DNA of 64,000 bases from Butyriboletus loyo (Eukaryota; Basidiomycota; Agaricomycetes; Boletales; Boletaceae). How positions within the stretch are numbered: position 1 is the stretch's first letter; each line of letters begins with the position of its first letter. Location: positions 124,001 through 188,000 of the forward strand of contig JBBPSI010000002.1 of NCBI GenBank assembly GCA_038093515.1. The letters run 5' to 3'. Below the pieces are notes generated by a model, which saw only the letters and a list, made by a program, of their open reading frames with translations, made no database searches and was not told the DNA's origin. This document shows positions 1 to 64,000 of this stretch, piece after piece. The position numbers were made by a program, and so were the translations under genes.

Positions 1-549
1 ACCGGCCTTTCACTCACATGAGGAAAGCAGTTTGCCTCTCTTCTGAGCGACGATTCGAGACATGATGTCCAGCTTTCAAGGTTAGGCTCTCTGGGTTCTA
101 TTTACACGCTTCGCGCGCATAGCGCTGAGATCTAGACAGCTTGATGCATTATCACGATATGTTGCATGCAGATTAACATTCTCGCCTGCTTTCTCGGATT
201 GCTTTCCTCCTGTCAACTATCTCGCTGGTTGTGACAGCGGTGCTTCTGGCGAGCACTCTTTTCGAGTACAAACTCAGCTGGAACGAAACAAACAGGACAG
301 TGCCTTAGGAGCAGACATTGCCTGATACGCATCCCTCAGATCATTTGAGAATTATCCTAGCAGAATCGAACCGCTCGTGCCAACGGGACACAGATAGCGG
401 CATTTTTTTTTGTCTATAACCAGCAACGTACAGTAGGAAAGGCCGCACTACATTGTCAAATATTATAAGTTACTACTGGATTTGATGGTGACAACAGTGA
501 TCAGTGTGCATTCCGAATGAAGTTTAAACATCAGGCCTCATGTATCGCG
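1..549. other. intergenic or unassigned edge
   Basis: No coding region could be supported here on either strand. It lies downstream of the WDR48-like gene and upstream of the window edge, so it may hold the 3' UTR of that gene and part of a neighbour outside the window. A short T-tract lies near 403-412. No tRNA or repeat was recognised. Confidence 0.4.
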
Positions 550-3500
550 TCAAGTCGGAATATCACCACTATGCGTTGCTGGATGGTTCCTCAACCGATA
601 GTACATGACCAACTCAGAGGACTGTCTCCAGAAATATTGTCGCACCCCAGCAAGGGTCATGTCGAGCGAAAGTACCATGTCGTTGCAGAGGATTTCATAG
701 GTTTCCTCTGCCCGCGTGCGGAAGTTCCTTGTGCTCGGAGAATCGGGTGGAGGTATGTCAACAGAGGAGGAAGACGCGGAGTTGGCCGTACTGGACAACT
801 TCTCTAACTTTTCTTGCACCTGGAATGCGGTGAGCTCAAAATTGGTTCTCGAAGTATAGCTACGTACATGATGAGTCAGTTTCCGTACTCGAAGAAATTT
901 GCTCGCGGTCAACTTCGATTGAGCGCTAAAGATAGTTCAATGGTAAGCATGAAGCATGGTCGGCGCTCGACATAACGTACACGTTCAAGAGTTCGGGTAG
1001 CTTCTCGCCATCAGGATCCGGATTCAACCAAGGCAGTAGAACGAAGCTAATTTTACTCGCATGTGGAACAACGGCCTTATTAAGGAGGACGTATTCGAGC
1101 AACCAAAGTGGCATGCTTTCTTCGAGGGCATATATGTCGGCCCAGGTGGCTGAGACACTGCCTCGATACACAGTTTTCCAGCCAGGATATGATTCGTCTG
1201 ATATCATCACTATCATGTTGGGTGGGAGTGACAGAGTCGGAGCTTCACTTGATGAGGGTGGAGACAGGGCGGTTGACAGAAGGACTTGAGCGCGTGTTCT
1301 GCTAGCCTCGTTATCCTGTACAAGAGATGTCAGCCAAACAGATGAAATAATAATCCGAATGAACCGCACCTCAGGAACGGTCGGAGCGTCCACAATATTC
1401 CCAGCATTGTTCATGACCGGGGAACTTGGAATAATGTCGTTTATTGATCTTCGGCCTGGTCCCTTTCCGAGGCTTTTCAGACGACCCATAAAGCCACTGG
1501 TCGGCGTATTTGGGGTAATCGGACCAGAAGAGTCACCAACATGACGCGGAGGACTTCCGGGACCTCCCCAGCCCGAAAAATCGCCATCTGACAGAGCAGT
1601 ACTTGCTGTCGAGGGTCGGCGAGCAGCAAAACAATCAGGCTCGTGGTTTGCATTTGATGGTGTCATATCGAGTCCATGGGTTCGAATTGGACGAGGCATG
1701 AGCGGTTTATCGAACGAGGGTGATTGGGGGGTACTGCTCATTGGTTTAGCAGTTTTCAAGGGTATCATTGGTGTGAGTAAGGGTGAAGGCTTAGCGATGG
1801 AAGGTAGAACAGGAAGAATCGCAGGTAATGCGCTTGCAGAAGTGACAAGAGCCGTACATGTTGGCAGGCGCGATGAAGACCTCGATATTTCGAGAGGCGA
1901 AAGGAACCCAGTTGAGCTAGAAAAGTTACTACTGAGATCTGAGCTCGGCCTTCCCAAACCGCGACGTGAGTCGGGATGGCTTGGTTGACTAGACTCTGAG
2001 GCGTGGACGTTGCGTTTTCGCCGAATGCGCTGCTCCTCGAGTACGAACCCTAGAAATAAATTGAGGAGAACCCATTTTCCAATGTTAACTTTTGGCTTTT
2101 TATTAGCATAGACTTTTGCAGGATTACTCCATGAACGCACTTCTAAGCTCGTCGTTGAAATATTTGTCTGAACCAAAACCTGCTTCGTCAGCGTAAATCT
2201 CTGCCTCGAAGCATCGCTCATTAATGTGCACGGTGAGGACTCCAGTTTTCGTGTCCACGGACGACCAGGCAGACACGACAGCCTCTCCTTCAATACGTTC
2301 TCTGACTGCCTCGAGGGCCGCTCGAGGGCTCCATTCTTTATCACCACTCGCGCTGCTTTGCTCTCTGCTGCGAGTGCTGCCATCCAAGCTCCCGCGAAGA
2401 CTCGCAGCTTGGACATCCTCTTTCGTATACCAACCGCAACACACACCACGGACAATATCCCATACGGCAACTTCGCCCACTGTATCAACCGTCAGGGCAT
2501 GCATGCGATTATTTAGCAACACTGCTCGCACGAGCCCACGAGAGCCTGTGATGACTATATCCGGGTTGGAATTGAAAGGGGTGGCTTCCGAGGCAAGTTC
2601 GCCTAGTTCCTGAGTTGTGTAGGCTGTACGAGTTTCGTGGACAGGATCTTGGTCGATGTTCGAAACATGGCTTCTCGTGTCTCCTTGAGTGTTCGATGGT
2701 ATGGGAGTGGTGGAATGTTGAAAAGCAGCATTGAACGGTGACCGCCCACCTGGAACGGACACAATCGAAGCCGCAGAGTATAGGGTAGCTACGTCTGCAT
2801 CGCGCCCTCGAGACACGAATAGTGACGGCGAAAACGAGCTATTCGGAGAAGCGAGCCTCAGAAGGGAAGAAAGTGGAACCCCTGGATACGAAGGAAGTTC
2901 GTCATCCCTGCGGCCTTGAGCGTCGCATGAGCGGTCACACATTATACAACCCGGAAAAAAACAAATTTACCTTGATGAATCGAAGGTGGACCTGACCAGG
3001 GCGGCTCCATTCCAGTCGAGATGCGCTTGGTTGCAACAGTAGAATCTGAAAACAGGTCTCGATCATTCCCCACATCGCGCTTCACCAGTCGCTTGGGGAT
3101 TCTCCAACGACTGATGTTGGAACTCCCTGACGCCGTCCAAAGCAATCCATCGTCGGCGGTGACGATCTTGTTTATTCCCTCTCCACCATCTTCACTCGAT
3201 TCTCGTGCAAGCACGGTGCATACACCATCTGCAACCTCCGAAGAGTCCTCGACGTCCACTTTGCATACAATCCCGGATTTATCCCCCGAATAAAATATCT
3301 TCAGGGATGGATGAGTGGAATGTAAAGACCATACGGAATCCGTATGGTACGTGAATGTATGCAAACAGCGTTGCGAGGATAGGGACCAGAGTTTGATAGA
3401 AGCTAGCCCATCATGAGATCAAGTCGCTGCACGCAGGAGGATTTGCTCACCATCAGTAGAACCAGTAAGAAGCTGGAAAATGGGTGTTAGTATGTGCATG

Positions 3501-4696
3501 AAATGAGATTAATGTACGACCATACGTATCTAGCATCATCAGAAATCAATATCGCCCGTATGTTGTCGGTGTGGCCTACGAGCTTCCCAGTACGCTTTCC
3601 AGACCGAGGGTCCCACATTCGTATTACACGCTCTGGAGAGCCGCTGGCGATTGCATGACCATATGGATCCGCTGCAAGAGCATATATAGATGCTTTCGGT
3701 GCAGTCGCATCGGGGGGACTGAGGGTCAGTAGAGGTTGTGGCGTCGGTGACGAAAAGCTGAGGTCCCATAACTTGATTGACCGATCGAATGAGCCTGAAA
3801 CGATCCAGTTTGACTCGCGGCTGAATGGTTGGTAAGAAGCTGAGTTTGACGATTTACAAATAAATTACCAGAAAGCAAGGCAGCGGACATAGTCAGCGTG
3901 TGTGCCAACGGTTGACGGGTCCGTCAAAGGATTTGAATGGGGATTCCATGTTTTGATGGTACCATCCGAGGAGGCGGAAATTACTGCATTGTACTATCAG
4001 CATGCTGAGCGCCCCAAAGCACGAGAGACCGACCGGTTTGATTATAGTTACAGAGAAGAATGTCATTAATCCAATCTGTGTGCACTTGTGCACACTGTCG
4101 AAACTGTGAATCCTGGTGCCTCGTTGGTTCAGAATGTGGTCGGGGATGCACGCTTTGCTTACCGCACTGAAATTGAGTGCTCCGGGATCGAGTTCCCATT
4201 GACGCTCATAGGGGATGTCTTCATGGGTGCTACTCCTTCGCTTTCTACTGCCACTTTCTTTGACGTCCCCGAGTATATCCCCATCCCGTCGCTCTTCCTC
4301 CTCTGTCTCCTCGGCCAAAGTTTCGTCTGCCATCCCTGTTAATGTTTCCCATCTAGCGATACGATTCTGTCGCGACGATGGGTTTCGCCTTGGCCCGAAA
4401 GACAGCCCAAGGTCCCAGGAAATGACCTGGCCATCCCGACTGCCTGTATATAATATACCTTCCGGTGTTGCGTGGCCTTCCAACTGGGTGGTGGAGTCGA
4501 GTGCTAGGGATGTGACACCAAGACGATGTCTGGGCTGGCTGTACTTGGGTGGCGCTTCGGGTTGGTGTTGTGAAGGAATGAGGAGGGGACGTGGTGAACC
4601 GTGACGGGGAAGACCCAGGGGAAGTTCCAAGCGAGGGACATGGTCAACCGGGGGCGGTATCACATAGGACACCCGATGCCGCTTTGGAGGTGCCAT
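550..4696 (-). CDS. WDR48: WDR48/UAF1-like WD40 protein (Bun107 homologue)
   Basis: Cofactor of ubiquitin-specific proteases; human WDR48/UAF1 activates USP1, USP12 and USP46, and fission-yeast Bun107 pairs with Ubp9. The N-terminus (from 4696) has the typical opening, a basic [12 protein letters not shown] start followed by GVTSLAL and a first WD repeat ending in VISWDL. Further WD repeats follow in pieces down to about 2150, interrupted by short introns. The C-terminal half (2480-930) carries a Ser/Pro-rich linker and then the conserved WDR48 C-terminal domain with the block [12 protein letters not shown]. The final exon (912-550) contains [16 protein letters not shown] and ends with a GVRQYFWR...LVMYYRLR block typical of the family. 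The ATG at 4696 is the first in frame. It is divergent from CCT1. The family call is firm; exon edges in the WD part are approximate. Confidence 0.88.
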
Positions 4697-5043
4697 TCAC
4701 ATCCAGACTGCGAGAGAACCGAGAAGATGGGCTTGTCGGTGCTACTTCACGGCTTGGTGTAACACTCGCTCAGGTTGTGGTGGGACGACCGCGACTTGGC
4801 CGTCACCGCCGATACCCACTGCACCCGGCCGCGTTCTCAGGAACACATATGCCACTCAGCACAACTTTTGCTATAGTACGATAATGACCAAGGTCATGTA
4901 TGGGTCCAAGCGTACGACGTGGTCCATCATTTGGTACAATCGGTCGTACAGTACGGGTCGACTATTTAAATCGTAAAGCTTGCGTAAGCAGAGTCGACAC
5001 CAAAAAGTCGTCCCCGCCAAAGACCAACAGATCTACCGTGCCA
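4697..5043. promoter_or_regulatory. divergent promoter region WDR48-like / CCT1
   Basis: This 347-bp gap separates two divergent start codons. It contains a TATA-like CTATTTAAATC near 4962-4972, about 75 bp upstream of the CCT1 ATG, and several GTAC-containing repeats (around 4907-4956). No known factor site is clear. Confidence 0.35.
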
Positions 5044-7088
5044 TGTTTCAACGCGATCCACGGGCAGGTGCATTTTTGGGTGGTGACAGAGTAACTGGAC
5101 AGGACATTCGCGATCAAAATGGTGAGCACGACACTCATCGGCATGCGACCCGCGTGTTATTCGTTGACTTGACTGTCCCTCCTCGTCCAGTCACAGCAGC
5201 ACTTTCAATCGCCAATGTAGTAAAGAGCTCTCTAGGTCCCCTTGGACTAGATAAGATGCTTGTTGACAACATCGGAGTCAGTGCGTCATTTCGTCTCTTG
5301 TGTCCGCAATATTCACTGCCAAACAGGAAGTAACAATCTCCAATGATGGTGCCACCATTCTCTCGCTTTTGTCTGTGGAACATCCGGCGGGAAAGATCTT
5401 TGTCGATCTCGCACAAAAACAGGACAAGGAGGTGGGCGATGGAACCACCTCCGTGGTCATCATCGCGGCCGAGCTCCTTCGTCGTGCCAATGAACTTGTC
5501 AAGGCCAAGATTCATCCGACGACTATCATCACGGGCTACAGGCTCGCATGTAGAGAAGCCGTGAGGTTTATGCAAGATAATCTTAGCATTAAAGTCGATG
5601 CCCTGGGGCGCGAAGCATTAATCAATGCCGCCAAGACCAGTATGGCCAGTAAGATAATCGGCGAGTGCGTTGAGGTATCTTGTACTGGTCTACACCAGGT
5701 CTAATTTGCTTCGAAGCGATGACGATCTCTTTGCTCCTATGGCTGTTGATGCAATGCTCGCCGTCAAGTCAATCAATCTTCGAGGGGACATCAAGTACCC
5801 GGTCAAAGCCGTGAACGTATTAAAGGCACATGGTAGAAGTGCAAGGGAGTCCCTGTTTGTTCAAGGTTATGCTCTAAATTGCACAGTCGCTAGTCAAGGT
5901 TTGGTTTTTGATCCCCCTTATTCTACTCGTCCGGTAACGGTTGCACCCAGCTATGAAAAAACGTATCACTAATGCGAAGATCGCCTGTCTCGATATCAAC
6001 CTTCAAAAGGCGCGGATGCAATTAGGTGTTCAAATTCTTGTGGAGGATCCTGATCAATTGGAACAAATCCGCAAACGGTATGTTTCAGGGATTCTTCGGC
6101 CGAGCACATTGTGATGGAGTTATAGTGAGGCTGAAATAACTATCGAACGCATTCGCAAAATCCTCGCCGCTGGAGCTAACGTCGTTCTTACTACCAAAGG
6201 TATTGATGATCTGTGTTTGAAGGAATTCGTAGAAGCTGGGGCGATGGCCGTTCGTCGCTGCCGCAAGGAAGATCTTAGGCGCATCGCAAAAGCCACAGGG
6301 GGAACCCTAATTTCGAGTCTTGCGGATCTAGAAGGAAACGAGACTTACGAATCTAGCTACTTGGGCGTAGCAGATGAAGTCATACAGGAACACGTTTCCG
6401 ACGACGAGGTCATTCTCATCAAGGGCACGAAGGTTGTCAACTCCGCATCCATTGTCTTGCGTGGTGCGAATGATTATATGCTTGACGAGATGGAGCGGGG
6501 ATTGCATGACACATTGTCCATCATCAAGGGAACCCTTGAGAGCGGTTCGGTTGTTCCGGGCGGAGGTGCGGTCGAATCCGCGCTCAGCATTTATCTGGAG
6601 AACTTTGCGACGACGCTCGTCAGTTTATTATTATTATTATAAAAGAGTCTACTGATTTCTGAATACGTTCCAGGGCTCAAGGGAGCAGTTGGCCATTGCA
6701 GAGTTTGCCGCTGCCTTGTTATCAATTCCAAAGCAGCTCGCCGTGAACGCAGCAAAAGATTCGACTGAGCTGGTCGCGAAGCTCCGTTCTTACCACAATG
6801 CAGCGCAAAGTGCACCTGCCGGTGATCCCAAAAAAGCACTTTTGCGATACGGGCTTGATCTCATAAATGGTGACGTGCGAGACAATGTTGTGGCGGGCGT
6901 TTTGGAGCCTACCTTGAGCAAAGTCAGGAGTCTGAAGTCTGCATATGAGGCAGCCATCTCTTTGTTGCGAATTGATGATGCGATTCAATGCATACCTGGT
7001 AAGGATCCGTGAATGGCTCAGGGCTCTTCGTTTCGCTGACTACGTTCTTTCAGAACCGAAGCCGGAGGGAGATGGGCATGGGCACTGA
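5044..7088 (+). CDS. CCT1: chaperonin CCT/TRiC subunit alpha
   Basis: Group II chaperonin subunit; eight paralogous subunits form the cytosolic ring that folds actin and tubulin by ATP hydrolysis. The start MFQRDPRAGAFLGGDRVTG at 5044 fits fungal CCT1. Seen in order: VKSSLGPLGLDKMLVD, the nucleotide-binding DGATIL, the signature GDGTTS (about 5438-5455), the intermediate and apical domains (KIACLDINLQKARMQLGVQ near 5970), VVPGGGAVE, and a C-terminal RIDDAIQ. Introns begin at GTGAGC (5111), GTCAGT (near 5278), GTGCGT (near 5655), one near 5898, one near 6078, one containing a TTA repeat (near 6618-6673), and one at 6999. The last exon gives a Gly/His tail ending in GDGHGH with TGA at 7086. The length is close to the usual 550 residues. 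CDC27 follows on the same strand 266 bp downstream. Confidence 0.95.
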
Positions 7089-7354
7089 TTGTGTAGACAG
7101 AATATCGACTGTATTCATTCTTGTGGTTTAATACACTTGTGTGCCTGAGAGTCACGTGAGGTGTGAATACACAGTTGTTCTCCAAAGTTGTGACACGCGT
7201 CGACCCGGCTTCGTTGTTCGGAGTGGTCCATTTCGAAATCCTGTCCTCATTGATCCATCTCCTTGCAGTCTTTCACGACGAGTGCTCCTTCTGGAATCTC
7301 GCTCAACGTTCATACTAATTCCCGCAGATATCTCAAGGCCTTTGGGCTGATGCT

Positions 7355-10249
7355 ATGCAACAGGAAGGCTTCAAAGCCATTGCCTCCTCGGCCATATCTT
7401 CCCCTCAGATCGGACAGCGTTTCCGGTCGTTGATATGGACATGTCTAGACTATGACCTCGTCCAGTCTGCTGTGTTCTATGCCGAACGATATCACGTTAT
7501 GGACGAACGCGACCACGATGCACGTCATCTCTACGCGACCGCCCTCCTCCGTGCTCGACAGCCCCATTCTGCACTGTATGTAGTGAGTGGCACTGGACAG
7601 GAAAAGTGCAGTAGCTGTCTAGAAATCAAAGGAAAATGCTGCATGGCTCTCTCGCGCTACCGGCAGGCACGTGAGGCTCTGGAAGCTGCTTTGGAGGATA
7701 CGGACTATGTTCCATCGCGTGCGTGTGTGAATGGTTCGTTTCATAATCTGCTGAACTGTTTCTCAGAGTCAATGGGACCCCGGACGTCACGGACTTTTCC
7801 TGAAGAGGCGGCTCTTCGTTGTCGAGCAGGAACGGTGGCGTTGAAAGGCAATCTTCCCGAGAAAGCCACTTCTAGCTTTCGCCAGGCATTGGCACTGAAT
7901 CCACTCCTTTGGGAAGCATTCGAGGGATTATGTGCACTCGGTGGGTGGCTTGTGTGGCTTTTCTGTCAGAAACCTAACCGAGCGTCCAGGTACTGCACCT
8001 GAAGTTGACGAGATCTTTCCACCCCGACCACTACCGATTAAACAAGTACCTCCTGAAGAACACCCATTCATTAAGGTTATGCCAGAACCAACTGCGACAG
8101 GTGTCGGATTCTTTACCCCCGATATCACAGAAAACAGTACTCATGTCCGGGGCCGAAAAAATCCCCCTCAAGCATTTCGGATAGAACCAGCACACGTGCC
8201 ACGCGACTCATTGTAGGCCTAGACGTTCGATTGAGATAACGTCTTGGCTCACTTTCCAACTCTCAGAGTTACCAATGATTCGTTATTCCAAGCAGACGGT
8301 CACTTTCTCCAACAGAAAGCACCCCGTGGCCTCCGGATGGAAGATGCACTAGCTGGCCCGTCTCAGCCTCCTGCTCGCCCTCTTTCATCAGCAGACGAGA
8401 CAGGACCAGTTCAGAAGCGTCTGCGTTCAACAACCCGCCAGCGGAGCGTCGATTTGGCAAAATCCAAGCCATCCAAGTTGGTAGTAGAAGAACCCTTGAA
8501 AAAGGCACGCGCCCGCCCGGCCTTGAAATTTGCTAACATCTTCTCATCACCCGGTCGTCGTTCTCAGCCTATTCAAAACTTGAGGAGCGTTGTTGGGGCC
8601 GGAAAAAATGAGCGACATTCTGGGAATAATGGTGTTGGTCCGCGGCGTAGTACGCGGTTGTTGAGTGGCATCATGAGTAAACAAGCTGGAAAGGTCAGAT
8701 TCTCGACATGTCGTTACATGAGGCGGTCGATTCTTCGTGTATATGCTGACTTGATCGCTTTTACTGCAGCATCCACCGCTGCGAGAGCGTCGACGCCAAA
8801 TTGCGACCTCACGATCACGTTCGATAGGCTCCGATCTCGACGAGGACATTGCTGCTGTTGTAGACGTGGCATCTTCTACCTCGCCAGCATCAAACGCTCA
8901 ATCCCCTCACTCCGATACTTCCCCAGCGCCCAGCCATTGGACTATTGCTCAAGAGACATATGAACAAGAGATGGCCGATTACTATATCTACGATCTCATG
9001 CGACGATTCGCGCGGGCCACTAGAGCGATGTCCGTTTATGATTGCTATTCTTGTCTAATGGAACTCGAACACATGCCTTCTGCACACCAGCAATCGTCGT
9101 GGGTGTTGTCCATGGTCGGCCGGGCTCATTATGAACGATTGGAGTATGCTTCTGTACGTAATCTGATCGCCGCGTTCTGTTTCATGCGGTTCATTTCTCT
9201 TATCCAACGCGGCGACTTACGTGCATCCCTAGGCTGAACGCGCTTTTAGGGCAGTTCGTGCGCTGGAGCCTCATCGGGTCACTGATATGGAGGTGTATTC
9301 GACTCTCCTATGGCATCTGCAACAAAACGTGCAGCTTTCGTTTTTAGCCCAGGAACTGATGAGTATCAATCCTCATTCGCCACAGGCTTGGATTGCCGCT
9401 GGAAACTTGTTTTCGCTCCAAAAAGAGCGTTCACAAGCCTTGACATGTTTTCGACGTGCAGCGGAGTTGGACCCAAGTTGTGCATACGCGTTCACTTTGA
9501 GCGGGCACGAGTCAATCGACGAAGACATTGATAAGGCAATTTCATTTTTCCAAACCGCATTACGTGCCGACCAACGACATTATAATGCCTGGTAAGTGTG
9601 AACTAGTAAATACAGTATCCGTTCAGTTCTCTTTGGAAGCGTGATAGGGCTCATTACATCAATGACAGGTATGGCCTAGGGACTTGTTATCTGCGAACGA
9701 ACAAAATCCGACTCGCAGAATATCATTACCGCAAGGCACTCGAAATACACCCTCAAAATGCGGTGCTTCTCGGATGCGTAGGGATGGTGAGTTAATTTCG
9801 TCTGCACTCGCTGATAAGGGAATTGTTCGCTGCCATTTGGTTGACGTGTGGATCACAGACTGTGGAACGTCGCGGAGATAGGAATGTAGCTTACAGTCTA
9901 TTTGACCAAGCCGTGCGACTGGCCCCCGACAATGCGCTGGTTCGCTATCGACGAGCGAAAATGCTGATTTCACTGAAGAGATATAAGGTGGGCGCGGCGT
10001 TTAATGGGTGACGAAATTCTTATCTATGGTGTACAGGAGGCGATTGAAGATTTGCAAAAGCTTCGCGATAGCTCGCCCGAGGAGTCGAATGTCGTCTTCC
10101 AGCTCGCCAAGGTCTACCGACTTGTCGGAGACGAGGCGAAATCTGCGCAATGGCTTGCGATTGCACGCGACATATCTCCGAAAAGCGTGAACAAGCTAAA
10201 AAAGCTTATTGAGACGGTCAAGGATGAAGACCATATGGACGAGGGGTGA
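7355..10249 (+). CDS. CDC27: anaphase-promoting complex subunit 3 (Cdc27/APC3), TPR protein
   Basis: Scaffold TPR subunit of the APC/C ubiquitin ligase that triggers anaphase and binds IR tails of Cdc20/Cdh1. The N-terminal exon has the typical LIWTCLDYDLVQSAVFYAER block and N-terminal TPRs (7355-7733). A Pro/Ser/Arg-rich linker with basic patches follows (about 8000-8900). The C-terminal TPR superhelix starts near 8940 (AQETYEQEMADYY) and runs to the end, with clear repeats such as SPQAWIAAGNLFSLQ, HYNAWYGLGTCYLR and NALVRYRRAKMLISLKRY. About ten short introns interrupt it, for example donors at 7731 and 7940. It ends in an acidic EDHMDEG tail. The start at 7355 gives the expected family opening. 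Confidence 0.93.
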
Positions 10250-10420
10250 GGGACGGATGATGTTTTATGATATGTTTCCAAGTGAATATGAAACCATTCT
10301 CGCGTGACATTGAATTATTGGGGGTGTTGTGTCTTGTTTATATTGTGGCTGTGCGAGGGGCTTCCTTCCGAGGTGATCACGGTTTTGAGTCACAACAAAA
10401 TCTCGGTATTTCAAAATTGC

Positions 10421-10428
10421 TATATAAA
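10421..10428 (+). promoter_or_regulatory. TATA box
   Basis: TATATAAA, followed by a long pyrimidine-rich leader (10435-10560), lies about 290 bp before the ATG chosen for the next gene. The arrangement is a typical fungal core promoter. Confidence 0.5.
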
Positions 10429-10713
10429 CTCCTCTGCCCGCCGCGGTCCCCCCCTCGCCCTCTTTTCTCCTCCCAACACCATGCCCTCACAATAAACTCG
10501 CCATCTCGACTCGTCCCTCTCTGCGCTCTCCCCTCCCTCCCCTCGTCGCATCCACCCCGCGAATGCACGTTGTCCCCTCCTAAACTATGGTCAACAAACT
10601 CGCCCGTAAATCCAACAACGGCACAATTCTGTTCGAGCCTTTTATCGTATACCGCATACACCGGCGATTCCTCTCTCAACCCTGGTCTGTCTTTTCCGAA
10701 CTCTGCTAGTGCA

Positions 10714-11667
10714 ATGCTCAAACCTGACGTCACCTCACACGACAGACACCACACATTTCCGCAACAACCACCCCTCTTCTCACAGATGTCGGCAGAACAT
10801 GCCACTCTATTCACAATGGCCCGTAACAAGTTGCATGCCGCTATAGGCGGCAAGGACAACTGTAACCTTCACCGCTGGGTCCTCCTTAAAAATTCGGTTT
10901 TTCGCTCACAATCTCCTTCCACACCATCTTTATTGAATGGTCCCCCGAGCTCTGTGTGTGTATGTTCTGAAGGTGTAGCAGACGACGAAGAAGATGGCGG
11001 TGAACTGGAGGAGTCGGACTCTTTCATGTTTCCCGACGCGAGCAAACTTATCCCTCAAAGTGATGCTGACATGACCGTTTCTGAAGCTGAATGGCTTGAT
11101 TCCCTCCTGGAAACTCTTTGCGACGATGAACAGGACGAGTTTTGCGCAAGTCCAGACGTTCCAGTCTCGGTCGCTGTGGAGGAAGATGACGACACACCTC
11201 TGAGCCCCTTGACGTCTCCCATGTCGTCTTCGGACGACCTTCTGAATCAGCAGGCGCACTGTTCCCCGTCTGCCGCAGTTTCATACCCGGTTCCTTATCC
11301 ACCCTTCCATCCACCACTTGCTCTCCCATATGAACTCGGTCCTGTCATCGAGTCTCCACTGATTTCTCCCCCACCGGCATACGTTGCCCTCTCGCGCTGC
11401 GACATGGATGAGCTAGACGATCTCTCTGTGCCAGAAGCAATAGAGGATATTTCTGACGATGAGTCTGACGCTCCCTCGACGCCGTCGTTGGGCCGGTCCT
11501 CCCACTTCTTTTTCGGACCCTCCCTCTCGGAGGGTCGACGGCAGCAGCCCGAGCTGGACGTATACATTCGCACAGCAGGTTCGGTATTTGATCGTTTTGA
11601 GCTTGACCCTCTCCCATTTCCTGACGAAGACAACTTGAATTCGTATAATGTCTACGAAGAGTGCTAG
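10714..11667 (+). CDS. acidic Ser/Pro-rich protein of unknown function
   Basis: Function not recognised. The frame stays open upstream to 10267, but that part would be translated leader, so I chose the first ATG after the TATA box and pyrimidine tract (10714, MLKPDVTSHDRH). This gives about 317 residues. It is low in complexity, with acidic patches (DDEEDGGELEESDS, LCDDEQDEFCAS, EEDDDTPLSPLTSPMSSSDD), Pro-rich stretches around residues 195-230, and a C-terminal DPLPFPDEDNLNSYN. No signal peptide, membrane segment or enzyme motif is visible. Acidic clusters mixed with SP/TP sites suggest a phosphorylated nuclear or regulatory protein, which is inference only. It is convergent with the SRR1-like gene, whose stop is 100 bp away. 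Confidence 0.6.
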   Translation: MLKPDVTSHDRHHTFPQQPPLFSQMSAEHATLFTMARNKLHAAIGGKDNCNLHRWVLLKNSVFRSQSPSTPSLLNGPPSSVCVCSEGVADDEEDGGELEESDSFMFPDASKLIPQSDADMTVSEAEWLDSLLETLCDDEQDEFCASPDVPVSVAVEEDDDTPLSPLTSPMSSSDDLLNQQAHCSPSAAVSYPVPYPPFHPPLALPYELGPVIESPLISPPPAYVALSRCDMDELDDLSVPEAIEDISDDESDAPSTPSLGRSSHFFFGPSLSEGRRQQPELDVYIRTAGSVFDRFELDPLPFPDEDNLNSYNVYEEC

Positions 11668-11767
11668 CTAGTGGTGCTATGTCTACCATATAATCCATGT
11701 TTGTCCGTATCGCTCCTGTTGATATGTTGTATCTTAGGTTATTTTTTTTCGCTTGTGCAGCAACCGG

Positions 11768-12781
11768 CTAGTTCGGCTCCCAGAATGCGTTGGTCTGTTG
11801 CGATAACGTCGTTCGGTTGACGTACTGTACCGAAAGATTGGTGAACGCGCTTGGAAACGCCCCTGACGTGGGAAGGGGCCGAGTGACTAGAAACGGTGCT
11901 AATAGCCGGCCAAGTCATGCCAACGCGCGCCGATTGCCAATCCACCTACCCAGTCGCATCATGCACGGCGTTTCCCTTTCTAGCTTGCATCCCGCATTGC
12001 TGTAGACCCGCGTCAGACGCAGACCATCTCGTCCGAGCGCATACACCCACCTGTCCACATAGTCGCCGAAGCGGTTCGCAAGGAAAACCATGTTACGCAC
12101 GCCTTCGAGCGTCCAGTTCGCGCGAATGACCATCTCATACAGCTTCAGCTCACAGTGTGGCATGTACAGCATCGTGGGACAGTCCAACGAATGCTCGGTC
12201 CCCTGTAGACCCTGTAATCAATCAATCAGCTTTTGAAAAGCGGGCCCGGGACGAGTTCGCTTGCTTGGACGTGATCAAGACACCGCATTCCCAAGGTCTG
12301 GAACAATTGCCTGTCTGCATCCGTGAACACAGGATCGTACACTGAAACATCCCCGGCGTCCTGTCGCACGAAACTTAATCCAACCACGAACGGCTGATGG
12401 ATCCCACGCACCATATCTGAAGACGCGCACAGATCACTGAGCAATGCGAGTTGCGCGCGGGCGTCCCGAGACGAAGACGGGCTTCCCAATCCGAGACACA
12501 GCACTTTTTGAGGTTTAATACATACGTTACGGAGTGCCTCGTGGAATATCTCTTTCGTCCAGAATGCAGAATGCTCGGTGGAATGCATTGCGGACTCAAT
12601 GGCATGAATACGCACCTTCGCAGTCTAGTGACCAGCCCTCATCAGCCTTGAGCTCTTCTTTGACGCGTGTCAAAAGATCGGACGGCGTTGCAGCGTGTCC
12701 CCTGCCCTTCCCCCTTCGCTTCTTGCGCGGAATGACTCGAGTGAATGAGTCATACGCGAACGAGCTGCCTTCCATGCACAC
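11768..12781 (-). CDS. SRR1-like family protein (Ber1-like)
   Basis: SRR1 proteins were described in Arabidopsis light/circadian signalling; yeast has the related Ber1, linked to microtubules. The biochemical role is unclear. Seen: N-terminal FTRVIPRKKRRGKG (12770-12710), the core block KVLCLGLGSPSSSRDARAQL (near 12500), VYDPVFTDAD...LG (near 12340), and LYMPHCELKLYE (12170-12130). An intron from GTAGGT (about 11955) to TTAG (about 11905) joins a last exon ending in NAFWEPN, with TAG at 11768-11770. Two other introns lie near 12630-12580 and 12270-12190. The ATG at 12781 precedes the conserved start; the M two codons later is an alternative. Confidence 0.8.
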
Positions 12782-12982
12782 GTTGTATACGTTCTGTCAA
12801 GATTGGCGATCGTTGAGCAATTCGACCGAGGAACCTGCAAACAGTCTTACATGACTTGACCCGACTTTCGTCCAAGATGTACCGGAAATGCTCCGCGTCG
12901 AAAACGGCGGCTTTCGTAACAATAGCAACCAACCAGCGGGCGCAACCGATTTACGAACAGTGACTAGTACACTTTTTTTATT

Positions 12983-13706
12983 TTAGATCGTCTGAATCAC
13001 CCACAAGTCATCTCCCAAATACGTCGCGGTTTCCACACCAACTCCTTTGTTGACCTTGCGCATGTCTTCCGTGCCCAGCTTTGTAATCCCGACTGCCACA
13101 GCATGTTCTTTCCCTTCTGCGTGGACCGCGACGAGCGAATTGGCCGGAATTTCAGATTCCGCTGGGGGCAGACAACCGCCGGCGGACGTAAGGCCAGGAC
13201 ACATCATGTGCGCCCCCGCAAGCAGGAAACGTATTGCACCGCGATCTATGCCAACTTTGGGCAGTAGGAACGGATCTACGAGGATGCGTCTAAGCCATCC
13301 GGGGAACTGGGTCAGAGGAGACGTGACGGACACTTGTGCAGCAATCGAAGGGTAGGGTAGAAGGGTCCATCAAAGTGTTGGAAGAACAACGGTTCACTAT
13401 TGACGGTATATATCGAGATGTGTTCTCTGCTGTCTCGTCGGGTGGGTTCACGATGAGGCATTACAGAGATCGAGGACAGACACGGACCATTTCACATGAG
13501 TCAAAGACTCTTTCTTGGGCCATATCTGTTCGAGGGCCTCGGGCTGCAATTTCCACTGTGCAAGCACCGCAGCCCGGATCGATCGCTGGACAGAGGATTT
13601 GGGTGGTGTCTGGCTTGCTATGTCGGTGGATGACGAGAACCTGAAAGTGCAGTCAGCTGTCTCTTCTGTATCTCGAGCGACCCGAGGCAGTATACTTTTT
13701 GAACAT
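12983..13706 (-). CDS. TMA20: PUA-domain translation factor TMA20/MCT-1
   Basis: Ribosome-associated protein that works with Tma22/DENR in recycling of 40S subunits and re-initiation. Exon 1 (from 13706) encodes MFKKYTASGRSRY. After an intron comes PPKSSVQRSIRAAVLAQW...WPKKESLTHVK, the N-terminal MCT-1 domain. The C-terminal exon (13333-12983) is a PUA domain with LLAGAHMMCPGLTSAGG, AEGKEHAVAVGI and the family-typical KVNKGVGVE, ending in DDLWVIQTI. The middle part (about 13500-13340) should complete the N-terminal domain; its exon edges are uncertain. It lies between the SRR1-like gene and XPO1, all on the minus strand, with separate promoters likely. Confidence 0.88.
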
Positions 13707-14006
13707 GGTGGTGATCGATTGAGCGCGTCGGCGCCATCTTATCAAGCATGTCATCTACACTTTCAGCTTCACCTGATATTCTACATTATTTCGATACCTT
13801 CCACGACCTATACTATTACATTAGATGTGAAGCTGCGAGGAGACATCGAAAACAGAGTGAGGTGTCGGGGCAAGTTGATGAAATGAAGATAGTTCAAGGT
13901 TTGGAGTAAAATGAAGGAAGCATGCCAATCGTGTCAGAGAAACAAACAAAAATGAGTGCCCGACAGATGTGAAAAAAAAAAGGCGACGATGATGCACAAG
14001 CATTCT

Positions 14007-17000
14007 CTATGAAATATCCTCATCCTTGTCCTCTAATTGCGATGGCTTCAACAAGCCAGGTACACGCATCGCAAGTTCTCGTTCAGCTTGCGCCTTCATC
14101 AGTGCCTCAGCTTCCTTCTCCTCGAGATAGAGCTCAGCGTTATCGCCCGAAGAGAATTCTTTAAGCTGGACAAGGAAGTCACGCAACGCAAGCTTGAATC
14201 GATTGATGTCACTATGGAATTCCCCTAGTCCAGTAACGAATACTTGGACTTGAGTACTGCATCACAGCTTCGTTAGCGGAGAAACGTCACTGCCACTGGT
14301 AAGACCTACTTGTGGACATGAGGGAATGCTGTCTTGAGCAGATTTGCGCAATACTCCTTGAGGAACGACGAGTTGGACATGTTCGAGTCGGCCACCTGCG
14401 CCGGATTGAATAACGGAGACTGGATTTGATTCGTCTCGACAAGCTGGAACATCCGTGCTAGGAGCAGACTCTGAAGCTTAAAGCCACTCTTGTGGTCGGC
14501 ATCCGTAAGGACAAAGAAGATGTCCTGTAAGATGCTCAGGAAGTACTGCTGGAAGAAAGCGTTTCTAACAGCCGGCTCCGCGCTTGCAAAGTTGTTGGCT
14601 ACCTCGAGACACACTAGGCGGCTTCAGCATAGGGGCTCACAAACGAGAGCATCAACGTACAATTTAGACCCGTGTCTGCGATATCCCGCATGGTATGCTT
14701 GATGGCCCAGATGATACTGTCCATGAACAGCTTGAATTGGGTCGGTGGTATTCCGAGAAGAGCTATGACGAGGTCTTAAAGATGGCGCGGACACAAAAAC
14801 ACCGTCACGCCTACCAGGGAAGCAGTTGAGATTGATGGCTCTTAGCAACTTGAAGAAGCCAACACGATGTTCCGGAAATTCGGCGAAGTCTTGGTTTATC
14901 ATATTGAGTGTGGGTTCAAATACGGCGTCAAGGATAGCGGGAACTTGGGGTGTAAGGAGAGGCTAAAGTCACCAGAAAACTCAACGATTACCCTCTGATC
15001 ATAAAGAATAACTTACACCAAGGCGGCCAGTAATCGTTGCCATCACATTAAGAACTTCTGCGTCCCGCGCAGTAGGCACATTGCGGTTATAGTCCCCAAG
15101 AATAGCGTCCAGGAGTGGCGGCATAAAATTGGCGTTAACGGCATCTAGGTCTTCCGCCTTCTTGATGTATGTCTCCATCAGCTTCAGGATCTCCTTCTTT
15201 ACCGTCCGCAGTTGACGGATCTTGGGAGTCTTCGTCGCAATCACACCTGGTAAAAGGTATCAGCTGGGCCAGCGCAGGTGTAATGTCAACGCTGACCTTC
15301 TCGTGCAACTGTCTCGCTAATGATGCCGCTGACGGCCTTGTAGAGACCAAGCATATCCAGAAATATGCGACCAACTTGGGGCAAGTAAAAGCTACCAATG
15401 GAAGTGCACGCAGAAACATTGGTTTTCAACACGTTCGAGAGAATTTTAATGTTATCAAGGTTGCTCAACACGTCGATGTTCTGTGCAGCTTGTGCCATCA
15501 AAGAGTCCCACTTCAACAACCGAATCAGTCAACAGGCACGAGCGATGAAAGGAATACATACAGCGTTGTTAGGCAATTCCATCAACTTTGCGATCAATTT
15601 CTCTTGTTGGGGTTTGTTCGGTTGAGCAGATATCATGTAGCCGACTGCCTCATAGAATGTGTGCACCTTCCAAAAGTTCGAGTCAGTTCACGAAACACGG
15701 GGCTAAGAAACAAATATACATACTTGTTGAGGTGATAAGTCAACAGTAATTCTGTGCAACAGCCGTAAAATTTCATCGACAAACGGTTCTTGCTCCCCCG
15801 ATTGTTGCATAACGAAATGTCGACGACACTTCTGAGCGATCTTGATAAAAGTATCACAAGCCATGTCCTGAACACCTACAGGTCAATTGTTTAAAGTAAG
15901 CTTAGAAAAGTGATTGACATGTAGCACTTACCTTCGTGCGTTTCATGCATGAATTCAAACAACTTGTTGACTACAGTCTTCAAGAACTTCCAGTGAGCCT
16001 TGAGGAAGCGCGGATATTGTCCGACAATATACATGATGTCTGACGCGACGACTGCTTTGTTGTCCTTCCCTCGTTTGATTTCGCATAATCCAAGCAGGTC
16101 CTTGATCACGGTCACGAGGAATCGCTTCTCAGTCTCCTCGTCTAGAATAAATTCGTTGACGCCATGTAAGACTAACACAGACGAACAATAACTCACTCAT
16201 AGCTCCGGAGATGCTACCGATTGCCCAGCAGAGTGTGTTCAAGTTCTGCCAGCTCCATTCTGAGCCATCAACTTGCTTGGCCAACTTTTCCGTCAAGATA
16301 TTTTCTGTGTCAACGACGTCTAGATGGGTGAGATACACCAAAAGTTCACGCATCTGCTTGTAAAGAACGATGGTGTCAGACTCCTTCATGAACTCCCGGA
16401 CAATTTCGCCTTCATCATTTTCAACGATGAGAACCTAGGGTCCGGTTAGAGAATATGGCTGGAGAAATAGAAGCTTCGCACTTCTTCTGGCTTGACCATC
16501 CGTTCAATGACAACGAGACGCAAGTTGCTCAAAACGTCACTATAGATGTTCTTTCGCAAAGACATCCCGTTAAGCATATTTCCAGTACCATTCCCAAGAC
16601 TCAGACCCATGAGTAAACCACTATCTCCGATGGGCAGCGCCTGGATCTCATCATAGAGCTCCGCCACAAGCTTCGACCAGTATTCAAGCGTGATCTTGAA
16701 TATTTCTCGTTCATCGACCTGTGATACTTTGACCATGTATAGATGGGCATTGAGCAATACGTCGCGATTTGCTTCGGTTTCGACGGTTCGAAGATGGTTG
16801 GATAGGAAATTACTTAGGAATAGTGCTAGGTTAAGGACGAGTTCTTGACCAGAGTCGGACGCGGATGCGTAGGCGGCGGCAATGTTGGTTGAAGGGGGGA
16901 CCATACGGTTTATGGATGTCATGACCATCGCAAACAATATCACGAATTTGGGATCATATTCTGGCCCCACGTTAAGGCCAGCAATTTCAGCCAAGCACTT

Positions 17001-18065
17001 CAGGGTCACGTTACGAAATTCTGGAGCTTCGAGGAACTACGCAGATATTAGTATGGAAGAGGAGCAAACGAAGAACCACCTACGCGGTTGAGCAGAAGAT
17101 CGATGATGGTCGTTTCGAAGATGTAACCGAGAGGTATCCAGTTCAAAAACCTCAAGAGCGTCTCTAGAGTAGCCTTGATTAAACTCGTTTTTTGTGCCTC
17201 CTCAAGGACCTCGGAGCAAAGCTTGAAGATCTCGCTAAACTCGCCGCACATCTGATTTTTGAGATTCTTGATCCTGGTCTGCGTCATTTGTTCTGCGGAA
17301 TAGTCAAATACCTCCTCAGACAGAAGACGCAAGATGACCATGTTGTTCTCGCATAACGAGAGATTGGTTTTGGAGGACTCGACGAGCTCGGTTATGAAAG
17401 TTGGCCAATTATGTGGCCACTCTTGCTTCAAAATCTGGAGACGAAAGGATGGATGAACGAAAAAATACACTGTGAGACAGAATCCCACCTGGACCAGGGC
17501 GAGGTTGAGTTTGTTGATAAATGTCTTTTCCTTCCGCATAGTAACCTCGTCCGAAGCCACCTTGACGGTTATGCCAACAACAAAGTTCCTGATGCCTAAA
17601 CACGATATAAGTGGCGTGTCAAACGAGGGGGAGATAGCGATTACCTTGGCGCTGACCATCAGGTAGGGTTTTCCAGCGTGTGGTGATGAGCTTCTCGAGG
17701 ATCTGGAGACCGATGTACTAAAAGTAGACGATGAGATGGGTAATGCACGGGTGGGCTAGTGCAAACCTTTGACTGTTGAAAGGACGACCTCTCCATTATC
17801 TCCGGAACTCTCGTCCATGCGTCCGGATGTTCCTCCAGTTGAGTGAGGACCTGCTGAGCCATTTGTTGCTGGGAAGAGGGTGAGGCGATAGAGAAGGAGG
17901 AAGATAAATTAAAAGACAGACCTCCTGACCACGACCTGTGTAGAATGCTATTGCGACCTTGTCCAGGAGGGAGACATCGAACTCCTTGGAGAAGTCAAGT
18001 AGGCCCTGTGGAGGATGAACGTGGATGAAGATCCGGAGAGAAGGGCGGCGCATACACACCTCCAT
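14007..18065 (-). CDS. XPO1: exportin-1 (CRM1), nuclear export receptor
   Basis: Ran-GTP-dependent karyopherin that exports proteins with leucine-rich NES. The first exon is only ATGGAG (18065-18060); a GTGTGT...CCACAG intron leads to [20 protein letters not shown]. Conserved blocks follow: [37 protein letters not shown] (near 17400), the CRIME-type N-terminal HEATs, [14 protein letters not shown], the NES-groove region near 16270-16200 with [14 protein letters not shown], and [15 protein letters not shown]. The C-terminal HEATs include [18 protein letters not shown], and the last exon ends in an acidic DKDEDIS with TAG at 14007-14009. The length of about 1,070 residues matches the family. 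At least twelve short introns are present. The Cys of NTLCWAIG is the residue alkylated by leptomycin B in sensitive species. Confidence 0.95.
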
Positions 18066-18442
18066 GGCTGACGTGTATGTGGTCTTGAGGCAACACGGGG
18101 GATGACAGTCAGCACCGACAACGGCGAGAAAGAGGGAAAGACCGTGGACGACGACGACGACAAGACGACGATGATGTTGGGCAGAGGGTCATCTAATCGT
18201 ATTACATAATACATATCACACGTTCAGGTATGTGCTCGCCAGCGTTCGTCCTTGCGGGCTCACTATCCATTTCTCAGATCGCTCAGAACAGAGCGCATAT
18301 ACGCGCGTATGAAGACGTGTCTCGACGTTCGTGCAACACAATGACGAGCGACCTGATTGATGAGTGTCCCCGAATCCTTTCAACTCCGCGAACATCATTA
18401 ATCACCACTAGGGGCAAGAGCCGCCCCTCAGTCCCCACCACC
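18066..18442. promoter_or_regulatory. divergent promoter region XPO1 / Ser-rich protein
   Basis: This 377-bp gap separates divergent start codons at 18065 (minus) and 18443 (plus). The plus frame is open upstream to 18230, so an earlier start is possible but lacks a good context. No clear factor site was seen. Confidence 0.3.
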
Positions 18443-19255
18443 ATGTCGGATAGCGAACACGACTCGGACAGTCCCCTCTCTCAGTTCTCTATCGAGGACG
18501 ACGGAATAGTATGGTCGCACAGCTCTCTAAGCGACACCGATTTCATTGTCCTACACCATCCTCTCCTTGACGCCCGTTCTCTCCCGTCCACCCTCTCAGA
18601 CTTCACAGGACACCCTAGCTCGGACGGTGACCTGTCCTCTGCACTCGACAGACTCTCATTGTGTTCCTTCGTCGACAGTTCACCCACCAGTTCAGAGTCG
18701 GATAGCGCTCCTTCCGAGAATAAAACCCGCATTGACAAGCCCGCGAGGGGTGAGGCTTGCTGGAGAACAAAACGTCGAGCCCAGTCATCAAGCGGCACTT
18801 CCGCCAGTTCCGAGTACCATAGCGGAGCTAGCACACCTACTGCATCGTACGATGAGGCCTCTGCTTTCATAACCCGGTGTGTCCTGCAACTACCTAGATA
18901 GATTATCCCAAAACGATTAAGGCCGTCTCTCAGTTTCATTTCATCTCCAGTAAAGGGAAATGATGCAGAACTTGATCTGTTGCGTGCACTTATAATCGAA
19001 CTTGGCCTTCGACCTCCCGATACTTCAGATCTCCCATGCACGCTCACTTCTGCTCGCAAGATGCTCAAAGCAGAAGCCCATGTCAACATCAAAGAATATG
19101 TTGCCACGCGCCACAAGGGCCAATCAGCTCTCCGTGGGATCCTGAAACCCAGTAGGAATGCGCTTCGTAAAGACATTAGAAAGGGAAATAGGGCTTCACT
19201 GCAATGGGTCAAGCAGCAAGGCTTGCAGGTCTTGCTCGTCACTTGCTTCACGTAA
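18443..19255 (+). CDS. Ser/Asp-rich protein of unknown function
   Basis: Function not recognised. The start at 18443 sits in a strong context (CCACCATGTC). Exon 1 (18443-18878) is Ser/Asp-rich with SDSEHDSDSPLSQFS and DGIVWSHSSLSDTDFIVL, an acidic-hydrophobic stretch, then a basic Ser/Thr-rich part. A GT-AG intron (18879-18950) joins exon 2 (18951-19255), which is more structured: NDAELDLLRALIIELGL, then a likely helical ARKMLKAEAHVNIKEYV and a basic RGILKPSRNALRKDIRK. The whole is about 246 residues. No membrane segment or signal peptide is visible. The ordered C-terminus beside a disordered N-terminus suggests a conserved small domain that I cannot name. Confidence 0.6.
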
Positions 19256-19556
19256 TTCTTCCTTCCTCGTAAATGTAGACTCGAACTCACCCTATGTCTA
19301 TGTGTACATTAAATGTCGGTGTGGCCGAGATGCTTACTTTCCACGATGTCCAGCCAGTTGATAACAATAATGTAATAATGGTTGTGTAGGACATACACTG
19401 CGAGGTATAGGGCATTCGATGCCGGTGAGCAACATTTAATCACAACATCAGATCGGGTACAAATTCCACAGAGGCTCGCTCCAGGAAGGAATGGGAGGAA
19501 AGGATAAATCAGAACATCATCAAACTAGTTTTGACCTTCCGAATAGAGATTACCAT

Positions 19557-20530
19557 CTACTCGTTTTTGACCACCTCAGAGAGTATGATGCCATACTGAA
19601 TCACGATGTTGTTCATAACGAGGATGTTCTCGGGATTGGTCGTACTAGGAGCAGACACCGCTCCAGTCGAGACTGCCAACCCGCTGGTCAAAGCAGTATT
19701 CAAGTTAACCGAGGAGGTAGCGGAAGAAGTGGTCGAGGTCGTGGAGGTGGTGGGAGGGGGAGTATAAGCTGGGGTACTCGAGGTAGTGGGAGGGGGGGTA
19801 TAGACTGGAGTACTCGAGGTCGTAGGTGAAGGGGGGGTATAGTCTGAGGTGGAGGTTGTAGCTGGCGGTTCCCAAGTGGTACTGGGAGGTGTCCACGTCG
19901 AAGTGGTTTGGTCTCCACCGTTGTCGTTATACCACCATGTACCATACAGCACACCTGCGCTCAGGGGGGAGAAGTATTCGAATAGGCCTTCCGAAAAGTC
20001 CAGGCCACCCCAAGGACATCCCATACACTGGTCACATGGGAGACAGGATGAGCATTTTGAATGGGACCATCTGAACGACGGATATGACCGCACCTCATCC
20101 ATGATGGTAGCTACGGCAGTCTGTCCGCCATATTGGATGGTGATGGACCTGAAACATTGAGGGCCAGGGTATCCCTCACCGTATTGCTCGACGTTTAGTG
20201 CCACGATCTGGGATATCCTCGATCAGTTTTTACGAAACCAGTGCACAAGCGATATTCACCCAGTCACTGGCGACATTGGTTTGACCACAGGCACCTCTTC
20301 AGATACGGATACGGAGGTGGATGAGCATTCAGTTTTCTGCAAATGCCAAATACTTACAGTCCAACCTCATAGTAGGTGAATCGCGCATTGGTGAAGGATT
20401 GACGCTTATGGATATCGACATCGCCTCGGGCACGGTGAGCTACTTCTTGATGGCGCCTGCTCCAATGACTGGCTGTAACGAGTGGAAGTATGAAGGTGAG
20501 AAAGCCGAGGAGTGTTGAGACCCTGAGCAT
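19557..20530 (-). CDS. secreted expansin-like (double-psi beta-barrel) protein, copy 1
   Basis: Fungal expansin-like/loosenin-related proteins bind and loosen cell-wall polysaccharides without hydrolysis. Exon 1 (20530 on) gives a signal peptide MLRVSTLLGFLTFILPLVTA, then a dibasic HKR and the barrel start FTNARFTYYEVGL. Later exons carry GACGQTNVASDW, ALNVEQYGEGYPGPQCF, and CMGCPWGGLDFSEGLFEYFSP, the typical RlpA-like barrel with paired Cys and the L-D-F-S motif. A long Thr/Pro/Ser tail with YTPPP-type repeats (about 19900-19720) follows and is likely O-glycosylated. The weakly hydrophobic end might be an anchor, which is uncertain. It is a tandem paralogue of the gene at 20973-21925. Confidence 0.82.
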
Positions 20531-20972
20531 CGTGCCAAACAGGGTCGTCGTTGTACCGTAAAACGAGTGAATTCTGATGGTTGTAGGTGATATGTGTAAC
20601 GCTCTATGGCAGATGAAAAAAAAATAACGTTGTGGGTTTCGTTGCCAGACAACGCCTGGGCGGAATCAATAGCACGGCCACAAGTTGCAAAAGTTGTAAT
20701 AATTCGAGCACAGAACAGATTATGGCACGTATTATAACACCAGGTAATGGTACGGCCCAAAATAAACATCCACTGTCTCTGGATCTCGAAACCTAGTAGC
20801 GGAACTGATAGAATGATGTGGGTATAGCTCAGACTGAAAGACTCGAGTCCGTTAGCGCTCATAATAAGATGGTGTCCGTCTATGACATGAAGCATGTTGC
20901 CTTACTTCAACCGCTTTCCAATGATATTCTGCAACGCCAAGGAAAAGGGAAATAAAGAACCTGCTCTACAGC
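20531..20972. other. spacer between tandem expansin-like genes
   Basis: About 440 bp without a supported gene: promoter of copy 1 and 3' region of copy 2. It contains an A-run at 20617-20625. No repeat or RNA gene was recognised. Confidence 0.35.
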
Positions 20973-21925
20973 TCACTGCGAGCCACTGCAGGCACTGAGG
21001 AATAGACCGATATACACGACGGACAAGTTCACGTCGACAAGGACGGATGAGTTGCCAGTCCCAAGTGATACCCCGGTAGTCTCAGCGACAGCGTTGGTGG
21101 TCGTCAGGGTAGGGGCCAAACTGGAGGTGCTCGATCTAACGGCGGCGGAACTGAGACTCGAGGAACTGGTGGTGGAAGGGGCCGAGGTAGTCGTTGGCGG
21201 TGGTTGCGATGTAGTCGTAGGCGACGGGATGAAGGTGGTCAAGGGTATAACCACACTGGTAGCAGGTATCGGGGAGGGAGACGGGGAGGGAGACGGGGAG
21301 GGAGAAGGAGAGGAACCTCCGGATCCGAAGTCCCACGAACCGGTCAGGACACCAACCGAGACATCAGCAAAGAACTCAAAAAGGCCTTGCGAGAAATCAA
21401 GGCCGTCAGTCGGACATCCTGGGCACTATTGTTGTGGCAATATTTGGTATGTAGAAAAGGGGACCGCGCGAATAACTACACACCTCATCCACAACTTGGG
21501 CTGTTGCTGTCTTTCCATTGGCTGTGATGGTAATCATCTGGTAGCAATATTGACCTCCATTGAATTGCTAAATGGTGGATTAGACGTGTCTTTCTATGCA
21601 GAGTAGGGAAAGGTTACCGCAGAGTCGAGTGCGACAACCTGATAACAAATGAGAGTGAGTGGGGACATCGGACCCGAGGACGAAAAGCACACACGAAATC
21701 ACTCTGCTGGTTGGTCCCGCCGCAAGCGCCAAGTCCGACTGCGTAGTAGGTGAAGCGGCAGTTGTCAAAACGCTTGTAGAGGTTGATTTGTCCAGGATCG
21801 CGACGAGCGAGGTCGGCTTGTCGATGTACATGGTGCCGTCTGCCCTGATGTGCATGTGCTTGGGAGGGAGAAGTGAATGAGAGGGCAAGAGAAAGGGCCA
21901 ACGCGAGGCTGGTAAAGAGCCGCAT
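20973..21925 (-). CDS. secreted expansin-like (double-psi beta-barrel) protein, copy 2
   Basis: Same family and layout as its neighbour. The signal peptide is MRLFTSLALALSLALSF, followed by a His/Arg-rich propeptide and DNCRFTYYAVGLGACGGTN. A middle exon has FNGGQYCYQMITITANGK, and the next has CPGCPTDGLDFSQGLFEFFA. A Ser-Pro repeat block (minisatellite near 21271-21310) leads to a Thr/Ser/Pro-rich linker (21254-21040) and a C-terminal hydrophobic stretch, SVVYIGLFLSAC. Three or four short introns separate these parts. The similar domain order, intron layout and C-terminal hydrophobic stretch indicate a local duplication, while the linkers have diverged strongly. A wall-modifying role is inferred from the family. 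Confidence 0.82.
21271..21310. repeat. 12-bp coding minisatellite (Ser-Pro)
   Basis: Roughly three tandem copies of a GGGAGACGGGGA unit inside the expansin-like copy 2 gene. On the minus strand they encode Ser-Pro dipeptides, the start of the linker. Such repeats tend to vary in length between strains. Confidence 0.6.
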
Positions 21926-22128
21926 GATGGAGGTAAAAGAGTGAGTGACTGCGGTGTGGCAAGAAGATTAGGCACAAGAACTATGAGGGGAGAAAGAAAG
22001 GGCTGTACATGTCAACGAGCTGTTGTTTAATTGTTTACCTAAGCGATAACCAGGGACAAAAATAACAAAACATATTCGCATAGGTAGAGGCTGACAATGG
22101 CTATCTACGGCATGTCTACCCTACACTT

Positions 22129-25588
<3,460 letters not shown>

Positions 25589-25692
25589 CGCGGTCTCTGC
25601 CAGGGAAAGGAGGAGGAGTACTGCTGACGTGGAATCCCCGGTCCGCGAGGGGGGTCGAGGGGGGTCAGCTGCCAAACAACCGAACAAATACA

Positions 25693-25727
25693 CGACCACG
25701 ACCACGACCACGACGACCACGACAACG
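25693..25727. repeat. ACGACC-type microsatellite
   Basis: Short tandem array of CGACCA/CGACGA units in the 162-bp divergent spacer between the SERCA gene and SIP5, within the likely SIP5 leader. Confidence 0.5.
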
Positions 25728-25750
25728 CCGCGATCGAGCGCCATCCCGCC

Positions 25751-27530
25751 ATGGGCAACACCGGCTCGTCTTCTGGTCGTCCCCACCACGACGACACCGT
25801 TGACTATGGCCTCCTTTCTCCGCAGGGTGTCTACACTGGCCCCAGAGACTGGAACCATCCCATCGTCACCCAGCTCATCGTCGACAGGAAACTCGCTCCC
25901 TTCTACCGTCCCCTCGAGGACTACAACGACGACTGGGACGACGACCAGATCCTTTCCGCACGCAAGGATCTCCCCGACTCTAACAGCGCCATTTCCGACC
26001 CCCCCGCAGCACGTCCAGACCCTCGCGACACCACAAAGCCATCCCCCGCCCCAAAGCGCACAATCACCCTCAAGGAGCCTTTGCGCTGCCCAGAGGCCGC
26101 CCTATACAGGGGTGCCGTCGAGTGCCCAATCTGCTTCCTAGTCCGTTATCTCCTCCCTCATCCCTTCCTTCTCCATCAATCGCTGACGCTTCCTTCAGTA
26201 CTACCCTCCCAACATAAACCACTCCCGTTGCTGCGATCAAGCGATCTGCACAGAATGTTTCGTGCAGATAAAGAGAGCTGAACCCACCACGACACACCTC
26301 GTCTCAGAACCCGCCGCGTGTCCCTACTGTGTTCAAGACAACTTTGGCATCGTCTATACACCCCCTCCATGGCGTGCAGGCATCGGTAGCGAGGGAATGG
26401 TCAGTCGTCCCCTATGCTTCTTTCTTTCCCTTCATTTCTTCCTCCCTTTCCCTCTTAGACCCCTCCCTCCTGGGCTGACCCCCTCCGCTCACAACAAAGT
26501 ATTCCTGGCCCCTCCAACATCCATAAGCGTCGTCGAAAGAGTTTCGGACATGATAGCCCCGAAGTTGTCACAACCGGTGTGTCATTCATTCCGCTCTCCC
26601 TTTCATCCCTCTCATCCCGCCTTTTTATAAAGACCAGATCCGACCTGACTGGGAAGCCAAGCTCGCCGCCGTCCGCGCAGCAGCAACACGTCGTGCAAAC
26701 AGGAGGATAATTATGAGGCAGGTTGGAGATAGACTAATCCCTGTCGGCGTCACCAGCGGTCGCGTGCACACTCTCCCGACCACAGAAGGTGCAGATGGCC
26801 TAGATACGGAAAGCGGGACCCCTGGTAGTGCCACCAGCGGTCGGCGTCGTCGTGGTCAGCGGGCGAATGGTCAGACCGACCTCAGTCAACTGCTAGGACA
26901 AATGGGTTTAGGTGGACAAGACTTGGAAGAGGTAGACTCGCACCTTTTTTTTTTCCTCTACCGATGCTCACCTTACACCAGCTCATGGTCATGGAAGCCA
27001 TGCGTTTGTCCCTTCTTGAGCACGAAGCGCAGCAAAGAAGGGAACAAGAGAGGATCCGTCGTGAGGGTGTCACTGATCAAGTCACTGCCAGGACACCATC
27101 CGCGACATCCGGTGTTGACGAGTCTACTCCGTCAAGGTCCCAATCCGGTGTTACGCCATCCTTGGTGGCGCAAAGTTTGCGAGCTGATGATCCCTCCGCT
27201 GGTACTTCAGCTCGTAGTCGCTCATCGACGCCAGTATCAGGTCAAACAGCCTCTTCATCTCCACGTGGGACTGCCGTTGACGACCTGAACGACAGCATCG
27301 AGCAATCCATTCGTCAACCCGCGCTTATGACAGAAACACTAGCATCCATTGGTAACGGCGAAGCGCATGTTGTCCATACGTCTAGTAACGATGAACGATC
27401 CGGCTCCCCGTACAGCACATCCATTCGTGGACAAGGCCAGCAGTCAGAGGACTTTGCGGGAGCCACAACAACCTCATGTATCCCCCTTTCATCTTCATTG
27501 TCTGACACGGATACTTCAGAACATCCTTGA
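25751..27530 (+). CDS. SIP5: SIP5-like RING-type zinc-finger protein
   Basis: Yeast Sip5 interacts with the Snf1 kinase and the Reg1/Glc7 phosphatase; its function is poorly defined. It starts [11 protein letters not shown], a likely N-myristoylation signal. The zinc-binding part spans two exons: ECPICFL, intron, then [20 protein letters not shown] and [19 protein letters not shown], the family hallmark. Exon 3 begins at 26459 (TPPSWADP) and runs to 26577 with [15 protein letters not shown]. Next come [18 protein letters not shown]...[10 protein letters not shown], then a coiled-coil-like [20 protein letters not shown] (near 26990), and a Ser/Thr-rich disordered tail ending at 27530. Myristoylation implies membrane attachment, which is inferred only. 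Confidence 0.85.
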
Positions 27531-28195
27531 CACCGGGTTGGCCCGACTTCATCGGTGGATTCGCCGATTACAGTCATGTCATCCGTGCTCTCGCGCGGCT
27601 GAATTAGCACACTGATGTATAGACGTTGGGGCATACATCATATTCGGAAGACGTGGACAGTTGGCGCAACAGTTATTAGATTTATGAGAGCCAATTCGTT
27701 GTACAATGTCTTTTCTTCTCTTGTTGGCACAATAACAACAGGACACCGGAGCCAGGTTTCTGCGATGGGGGGTGATTGATTTACTGTAACAAATTTGGCT
27801 CTCCTGGCATTCGATCCAGATTTTAAACATTCCTCCCTCGGAAAGCTCGCACTCAGGACAACCCCACTGATCTGTTTTTGTACACGCCATTGCAATGCTA
27901 TTAATGCACCTCCCCGTTCACCGCCATCAGAACGATCTTGAAGCTGCTCTGATCTAGCGCTGATCGCCGAACACATACAACGATGTATTTTTGGACGGGC
28001 GCTGTCTTCCCACCACGTAGATCAAGATGATGCCTTGATGTTCACTAGATCAAGTAATTTGGGACAGACTGGTCTTGCAAGTTATATTGCGAGAGCGAAA
28101 CATGTCTGTGGTAGGCATTCTTTGGCTGAGAATGTGTTTTGAACCGAGCAGTGCGAGATGAAGACCAGCAAGTTGGCAGTGCGGCCTTTTGCCGC
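27531..28195. other. 665-bp convergent spacer
   Basis: Lies between the ends of SIP5 (+) and the small membrane protein gene (-). The only notable content is an unspliced minus-strand frame at 27890-27579 with twelve Cys in about 103 codons. It has no recognised domain, and I do not call it a gene. Confidence 0.35.
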
Positions 28196-28864
28196 TCACT
28201 TCTGCGGATCCACCCACACAGGTTTTGCAGCTTCTGGATCCCTTGCCTGGATGCGGCGCACATTACTCTTGTCGAACGACCGAAGAAGGATAGACGACTT
28301 GCCTGAGCCTCGATCTGCTGCTCAAGGACCCGTTCTTGAGCCATGCGGGCAGCTCGATTTGCGTCTACTTTCCGCCTGAGATCAGGAGCCAAGGCCTGTG
28401 TGCGAGCATCAGTAACACAGCCCTCATACACGCCCACCGATCCCCAAAGGTCTAGCTGGCATGGGAAAGGGTCCAAAAGGAGCGTCTACTCACGGCGTAT
28501 GTTTGTTCGGGAGTTGGCACGGTAGCTGCGAAAAATGGAACAAGGGCAAGTCCAAAACATTGACCATAATAAGAGTCAGCAAAGGCCTGGATGAGGTCCG
28601 GGTGGACGAACCCTGCATAACGAAATATCCCATGCCCATTACTTTGCGTTGGATGTGGTCATTTGTGAGCAACGTGCACGGGAAGGCGAGTAAGTAGCAC
28701 GAAATTAGTGTTCGCAATGGCAGCAGGGCTGAACGGACGCACGACCACCTGCAAGCAGCGTCAACCTGAACCACGGAAAACTCATTTTTGAACCCAAGAG
28801 TGCACGGTGGGATGTTGGTGTGAAGCGTGCGACGCTCAGAGTTTACTCACGTCAACGAAATCAT
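28196..28864 (-). CDS. small membrane protein of unknown function
   Basis: Function not recognised. Splice sites give a coherent five-exon gene. ATGATTTCGTTGAC is followed by a GTGAGT intron. Exon 2 encodes two hydrophobic stretches (SALLPLRTLISCYLLAF) and NDHIQRK. A 56-nt intron starting GTAATG leads to AFADSYYGQCFGLALVPFFAA...PTPEQTYA, which adds another hydrophobic stretch. After a GTGAGT intron comes a basic helical part, ALAPDLRRKVDANRAARMAQ. The last junction appears to use a GC donor (28302-28247) and gives ARDPEAAKPVWVDPQK with TGA at 28196-28198. The product is about 130 residues. Its size, hydrophobic segments and basic amphipathic tail suggest an ER or mitochondrial membrane protein, which is inference. 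Confidence 0.55.
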
Positions 28865-29047
28865 GCTATGCAGTCGATTAACGTGAGTGTACATACAAAG
28901 TACATACTAATCAATCCCTGCAAATTACGAGCGGTCGTAAGTTATCGGGGCAAATTCCCCATGCAGCGGGTCTAGTACGGATGAATATTGTGGGGGCGAG
29001 TTATAACTTAGGTGCAAGGTTACACGGACGGAAGCTAACCGGAAAGG

Positions 29048-31128
29048 TCATCCTTCCGCATGCAGATACGTCGGTATGGAGGGTTGCTCCACGCTGGCTT
29101 TCCTGCGTTGAGATAAGAAGCCCAACATGTCTGCACTGCTCCTCCGACTCGCAGATTCTATGCGCGCAAGTTCCTGCTCCCACGCTTGCACGTCCCCTAG
29201 GTTCGCCCTCTCGAATAAAAGACTCCCGTGCGAGTGATGTTGCGAGGTCTCGGCAGTCAAGTTCCCGCCAGAGCCCATGGTGGACCTTGAACCCAAACTT
29301 GAAGGATCGACGGATCGTTGGCGAAACAAACTGTGAGAGCTCGGGCAAGATTTCGGAAAACGTGTGGGATGAGCAGTTTCCGGTCGCGGAGGAATTGCAA
29401 GTCGGTTGCTTTGATTTTGAAAGTTCTCTCGCGTGTCAAGTGTATCCGGCCAGTCTCGAGGTCCCGCAGATGTATGGGGCCGCCTCGCAACTTTGGGCGC
29501 GCCGCTGTTCCCCCCTGGATAAGGTGATGAAGCAGTCGAAATCTTGTGACTGTGTGCAGCAGGAAAAGGCGATCTCGCGAGGGGGGGTATAGTGTCTGGC
29601 TCCTCCGAAACAGGGGTCTGACGAGGACTATGCGGGGGCGACGGGAGTTGTTCGGTGTGGTGGTTGCGCTTGAAGCGCCGAGGAGACTTTGATTTCGAGC
29701 GTCCCGAAGTTGTGTTCGCCCAGTCGCTGTACCGGGAAGATGCAAGCTGCCTTTGTACGTCATTTGTAAGTACTATGGTAAGTTCCTTGTCTTCAAGTTC
29801 TACAGTTTCCGCAGAACTTGCCAAAGAAGAAACGATCAACTAAGTGTTGCTCAGTGTGGGTGGTGATGATAAAAGGAGCGATAACCTTCACCTTGACACA
29901 AAGAAAAAACTTGACACTCGCCAGGCCTGTTTGGACAGACTCCCCAACTGCCCATCGGCTATTGGATTTGGTATCTGGCCACGAAAACGCGAGATTATGC
30001 CGCCACACTCCAGAAGAGTCTCTGGAGAAGTGGCCCGCTGATTCAGTATGTGCAAATATGTGGGTGGTCCCGCGGCTACTAGAGGGAAGTGACACAGGCA
30101 CGTCTGTGCTGCATTCAAGGTGCTGCAACAGCGGTTGTGAGGAATCACCAGAATATACGGATAACGAAGACGCAGGATGAGGCAAGTCTCGTGATGAAGA
30201 ATTGTTACTCTTGGGGTATGCCGATGGATTACTATCTTGGTCGTGATCAAAGGGAGTTGGGTGATTTGGGGATGAACACGACGAGAATCGGTAAGGACCG
30301 GACGAGTCGGGAGGGCTAAACCGTAAATCACTGAAATGTATTCTGCGCTCGACGAAAGCGGACGCGCTGCGAATTGACACAGAGGATTCAAGGGGCTGTA
30401 CAATGAGCTGTACGGAGACAATATCAAGCGGACCAATTGGGTTGGATGGTACGAGTATACAATAACGCAAGGGTGGTCCTCGAGATTTAGACCTTGACAT
30501 AGTCATGTATGACAAAGAGGAAGGTGTCAAGGGTGTTGGGGGAGAGAGATTGACTGGCACATCATAGCGTACGATGGGTAACTCGAAGTGTTTAATTTGA
30601 CGGGAGCCGACAGCTGAGATGGGTGTATGATTTAGGACTGGTGACTGGTCAGAACAGGGAGGGAGATATTTGTGATGTGATGTACTCGCCTGCCTCGAGA
30701 CGCCAAAATATCTTATACTCTTGGAAGTAGAGTGCGGTGCTGGGCGCAGCGATATGGGAAGGGATGGAGAACCGAAATGGGTATTCGGAATCCCCGACGT
30801 CGAACCACTCCTGAGTGTCCGGCTTCTGCCAAAGGGTGACCGAGTACTCGTAAAGGACATTTGTTTGGACCGAGCCCAAACGACTGTGGCGCGACTCATA
30901 ACAGCGGACAGCGACGATGATGTCCTTGGCAAGGATGGGTTTGCCGTCTTGCTCGATCTGTGTGCGCACGACTGGGAAGTGGGATGTGAGTGGGATGTGG
31001 TGAAAGGGAGGGAGAGATGAATACGCACGACCCTCGAATCGGAGCGGCGTTAAGCCAAGGTAGCCTTGGTAGGGGAAGTAGCGGATGCCTTGATTGCCTT
31101 TTGGGGAGACAAGTGAGAGCTTGACCAT
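29048..31128 (-). CDS. arrestin-like protein
   Basis: Fungal arrestin-related proteins act as adaptors that bring ubiquitin ligases to membrane cargo. The N-terminal arrestin fold starts MVKLSLVSPKGNQG and contains VVRTQIEQDGKPILAKDIIV, LYEYSVTLW and YPFRFSIPSH. After an intron near 30680-30640 comes a second beta-rich part with FELPIVRYDVPV and LRYCILVPSNPIGPLDIV, followed by a Ser/Pro-rich insert (30300-30000). Then comes APFIITTHTEQHLV, an intron near 29810, and VELEDKELTIVLTNDV, which closes the arrestin C-domain. A long Ser/Pro/Arg-rich tail ends the protein (about 29750-29048). No PPxY motif was seen in the parts read, so ligase recruitment is unproven. It is divergent from the transporter gene. 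Confidence 0.78.
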
Positions 31129-31382
31129 GGGCTTTGGTGTTGTCGTCGTTCCGGGCGGTGGTGAGGGTGCGGGGACGACGAGGAGAAGGACGCGGGGTGG
31201 TGCAGAGACGGACAGAGCGAGAGGGAAAAGAAGCAGTCGAGATAAATAACGACGACAAGTCTGAGACGCCCAAAACGGAAGTCGACGAGAAGCCGAGTAG
31301 ACCCAGCCAGATCTCAGATCTAATTATGTAACCCCTCCCCAGATGGGCTCCACTTCTCGGTGAAAAAACTATCTCACACCCG

Positions 31383-31405
31383 TCACGTGAATTGTCACAT
31401 GTGAC
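31383..31405. promoter_or_regulatory. paired palindromes, E-box type
   Basis: In the 333-bp divergent spacer between the arrestin-like and SLC35F6-like genes, TCACGTGA (31383-31390) is followed after three bases by GTCACATGTGAC (31394-31405), both perfect palindromes. CACGTG and CACATG-type cores are classic bHLH targets. The centre-to-centre spacing is 13 bp, close to one helical turn plus. Confidence 0.5.
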
Positions 31406-31461
31406 ACTCCTCTCTCCAAGCTTGGTGTGACACCTCTCCTCCTCCCTCCTCGTCTAACGCC

Positions 31462-33370
31462 ATGCCTCGCGACTCGCTCTACGTTCCGTTCCTCATTGCC
31501 GGGATGATCATCACCGTACGCTTTTCATCTCCTCCTCCTCCTCCTCCTCCTCCTTACACGCCTCTAGGGCTCCAGCAACACTCTCTGGAGCAAATGGCAG
31601 GTCAGCTTGCTCTACCAGCTCCTCCTTGCGCCGCTTCATTTCCCTGTCAGGACATGCAATGTGTCGAGAATTGTGATGATCCAGACCCTCGCAACCACGT
31701 CCTATACGAACAGCCTGTTTGGCAGACGCTGCAAATGTTCCGTCCGTCCATCCCTTTTCATCGCCCCCCTTTCGCTAACGCTCCTTCTAGTCGGCGAAAT
31801 GCTTTGTCAGTTTTCTACCTTGCTGTATATGTCCTCGCTTCTCACCCGCTAGCTTCGCTTTTATCCTAGGCTTCCTTCCAGTTCTTTACACGTGGTTGGC
31901 CACGAAGCACAACGCTGCCCCTGTGTTTCTTCCTCCCGAATCAGATCAGGATGAACAACTCCAGGTTAAGCCCGCCGCTCCTTCTCCGGAGCTGCGAGGG
32001 TGGAAGTTACTCCTTTTATGGTTCCCTGCCGTTTGTGATCTCGCCGGTACCACGGTCCGTGGTTTCCTATTCCCTTTTCCCCCTCGTCTTCCATTACCAT
32101 CCCTCGAGTCTGATTAAAATCGTCCAACGCTAATGCCGTGACCTTGTCTTCTCGTGGGACAATCTACAGCTCATGAATGTCGGCCTTTTATACACACCCG
32201 TCTCCATCTATCAGATGACACGTGGTGCCCTTGTCCTTTTTGTCGGCACCCTTAGTGTGATCTTCCTCCGTCGTCGTCTTTGGTTATACCAGTTCGTTTC
32301 TATTACCTTCTTTTCACTCGTTTCCCTAACTCGCCCTAGATGGATTTCTCTCCTTACCGTAATGGCCGGCGTGTCACTCGTCGGTTACAGTGGCTCTCTC
32401 ATCAAGGACACGGCCAAGGATGCAGCCAATTTGATAATTGCTCGAGCTACCGGCACCGCATCGGACCCTAGGGACCAAGTTGATGTGGCCATGGCTCTCG
32501 TTGGTATGGCCAACAATTCCGTTTGACATGTTTTGCTTGATGCGATTCTTGTTCAGGCGTGTTCTTCATTTTGTTTGCCCAGATCTTGTAAGGCCTATTC
32601 ATTATTCCAGTTGTTCATTCGTTTAGCATGGTCTCTTGCAGCACGGCAACCCAGTTCGTGGTCGAAGAGAAGATCATGGCCCGCTGGAGCGTTGCTCCTC
32701 TTGTCGCGGTAGGATTCGAAGGCTTGTTTGGTGCCCTGACAATTCTGTTGCTCATGCCGTTCATGGCGCAATTATCCACGTCTTCTCGTTCTCCCTTTTT
32801 TGACCTTCCAAGAGGTTGGTATCAGATGATCAATACTCCGAGTGTCCTTTGGTCTGGTATTGCGATCGCTTTCAGTATCTCTTTGTTCAACTACTTTGGC
32901 CTAAGCGTCACTAGACATGTAAGCGCTACATCTAGGAGCTTGACCGATACCTGCAGAACCCTCTCTATCTGGTTGATCAGTCTTGCGCTGGGCTGGGAGC
33001 AGCTTTTGTTCCCCGTATCACTCTTGCAGGTGCTTGGTTTCTCTCTATTGGTGTAAGTGATTGACTACTCGCTGAACATTTAGAGTACTCACTGTCCTGA
33101 TCAGTTATGGAACGGTGCGTCGGTAACCCGTCGCTGCCATGCCGGCGGCTCACTGTAAACTTGTAGTTCTTGTTCAACAACTTGGTTCAACCACCCTCTT
33201 TCCTCCGCGCACCACCTGTCTCTATCGCGCCAACGTTTAGAGCGGAGGAAACAGAAGCGCTCCTCGCTGCTTCGGCCCTAGATGAATCGGCAACTCTGCC
33301 CGCGGACCTCGGCCAGAGTGGTTTTGATGTTCTCCCGGCGGGTGACCACGTCAGAACGGCAGAGGACTGA
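31462..33370 (+). CDS. SLC35F6-like membrane transporter (drug/metabolite transporter fold)
   Basis: Human SLC35F6 is a lysosomal/mitochondrial membrane protein with ten helices; the substrate is unclear. The start is MPRDSLYVPFLIAGMIIT, the first helix. A (CTC)n tract lies in the first intron (31529-31554). Later exons encode GSSNTLWSKWQ, FVGEMLC, LLLWFPAVCDLAGTTLMNVGL, YQMTRGALVLFVGTLSVIFL (the EamA-type signature with MTRG), ISLLTVMAGVSLVGYSG, ATQFVVEEKIM, WSGIAIAFSISLFNYFGLSV, SRSLTDTCRT and LLFPVSLLQVLGFSLLVYGT. A cytosolic acidic tail ends in HVRTAED. About nine short introns are present. The match to the F6 subfamily rests on the TQFVVEEK and RSLTDTCRT blocks. Confidence 0.87.
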
Positions 33371-34105
33371 GGATGACATCGGATGTTAATTGCACAGCTA
33401 CATAGAATTCTCGCCCCCAGAATAACGTGACATAGACATGCAGTTACCGCATGGCAACCGAACCTTTTGTTGCGTTTAACATGGCATCTTCCAGCCTGGC
33501 GTATGTCAATTGTCAAATCGCTTTTAAGTTGATACACCGAGATGCATTCGTAAACAATGCAGCAGAACACCATGCGGAGATGGCCCAACAGCATCAGCGA
33601 TTGTATTTATAGGGTTAATGTGCACTGGGACAAGCGAGGATGCACGCGTATATTATGAACTTCTCATGAATCCCATCGGCGGAGAACCTCGGGCTTAGTT
33701 CTGAATCCGCAGTCAAGAACACGCTCGCTTCGGGCAATGTGTGAGGGTTACCATTCGGGAAGCCTATCGATGGTCCATGACACCTTGGACAGCGTTAGTG
33801 CTACTACGGCTACTCGAAGGAGCATGTTTCAGGTAACAGCTTTAAGTTGGCACTAATTCGGCGGTCTAATTTTCCCCTCTTCTAGATCCCCGCAGTTCGC
33901 CAGCGAGACAGGACCGACTAAACGGAAAGGGCAACTCAGCGATAGAAGAAATGGAGTGCTGGATCGGGTGACCCCATGGATATGTTCTAGGTCTCCTCCA
34001 CACCAGCCGAAGTGGGAATTAGCGGCGGTAATGATTCCGATCTGTTCGCATTCGATGGTGTGAATACAGCGTTTCGCATCTACATTTCTTCCAGCCGCCC
34101 CGGCG
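33371..34105. other. 735-bp convergent spacer with a possible small spliced ORF
   Basis: Lies between the ends of the SLC35F6-like gene (+) and SHQ1 (-). It contains a good-looking intron (GTAACA...CTAAT...TTCTAG, 33833-33885). Joining its flanks makes a 43-codon plus-strand frame from ATG 33737 to TAA 33921. No homology is recognised. It could be the end of a long 3' UTR or a non-coding transcript. Confidence 0.3.
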
Positions 34106-35756
34106 TCACTCTGTCGATTCGTCGTCACTGTCACTAGTTCGGCAGTTCGCGAACCGCGTCGCTTCTTCTAGTTGTTCAAGCTCCCATCCAATAGCACATT
34201 TCGGTACCTGCAATGTGGCCAGCTTGGCGGCCAGCCCTTGAAGCACGTTGTCACTAAAGATGCCGTCGAGATTCAAGTTGGACATGTGGCATGAACTGGG
34301 TCATCCTTACCTTGCACAACTCTGAATCCACACACAGAAATCGTCCAGCCAGATTCTGCTGTAAACATAGTAGACCTCGTGGTGATCCAAGATTCGTTTC
34401 ATCTCTAAGAAGGATCTCGCCACCATTCTTTTACCTTGTGCCATGTAAGAAGCGGTGTCTCTTCGGCATGCCTCTGACAGCTGAAACGAGCGATATAGAG
34501 GAAAGGCAAGACTACGCCTGTATGAAGCTGCCAAGATCGATATCAGTTCTTCATCAGTGAATAGTAACTGAGAGGTTCCTCTGATGTCCGATGTCGCGGA
34601 CCTATATGGAGGTGGGTCGAGCGCCGAGAATGCTGGCACTAGTGAACAGATTGTCCAGGCGCTCTCGGGTGTTGGGTCGTGCATCGTAGTTCGTTTATCG
34701 TAGGCATAAGCGAAGAGGAGGGTGATTAATGTCAGGTAGAGGTTTTGTTCTTGAATACCATCTATTATATCTGGAAGCAGTTGGAATTCGCCCAATCATC
34801 AGTTCATGAAAGCACGACACCTACACTCCTTGCGCGGAAGACGCAGCATTTCCATTTTCTCCTGTTCCGTATACACGACCTCCGAGCTACTCGCAGGGTC
34901 TTTCCAAGCAATAAGTTCTTGAACGTATTCGTCGTCAGTGTAATCCGCCCTGTATATCTGTAGGGTTTGGCTTAGCATTCAGAAACTGTAAATCAACAAA
35001 CATATAATGTTCTTCGTCCCACTTTGCATTTTCATGCGTGATTCGAAGGTTCCGTCTGTCATCAAGATCACAGCTTTCTACATTGGGGCCCAACTCGTTG
35101 ATCTCGTTCTCTGTGTGGGCAACGTGCATGAAATATCCGGTGTACTTGTTCAGAAAACCATAATATCCCGTGGGTGAATGGAGCCCTTCTGGAACTGTCT
35201 GGGCCACCCGCCAGTCGTTTTCTGCAGCTAAATAAGAGCGGTTAGTTGGAACTTGGAACATTCAGTTGATCCGTGCCACCTCTCAGAAATTCATCGTTAT
35301 CTTCCAGTGTCAACCGTGTTGCTCGGCGGGACAATTCGCCAACACAGTCTTCTCCCGATGGGGAGTCAAGAACCTCTATTGATGGCGCAGATGGAGGCTG
35401 TGACGATCGAGGGGCCAATAACTTGGCCAATAAATCCAGGTCCGAAAATGTTTGCCCTTTAACAGCCTTGGTCAAAGTGATGGTCAAGTACCCTGTACTC
35501 GGATCATAAAGTGCAGTCGAGCCGTCATCTTCAACCACCGCATGAGGAAAGTGCAGACGAAGAAAATAAGGGTTGATGTGGACAGTCAACAACGTATCGT
35601 CGACATTTATTTCAACGTCGGACGCCTGGAGAGAAGACACGATTATGTAGCGACACCGCGATGCCATCATCCATAACTTACCCGGACCGAGGGGCAATGC
35701 ATTGATACGATGACAGTATCGTCAGTCTGGTCACAAGAGAACCTTGGTGTGATCAT
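34106..35756 (-). CDS. SHQ1: H/ACA snoRNP assembly factor SHQ1
   Basis: Chaperone that holds newly made dyskerin/Cbf5 before H/ACA RNP assembly. Exon 1 (35756 on) encodes MITPRFSCDQTDDTVIVSM, followed by a GTAAGT intron and the CS domain ASDVEINVDDTLLTVHINPY...LRLHFPHAV...YLTITLTKAVKGQTF. The SHQ1-specific domain follows: YYGFLNKYTGYFMH (near 35180), EVVYTEQEKMEMLRLPRKEY (34900-34830), LLFAYAYDKRTT...PTPESAWTICSLV (near 34700), DEELISILAASYRRSLAFPLYRSF and SRIWLDDFCVWIQ. The last exon ends in an acidic DSDDESTE with TGA at 34106-34108. It is divergent from TRP2. Confidence 0.92.
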
Positions 35757-36041
35757 CACCGGGCTGCGAAGAGATGCGTCCGTGAGCACAGGCACTCGAC
35801 TGGCCTGGCTTCAATGTTGAGTTGCCGATGGCGCGTAAGAGCTGCGGCGATCAAACCATGGTGAGCGGGGGGGGGCAATGGGACGCCTTCGTGATGCTTG
35901 CCTGTGCTGTCTGGCCCTGCGGCGATGCGGACGTAGAAGGCTGCGAGAACGATGTTACATACGTGGACATTTACATTTGTCTCCTACATAAGCAGCCTTA
36001 TCCTCTACACTTCCTCTTCGTCCCTCGAAAGACATACGTCG

Positions 36042-37828
36042 ATGGATCTGCAGGTGAGTTGGATCGGACACCGCATCGTCAACGCTCTCAGCTCTGTCGC
36101 TTGTTCATCTAGAAGCTGAATGCGTATCCGCCCCTCGCCACGGTGGAGCAGCTCATCATTCGGGAGAAACGGGGAAACTGTATACCAATCTTCATTCAGC
36201 TTCCTGCAGATCTCATCACGCCATGCATGGCATATCTCCGTATTGCAAAAGATTCAAAATACAGCTTTCTCCTCGAATCTGTGATCGCCGGAGAGAACAT
36301 TGCTAGATACAGTTTCGTTGGCGCAGGTGCGTTGCATCTCTCAGAGTGTGTGGAAAGACGAACTCGACCTTCTTGCAGATCCAATCAAGGCCATCAGGAC
36401 TGGTCCCAACGAAGAGATCACAGGGGATCCCATGGTGGCACTCCAGAAGGAACTTTCAGCATACCAATACATCAAAGTCCCCGAAATCTCGACCTTCACT
36501 GGTGGCGCTATAGGCTATGTTTCGTATGACTGCATCCAATATTTCGAACCAAAAACTGCTCGGGAGCTGCGGGACCCCCTTGGTATCCCAGATTCCGCAT
36601 TCATGATAGCGGACACACTTCTTATATTTGACCATCTTTTCCAAACACTCAAGGTCGTCTCGCACGTATTCTATCCGAGGGATGCAGGGACAGCAAATTT
36701 GTCTTTCGTGTATCAAACTGCACAGTCTAAAGTAAGGCGACTTGCCAAAGCTCTTCTGTCACCCACCATCCCAGAAGTTCCTCAAGCTCCAATCCGACTC
36801 GGAAACGAGGCTGTCTCAAACGTCGGCAAAAAAGGTTACGAAGGGTTTGTAACCCGACTAAAAGATCACATTGTCGCGGGTGACATCATCCAGGCCGTCC
36901 CGTCGCAAAGACTTGCACGTCCGACAGATCTTCACCCCTTCAACGCGTACCGGCACCTCCGCCGGGTAAACCCGAGTCCGTACATGTTTTATTTAGACTG
37001 TGGAGACCTGCAGCTTGTTGGTGCTAGCCCGGAGACACTCTGCAAAGTGGAGGCCAACAAGGTATACAATCATGCTATTGCAGGTACCACGAAAAGAGGC
37101 CAAACATTCGATGGTTTGTACCTTTGGTCCTCGTTTGGTCACGTTTGAATCTATGCAGTATAGAGGACAAGTTACTGGCGGAGCAACTATCTGCATCTGA
37201 GAAAGACAAAGCAGAACATATCATGCTTGTCGATCTCGCACGAAACGATGTCAATCGTGTATGCAAACCGGAGACCGTCAAGGTCGACCACCTCATGCAG
37301 GTTCAGAAATTTAGTCACGTTATTCATCTGACCTCACAAGTGTCTGGATTATTGCGGGACGGCCTGACGAGGTGAGCGACTAATGTCCGGCGAGGAAATG
37401 GTAACGGGGCTTAGAGAAACGACACAGATTCGATGCTTTTCGCTCCATTTTCCCTGCAGGCACTGTTTCTGGTGCACCCAAGATCAAGGCGATCGAGATT
37501 ATATCTGGTTTGGAACAGGAAAAACGTGGTGTCTATGCCGGAGCTGTGGGTCGATTCGATTTTGCAGATGATGCCATGGACACCTGCATTGCTATCCGGA
37601 CGATGACATTCAAAAATGGCATTGCGTACCTCCAGGCCGGGGGTGGCATTGTATTCGACAGTGTGGAGGAAGACGAGTACATCGAAACCATTAACAAACT
37701 GGGTGGAAATATCAGGGCGCTAACTGCAGCGGAACGTAAGTCCGACAGTGTTTTTGCTTGGTTGCATGCTAATGAACAGCTTAGAGTATTGGTTCGATGT
37801 GCAAGCAGAGCAGACGAGATCTAGATAG
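36042..37828 (+). CDS. TRP2: anthranilate synthase component I
   Basis: Catalyses chorismate plus ammonia or glutamine amide to anthranilate, the first step of tryptophan synthesis. Exon 1 is just MDLQ (36042-36053) before a GTGAGT intron. N-terminal [20 protein letters not shown] contains the LLES motif of the tryptophan feedback site, apparently normal. Then come [47 protein letters not shown], the chorismate-binding [55 protein letters not shown] and [12 protein letters not shown]. The last short exon gives [14 protein letters not shown]. The glutamine amidotransferase part is not fused and should be encoded elsewhere. The stop is 28 bp from the convergent uS2m gene. Confidence 0.95.
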
Positions 37829-37856
37829 CGTATGACACGAGTGGTACAGGGCCATA

Positions 37857-38798
37857 TCATGCTTGTGGACTTGAGAGTTTTTCCAAGATCATCGTCCGGT
37901 CTCTTTGACGCTCCTTCTCCTTCCCCTCCCCCTGCCGAGCGAGAATACCTTCTCTCCCGGCGATGCTAAGCACTCCGGATATTAATTGAGCAGTGCGTGG
38001 GCTTTCGTCGTTGGCCGGAATGGGGTACATAACGATACGGGGATCGACGTTGGAATCCACGACGCCAACAGTCGGAATGTGCTGTATAGCACATTCACGT
38101 ATCGCATTCATATTAGCCGTTGGGTTGAGGAAAATGACGAGGTCGGGGGTAATGAGATACTTTTGACTTCCGGATGGGAAAAGCTGCCTTCTGTTCGTGA
38201 GGATTCCAGGTAGCCATCGCTCCCCGATGTGATATCCTTGATCTTCTAGCTTGCTCGCTGCGTTACGGACAATTTCTCTGAGGTCTGGACGTGTGCCGAC
38301 GAAGAGTATGGTGCCCCCACGCTGGGCTATCGCTCTGACAACGCTAGCTGCTCGCCGTAAAAGCGGGACAGTGTGGTCTAAGTCAATGATAGTGAGGCTA
38401 GCACGGACTCCAAAGGCATATGGTAAGAAGTGTGGGTTCATGAGTGATTTTGAATGGCCGAGGTGCGCGCCGGCGGCAATGAGTGCGGATACAGTGACAT
38501 GCGAAGGACCGACTGCGCGGGTATATGCGTGATGAGGTTGGTAGGTGCTTTCCCGTGTCTGGGTCGAGCCATGCGCGCTGAACAAGTCGACTGCAGTAAG
38601 AGCTAAGCCTCAGCAACGAGCAGCAGAAGAAACGTGCGTACAGAGAAGCTTGAACCGGGCTCTGTTCTCCTGCATGAGTCGCCAGTCATCCTGAGACTGC
38701 AAGGTCATTTCACTTCCAGGAGCGGTGTACATCGTCCTGATGAGTTTCGGTAAACATTTCGTCGCCGTGAGCGACGGTCTCAACGCTCGACTTGCCAT
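37857..38798 (-). CDS. mitochondrial ribosomal protein uS2m
   Basis: Component of the mitochondrial small subunit (yeast Mrp4). The N-terminus MASRALRPSLTATKCLPKLIRT is Arg/Ser/Thr-rich without acids, as in a mitochondrial presequence. After one intron near 38640-38590 the uS2 fold is clear: LIAAGAHLGHSKSLMNPHFLP, the IIDLDHTVPLLRRA block, ILFVGTRPDLREIV, ERWLPGILTNRRQ, DLVIFLNPTANMNAI and IPTVGVVDSNVDPRIVMYPIP. The C-terminus is a charged helix, GEGKEKERQRDR. It shares a 150-bp divergent spacer with the ribosome-associated Hsp70 gene. Confidence 0.92.
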
Positions 38799-38948
38799 GG
38801 TCAGCGAGGTGTGGGCCAGTGGCGGTGCAATAATTTTCTACGATGGATGAGCTTACCTCAGCGCTATCGATTTTTTTTGCTGGCTCTGCTCTTCCCTGCC
38901 CTCCACCACGACACTCTCCCTTACTCCAAAAAACTAAAAACTAAAAAA
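38799..38948. promoter_or_regulatory. divergent promoter, uS2m / Ssb-type Hsp70
   Basis: 150 bp separates the two ATGs. The plus-strand side ends in a pyrimidine-rich block (38866-38932) and an A-rich leader directly before the Hsp70 ATG (ACTAAAAAAATGG), typical of highly expressed fungal genes. No canonical heat-shock element array (inverted GAA triplets) was seen, fitting an Ssb-type gene that is not heat-induced. Confidence 0.45.
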
Positions 38949-41197
38949 ATGGAAGACGACGCTTTTGACGGCGCTGTTGGCATTGATCTCGGCACAACCT
39001 ACTCGTATGTGTCGTGCCTTTGATGACGGTCCCGGTCTTCATATCTCTTCAGATGTGTTGGTGTCTGGCAAAATGATCGGGTTGAAATCATTGCCAACGA
39101 TCGTGAGCATTTCCCTCCAAGCTACGCATGATACCAATTTCTGGTCAAGAGGGTAACAGGACTACACCGTCATATGTCGCCTTTTCATCTGAAGAGCGTC
39201 TGATCGGCGATGCCGCCAAGAATCAGGCTGCCATGAACCCTCGCAACACTGTCTTCGATGCCAAGCGCCTGATTGGTCGCCGTTACGAGTGAGTCGCCCA
39301 CGGAATGGACCGTTGCACAATTTTTGATCCATCTCCCCAGCGATCCTGACGTCAAGAAGGTAATTGAGTTCGCCGTGTGTCATGCTAGCGTACATATCCA
39401 TCGATTTCTAGGATATGGCACACTGGCCATTCGAGGTTGTCGAAAAAGAGGGCTCCCCTTTGATCAAGGTCAACTATCTGGGAGAGGAAAAGACTTTCAC
39501 GCCTCAAGAGATTTCGTCAATGGTCCTAACGAAAATGAAGGAGATCTCAGAGGCTAAACTTGGCAAGACCGTCAAAAAGGCCGTCGTCACGTGAGTTGAA
39601 TCCATCTCACTGCGTGTGTATTTTTCCAACCTTAACCTCTACAGCGTGCCGGCCTACTTCAACGATTCTCAGCGCCTGGCGACCAAGGATGCTGGCGCTA
39701 TTGCCGGACTTGATGTCCTTCGTATCATCAATGAACCTACCGCAGCGGCTATTGCTTACGGTCTCGATCGCCAATCAAAGGCCGAGAAGAACGTGTTGAT
39801 TTTCGACCTTGGTGGCGGAACTTTCGATGTCTCTCTTCTCAACATCAGTGGTGGTGTTTTCGCCGTCAAGGCTACGGCTGGTGACACCCATTTGGGGGGT
39901 GAGGACTTCGACAATGCACTCCAGGAACACTTCAAAGCCGAGTTCAAGCGCAAGACTAAACACGATATATCCGAGGATCCCCGTGCTCTCCGACGCCTGA
40001 GAAGTGCTTGCGAGCGTGCCAAGCGCACTCTATCAAGTGTCACTCAAACAACTGTTGAAGTAGATTCCCTTTATCAGGTCTGTTACAACCACGCTTCCTG
40101 CATCACTTCCCTCTCACGATAATCGGAAAGGGCGAAGACTTCTCCGCAAACATAACGCGTGCTCGTTTCGAGGAAATCAATGCTGCCTTGTTCAAATCGA
40201 CCCTTGAACCTGTTGAAAAAGTCCTCAAGGATTCCAAGATTCCACGTGAAAAGGTTGACGACATCGTTCTTGTCGGTGGTTCAACTCGTATCCCAAAAAT
40301 TCAGTCTCTCGTCTCTGAGTACTTCGGCGGTCGTCAGTTGAACAAGTCGATCAACCCTGACGAGGCAGTTGCGTATGGTGCTGCTGTCCAGGCCGCTGTC
40401 CTTACTGGTCAGACTTCTGATAAAACGGCTGATCTGGTTTTGCTCGATGTCGCCCCTTTGTCGCTCGGCGTTGCTATGCAAGGTGATGTTTTCGGAGTTG
40501 TTGTTCCTCGGAATACCCCCATTCCCACCAACAAGTCGAGAACGTTCACTACCGTTGAGGACAATCAAACTACTGTCACTTTCCCAGTGTAAGCTTTGGT
40601 CAGCGTCACCGCTGAACCCCGAACACTGATATTTCTTCATCAGTTATGAGGGTGAGCGTACCCAGTGCCGTGACAACCGCCTGCTTGGTGAATTCGAGCT
40701 CACCGGCATTCCTCCTATGCCTCGTGGTCAAGCTGAGCTAGTGACTACTTTTGAGGTTGATGCAAATGGTCTCCTGAAGGTGTCGGCTCAGGATCGTGCA
40801 TCCGGTCGCAAAGCATCCATCAGTATGTCCACGATTAATCCATGCATCGTGTGCTTAGCCTCTTCCAGGCATCACCAACTCCGTCGGCCGTTTGTCCGCT
40901 GTTGAAATTGACCAGATGATCAAGGATGCTGAGCAATACAAGCAAGCCGACAAGGAATTTTCCTCACGCCATGAAGCGAAATCTGACCTTGAGGCGTACA
41001 TTCACCAGGTCGAGGGTACTATTACCTCGCCGGAGATTGGTATGAAACTCAAGCGCGGAGCCAAGCAGCAGGTTGAATCTGAACTCGCTCGTGCACTCGA
41101 GAAGCTGGAGATTGAGGACTCTACAGCTGATGAGCTCAGGAAGGCGCAACTTGGCATTAAGCGAGCTCTCCAAAAGGCAACCGCTGGTATTCGGTGA
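38949..41197 (+). CDS. SSB1: ribosome-associated Hsp70, Ssb type
   Basis: Cytosolic Hsp70 that binds nascent chains with the RAC co-chaperones. N-terminal [10 protein letters not shown] is the ATPase phosphate-1 motif. Then come [68 protein letters not shown], the family-diagnostic [28 protein letters not shown], and the substrate domain [12 protein letters not shown] and [10 protein letters not shown]. It ends [23 protein letters not shown] without the EEVD tail of Ssa/Hsc70, matching Ssb. About six short introns are present. It is roughly 614 residues, the usual length. Confidence 0.94.
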
Positions 41198-41373
41198 GAG
41201 GATGTATATGATACGCAAAATAGAGCAGCGCTGTTTGATTGTCGCCACGTCTGTTTTTGTCCCATTTGTTTTGCGTGCATGATACACCTGAATCAACCTG
41301 GTTTCGTATACTGCACCTTGATTGAAGTGGAATAGATTCACAGGATATCGACAACAAAGTGACCTATGACTGG

Positions 41374-42757
41374 CTATGATGCCAAAGCCTTATGAATTTG
41401 TAACGCGACTTCGAGCGTCCATAGTTCTTCATCTGCGCCATCACAGAGAGCTTTGTCTGCTTCAGCGATTGCTATTACACATTTGGCCTTCTGTCGAGCG
41501 GGTAATGTTTGATGGTCAATTATTTTGTCATGCAACTGGTTCGTCGGTGAGTAATATACGAGAAAACCCGACCGCTCTACTAACCTGTACTAGAAGTTGC
41601 GAAGCAGAATAACCTTCCCGCATTGTAGATTTTACTGTTTTCCGGATAGCGTCGAAGCTTTCTCGTTTGGGAGGTGCTGGGATGTCGTCCGTTTGCATAT
41701 CACCCCCGATGTCGATTCCGAGGGTCCGCGCAAAATCGTCCACAACCGCGTTTGGGACCACTCCGGCGATTTCCTCAATATCTCGTGGGGTAATTGGTGT
41801 TGGGGGAGTCGTCGATGCAGAGAGTCGAGAAGCTGACTGTAGATATGTTATTGATCGGCGAAGGTCACCGTTTGAAGTGTCTATAAGTGTGGTTACGACC
41901 TCAGGGGTGATATTAACACGTTCTGCAGTGGCAATGTGCATGAGTCGCGACGACGTTGATGACGAGTCTAGGGGGGTAAATCGGAACTTTGAACAGCGCG
42001 AGGCCAGTGGCTCGATGATGCTGAATGACACAGTCTGAGAGGTACCAGGAAGCCAAATTGAGGTGCACTGACCGCGTGACATAGTTACAAACGAGACAAA
42101 AGCGAGTTATTCGGGCATATATCTCCATGATACGACGCAAGGCACCCTGAGCGTCTTGAGTCATTGAATCGGCTTCGTCAAGAATGATAATCTTGTAGGG
42201 GGGGCACGGGTATGCGTTGCCATCCGAGGCAACTTTTTGTGCCCTCGGTGTCTGTCGGGCGAATGCCTTTATCTTATCTCTGACAATGGAAATACCTCGC
42301 TCGTCCGATGCGTTCAGTTCAAGCACGCGCTCTCGGAAGTTGTCTGGACTGGAGAGCAACGACGAGTTCGAATAAACACACAATCGAAAGGTGCAAACAC
42401 ATTACACACCCAAAAAGCTGTCGCGACAATGCAAGGACCGTGGATGTCTTTCCTGTTCCTGGGGGGCCGTAGAACAACATATGAGGGAGCTGCGAGGATA
42501 GTCAGAGGGACCAAGCAGTTAGATGAATGGAAACCGACATTAGTAGAAGACAGCGCCTTGCGTAATACTGTCACTGTGTGTTCTTGAGCAGAGATGTCAT
42601 CTATGGTCCGTGGACGGCTAGCGGCGGGGACGTGGTCAGTCAGTGATCGTGCAGGGAAGTGCACTCACTATCTTTCCACCCACGGCTGCAATGGAGGTAC
42701 TGCAGACTGATTGGATTCTGCCGCCGCCCTGGTTTGTTGAGGCTGGAAGAAAGCCAT
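41374..42757 (-). CDS. RFC2: replication factor C subunit (yeast Rfc2 / human RFC4)
   Basis: AAA+ clamp-loader subunit that opens PCNA and places it on primed DNA. It starts [17 protein letters not shown]...QPWVER, then [20 protein letters not shown], Walker [13 protein letters not shown] (near 42460), [20 protein letters not shown], Walker [12 protein letters not shown], sensor-1 FCLVCNYV, the SRC arginine-finger motif ASRCSKFRF, and [16 protein letters not shown]. The last exon, after a GTTAGT intron, is [19 protein letters not shown] and onward to the stop at 41374. The long insert before the last helices ([14 protein letters not shown]) is unusual for the family. Its start is 115 bp from the divergent CAF-1 gene. 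Confidence 0.93.
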
Positions 42758-42872
42758 TGAATCAAGCTTGCTCGCGTCAGGACCGCGTGACCCAACGTCG
42801 CGTATGACAAAGCAATTCCCATGCCCACCATCGCGACACCACTGACGCGACTCGAAGCACGCTCTCTTCGCC
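42758..42872. promoter_or_regulatory. 115-bp bidirectional promoter with MCB-type cores
   Basis: Separates the ATGs of RFC2 (-) and the CAF-1 large subunit (+). It holds four ACGCG/CGCGT cores: 42773-42777, 42784-42788, 42799-42803 and 42845-42849. In yeasts, MBF (Mbp1-Swi6) binds ACGCGT-type MCB elements to switch on replication genes in late G1. No TATA box is seen. Confidence 0.6.
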
Positions 42873-45639
42873 ATGGCGTTCCCCGTCCCAGACGTCGGTG
42901 AGTGCAACAATAAAAAGCGCGTCTAATCTACTGAAGAACGTGTCTCAGCCACCTCTGGCGCGTCTACATCGTCTAGTGAGCTGCCTGACCCGCATGGATC
43001 TTCTGTGTCGGTTAACCATCTATCGCAACAGCACACAAAAACCCCATCGCCGAGCTGAAGAACGGCAAAGTGATCTTCAAACAAAAGCCAATCTCATTTG
43101 AGAAGGCTTCAGAGACTATGCAAGGTAAGCATGATGCATGTTGTCCCATACCCAATGTTCATGTGCAACCAGAAATTGTAAAATTTCGCGAGATGCTTGA
43201 CTCGCGTGTCCTGAACCAAGATCAGTCTCTTATTAGCATACCGGAGGAACACAGGCCCCTCATAGTCAAACTCGCCCAGGAGAGGTACGCTGTCGATCCA
43301 GTACTCCTGTGAACGCCGCCAACCCAGTCTAGTGACAAGGGTATCGTTCCTCTGGCCAAACAGATCCGTTCGGTTTTACTCCCAGGTCCAGGCGAAGTTG
43401 AGGATACTCACCGTTTGGGCCTTGAATCGAATCTTCCCCTTCCAGTAGTGGAGCATGCAATTAAGATGGCGATGACTAGAGTTAACTATGGCCTCGATAG
43501 TCCCCTGGGTCAGAAACTTCCTGCGGCAGTTTGTGTTTGGCGGTGGGAAGTACAAGACGCCTACAAAGACTGGTTGCCAAAATCTGCTAGAGACAATGTG
43601 GACGCAAGACTGGCCGAGCGTATCCAGGTACGTGACGGCTTCGTGCTATACCGCAAGCGAACTTTCTGACAGTAAACAGGCAAGTACAGACTTGCGTGTA
43701 GCCTTTGAGAGTCTTTCCCAGGCCGAAAGAGACGCTATTCTTGATCGAAAGAGTGTCAGTAAGCTTCCTGCGAAAGATATCAACAAATCCGAAACCGGTA
43801 CTGTCTCTGCGAGCGTTAATGAGAATACCTCGCAGGGTCATACATCGAAAGACACACTCACTGATGTGGCCGATGGCGAAGTGGTGAGCTTCTTGAACAT
43901 CTTTGTCCTCTGGAGCTCAGGCCTAATATTACCATAGCTCTCTGAGAATCTTGCGCCGAAAGGACGTATGAAGAAGGCTCCCGATCCCGAGAAAGCTGCC
44001 AAAGTAATTCACCGCTACTTCTTTCTGTTTTTTTTTTTCCGGTATTCAGATCTTGTCCCAGATCAAAGACAAGGAGGATAAGCGCGCCGCAAAAGCAGAG
44101 AAAGAAAAGAAACAGAAGGAAACTCAGGACAAATCCCGCTCGATTATGGTTAATTTCTTGGGAAAAGCCAAACCCTCCGTTCAGGATTCGCCCACCAAAG
44201 GCACGAATGCCTCTGCTGACCCTTTGGTGGATAGCGAATTTCAAAAGACGTTCAAGCCATTCGTGTTGAAGAAGGACGCGCAAATCGCACAGTATAACTG
44301 GTTCTTGGAGGGCAAGAAGATATCTCGCAATCGGACGACCGGCGTAAGCCATGAAGAGGCTATCGTTGTTGACGATGACACAACGGTGCAAGGAATCCCG
44401 GATCCTGGGATGTTATCCGATGAGATAGCAGTTTTGACTACCCCAGGTGATTCACCCGCGAGTTTGCGGGGGGTTTTCGGGGAGCTTCGCCAGAGCAATG
44501 GCTTTTGCCTAAGGACGCACAGGGTGTCCTCGCTCAAGACGTATAACCCTCGTAGCGTCCGGGATACAACGTCGCAACTTAATGACGCCGAGATCGCAGG
44601 TGACCCGACACAAGTCCGTCATTTACTTTCAGTTCTCCGAGACCACCAAGTCTTCCCAGCCAAAGTGCTCATCTTTCACGGAGACTCACGCCCGGGATAT
44701 TATGGTACGTGGACCCGTAACTCTCGCATTGTGGGTCCGCGCACACCACTCGAGCGTGATGTATTGGCCCATGACTATGGATATGATAGTGGGGAAGAAT
44801 GGGAAGACGAAGGCCCGGGCGATGCAGATGATGTGGTAGATGATGGTGAGGATGACGAACCGGACGCTGAAGATGCGGACTCGGATTTGGACAGCTGGCT
44901 AGTTGACGATGACGATGAGAATCGGACACCTCCCGACCTAGATGACTTGTCACCCCCACCCCTGGATCTGTCGATGCCCCCACCGAAACGGAAAGCCGAA
45001 AACGTCGAGAGACAGTCAGACAAGAAGCGAAAGGTGGTGGTGCCACTCGCACCCTTCGTGAAAGGTCCATTCTGGGAATCGTACATCACCCACTGTGAAT
45101 ATGATCCTTTCAATGTATACCGCATACAACTTCTGAATGGTGAGGGTCCTTGCTTTGCGCCTGTCACCGAATCAATTGATCTGTTTTTCAGACACACCAG
45201 ATCCTATTGACCCATTCACTTTCGTATCCATTGTTTCTGAGGAAGGACAGAATTCCCAAATCGACCCGTCTTTCGCTGTACCGTCTTTGCCTGGCACGGT
45301 CCAACCTCTGGCTGGTACAGCAGCTCCATCAGCTTTCAAGCGCACGACGAACTCCGCGCCCAAAACAACTTTCCCTGAGGCATACTTGGGCACATTGCTC
45401 GCAAAGATAACCGACCTTGCCACCCCCAGCCTTACTTTTCTTGTCGAGAGTATTTACCAAGATCTTCGCATCCACAAGATCAAAAAGAACGCTATTGAAG
45501 CTAAAGTGCGGGAGATAAGTGAAAAGTCGAAAGACAAGAAGGTATGGGTTGTCAAGCCGATAGTACAGGTTGGTTCCATGCTGTCTTGTGACACTGTTGA
45601 CGCCCTAAATCGCTTTCGTAGGCTTTGCACCAGCCCTGA
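42873..45639 (+). CDS. CAC1: chromatin assembly factor 1 large subunit (p150/Cac1)
   Basis: Deposits H3-H4 on newly copied DNA and is recruited by PCNA. It starts MAFPVPDVATSG. Middle: FREMLDSRVLNQDQSL and PLAKQIRSVLLPGPGEVEDTH. The Lys/Glu-rich KER-type helix is KDKEDKRAAKAEKEKKQKE (44065-44121), followed by IMVNFLGK, which resembles the fungal PIP-like motif. FKPFVLKKDAQIAQYNWF precedes the acidic CAF1A domain: MKLLIFHGD-like KVLIFHGDSRPGYYGTW, PLERDVLAHDYGYDSGEEWEDE, and a very acidic run (44808-44930). C-terminal: FPEAYLGTLLAKI...LVESIYQDLRIHKIKKNAIEAKVRE, a winged-helix-like end, with a tiny last exon giving ALHQP and TGA at 45637-45639. About eight introns are present. Confidence 0.93.
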
Positions 45640-45963
45640 ATTTATTCAGATATGTTTGTTGCTCGAACACCACTCCCATTTTCAACATATTCATATTATT
45701 ATATCCTTTATACACTCTGTTAGTAAGAAGACAGCCGAGATCGGTTGCAATCACTAATGAAATATAAGATGTACAGGAGTGGAGGGAAATTAGATAACCT
45801 GTCATGCAACCAGAAATATTACTATCAAGGTCATGAAGTTGCCAACCCCCAGGCAAGCTCTGCCTTTTGGAAGTCGTCTGCATCAGGCATCGCAAAATGA
45901 ACATCACCAGACTCTCCACCTGATTACACTTTATAGCACCAGCACAAAATTCTACAAAATTGG
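45640..45963. other. 324-bp convergent spacer
   Basis: 3' regions of the CAF-1 gene (+) and SPC24 (-). AT-rich in part; no gene or repeat was recognised. Confidence 0.4.
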
Positions 45964-46637
45964 CTACTCACGAATAAGCATCTTCGCCACTTGCCCGTCC
46001 TCGCTTAAGATAGGGTCAAATCCCATCCCCTTATATATCTTTAGACGTAGCCTAAGTGAGAGTGCATTAGCAGGTTATCATTAGTCAGTCCCAGCGCGAG
46101 CGCACGTCAAGCCGCCCAATTCGCGCTGATGGTCCTGGGCTGGATCAGACTCCTCTAGCTTCCGCGCGGTCTCTTTCAGTGCAGCGAGCTCCGCTTCCTT
46201 GCTCGCCAGTGAATTCTCGGCATCCCGTATCGCCTTCGCGAGAGATATACGCGATGCGTCGAATTCGTTTAATCGCGCAGCATGTTGTTCCACCGTTGGG
46301 ACATTGGATGGTCGCGTCGATGATTTCCGTGCCGCGTCCAACAAACGAGAGAGAGCTGTCGAGTTATGGTTTCTTGGGCACAGCTGCGTAGTAAGGTAGC
46401 ACACACATTTAAGATTGGCGTATGCCTCATCGTTCTCTTTTTTGGCTTTGGTATAGTTGACCTTCATTTGCTCTTCGGCGGCAGTGATGGTGAGGTAGTC
46501 ATCAGCTGGGTCAATAATTGTTGTCATCTCTCGTATGAGATTTCTGTTCAAGCTGTGTGTCAGGGTCCACGTACAACTAATAGGATGAATTCGTACTTGC
46601 ATTCTTGGAGATCTTTCGCTTGTAACTCCCTGGTCAT
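45964..46637 (-). CDS. SPC24: kinetochore protein Spc24
   Basis: Ndc80-complex subunit; the Spc24-Spc25 globular head binds the inner kinetochore. Exon 1 (46637 on) is MTRELQAKDLQECK. After a GTACGA...ACACAG intron come LNRNLIREMTTIIDPADDY and a coiled coil, including AEEQMKVNYTKAKKENDEAY. A second intron is followed by more coiled coil (DAENSLASKEAELAALKETA). The last exon (about 46050-45964) gives LRLKIYKGMGFDPI, the Spc24 globular-domain signature, ending in AKMLIRE. The total is about 200 residues, the usual size. The C-terminal signature is decisive, since coiled coils alone would not be. Confidence 0.88.
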
Positions 46638-46748
46638 GATGGGCGAACCAAAAAGTTGATCAGGGAGATACAACGTGCTTAGGACTCACGTGAATATCAC
46701 GTGCTACGAACTGAAATGAACGCGCGCATGCACCGTGAGCTCAAAGCC

Positions 46749-49700
46749 TTACGGTCTGATCTTCCAGTAAACGACACTATTACCGTAACCAGCAACCGCA
46801 CACTGCTCGACCTCAACATTTTTCTTCCAGACTTTTCCTGATAAATCCCTGACCGTCGCCTCAGTGCGCCTGGCTAAGATGAACCGACCACCTTCGGGTC
46901 TCTCTAGTGTCGTGGGTACATTAAGACTCGTCCTCTTTCCAGTCCCTAGTTGGTAATCATGGTTAAAGCCCCAAGTCACAAGATCTCGGCCGGAGCCTTC
47001 TGGACCAGCGCGCAACTCAGTATCCAAAGACAACAAAATGTGACCGGCAGGTGAGACTGAGATGGCATGCGGGACAATTGGTGATAACCTCTGTTCCTGT
47101 TCGTCGACTAGACAGTGATCATCAGAACATCAACTATCAATGGCACCTGTACTCACATTTGCGCAGATCACTGATGTTCTTTACACGGATGGGGTTACCT
47201 TGAAAAGTGGAAAAGGAGCTGTTACCTAGACCCCCCCATTGACCATTACCACAGGATAAGATGTTGATATAAGTAAGTGATTCTTGGGGATTTCGTTCCA
47301 CAACAAAGCAGGTCAAGTCACCACCTACAACAGATGTTCAGACAGAATTAGACCACTCTTTGAGGTTCACTGTAGATGTGAGTAGCTACGGAAGTAATGA
47401 GTGACAGAATTTGCTAGTGGATAAATGAGATGTGAGTGAAGTGGATGGGTGAAAGTGCACAGTGCTTCCTGATGACCTACGAACCTGTGGAGTCAAGATG
47501 AGCTGTGAATTCCCCAAAAAGGTAGGAGAACAATGATGCATCGAGTGAAACTCAGATTCTCAGAAAAGTAGGAGGAGGCTACTGCTCACCCTGGTGTATG
47601 GGCTTGACCTCTGGCATGGTGTAATGAACAAACTCTTGGTGAAGGACTGGTGTGTGTTATAATCGTATCTCTTATAACAGACTTTGCATTCAGACTTCAT
47701 TATTTTTCTCTTTCAAAGGTCACGTGACTCAGTGCACGTGATCATGGGATTATACATGTGACCATAGGATGACTAAGCATATGACGTCATGGTCCAGACT
47801 GGCCCAGACTCTATGATGTCATGCCTCATGTATTTAATCTCCGTTTGCTTCTCTTCTTTTTGATCACCGTCGACTTCTATTTAATCACCGTCGACCCTGA
47901 CTTCTTCTTGTATGTACATGTATAGTAATTAGTCCCACGCACTGCTTGGTCTGTGCACATTCTCTTATAATATATAAAGGCTTGTGGTCTGGGCTAGGAT
48001 TCCCTAGCTTTAACCACTTGTCTTATTCGCTGGCAACAGTTGAGAGATTAAGGTCTGAGCTATCCTCATTACACTCACCAGTTATTGTGTATAGCTGCAA
48101 CAGTTGCAGAACCCTGTGTGCCACTTGATAACATTGTTGTCTCATAATAGTGTGGCCTGCGTGTATGGAGCCACAATCTGAGCATGCTTGCGTAGGTTAC
48201 CTTGAAATGCATTACTCCTCCAGTGACCCATGGTTTTTACTACCTCAAATGGAGTGTTGTGCAGCAGATACTTGAGTGTACCACCGATACAAATACCATG
48301 ACCTTGGAGAGGCTCCAGACCAGCCACTTTGGCTGCAGCCGCAATGCGTGCAATAAACTTTGGCTTCGTAAGAGGGCAGTACACTCCAGGGGGTTTGAAA
48401 TAGTAGGTGAAAAGGGGAGATGAAGGAGTGAGGTTGTTGACATGAAGGTGGTTGTCCAAGGCAGAGCGCGGGTCAGAAAGTCCATGTTGGTCAGCAAATG
48501 AAAGATCTTTACCCATGGGACTCATCTTAGTCTGGGGAATAGTGAATACCATCTGTTTCAGTCCATTGCAAGTATGCTCAATCTGTTACAGTTTTACCCC
48601 TAAGCATACCCTGCCACTCGTTTTCCCATGCTCACGCGTTCCCGCCGCCCCCGCCGTCTTGCAATGCTGCCCATCGCCCGCTCCCTAGTCGCCTAGTGGA
48701 CGTTATCCACTTCCCCAGTCATTCCGCAAGTCTCAGTGTCGCTACACTGAGATAGCCCCTGTCTTGTCGCCCTGTCGGGCTGGACCTTCAGTTGAGCTGT
48801 CGCGTCCTTCATTCTTTGACCAATGACATTTGTTACATCACGTGACTAGCACATGATTAGATTACGACGCGTCCTTACCTTCACGTCGAGACCCGTATCC
48901 AAGGGCTCCGCCGTTCACGTCCCCTTTGCCCTGTGGGCCGCACCTCGTGGACATCGTCACTTCGTCTTCTGCTCTTCTCATTCGCTGACGATGTCGCCAT
49001 CTTACTCGGAGCTTCGCTCCCTCATTACCGGCACTTTGCTGCTTCCCCATTTGCCGTTATGACTCACATCGACTCATAACCCCTTGCCCTCGCTGCCATG
49101 CACAGCTCGGTCTGTGCACAAGTATCTATTTGTATATATACCAGCGTACTTAGCATAGTACGGCTTCCCTAGCTAATTCTACGCATCTACCAAGTGCATA
49201 GTAATCTAGCATTATACCCATTCCTCTTGCTGATAAAGCCAATAAGAGTCTGGTTGATCTTGACAGGCATTCACCTTTCGATATCTCCTGACACTTGCTT
49301 TGCAAGACACCCAATAGTGTCGTTACGTGAGTCGGCCTGCTTTCTCATTAGGCCTGAGCCCCTATAAGTGCTCACTTGCTAGCTTGTTGTGCGCTTCAGC
49401 GTAACACAATCCGAACATCAGAGCATTTGACATGTTGCACTGGGTTGAAGGCTTGGAGAGTGGGAATGGTGAGCTCACCCAGGTGTGCAATGAAATAGAA
49501 ACCAGCAGTGAGACAACTGAACATGGAAGTGTCGAGAGGAACATTCAGGTCAAGTTGTCCATGCACAGATGTGATGAAATCAATGGTATATGGAGAACAC
49601 TTCTTCTGATGCAAGGTTGCTGGTGCGAGACAATCTGCTGCCTTGAGTAGTGTGTTGATTTCGAGATCATTGAGGGACCAAGATTGACCATGGAAAATGT

Positions 49701-52700
49701 GCCAAGCCTGAACACCTGAGATATAATTGGAGATAGTCTTTCATGAGTACAGGCCTGTGAGGTACAGTGGCTCAAAAAACTGTCCGCATGTTTGCATGTT
49801 TTACATTAAATATCACTCAACACAATAACCCCTGATCCTAACCCTAGGCAGTGGGTGTATGAAATATGGTACCCACTCTTGGCATTCTATTGGCCCAGTA
49901 ATCAGGTAATATAGATAAGGTTTGATGGAATGTCAGCTATTTTAAAATGACAGGTCATGTGGACAGTTTTTTGACTTTAAGTTTTGATCACATATATTAG
50001 ACCTTAGATGCTGTAATATCATTACATACATACATCAAGGGTCCTATTATGTCACCTTTATGTAACTGAGTGTCAGCCAACATATAAAAACCCCATCCTC
50101 CCATGTTTATTTTCTCACCATCACCATGAAATCCATTTCCACCTCTCTAAGACAAAATATTATCTCTCTCTCCTCTCTTGGCCTTTCAACTAGGAAGATT
50201 GCCTCCCAGACTGGCCTAGGGAAGTCTACTGTGGCTAGGGTACTCCAAGAGATCCAACCTGACAAGGAGAAGCTTCATGCTGGCTGTCCTTCTAAGCTTA
50301 CTCCTACCAACAAATGTGCTATTGTCCAGCAAATCATTACTGGCAAGGCCAAAAATGCAGTCCAGGCTACAAATTTCATCAATTCCATCATTGAACCTCC
50401 CATACCCTCACATACAGTGAGAAAAGACCTCAAGGAGGGTGCATTTAAAGGCTGTGATGAAGAAGAAGAAATGTCTTCTTCCAATCAGCCCTAGAAAAAG
50501 ATGATTTGCCTTTGCTCTCAAGTATCAATAAGGACTGGAAGAGGATTATTTGGTTGGATGAGACCAAAATAAATAGAATTGGGTCAGATGGACAGGAGTG
50601 TATGTGTGGAAAAAGAAGAGAGAGAGCCTAACTGCCAGAGAGGTTAAAGGTACAGTCAAGTTTGGAGCAAGTTTCCTAATGGTATAGGGTTCAATGGAGT
50701 GGGGGCTTTAAGTGAGGTTGAGGGGAGGATGGATGGTGAACAGTATGTGTAAATTCTAGAGGAAGAATTGCTATAACACATGGAGAAATCTGGAATTTCT
50801 CAACATGATATCATTTTTCAGCAGAATAATGATCCCAAACATACCTCCAAAAGAGCCCAGAATTGGTTTGAGGAGCAAGGAATCAAGCTTCTGGATTGGC
50901 CTGCACAATCTCCAGACCTCAACCCCATTGAACACACTTGGAATCACCTCAAAAGATGTCTCTCAGCTTATAATAGTGCTCCTACAGGAGTTCATCAATT
51001 ATGGGAAAGGGTGGTGGTAGAGTGGGGGAATATTTCTGTGGAACAGTGTCACAAATGGATAGAAAGCATGCCTAGAAGAGTTGAAGCAGTTATCAAGGCC
51101 AAGGGAGCTCATACCAAATACTAGATAGTTGGATTTTTGTAAAGTCAAAAAACTGTCTGCATGACCTGTCATTTTAAAATAGCTGACATTCCATCAAACC
51201 TTATCCATATTACCTGATTCCTGGGCCAATAGAAGGCCAAGAGCAGGTACCTTATTTCATACACCCACCACCTAGGGTTAGGATCAGGGGTTATTGCATT
51301 GAGTGATATTTAATGTAAAACATGCAAACATGCAGACAGTTTTTTGAGCCACTGTATGTGATGAGGTCTGAGGGGGCAGGAGCGCATTGAGACTCAGGAA
51401 TGGCCCTAGCATCACACCAGACGTGAAAGACAAGGAGACCTGACCTGTATGATTCACATGTACTAGTTGTTGCGAAGGCAACATGCAGTCGAATGCTAGC
51501 ACGTAGTACCCTGCCACAGGCGGTCCAACGACAGTTGCTGTGCTACACAAAGCACAGGCAAGATGTAATCAAGGAGCTTCAACTTAATCCTCAACTGTTG
51601 CCAGCGAATAGACAAGTGGTTAAAACTAGGGAATCCTAGTCTAACCACGAGCCTTTATATATTATACAGAGATGCGCACAGACCATGCTGTGCATGAGAT
51701 GAACTACTATACATGGCTAGACTAAAGAAGAGAAGCGCCACAGTGATTAATCACATGAGGCGTGGGGATCAAAAGGAAGAGAAGTAAACAGAGATTAAAT
51801 ACATGTGTCATGACGTCATAGAGTCTAGGCCTGGTCTGGGCCATGACATCATATGCTTAGTCAGCAGGGAATCACATGTAAGTTCCCACGATCATGTGCA
51901 CTATGTCACGTGACCTTTGAAAGTGAAGTTTGATCAAAACGATTAAGTCCGAAGTTTAAAGTGTACGAATAAATGTTATGATTATAACACTAGTTGCCCA
52001 TGCATGGATCATAACATCTTGGATGCAAGAAAACTCAACCAGAGGTGAATTGAGTGAGAGGGTGTGACAGCAGGCAGGTACCCACAAGAAAAGCCTGTCC
52101 TTGGCAGGGCAGTGTGGGTGAAGTGCAAATGAGAGGGGGGTCAAATCAGCTGGATAGGTAGGTTTGTGCTGTTTGGAAGAGCTCTTCCCCTTGTCGCTCG
52201 AGTACGTGGTTGATGAAGGCATGGAAGTGATCATCTTGGTGAGAGGACTGGGAGTGATCATCTTGGTGAGAGGACTGGGAGGATGGGTGAACCACAATGC
52301 TTGCAGCAGGAGAAAGGCTGCCAGGTTGGGACACGTCAAAGTCAGTGATGAATTCTTTGAGAGTGATGGGAATGGGAATGGGGGGGAGGAGAAGTGCAAG
52401 TGGAGGGAAGATGCCCCTGGATGGGCCGTCAGCCAGGTTGTGCTTGCTGGGAACGTACCAGGTGAGAAAGGTACACCTGTGCTGTTCAGAAATTGAATGA
52501 ACTCATTTGAAGACAGTGTTGACAGCTTTGCTCTGACTGCAGCCCTTCCACCATCCCTCAACAACTCCATGATTGTCACCAAAGAGTTTGATGCATGGGT
52601 GGCCTGGGAAGAGGAGGCCTGTATAACCTGCGAGAAATTCAAAACCGACTGCCTCAGCCCATGCGATATCACAGCTGTTACAGTTTTACCCCTAAGCATA

Positions 52701-55700
52701 CCCCGCCACTCGTTTTCCCACGCTCACGCGTCCCCGCCGCCCCCGCCATCTTGCGATGCCGCCCATCGCCCGCTCCTTAGTCGCCTAGTGGACGTTATCC
52801 ACTTCCCCGGTCGTTCTGCGAGTCTCAGTGACGCTACACTGAGATAGCCCCTGTCTCGTCGCCCCGTCGGGCCGGACCCTTCAGTTGAGCTGTCGCGTCC
52901 CTCTTTATTTGACCAATGACATTTCTTGCATCACGTGACTAGCACGTGATTAGATTACGACGCGTCCTTACCTTCACGTCGAGACCCGTATCCAAGGGCT
53001 CCGCTGTTCGCGCACCCTTCGCCCTGTGGGGCCAGCCTCATGGACATCGTCACTTCATGTTCAGCACTTCTCATTCGCTGACGATGTCGCCACCTTACCC
53101 GGAGCTTCGCTCCCTCGTTACCGGCACTTTGCCGCTTCTTCATTCGCCGCTATGACTCGGACAGACTCATAGCCCTTTGCCCTTCGCTGCCACGCACAGC
53201 TCGGTCTGTGCACGATACCCAGTAATATATATACGAGTACTTAGAGAAGTACAGACTCTTTAGCTAATTCTACGCATCTACCAAGTGCATAGTAATCTAG
53301 CATTATACCCTTCATCTGCCGATTGAGCCGATAAGTCTCTACTCGATCTCGACTGGTCGCCACCACTCGACATCTCAAGACACTTGCTCAGCAGAAGCCT
53401 GATAGCGTCGCCTACGTGAGTCGGCCATTTTCCTAAATAGGCTCGAGCCCCTAGTCAAGTGCTCGCTGCTAGTTATTGTGCGCTATCAGCGTAACAACAG
53501 CCATCTTGTTTCCAACCTGGGAGAAGTTTCCAGGCACACCACTTGCCATCGATCCACACAGCAATTTCAACACCAGAGCTAGCATCTGAGTATGCCCAGG
53601 GATTGAGGACCTCACATGGGCCAGGAATGGTTCTGATGAGGCCTGAAGAATGGAGAGTAGCTGTCCACCATCGAAGATCAGTAGCACATTCCTTGGGGGG
53701 GTAATGTGGCACGAAAGGACAAGAATCGAAGATGGGAAGCATAGCTTCGAGGGAGGTGAGGTAGGCATGGCCAGCAGGGACTGCCAGTGATGTGTGTAGC
53801 AGTTTTCCATAGATCTTCTGAACATCGTAAAGTGTGTGAGTTTTCTGCACCTCCCAGTCTGTGATTGCACAGAGGTATTTCTCCTGTTTTGACTGTGAAA
53901 GGGTGATGGATTTACAGTGGCTCAAAAAACTGTCCACATGTTTGCATTTTTTACATTAAATATCACTCAATGGAATAACCCCTGATCCTAACCCTGGGAA
54001 GTGGGTGTATGAAATATGGTACCTGCCCTCATCCTTCTATTGGCCCAGGAATGAGGTAATATGGATAAGGTTTGATGAAATGCCAGCTATTTTAAAATGA
54101 CAGGTTATGCAGACAGTTTTTTGACTTTCCAAAAATCCAACTATCTAGTATTTGGTATGAGCTCCCTTGGCCTTGATAACTGCTTCAACTCTTCTAGGCA
54201 TGCTTTCTATCCATTTGTGACACTGTTCCACAGAAATCTTCCCCCACTCTACCACCACCCTTTCCCATAATTGATGAACTCCTGTAGGAGCACTATTATA
54301 AGCTGAGAGACATCTTTTGAGGTGATTCCAAGTGTGTTCAATGGGGTTGAGGTCTGGAGATTGTGCAGGCCAATCCAGAAGCTTGATTCCTTGCTCCTCA
54401 AACCAATTCTGGGCTCTTTTGGAGGTATGTTTGGAATCATTATTCTGCTGAAAAATGATATCATGTTGAGAAATTCCAGATTTCTCCATGTGTTATAGCA
54501 ATTCTTCCTCTAGAATTTACACATACTGTTCACCATCCATCCTTCCCTCAACCTCACTTAAAGCCCCCACTCCATTGAACCCTATATGATTAGGAAACTT
54601 GCTTCAAACTTGACTATACCTTTAACCTCTCTGGCAGTTAGGCTCTCTCTCTTCTTTTTCCACACATATACTCCTGTTCATCTGACCCAATTCTATTTAT
54701 TTTGATCTCATCCAACCAAATAATCCTCTTCCAGTCCTTATTGATACTTGAGAGCAAAGGCAAATCATCTTTTTCTAGGGCTGATTGGAAGAAGACATTT
54801 CTTCTTCTTCATCACAGCCTTTAAATGCACCCTCCTTGAGGTCTTTTCTCACTGTATGTGAGGGTATGGGAGGTTCAATGATGGAATTGATGAAATTTGT
54901 AGCCTGGACTGCATTTTTGGCCTTGCCAGTAATGATTTGCTGGACAATAGCACATTTGTTGGTAGGAGTAAGCTTAGAAGGTCAGCCAGCATGAAGCTTC
55001 TCCTTGTCAGGTTGGATCTCTTGGAGTACCCTAGCCACAGTAGACTTCCCTAGGCCAGTCTGGGAGGCAATCTTCCTAGTTGAAAGGCCAAGAGAGGAGA
55101 GAGAGATAATATTTTGTCTTAGAGAGGTGGAAATGGATTTCATGGTGATGGTGAGAAAATAAACATAGGAGGATGGGGTTTATATATGTTGGCTGACACT
55201 CAGTTACATAAAGGTGACATAATAGGACCCTTTATGGATGTATGTAATGATATTACAGCATCTAGGGTCTAATATATGTGATCAAAACTTAAAGTCAAAA
55301 AACTGTCTGCATGACCTGTCATTTTAAAATAGCTGACATTCCATCAAACCTTATCCATATTACCTGATTCCTGGGCCAATAGAAGGCCAAGAGCAGGTAC
55401 CATATTTCATACACCCACTGCCTAGGGTTAGGATCAGGGGTTATTGCATTGAGTGATATTTAATGTAAAACATGCAAACATGCGGACAGTTTTTTGAGCC
55501 ACTGTATATTATTTCCATGCTTTCAGACTTCTCCTTTCAAAGGTCATGTGACTTAGTACACATGATTGTGGGATTGTACATGTGATCAGAGTCTAGACAG
55601 AGCCTATGATGTAATGGTCCAGACTGGCCCATGACATCATCAATCTAGACTATGACATCATACCTCATGTATTTAATCTCCGTTTGCTTCTCTTCTTTTT

Positions 55701-58700
55701 GATCGCCATTGGCTTCTTAGTCTAACCATGTATAGTAGTTTATCACATGCACAGCTTGGTCTGTGTGCCATCTTGTACAATATATAAAGGCTTGTGGTTT
55801 GGGCTAAGATCCCTTAGCTTTAACCACTTGTCTTGATCGCTGGAAACAGTTGAGAGACTAAGGTCTTTGCTAAACTCTATAAACCTTTGCCAGTGCTTTG
55901 TGTAGCACTGCAACTTGTAGTGAACTGCTTGTGGAATGTTCTGATAGGATTACTCCTTTGGTCATAACAGAGTTGATGGTGGAGTTGATCAATGGGATGC
56001 CATATGAAGGATGCGGAATGTGGGGTAATGATAGATTTTGTACAATTCTGTATTTACCTGGTTTCCCTGGTTTGGGAATAATGGAGAGGGGAGAGGTTTG
56101 AAACAGTCCAATGAGACTTTCCAATTCTGTGCATGTGGCTGGGCCAAGATAGTGCCCAGTTTCAAACTCACGAGACAGAATGGTTTGAAAGACATTAGTG
56201 TGCTCAAGAATGGAGGGGCTATTAGGGGGGCAGTATGAGGTAGTGATAGGTGGATTACTGCCCAGGAAACCAAATTGTAGTGACAGGTGAATATTAGGAT
56301 ATTTGGAAATAAGTTTTGTACTCATAAGAAAATTGTGCCATGTGAGGTGATTGTAAGGTGTGAGAGGCCTAAGCCTTCTCTGCTTGAGGGCAAGCCTGAG
56401 TGCTGTGGTCCATGGCTCCACAGCTGGAACATTCATAGAGATGGTCCTTTGATGTGCTGCTGCATTTGTTCTGTTGTCAGTTGAAACACACTTGAAGTCC
56501 TTGGCTGTTGACAAGACATCCTTTGCTATTGCAATGACAGTGAGTGGAGGTGTGCCTGTTCCAGAGCAGCTCACTTTTGCATTTTTGGGACATTGTGAGG
56601 GAAGTGCCCAAGGCACAAGAGGCAGGCCATACAGTGGGCAACAAAACCGTTGCAATGTTGGCAATATTTTGATTGTTAAGCTAATAACTCAAGAACCACT
56701 ACAGGAAAACCTCCTAAACCTACCCATAGCAGAAAGCCATAATCAAGGGCTTTCCAAAAATATATACATTGCTTATGTAATTCATTCTATATCAGGAGAT
56801 ATTCACCAATCAAGCAAGGGTACTCATTGCAACAGTTTTGTTGCTGACCCTATAAAATGTTAGAATCATATGTTGTGGCTGAGTATTACATAAGCAATGG
56901 GTCATGTGATGCATAAGAAGTTCAACATTGTGCAAACACATCAAAACACCATCGCTTTTTCCATTACTTCCATCATGAAATCCCTTTCTATTGAACAAAC
57001 CAACCAAATCATCTCCTGCCTGGAAATGGGTCAATCCACTTGCCAGATCTCACATTCTACTGGTCTCAACCACTCTACCATTAGTAGACTTCGCTCCAAA
57101 CACTGTCCAGACCTACTCAAAGCCTCTGGTGGTTGCCCATCCCTCATAACTCCCACTGACATGTGCCATGTCATTTGTCTTATTGGTACTGGGAAGGCTG
57201 AAAATGCTGTCCAGGTTACCAAAACTCTTCAGGACATCAAGAACCATCCCATCTCCCCCCAAACCATTCGTCATCACCTCAGGAAGGCTGGTATGAAGGC
57301 TGTGGTGAAGAAGAAATGCCCCCTTCTCTCTATGCATCATAGGAGGGCAAGAATGGACTTTGCTTTAAGCCATCAGGATTGGACTGTGGAGGACTGGAAG
57401 CATGTCATATGGTCAGATGAGACCAAAATCAATCACATTGGGTCAGATGGAAGGAAATGGGTGTGGAAAAAGGCAGAAGAGGGCCTAAGTGATAGGCTGG
57501 TGGAAGGTACAGTGAAGTTTGGAGGAGGATCAGTGATGATATGGGGTTGTATGACCTGGGAAGGAGTTGGAATGGCTTGCAAGATTGATGGTAAGATGGA
57601 TGCTAATCTTTATGTGCAGATCATGGAGGATGAACTCCAACAAACCCTTCAGTATTATGGAAAAACTCCAGAGGACATTATCTTTCAGCAGGATAATGAC
57701 CCCAAGCATACCAGCAGGAGAGCCAAGGAGTGGTTTGCTGACAATGGATTTGAGGTCATGGTGTGGCCTGCTCAGTCTCCAGACCTCAACCCCATAGAAC
57801 ACCTATGGTTTCTTCTCAAAAGAAGGCTAGCAGAGTATCCTGAGTCACCTAAGGGGGTTTTGGAGTTGTGGGAGCATGTACAGGCAGAGTGGGATAGGAT
57901 TAGTGTCAGGAGTTGATTGAGAGTATGCCTAGAAGGATTCAGGAGGTGATTAAAGCCAAAGGAGGATATACTTCATACTAATTTAGATACCCTTGATATC
58001 AGCAACAAAACTGTTGCAATGAGTACCCTTGCTTGATTGGTGAATATCTCCTGATATAGAATGAATTACATAAGCAATGTATATATTTTTGGAAAGCCCT
58101 TGATTATGGCTTTCTGCTATGGGTAGGTTTAGGAGGTTTGCCTTTAGTGGTTCTTGAGTTATTAGCTTAACAATCAAAATGTTGCCAACATTGCAACAGT
58201 TTTGTTGCCTACTGTAAGTGTGGTTGTGGCTTGAAAGGAGCGACCTTGGCATGCCCCCTGCTGTGACCGCCATGCCTGAGGGGAAGATGAGTGCTCCTTC
58301 TTCAACTGTGTCTGGGGTGATACACCACATGAAGGGGACTGAGAACAGGAGCAATGACATGATCACTGGGGATAGGCTGACCATCAAGGATGTTCCTGGG
58401 TTTGTCGCTGGACCAAAGAACTGGCATGTTCCAGCTATAGAGTGAAGATGAGAGAGACAAGGTGAATAATGAAAATTTTGATCATTATGTGTAGGAGGGG
58501 CACGTGAAAGCCACATGCAGCCATGGCAAGTGGCAAGCGAAAGAGCAAATGGTGGCAGTGGTGAGAAAACCGATAGGCAGTGGCAGTGGCATGTGGAAAA
58601 AGGAAGGGGGGGGAGGAACTGTGATGAGTGGCAAGAGGCAGTGGTGATGGTGATTGAGCCACTGTGTAGAACTGGCAGCACCAAGAAAGCAAGGCAAGCG

Positions 58701-61457
58701 CAAGGCAATGCAAAAACATCCATGAGGATGCCATTCAAAACCAACATAAAAGACATACACACCTGTTTTAGGCCCTCAGTATGTGCATTGACCCAGAATC
58801 TATCTGTGATCGCCTGAAGCAAGATGTCATTGAAAAGTGTGATGTTGAAACCTTCATCATTCACCAGTGCATCATGCCAGTTGCAACAGACTTGGGAAGC
58901 ATACCACAATAGAATCATCTCTCCATGTGGGTATGATTGGTATTCATTCATGACAATGTTCATGAAAAAGGTGGCAAGGGACCACTGATACTCCTCTGGC
59001 CAACCTGAGCACTGGATGTGAAGGAGGAAATTGTTCTTTCCCATGTTGAACTGCCGCCAGGATAGATCATGGTCATGAAGTGCTTTGGGTGAAGGTTTGC
59101 ATGATGCTGTGGATTTTAAAGAGAGAAATTGGCCCTCATCTGTGAAGGCATAGGTGCCACTTGCTGTGGATTTGTTCTCATCAGCCATGATGGCACATCC
59201 TTCAGGGGTGAAGTAGAATAGTTCAACAAACTCAAAGGACTTGAGCTTCTGCAGAGAAAACTGTGAATGATGAGGGAGGAGGGAGTCACAAATCATGCTA
59301 TCAATGTTGAAGGAGTTCATCTTAGGTTTCTTCTTCTCCTTTTTGCGCTTCTCAGCCTTGGCCTCAGCTTCCTGCTGCTCTCATTCACAATCCTCATGAT
59401 CCTGCTGATCAGCCCAAGCTGCTTCAGCTGCAAGCTCATCCTCCTCCACCTGTTGTTGCCACATAGCCAGACAACAAGTGCAGTCAAGTTGTTCAGCGGT
59501 GTTTTCATCATTGATGCCCACACTATTGGTGATGATGATGTCATGCAGTACCTGGTATGGTTGTCCTGTGAAATCAGGCTCAACTTCGAGCATAGGATCT
59601 TGGGGGGTGCAAGGCATGACTGAGGGGAACCAGTTTGGACTGCAAAGAACTGTGAATCAGTTGGAAAGGAAAGGAAAGGTGACCAGGACACTCTTAAAGG
59701 AGAAACAACAGAAAAGACTCAATGAGTGAGACAGAAAGTCAAGATGTCCTGGACACCATAGTAGAGTGCAGCAGTGGTGGTGGTGGCATGATGGCAAGAA
59801 GCAATGCCACATCTTGCTGCTCACTCAAAGACTTAACTCTAACTCTTCACTCGTGCCTCACTTCGTGATAGACTAGCAAAAGCATTCATCAGCTAACCAG
59901 CAATTACATCAAGACATCTTGATTCCGTGAAAACTGGAATATTCCTGGTCACGTCAATTTCCGTCGGGGCAATTATCGTGTCCAAATATATGTCTGATCC
60001 AAGGCCAACTTGTCTGATCGCCAGTAAGTAATGGAGGAAGCCAAAGATCAACTGTGACGTGCCCGTGTTCATTTGCACCCCAACCAAATACCCTACCCGA
60101 ACTGGTATTCACAAAGCTGCTCCGACCCCCAGCTACAACCTGGGAAACCTTGATACCCCTCAAGAACGGTATCTCAAACAAAGTATCACTAAATCTAATG
60201 TGATGATCATCAATCACATTCAGATGCTGAGTCGCAATAGTTGGAGGAGCAGACTCTCGAGGAGACAGGGATGTCTTTGCATATGGGTCCACTACTGATC
60301 GTGGAACAAGCTCGACAGTGATACGTGAACGGTCTGCGGCGTCCACTAAGCTCGAAGGTGCGGGGATTTTGTTTTTTCGCAGTCCTAGTTGTCCATGCGA
60401 GTTCGCGTCTTTGTTTACAGGGTGCACGTATGTGCATCCTTCTGACGTCAGCGCTAAAAGGTGGTTGCTACCTGCAACTATGGAGATGAAGCTAAAGAAA
60501 GCAATGAGCTACCTGAAATTTGTCGCGATAATGAGACCGACGTTTCACCCCGGTCCAGCTTCTCCTTTGGGAAGATCTCAACAAAATCTATGGTTTCTTG
60601 TTCTCGCCCAATCCAACCAGATACCCACCAAGGCGTTCTGGAAGTTGTCTGTAGTATGGATAGCTTTTGGCGTTCCTTATTTGCCGCGAAAACATAAATT
60701 CTCCCGGAGGCTGAGAGCGCGTATACACGAGACTCTGTCAGTTGTACCTTGATGATATTCTGTAAAGTACAAGCAGTGAACATGGACGCTTCGAACTTGG
60801 GGAGGCATGCTCTCTACCTTGCCACGAAGAGTCGCTTTTGGTGTCATTGTGTCTGATTTCGAGCCGAAAAACCCATCACCCCACTGAAAGACATCACCTG
60901 GAGCATCAACACACGCCGCATGCCTTTCATGGAGAGCCATATCTCGCAGCGCTACGTTCTCCAGCCACTTTGTATTAACAGGGATTTTGAACGTCTCAAT
61001 TCCAGGTGATGGTGGATCAATGAGGTTTGACCTAGCGATCAGGATAAAGGTCCAGCACAGCTACTTCGCGATGCACCTTACTTGTTAGAACCCCAAACCA
61101 CTGCACAGAGGGCTCCGTCCTCATCTAATCCAGTGCTGTTGACGCGCTTTGAATGCGCGGAACTGACTTGGGAGGGCAGAATATGCACTGCATCATTATA
61201 GACAAGGTTGCTTGAAAGGTACCACAAGAATACAACGGTGGTGGTGGCAACCATTGCTGCAGAGCGCCGTGGCGTCAAGCATGGTATTCTGGTCGAGGTG
61301 CTGGCATGAGCGGCACCAGAGTAAAGTCGGTGTGGCCTTCGGGAAGACGTGACGAGTGCATTAGTGGGGAGACTCGCAATTACTCCGAGTCAAACCTTGG
61401 CCACGACCGGTAACCTCCCAGCTGGGGGTCGACCGACAAAACTGTTGGAATCTCCAT
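46749..61457 (-). CDS. FMP25: FMP25-like mitochondrial RCC1-repeat protein, split by a giant intron
   Basis: Yeast Fmp25 is an inner-membrane RCC1-domain protein needed for complex III assembly. Exons upstream of the big intron lie at 61457-59898: a likely presequence, the membrane segment VVFLWYLSSNLVY, LCAVVWGSN, the blade HAACVDAPGDVFQWGDG, PWWVSGWIGREQE, NHLLALTSEG, GRVFGWGANEHGQVGLGSD and ESRCLDVIAG. Exons downstream lie at 47324-46749: GDLTCFVVERNPQ, LSCGNGQWGGLGN, LVTWGFNHDYQLGTGKR, and an end at VVYWKIRP. The junction GCTG|GTTAGC...GTTGTAG|GTGGTGAC keeps the frame and rebuilds the RCC1-type IAGGDLTCF. No frameshift or stop was found in the exons I read. The start at 61457 is uncertain. 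Whether the 12.6-kb intron is spliced is unknown. Confidence 0.82.
47655..48149 (+). mobile_element. solo LTR, family 2, copy A
   Basis: 495 bp, starts TGTTATAATC and ends ATAATA (probably AACA originally), flanked by 5-bp duplications GTGTG (47650-47654 and 48150-48154). Inside are CACGTG-type boxes (near 47721 and 47737), a perfect CRE TGACGTCA (47782-47789) and a TATA box (TATATAAAGG near 47972). Inserted in the 3' part of the recombinase gene. No internal retroelement sequence, hence a solo LTR. Confidence 0.8.
48584..49406 (+). mobile_element. solo LTR, family 1, copy D
   Basis: 823 bp, begins TGTTAC and ends GTAACA (inverted terminal hexamer), with perfect CAATC duplications at 48579-48583 and 49407-49411. 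Highly similar to copy E at 52676-53496. Differences are often TG or CA here where E has CG, suggesting more CpG decay in this copy. Interrupts the recombinase gene. Confidence 0.9.
49765..51354 (+). mobile_element. Tc1-like DNA transposon, copy 1
   Basis: 1,590 bp flanked by TA (49763-49764 and 51355-51356). Terminal inverted repeats of about 215 bp: 49765-49979 and 51140-51354, starting CAGTGGCTCAAAAAACTGTC. Each TIR also ends internally with an inverted copy of the same site (GACAGTTTTTTGACT). The transposase gene is broken. Nearly identical to copy 2, in opposite orientation. Confidence 0.93.
50126..51124 (+). pseudogene. Tc1-family transposase, inactive (copy 1)
   Basis: Starts MKSISTSLRQN with an HTH part (LSTRKIASQTGLGKSTVARV). 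The frame breaks near 50494 and several stops follow. The last part (50780-51124) has DLNPIEHTWNHLKR and MPRRVEAVIKAKG. Where active relatives, including the element at 56632, have QQDNDPKH, this copy has QQNNDPKH, so the second catalytic Asp is Asn. Both the frame breaks and the Asn are shared with copy 2. Confidence 0.88.
51468..51989 (-). mobile_element. solo LTR, family 2, copy B
   Basis: 522 bp in reverse orientation: minus strand reads TGTTATAATC (from 51989) to TTCGCAACA (51468). Flanked by CTAGT duplications at 51463-51467 and 51990-51994. Contains TGACGTCA at 51811-51818, a CACGTG box (near 51906) and a reversed TATATAAAGG-type TATA box (near 51655). Splits the N-terminal part of the recombinase; removing it joins HAWATS to TCESYRSG. 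Confidence 0.85.
52228..52281. repeat. 27-bp tandem duplication
   Basis: Two exact adjacent copies of a 27-bp unit, in frame (9 codons), in the C-terminal part of the RT-RNase H pseudogene, giving a duplicated SSHQDDH block on the minus strand. Confidence 0.8.
52676..53496 (+). mobile_element. solo LTR, family 1, copy E
   Basis: 821 bp, TGTTAC...GTAACA, with perfect ACAGC duplications at 52671-52675 and 53497-53501. Contains paired CACGTG boxes (TCACGTGACTAGCACGTGAT near 52931-52950) and a TATA-like run (near 53227). Inserted in the RNase H part of the DIRS-like element. Retains more CpG than copy D, so it may be younger. Confidence 0.9.
53915..55504 (-). mobile_element. Tc1-like DNA transposon, copy 2
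   Basis: 1,590 bp, same length as copy 1 but reversed, flanked by TA (53913-53914 and 55505-55506). TIRs 53915-54127 and 55290-55504. It sits at the start of LTR copy C, so it is younger than that LTR. Together with copy 1 it forms a 1.59-kb inverted pair separated by about 2.56 kb. Confidence 0.92.
54145..55143 (-). pseudogene. Tc1-family transposase, inactive (copy 2)
   Basis: Same 999-bp span and same lesions as copy 1, including Asn in place of the second catalytic Asp (QQNNDSKH, with an added Pro to Ser change). The N-terminal ATG is at 55143. Shared lesions mean both copies descend from one already dead parent that was moved by a transposase in trans. Confidence 0.87.
55505..55969 (+). 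mobile_element. solo LTR, family 2, copy C (incomplete start)
   Basis: About 465 bp plus a few bases left of Tc1 copy 2. Alignable to copies A and B through TTTCAAAGGTCATGTGACTTA, GTATTTAATCTCCGTTTGCT and TATATAAAGGCTTGTGG, ending GTCATAACA at 55969. The start is degenerate and no 5-bp duplication is seen; the DIRS RT middle is missing at this point. The CRE of copies A and B is mutated (GATGTAAT). Confidence 0.72.
56632..58214 (+). mobile_element. Tc1-like DNA transposon, copy 3 (second family)
   Basis: 1,583 bp flanked by TA (56630-56631 and 58215-58216). TIRs of about 216 bp: 56632-56847 and 57999-58214, outer end CAGTGGGCAACAAAACCGTT, inner end an inverted copy of the same site (GCAACAGTTTTGTTGCTGA). 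Encodes a nearly complete DD34E transposase. Its TIR sequences differ from copies 1 and 2, so it is a separate family with the same layout. Confidence 0.93.
56975..57916 (+). CDS. Tc1-like DD34E transposase, C-terminally truncated
   Basis: MKSLSIEQTNQIISCLEMG starts the paired-type HTH (CQISHSTGLNHSTISRLRS). A second HTH lies around residues 60-105 (ITPTDMCHVICLIGTGKAEN). Catalytic residues are all present: first Asp in IWSDETKINHIG, second Asp in IIFQQDNDPKH, and Glu in DLNPIEHLWFLLKRR, with 34 residues between the last two (DD34E). A TGA at 57914-57916 cuts the protein after RISVRS. One base seems to be lost there, because the homologous end (ESMPRRIQEVIKAKG) continues in another frame to 57981. 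The missing 20-odd residues are C-terminal to the core, so activity is uncertain. An upstream in-frame ATG lies at 56897. Confidence 0.85.
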   Translation: MKSLSIEQTNQIISCLEMGQSTCQISHSTGLNHSTISRLRSKHCPDLLKASGGCPSLITPTDMCHVICLIGTGKAENAVQVTKTLQDIKNHPISPQTIRHHLRKAGMKAVVKKKCPLLSMHHRRARMDFALSHQDWTVEDWKHVIWSDETKINHIGSDGRKWVWKKAEEGLSDRLVEGTVKFGGGSVMIWGCMTWEGVGMACKIDGKMDANLYVQIMEDELQQTLQYYGKTPEDIIFQQDNDPKHTSRRAKEWFADNGFEVMVWPAQSPDLNPIEHLWFLLKRRLAEYPESPKGVLELWEHVQAEWDRISVRS

Positions 61458-61525
61458 GTAATTCGACTTACTCGCGACATGGACCCATCAGCACCGCAGA
61501 CAGTCCTCAAAGGCATCGCCGTAAC

Positions 61526-62395
61526 ATGCGAGTTCGTCCCTTGCGCCAGCGTACAAGCACCAAGCATGCACTCTAACCTCCTGCTCTCCAGCATCTCTCA
61601 GTGGAGTGGCTGCCGGGCTTTATGGTGGCCTTATGCATGGTGCACCGACCAAATTCCTCCTTTACTCTGCTGTGAATAGTGGAATTGTCGCCGCGACATT
61701 TTTCAGTTGCGTTCCAAACTGGAGACTTCGCGCTGTGATTGATTGACCTTCTGTCTCGGCAGGCATACGGGAATACGTGGTTAGCCCTGTCCTGGTATTG
61801 ACGCTTCCCGGAAGGCAATATCAACTGCATAGACAAAGGTTATTTCACCCCGTTGGCAGTCCAATATCGGAGGAGACGGTTTCCCTGTCTTGGGCAGACA
61901 TCCGGACATCCCGTTTGCTTGACTCTGGGATAAGTGGCGGCCTGGCGGGTGGCATCCTTAACGCATGGAAACGTGCGCCAGCTCATCTCAAGCTGTTGTC
62001 TGATCTTCTCATCATCATCGTATACTTTAGGGGGCAGACGTGGTCTCGCACCCGGCTTCACAACGGGTGCACTAATGTGTACACTTCTTCAGTGGTGTTT
62101 CAACGAGTTCAACATTTCCCGAATACGTTATGTCTCTGCAAACTCGGCCGCTCCAACTCAACACAAGATACATAGCTCCGTTGACGCTGGTCAAGGTTCA
62201 CCGGCAGAATTTTCCACGCCCGTTGTAATGCAACCCACTCTAGTTGAACCACCTGCCTCCTGCTCGCCAATGGATCGCATACTTTCGATGTTTGGCCAAC
62301 ACATTTCGGACGAAAAGTATTTGGAGAGGCTTAAGATGGAGAGGGAATCTCACCTTCGGCGGATTGCAGAACTTGAGGAAAAGAATCGGCAGTGA
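61526..62395 (+). CDS. Tim17-like small membrane protein of unknown function
   Basis: Glycine-rich membrane segments resemble the Tim17/22/23 fold: SLSGVAAGLYGGLMHGAP...FLLYSAVNSGIVAATFF, then REYVVSPVL, SWADIRTSRLLDSGISGGLAGGILNAWKR and APGFTTGALMCTLLQW, with small-residue GxxxG-type patterns in each. The C-terminus is a soluble, charged helix, EKYLERLKMERESHLRRIAELEEKNRQ. Introns lie at about 61551 (GTACAA to CTCCAG), 61711 (GTTGCG to GGCAG) and 61970 (GTGCGC to TTTAG). The start MRVRPLRQ at 61526 fits the splice phase; ATGs at 61349 and 61479 are alternatives. A mitochondrial inner-membrane location is inferred. It is divergent from the FMP25-like gene. Confidence 0.65.
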
Positions 62396-62450
62396 TATTT
62401 TCTTCCCAAGATCATTTTTCACTCGACACTTCAATTACAGCACACCACTC

Positions 62451-63796
62451 TCAGCAAGTAGACCATACTTCAATGACACCTGTTCCATCTTTTTGGAATC
62501 CTCCTATGATGATCGACTCCCCTGAACATGCGATCGAATTCACCTTGTAGCTGTCCTTGCTTTCGCCTATCCATTGGGTTTCCAATTTCAGTGTACCACC
62601 TGCAGCTGACCCGCAGATTCGGTAGTGAGTGACCTTACCGAGGAGTGTGCAGGTCAGCAACTCTCGCGGCTCAGTGAAGGCTCTGCGAATGGGATGAATA
62701 TCCCTCAGGGTAATGTGGCAATAGACCTACAGGGCAACAATAGGGCCCTCTGCGACATCTGCGACGATTCTGCCGTCCATTTTTAGTCCCTTCCATTTGC
62801 GTTGTCGTCTTTGTCGACCACCCGAGGCTTCCGATGATTTTTCGCCGCCGGTACCAATATACAGGCGCCCATCGGCCGTGCCTGCACCTATTATCCCAGT
62901 TGATGATATTGATAGAGAGAGTATGAATGGCGGGGACAAAGAAACCCCGGAAGATGGAGGAGCCGCCGCTGAGCACCAGGAATCAGTACATTGCTGGATG
63001 CGGTGATATTGAGAACTAACTCAAGTCATCCCGAGAAAGTATGCTTCCTTGAATGAAGTCATAATGCAGCATGGCATAATCATACCCTCCACTGACAAGT
63101 TCACTTGGGCGATCTGGGATAAATCGGACTGAACCGCACACCTAGAAATAAGAATGAAGAATTGACCTCAGACGAACGATGCACTTACATTGTTATGATT
63201 TTGTTTCATTCGCGTGATTTCATTGGTTTGCAAATCAACAACCCCTACCGAACCAGAGTCCGTACAAAACGCCATCTTGGTCCCTCTCACGTTTATGGAG
63301 AGCTAGTTGATGCAGTCAGCCCACCTAGCTCGAACTTCCGAGTGCTAAACCTCACTTCGCCTAAATTGTCGTCGTCGATACCTAGGTCCAGCGTCTGCAG
63401 GGCGTCCGAAGACATCAAGATAAGCTTGTCCGTCCTCAAAGAAAATTGAAGCGCCTTGGGTAACACCGCATGAGCCCTGTGAAGAGCAGGAACATGACAA
63501 TGTTCATGTGCCTCACCTGTCGGCCAGATGCAACCCAAAGGTGAGCAGCGGGAAGCTGGGAGTGGAAAGAAACGGAGGAGACCGGTGCCAAGCCTCGTAT
63601 CGCTTTGAGGACTTTGAGCGTGTCTAGACTGTAAAGGCGGACAGAGCCATCGTCTGTGTATCCGATTGCTTTCAGAGGACGTCGTAGGGGATGATTTAGC
63701 CGTACCTGAACCCACGAGGAGCTGATGAGATTCGATAAAAGATAGACAAGAAACTTGAGCAGGGATTGGCAAAGTTATGCGATGGCGATAACCCAT
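62451..63796 (-). CDS. WDR53-like WD40 protein
   Basis: WDR53-type proteins are small WD40 propellers suggested to bind DDB1-CUL4 ligases; function is poorly known. It starts MGYRHRITLPIPAQVSCLSF at 63796, directly after an in-frame stop. Then come HQLLVGS and DDGSVRLYSLDTLKVLKAI, KLILMSSDALQTLDLG, LGGLTA, then MAFCTDSGSVGVVDL near 63270. The family block NVCGSVRFIPDRPSELVSGGYDYAML follows near 63170-63060. Next come SPPFILSLSISSTGIIGAGTADG (62940-62880), a basic insert, and a last exon VNSIACSGESIIIGGF ending IEVWSTC. Five or six short introns are present. The stop is 55 bp from the convergent Tim17-like gene. Confidence 0.7.
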
Positions 63797-63807
63797 CTAT
63801 TCCGCAG

Positions 63808-64000
63808 ATGTCCAAGGCCGGAGTTCCTTACAGTAAACCAAACACAAATCCCGTTTATACCTTCATGGCCGATATCTCGAACACAACTCTTGTACCCAAG
63901 TCATTCGAGGACCTTGAACATATTTTGCAAAATGATACCAAGATTAAAGTGGCAGGTCGGTCGCAGCCCTCGATTTGAACTACTTTTGGTTGAATCTTGT
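63808..64000 (+). CDS. probable glutamine-synthetase-family protein, 5' fragment
   Basis: Only the first exon is inside the window. MSKAGVPYSKPNTNPVY...SFEDLEHILQNDTKIKVA matches the N-terminal beta-grasp part of fungal GS/FluG-type proteins, which normally continues into a DVDGILRGK-like motif. A donor site (GTCGGT) follows at 63956, so the rest is beyond the edge. The ATG at 63808 is 11 bp from the divergent WDR53-like start. The family call rests on a short stretch. Confidence 0.5.

Follow-up and report, generated by a model that had tools for sequence, protein, structure and literature searches.

The FMP25-like gene

The window referred to here is the whole 64,000-nt stretch of the Butyriboletus loyo genome that was analysed (contig JBBPSI010000002.1, positions 124,001 to 188,000), and all positions are given within it. 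Its minus strand carries an FMP25-like gene that is interrupted by a dense nest of mobile elements. FMP25 has a role in the assembly of respiratory complex III. The predicted protein scored 80.5 bits against the RCC1 family of Pfam, for which the cut-off is 21.7. Its closest named relative among the matches listed is from Boletus edulis (73% over 98% of the query), and a partial JGI sequence, P0043, reaches 80% over 59% of the query. The name FMP25 is carried by two of the best 120 of 274 matches, those of Trametes pubescens and Hypsizygus marmoreus. The mitochondrial ribosomal protein S2 of the window matches Imleria badia, Chiua virens and B. edulis at 88% each among the named rows, and these two proteins place the fungus within the Boletaceae or close beside them.

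The introns of the model were positioned by comparison with relatives. Upstream of the nest the exons run from 61372 or 61300 (the start codon is uncertain) to 61082, then 61031–60818, 60759–60542 and 60491–60063, and the exon adjoining the nest on that side, 59898–60013, which was aligned with 120 relatives, ends ATT GCT G. Beyond the nest the exon 47157–47324 starts GT GGT GAC and is followed by the last exon with its stop codon (46749–47107). The intron 60541–60492 (GTCGGT..TTTAG) yields ETFISIVAGSNH, which is close to the relatives, and a 41-nt intron of the first model (60512–60472) was dropped in its favor. The 49-nt intron 60014–60062 has a non-canonical GC donor (GG/GCACGT...CAG, the slash marking the splice site), accepted because it is required to yield EHGQVGLG. 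Apart from the intron holding the nest, intron lengths are 49, 49, 50, 50 and 58 nt, and a tentative first intron would measure 99 or 133 nt. Neither an internal stop nor a frameshift interrupts the spliced model, which encodes 561 amino acids from MVATTT, or 589 with the tentative first exon.

The beginning of the protein is less clear. The relative in Boletus reticuloceps (P0002) starts MFRNALVTSSRR, where the window has LPTNALVTSSRR, without an ATG (61372–61300, minus strand); the MFR of B. reticuloceps corresponds to an in-frame LPT, and the homologous codons NALVTSSRR are present in the N-terminal region. A putative first exon of 17 nt, ATGGGTCCATGTCGCGA/gtaagt (61472–61488, minus strand), is in frame with the exon starting at 61372; it would supply an ATG and be joined across a 99-nt intron with the acceptor GCGAG. 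It appears to suit the N-terminus better than another candidate, an exon at 61480–61434 with a 133-nt intron, which is weak because P0002 aligns at its N-terminus with the genomic frame immediately preceding 61300 (NALVTSSRR). Unless the 17-nt exon supplies a start, MVATTT is the first in-frame ATG, and the missing ATG at 61372–61300 possibly reflects either loss of the start codon or use of this upstream exon. The 589-residue protein, with the weaker first exon, was used for residue counts, trees and the Pfam scan; the counts of near-invariant residues and the trees start at residue 76, and the weaker exon is thus unused there.

The whole nest lies in one intron of 12,573 nt (47325–59897, minus strand, GT...AG). 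The donor is GCTG/GTTAGC at 59897 and the acceptor TTGTAG/GTGGTGAC at 47325, and the exons join as ATT GCT G^GT GGT GAC, which reads IAGGD and restores IAGGDLTCF. A first-pass annotation had proposed that the gene continues in frame on both sides of this interval, that the motif is rebuilt across the junction, and that about nine transposable elements are stacked between; its coordinates, join and phase proved exact, and nine elements were resolved. The ends are canonical, the phase is kept, and the donor and acceptor belong to one older intron. The donor GTTAGC is a poor fit to the usual consensus, and the nest itself holds 22 GTRNGT sequences and 46 branch-plus-AG combinations that resemble splice sites.

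The nest and the intron it entered

The nest, resolved through repeats and copies elsewhere in the same genome, consists of one retrotransposon-like host element, five solo LTRs and three Tc1/mariner elements, with target-site duplications intact at seven of the nine insertions. The host element (47357–59884, minus strand) is in the sense orientation of FMP25, fills the intron from end to end and is broken by the eight later insertions. It is probably of the tyrosine-recombinase (DIRS/Ngaro) type, a class suggested by its motifs and by the repeat order B1-A2-B2 in another copy (C194:28679–29339, within locus L071, G000:C194:28060–29420); in the window the element stops after one B repeat. No target-site duplication was seen for it at the FMP25 site, a lack to be expected of a tyrosine-recombinase element. 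Pfam gave no match of any kind in six pieces of the element, reverse transcriptase, RNase H and tyrosine recombinase included, and a search of the PDB with its recombinase-like piece returned nothing meaningful.

All three Tc1/mariner copies have inverted repeats and flanking TA. Copy A (56630–58216, plus strand), with TA on both flanks and terminal inverted repeats of 218 nt, has an open reading frame (56894–57916) with the transposase domains DDE_3 and HTH_Tnp_Tc3_2. Copy B (49763–51356, plus strand) and its inverted partner, copy C (53913–55506, minus strand), form arms of 1,594 nt that are 97% complementary, with 2,556 nt between them. The family of B and C occupies at least 40 places in the genome longer than 1.2 kb. 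Two of the solo LTRs are of a gypsy type (TGTTAC...GTAACA) and lie on the minus strand: LTR 1 at 52676–53496, duplication GCTGT, and LTR 2 at 48584–49406, duplication GATTG. The other three belong to a second family: copy 1 (47655–48149, minus strand, duplication CACAC), copy 2 (51468–51989, plus strand and hence opposite to copy 1, duplication CTAGT) and copy 3 (55507–55969, minus strand), whose 3′ end was lost at Tc1 C and for which no duplication is visible. Each LTR family has at least 40 scored places in the genome.

The limits of the host element can be read from its other copies. For its upstream part, 10 of 20 other rows start within 59884–59878 and none starts earlier; pairwise matches begin at 59884 or 59879 in four copies (C79, C36, C184 and C194) and at 59855 in C30. 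Its downstream part ends within 47357–47354 in nine of 10 other rows, and pairwise matches stop at 47356–47357 in two copies (C194 and C30). Outside these shared ends, remnants of an ancestral intron are left. The 5′ remnant is 13 nt (59885–59897, minus strand), or at most 18 nt with an element start at 59879; the 3′ remnant, of 32 nt (47325–47356, minus strand), holds the acceptor TAG and a candidate branch point, CTAAT, which begins 27 nt before its end. The empty site thus consists of GTTAGCTGATGAA plus 0–5 nt, followed by the 32 nt, for a total of 45–50 nt, a size that resembles five of the six other FMP25 introns (49–58 nt). If this short intron were retained in the message, translation would stop at its second codon at all six lengths tried, so that the site was already an intron before the insertion. 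A partial model from Suillus americanus (P0252), joined directly to GGDLTCF and therefore using the same acceptor, suggests that an intron stood at this position before the element arrived. The element is accordingly placed, as read from these remnants, between the donor and the candidate branch point.

Age was taken as the number of substitutions private to one copy. Tc1 A has two in about 1.6 kb (among the 12 longest of 30 loci), Tc1 B has one and Tc1 C has 10 (29 of 30 loci, L058, which is cut by a contig end, being left out). With LTR ends set by the duplications, gypsy-type LTR 1 has eight in 673 sites and copy 1 of the second family nine in 440 sites; since the comparison rows are few (three for the gypsy type and four for the second family, two of them near-duplicates), these LTR ages may include divergence that preceded insertion. 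Gypsy-type LTR 2, with 97 private sites in 762, was taken to represent another subfamily and was rejected as a clock. The nest was built up over time, with Tc1 A and B as its youngest members, and the host element is older than the insertions it contains.

Conservation, copy number and CpG content

Near-invariant residues are changed at five of 127 sites in the window protein and at six of 129 in B. edulis. Upstream of the nest the counts are 4/76 and 4/78, and downstream 1/51 and 2/51, with 121 rows counted in each case; the upstream value of four ties the maximum, which six of the 121 rows reach and none exceeds. Quick trees of 19 sequences gave distances from the Boletaceae node of 0.182 for the window, 0.196 for B. 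edulis and 0.059 for P0043 upstream; 0.212, 0.193 and 0.069, respectively, for residues 273–413, the part covered by P0043; and 0.128, 0.109 and 0.086 downstream. On either side of the nest the window protein is thus at most 1.2-fold faster than that of B. edulis. To judge by these distances, its rate resembles that of B. edulis and exceeds that of P0043.

The chance that a neutrally evolving frame of 1,770 nt would have stayed unbroken was calculated for the time since each usable insertion. The two ends of each range differ in the source of the indel rate, which is either the element in question or the Tc1 B/C family (14 indels to 182 private substitutions). Since the insertion of copy 1 of the second LTR family that chance is 0.002–0.04; this clock predicts three to six frame breaks under neutrality, and none is seen. 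It is 0.15–0.47 since gypsy-type LTR 1 and 0.37–0.67 since Tc1 C, values so high that the test has power on one of the three clocks only. A simple pseudogene was rejected on the absence of frame breaks and a rate like that of B. edulis. The GC donor of intron 60062–60014 and the missing ATG where the relative starts count against a working gene. Taken together, the open frame, conserved residues, rate and clocks nevertheless appear to favor a working gene, with room for a recent death. The first-pass annotation had noted no stop or frameshift on either flank and had weighed silencing without coding decay; the lack of stops and frameshifts is borne out, but freedom from all decay is not, in view of these same two marks.

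Searches of the assembly (30.34 Mb in 420 contigs) found a single FMP25 locus. The second intact copy that the earlier annotation had named as something that would refute its reading was not found there, and a duplicated working gene elsewhere was rejected on this ground. Published Boletaceae genomes measure 34–69 Mb in the available text of PMC12135008, and by comparison the present assembly may be incomplete. Some of its contigs also appear to be duplicates or haplotypes of others. C193 and C28 give identical scores at the same positions (14653–15472 in both), and one LTR, with matching flanks, occurs both at C183:44760–45310 and at C362:15580–16130.

CpG observed/expected is 0.31 in the nest, 0.85 in exons 1–5 with their introns, 0.70 in exons 6–7 and 0.98 at positions 1–46748 of the window. 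By piece, it is 0.02–0.33 in the host element and the Tc1 copies, 0.16, 0.54 and 0.66 in the second-family LTRs, and 1.19 and 0.97 in the two LTRs of gypsy type. The host element has ratios of 0.07–0.14 in three of its other copies and of 0.86 in the distant copy on C30. Since those three copies are equally depleted, the loss of CpG may predate arrival at FMP25, and it is an indirect sign of methylation at this site. The suggestion that the nest may bring heterochromatin into the gene therefore has indirect support from this depletion. Five Tc1 copies that were measured (L009, L010, L039, L040 and L044) have ratios of 0.02–0.06. Among 41 full-length Tc1 loci, a set that takes in the nest's own three, a ratio of at least 0.8 occurs in both 1.5-kb flanks at no locus, in one flank at nine and in neither at 32; with partial copies included (n = 59) the numbers are 0, 13 and 46. 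This suggests that Tc1 copies lie mostly in transposon-rich DNA. Domain searches of the genome gave three matches for Dicer, 19 exon-level matches for Argonaute on five contigs and 10 for RNA-dependent RNA polymerase on three contigs; five matches for DNA methylase, on four contigs, were weak (≤34.5 bits).

Probable splicing across the nest

We think it probable, on the strength of the open frame and the readable empty site, that an ordinary intron was inflated by nested insertions and is still spliced, at least to the extent that selection can maintain the protein. A spliceosomal intron of about 45–50 nt was present in the sole FMP25 gene found. The retrotransposon-like element inserted between its donor and candidate branch point, and the eight further insertions, five solo LTRs and three Tc1/mariner elements, accumulated within that element. 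The pre-mRNA would be transcribed through the nest, and the spliceosome would bridge 12.5 kb to pair the donor of the old intron with its branch point and acceptor. The prevailing view of fungi with small introns is that their splice sites are paired across the intron. The CpG-depleted nest may be methylated and quiet, which may keep its internal promoters and poly(A) sites unused, and the stem of Tc1 B and C (1,594 nt, with a loop of 2,556 nt) could take about 5.7 kb off the effective distance (49763–55506).

It is rather unlikely, yet deserving of weight, that FMP25 has instead been silenced or is dying, with transcription stopping in the nest and the frame still open because the damage is recent. 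The GC donor in the neighboring intron and the want of an ATG at the relative's start, with MVATTT as the first in-frame one unless the 17-nt exon is used, would suit such a history, and two of the three clocks allow an unbroken frame by chance. The Boletaceae offer a further pointer. In Chiua virens (P0241, JVU11DRAFT_628, on a 3.58-Mb contig) FMP25 is modeled as a C-terminal part of 164 amino acids that begins inside the exon just after the nest junction, and no Chiua- or Imleria-named row occurs among the best 120 of 274 FMP25 matches, in a search that covered proteins of 0.55–1.75 times the query length. Any of three causes would account for the short Chiua model: a long intron in the matching position, damage to the gene, or faulty annotation. 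Against the loss of the gene stand a rate that is nowhere more than 1.2-fold that of B. edulis, the single change among 51 near-invariant sites downstream of the nest, the three to six frame breaks that the LTR copy 1 clock predicts, and the want of a replacement copy in the assembly. The first-pass annotation had left efficient splicing and silencing without decay as alternatives; the B. edulis-like branch lengths and the intact frame on the oldest usable clock lean towards splicing and stop short of proof.

Two other accounts were weighed. The nest-bearing allele could be one of two, in a dikaryon or in the population, with an empty allele supplying the protein. The signs of duplicated contigs in this assembly and the youth of Tc1 A and B are in keeping with this; yet the searches turned up a single FMP25 locus without a further haplotype copy, LTR copy 1 already has its nine private substitutions, and the host element is older still, so that we regard polymorphism as quite improbable. 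Misassembly, in which unrelated ends were joined through repeats, is hardly credible. The nest is indeed built of many-copy repeats, two of them 97% alike and inverted, but each end of the host element borders one half of a single FMP25 intron, for which reason a chimeric join was rejected; target-site duplications also match inside the nest, and the window is free of N and lies on a contig of 670 kb.

A further reading concerns what the intron might do. A transcript of FMP25 would contain Tc1 C in sense and Tc1 B in antisense, and the resulting 1.6-kb hairpin, in the excised or the unspliced intron, could be cut by Dicer into siRNAs that silence the Tc1 family in its 40 or more places, while the fold would bring the splice sites about 5.7 kb nearer. 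The inverted arms and the Dicer, Argonaute and RNA-dependent RNA polymerase domains in the genome led to this suggestion of a transcription-driven source of RNAi, which we consider very doubtful. Maize offers a parallel in Mu killer, where a transposon copy in inverted form gives rise to a hairpin RNA that silences its own family. The likeness lies in inverted copies of one DNA transposon that a single transcript can cover; the Tc1 pair differs in lying inside a host-gene intron. If the reading is true, a mitochondrial housekeeping gene bears the cost of a transposon trap and also gains from it.

Transposon-inflated introns are already known from other kingdoms. In Arabidopsis, according to the available part of PMC5364540, heterochromatin in such introns together with IBM2/EDM2 prevents ectopic processing of 3′ ends. 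As with FMP25, the Arabidopsis IBM2/EDM2 introns with T-DNA or transposable elements, so far as that account goes, exceed 10 kb with their insert, and the full transcript requires read-through and splicing. The Arabidopsis insert is described there as heterochromatic and silenced; the FMP25 nest is CpG-depleted. FMP25 also differs from the case described in that its ancestral intron was of 45–50 nt and that it is a fungal gene whose other introns are tiny. The studies of IBM1 and of EDM2 at COPIA-R7 reportedly concern the same Arabidopsis kind of heterochromatic intron.

Among fungi, Yarrowia lipolytica likewise has introns far above the norm, which the available extract of the source describes as efficiently spliced (PMC2911113). 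They exceed 700–900 nt, compared with 12,573 nt in FMP25, and transposon nests are not mentioned in that extract, which notes a zipper stem proposed for large yeast introns (PMC2911113). By analogy, a stem might shorten the distance, and heterochromatin might prevent ectopic 3′-end processing, in a fungus as well. Mean intron lengths given in the accessible text for Boletaceae are 65.5 nt in B. edulis, 62.1 nt in B. reticuloceps and 227 nt in Strobilomyces alpinus (PMC12135008). No fungal intron of comparable size with nested transposable elements was found among the open-licence papers listed. The jump from about 47 to 12,573 nt, at an empty site that can still be read and in a gene of otherwise tiny introns, makes FMP25 of B. 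loyo a good test case. A distance of some 12.5 kb from donor to branch point in a conserved single-copy gene lets one ask whether a fungal spliceosome can reach that far, and the nest lets one ask whether the silencing of an insert helps or hurts the splicing of the gene that carries it.
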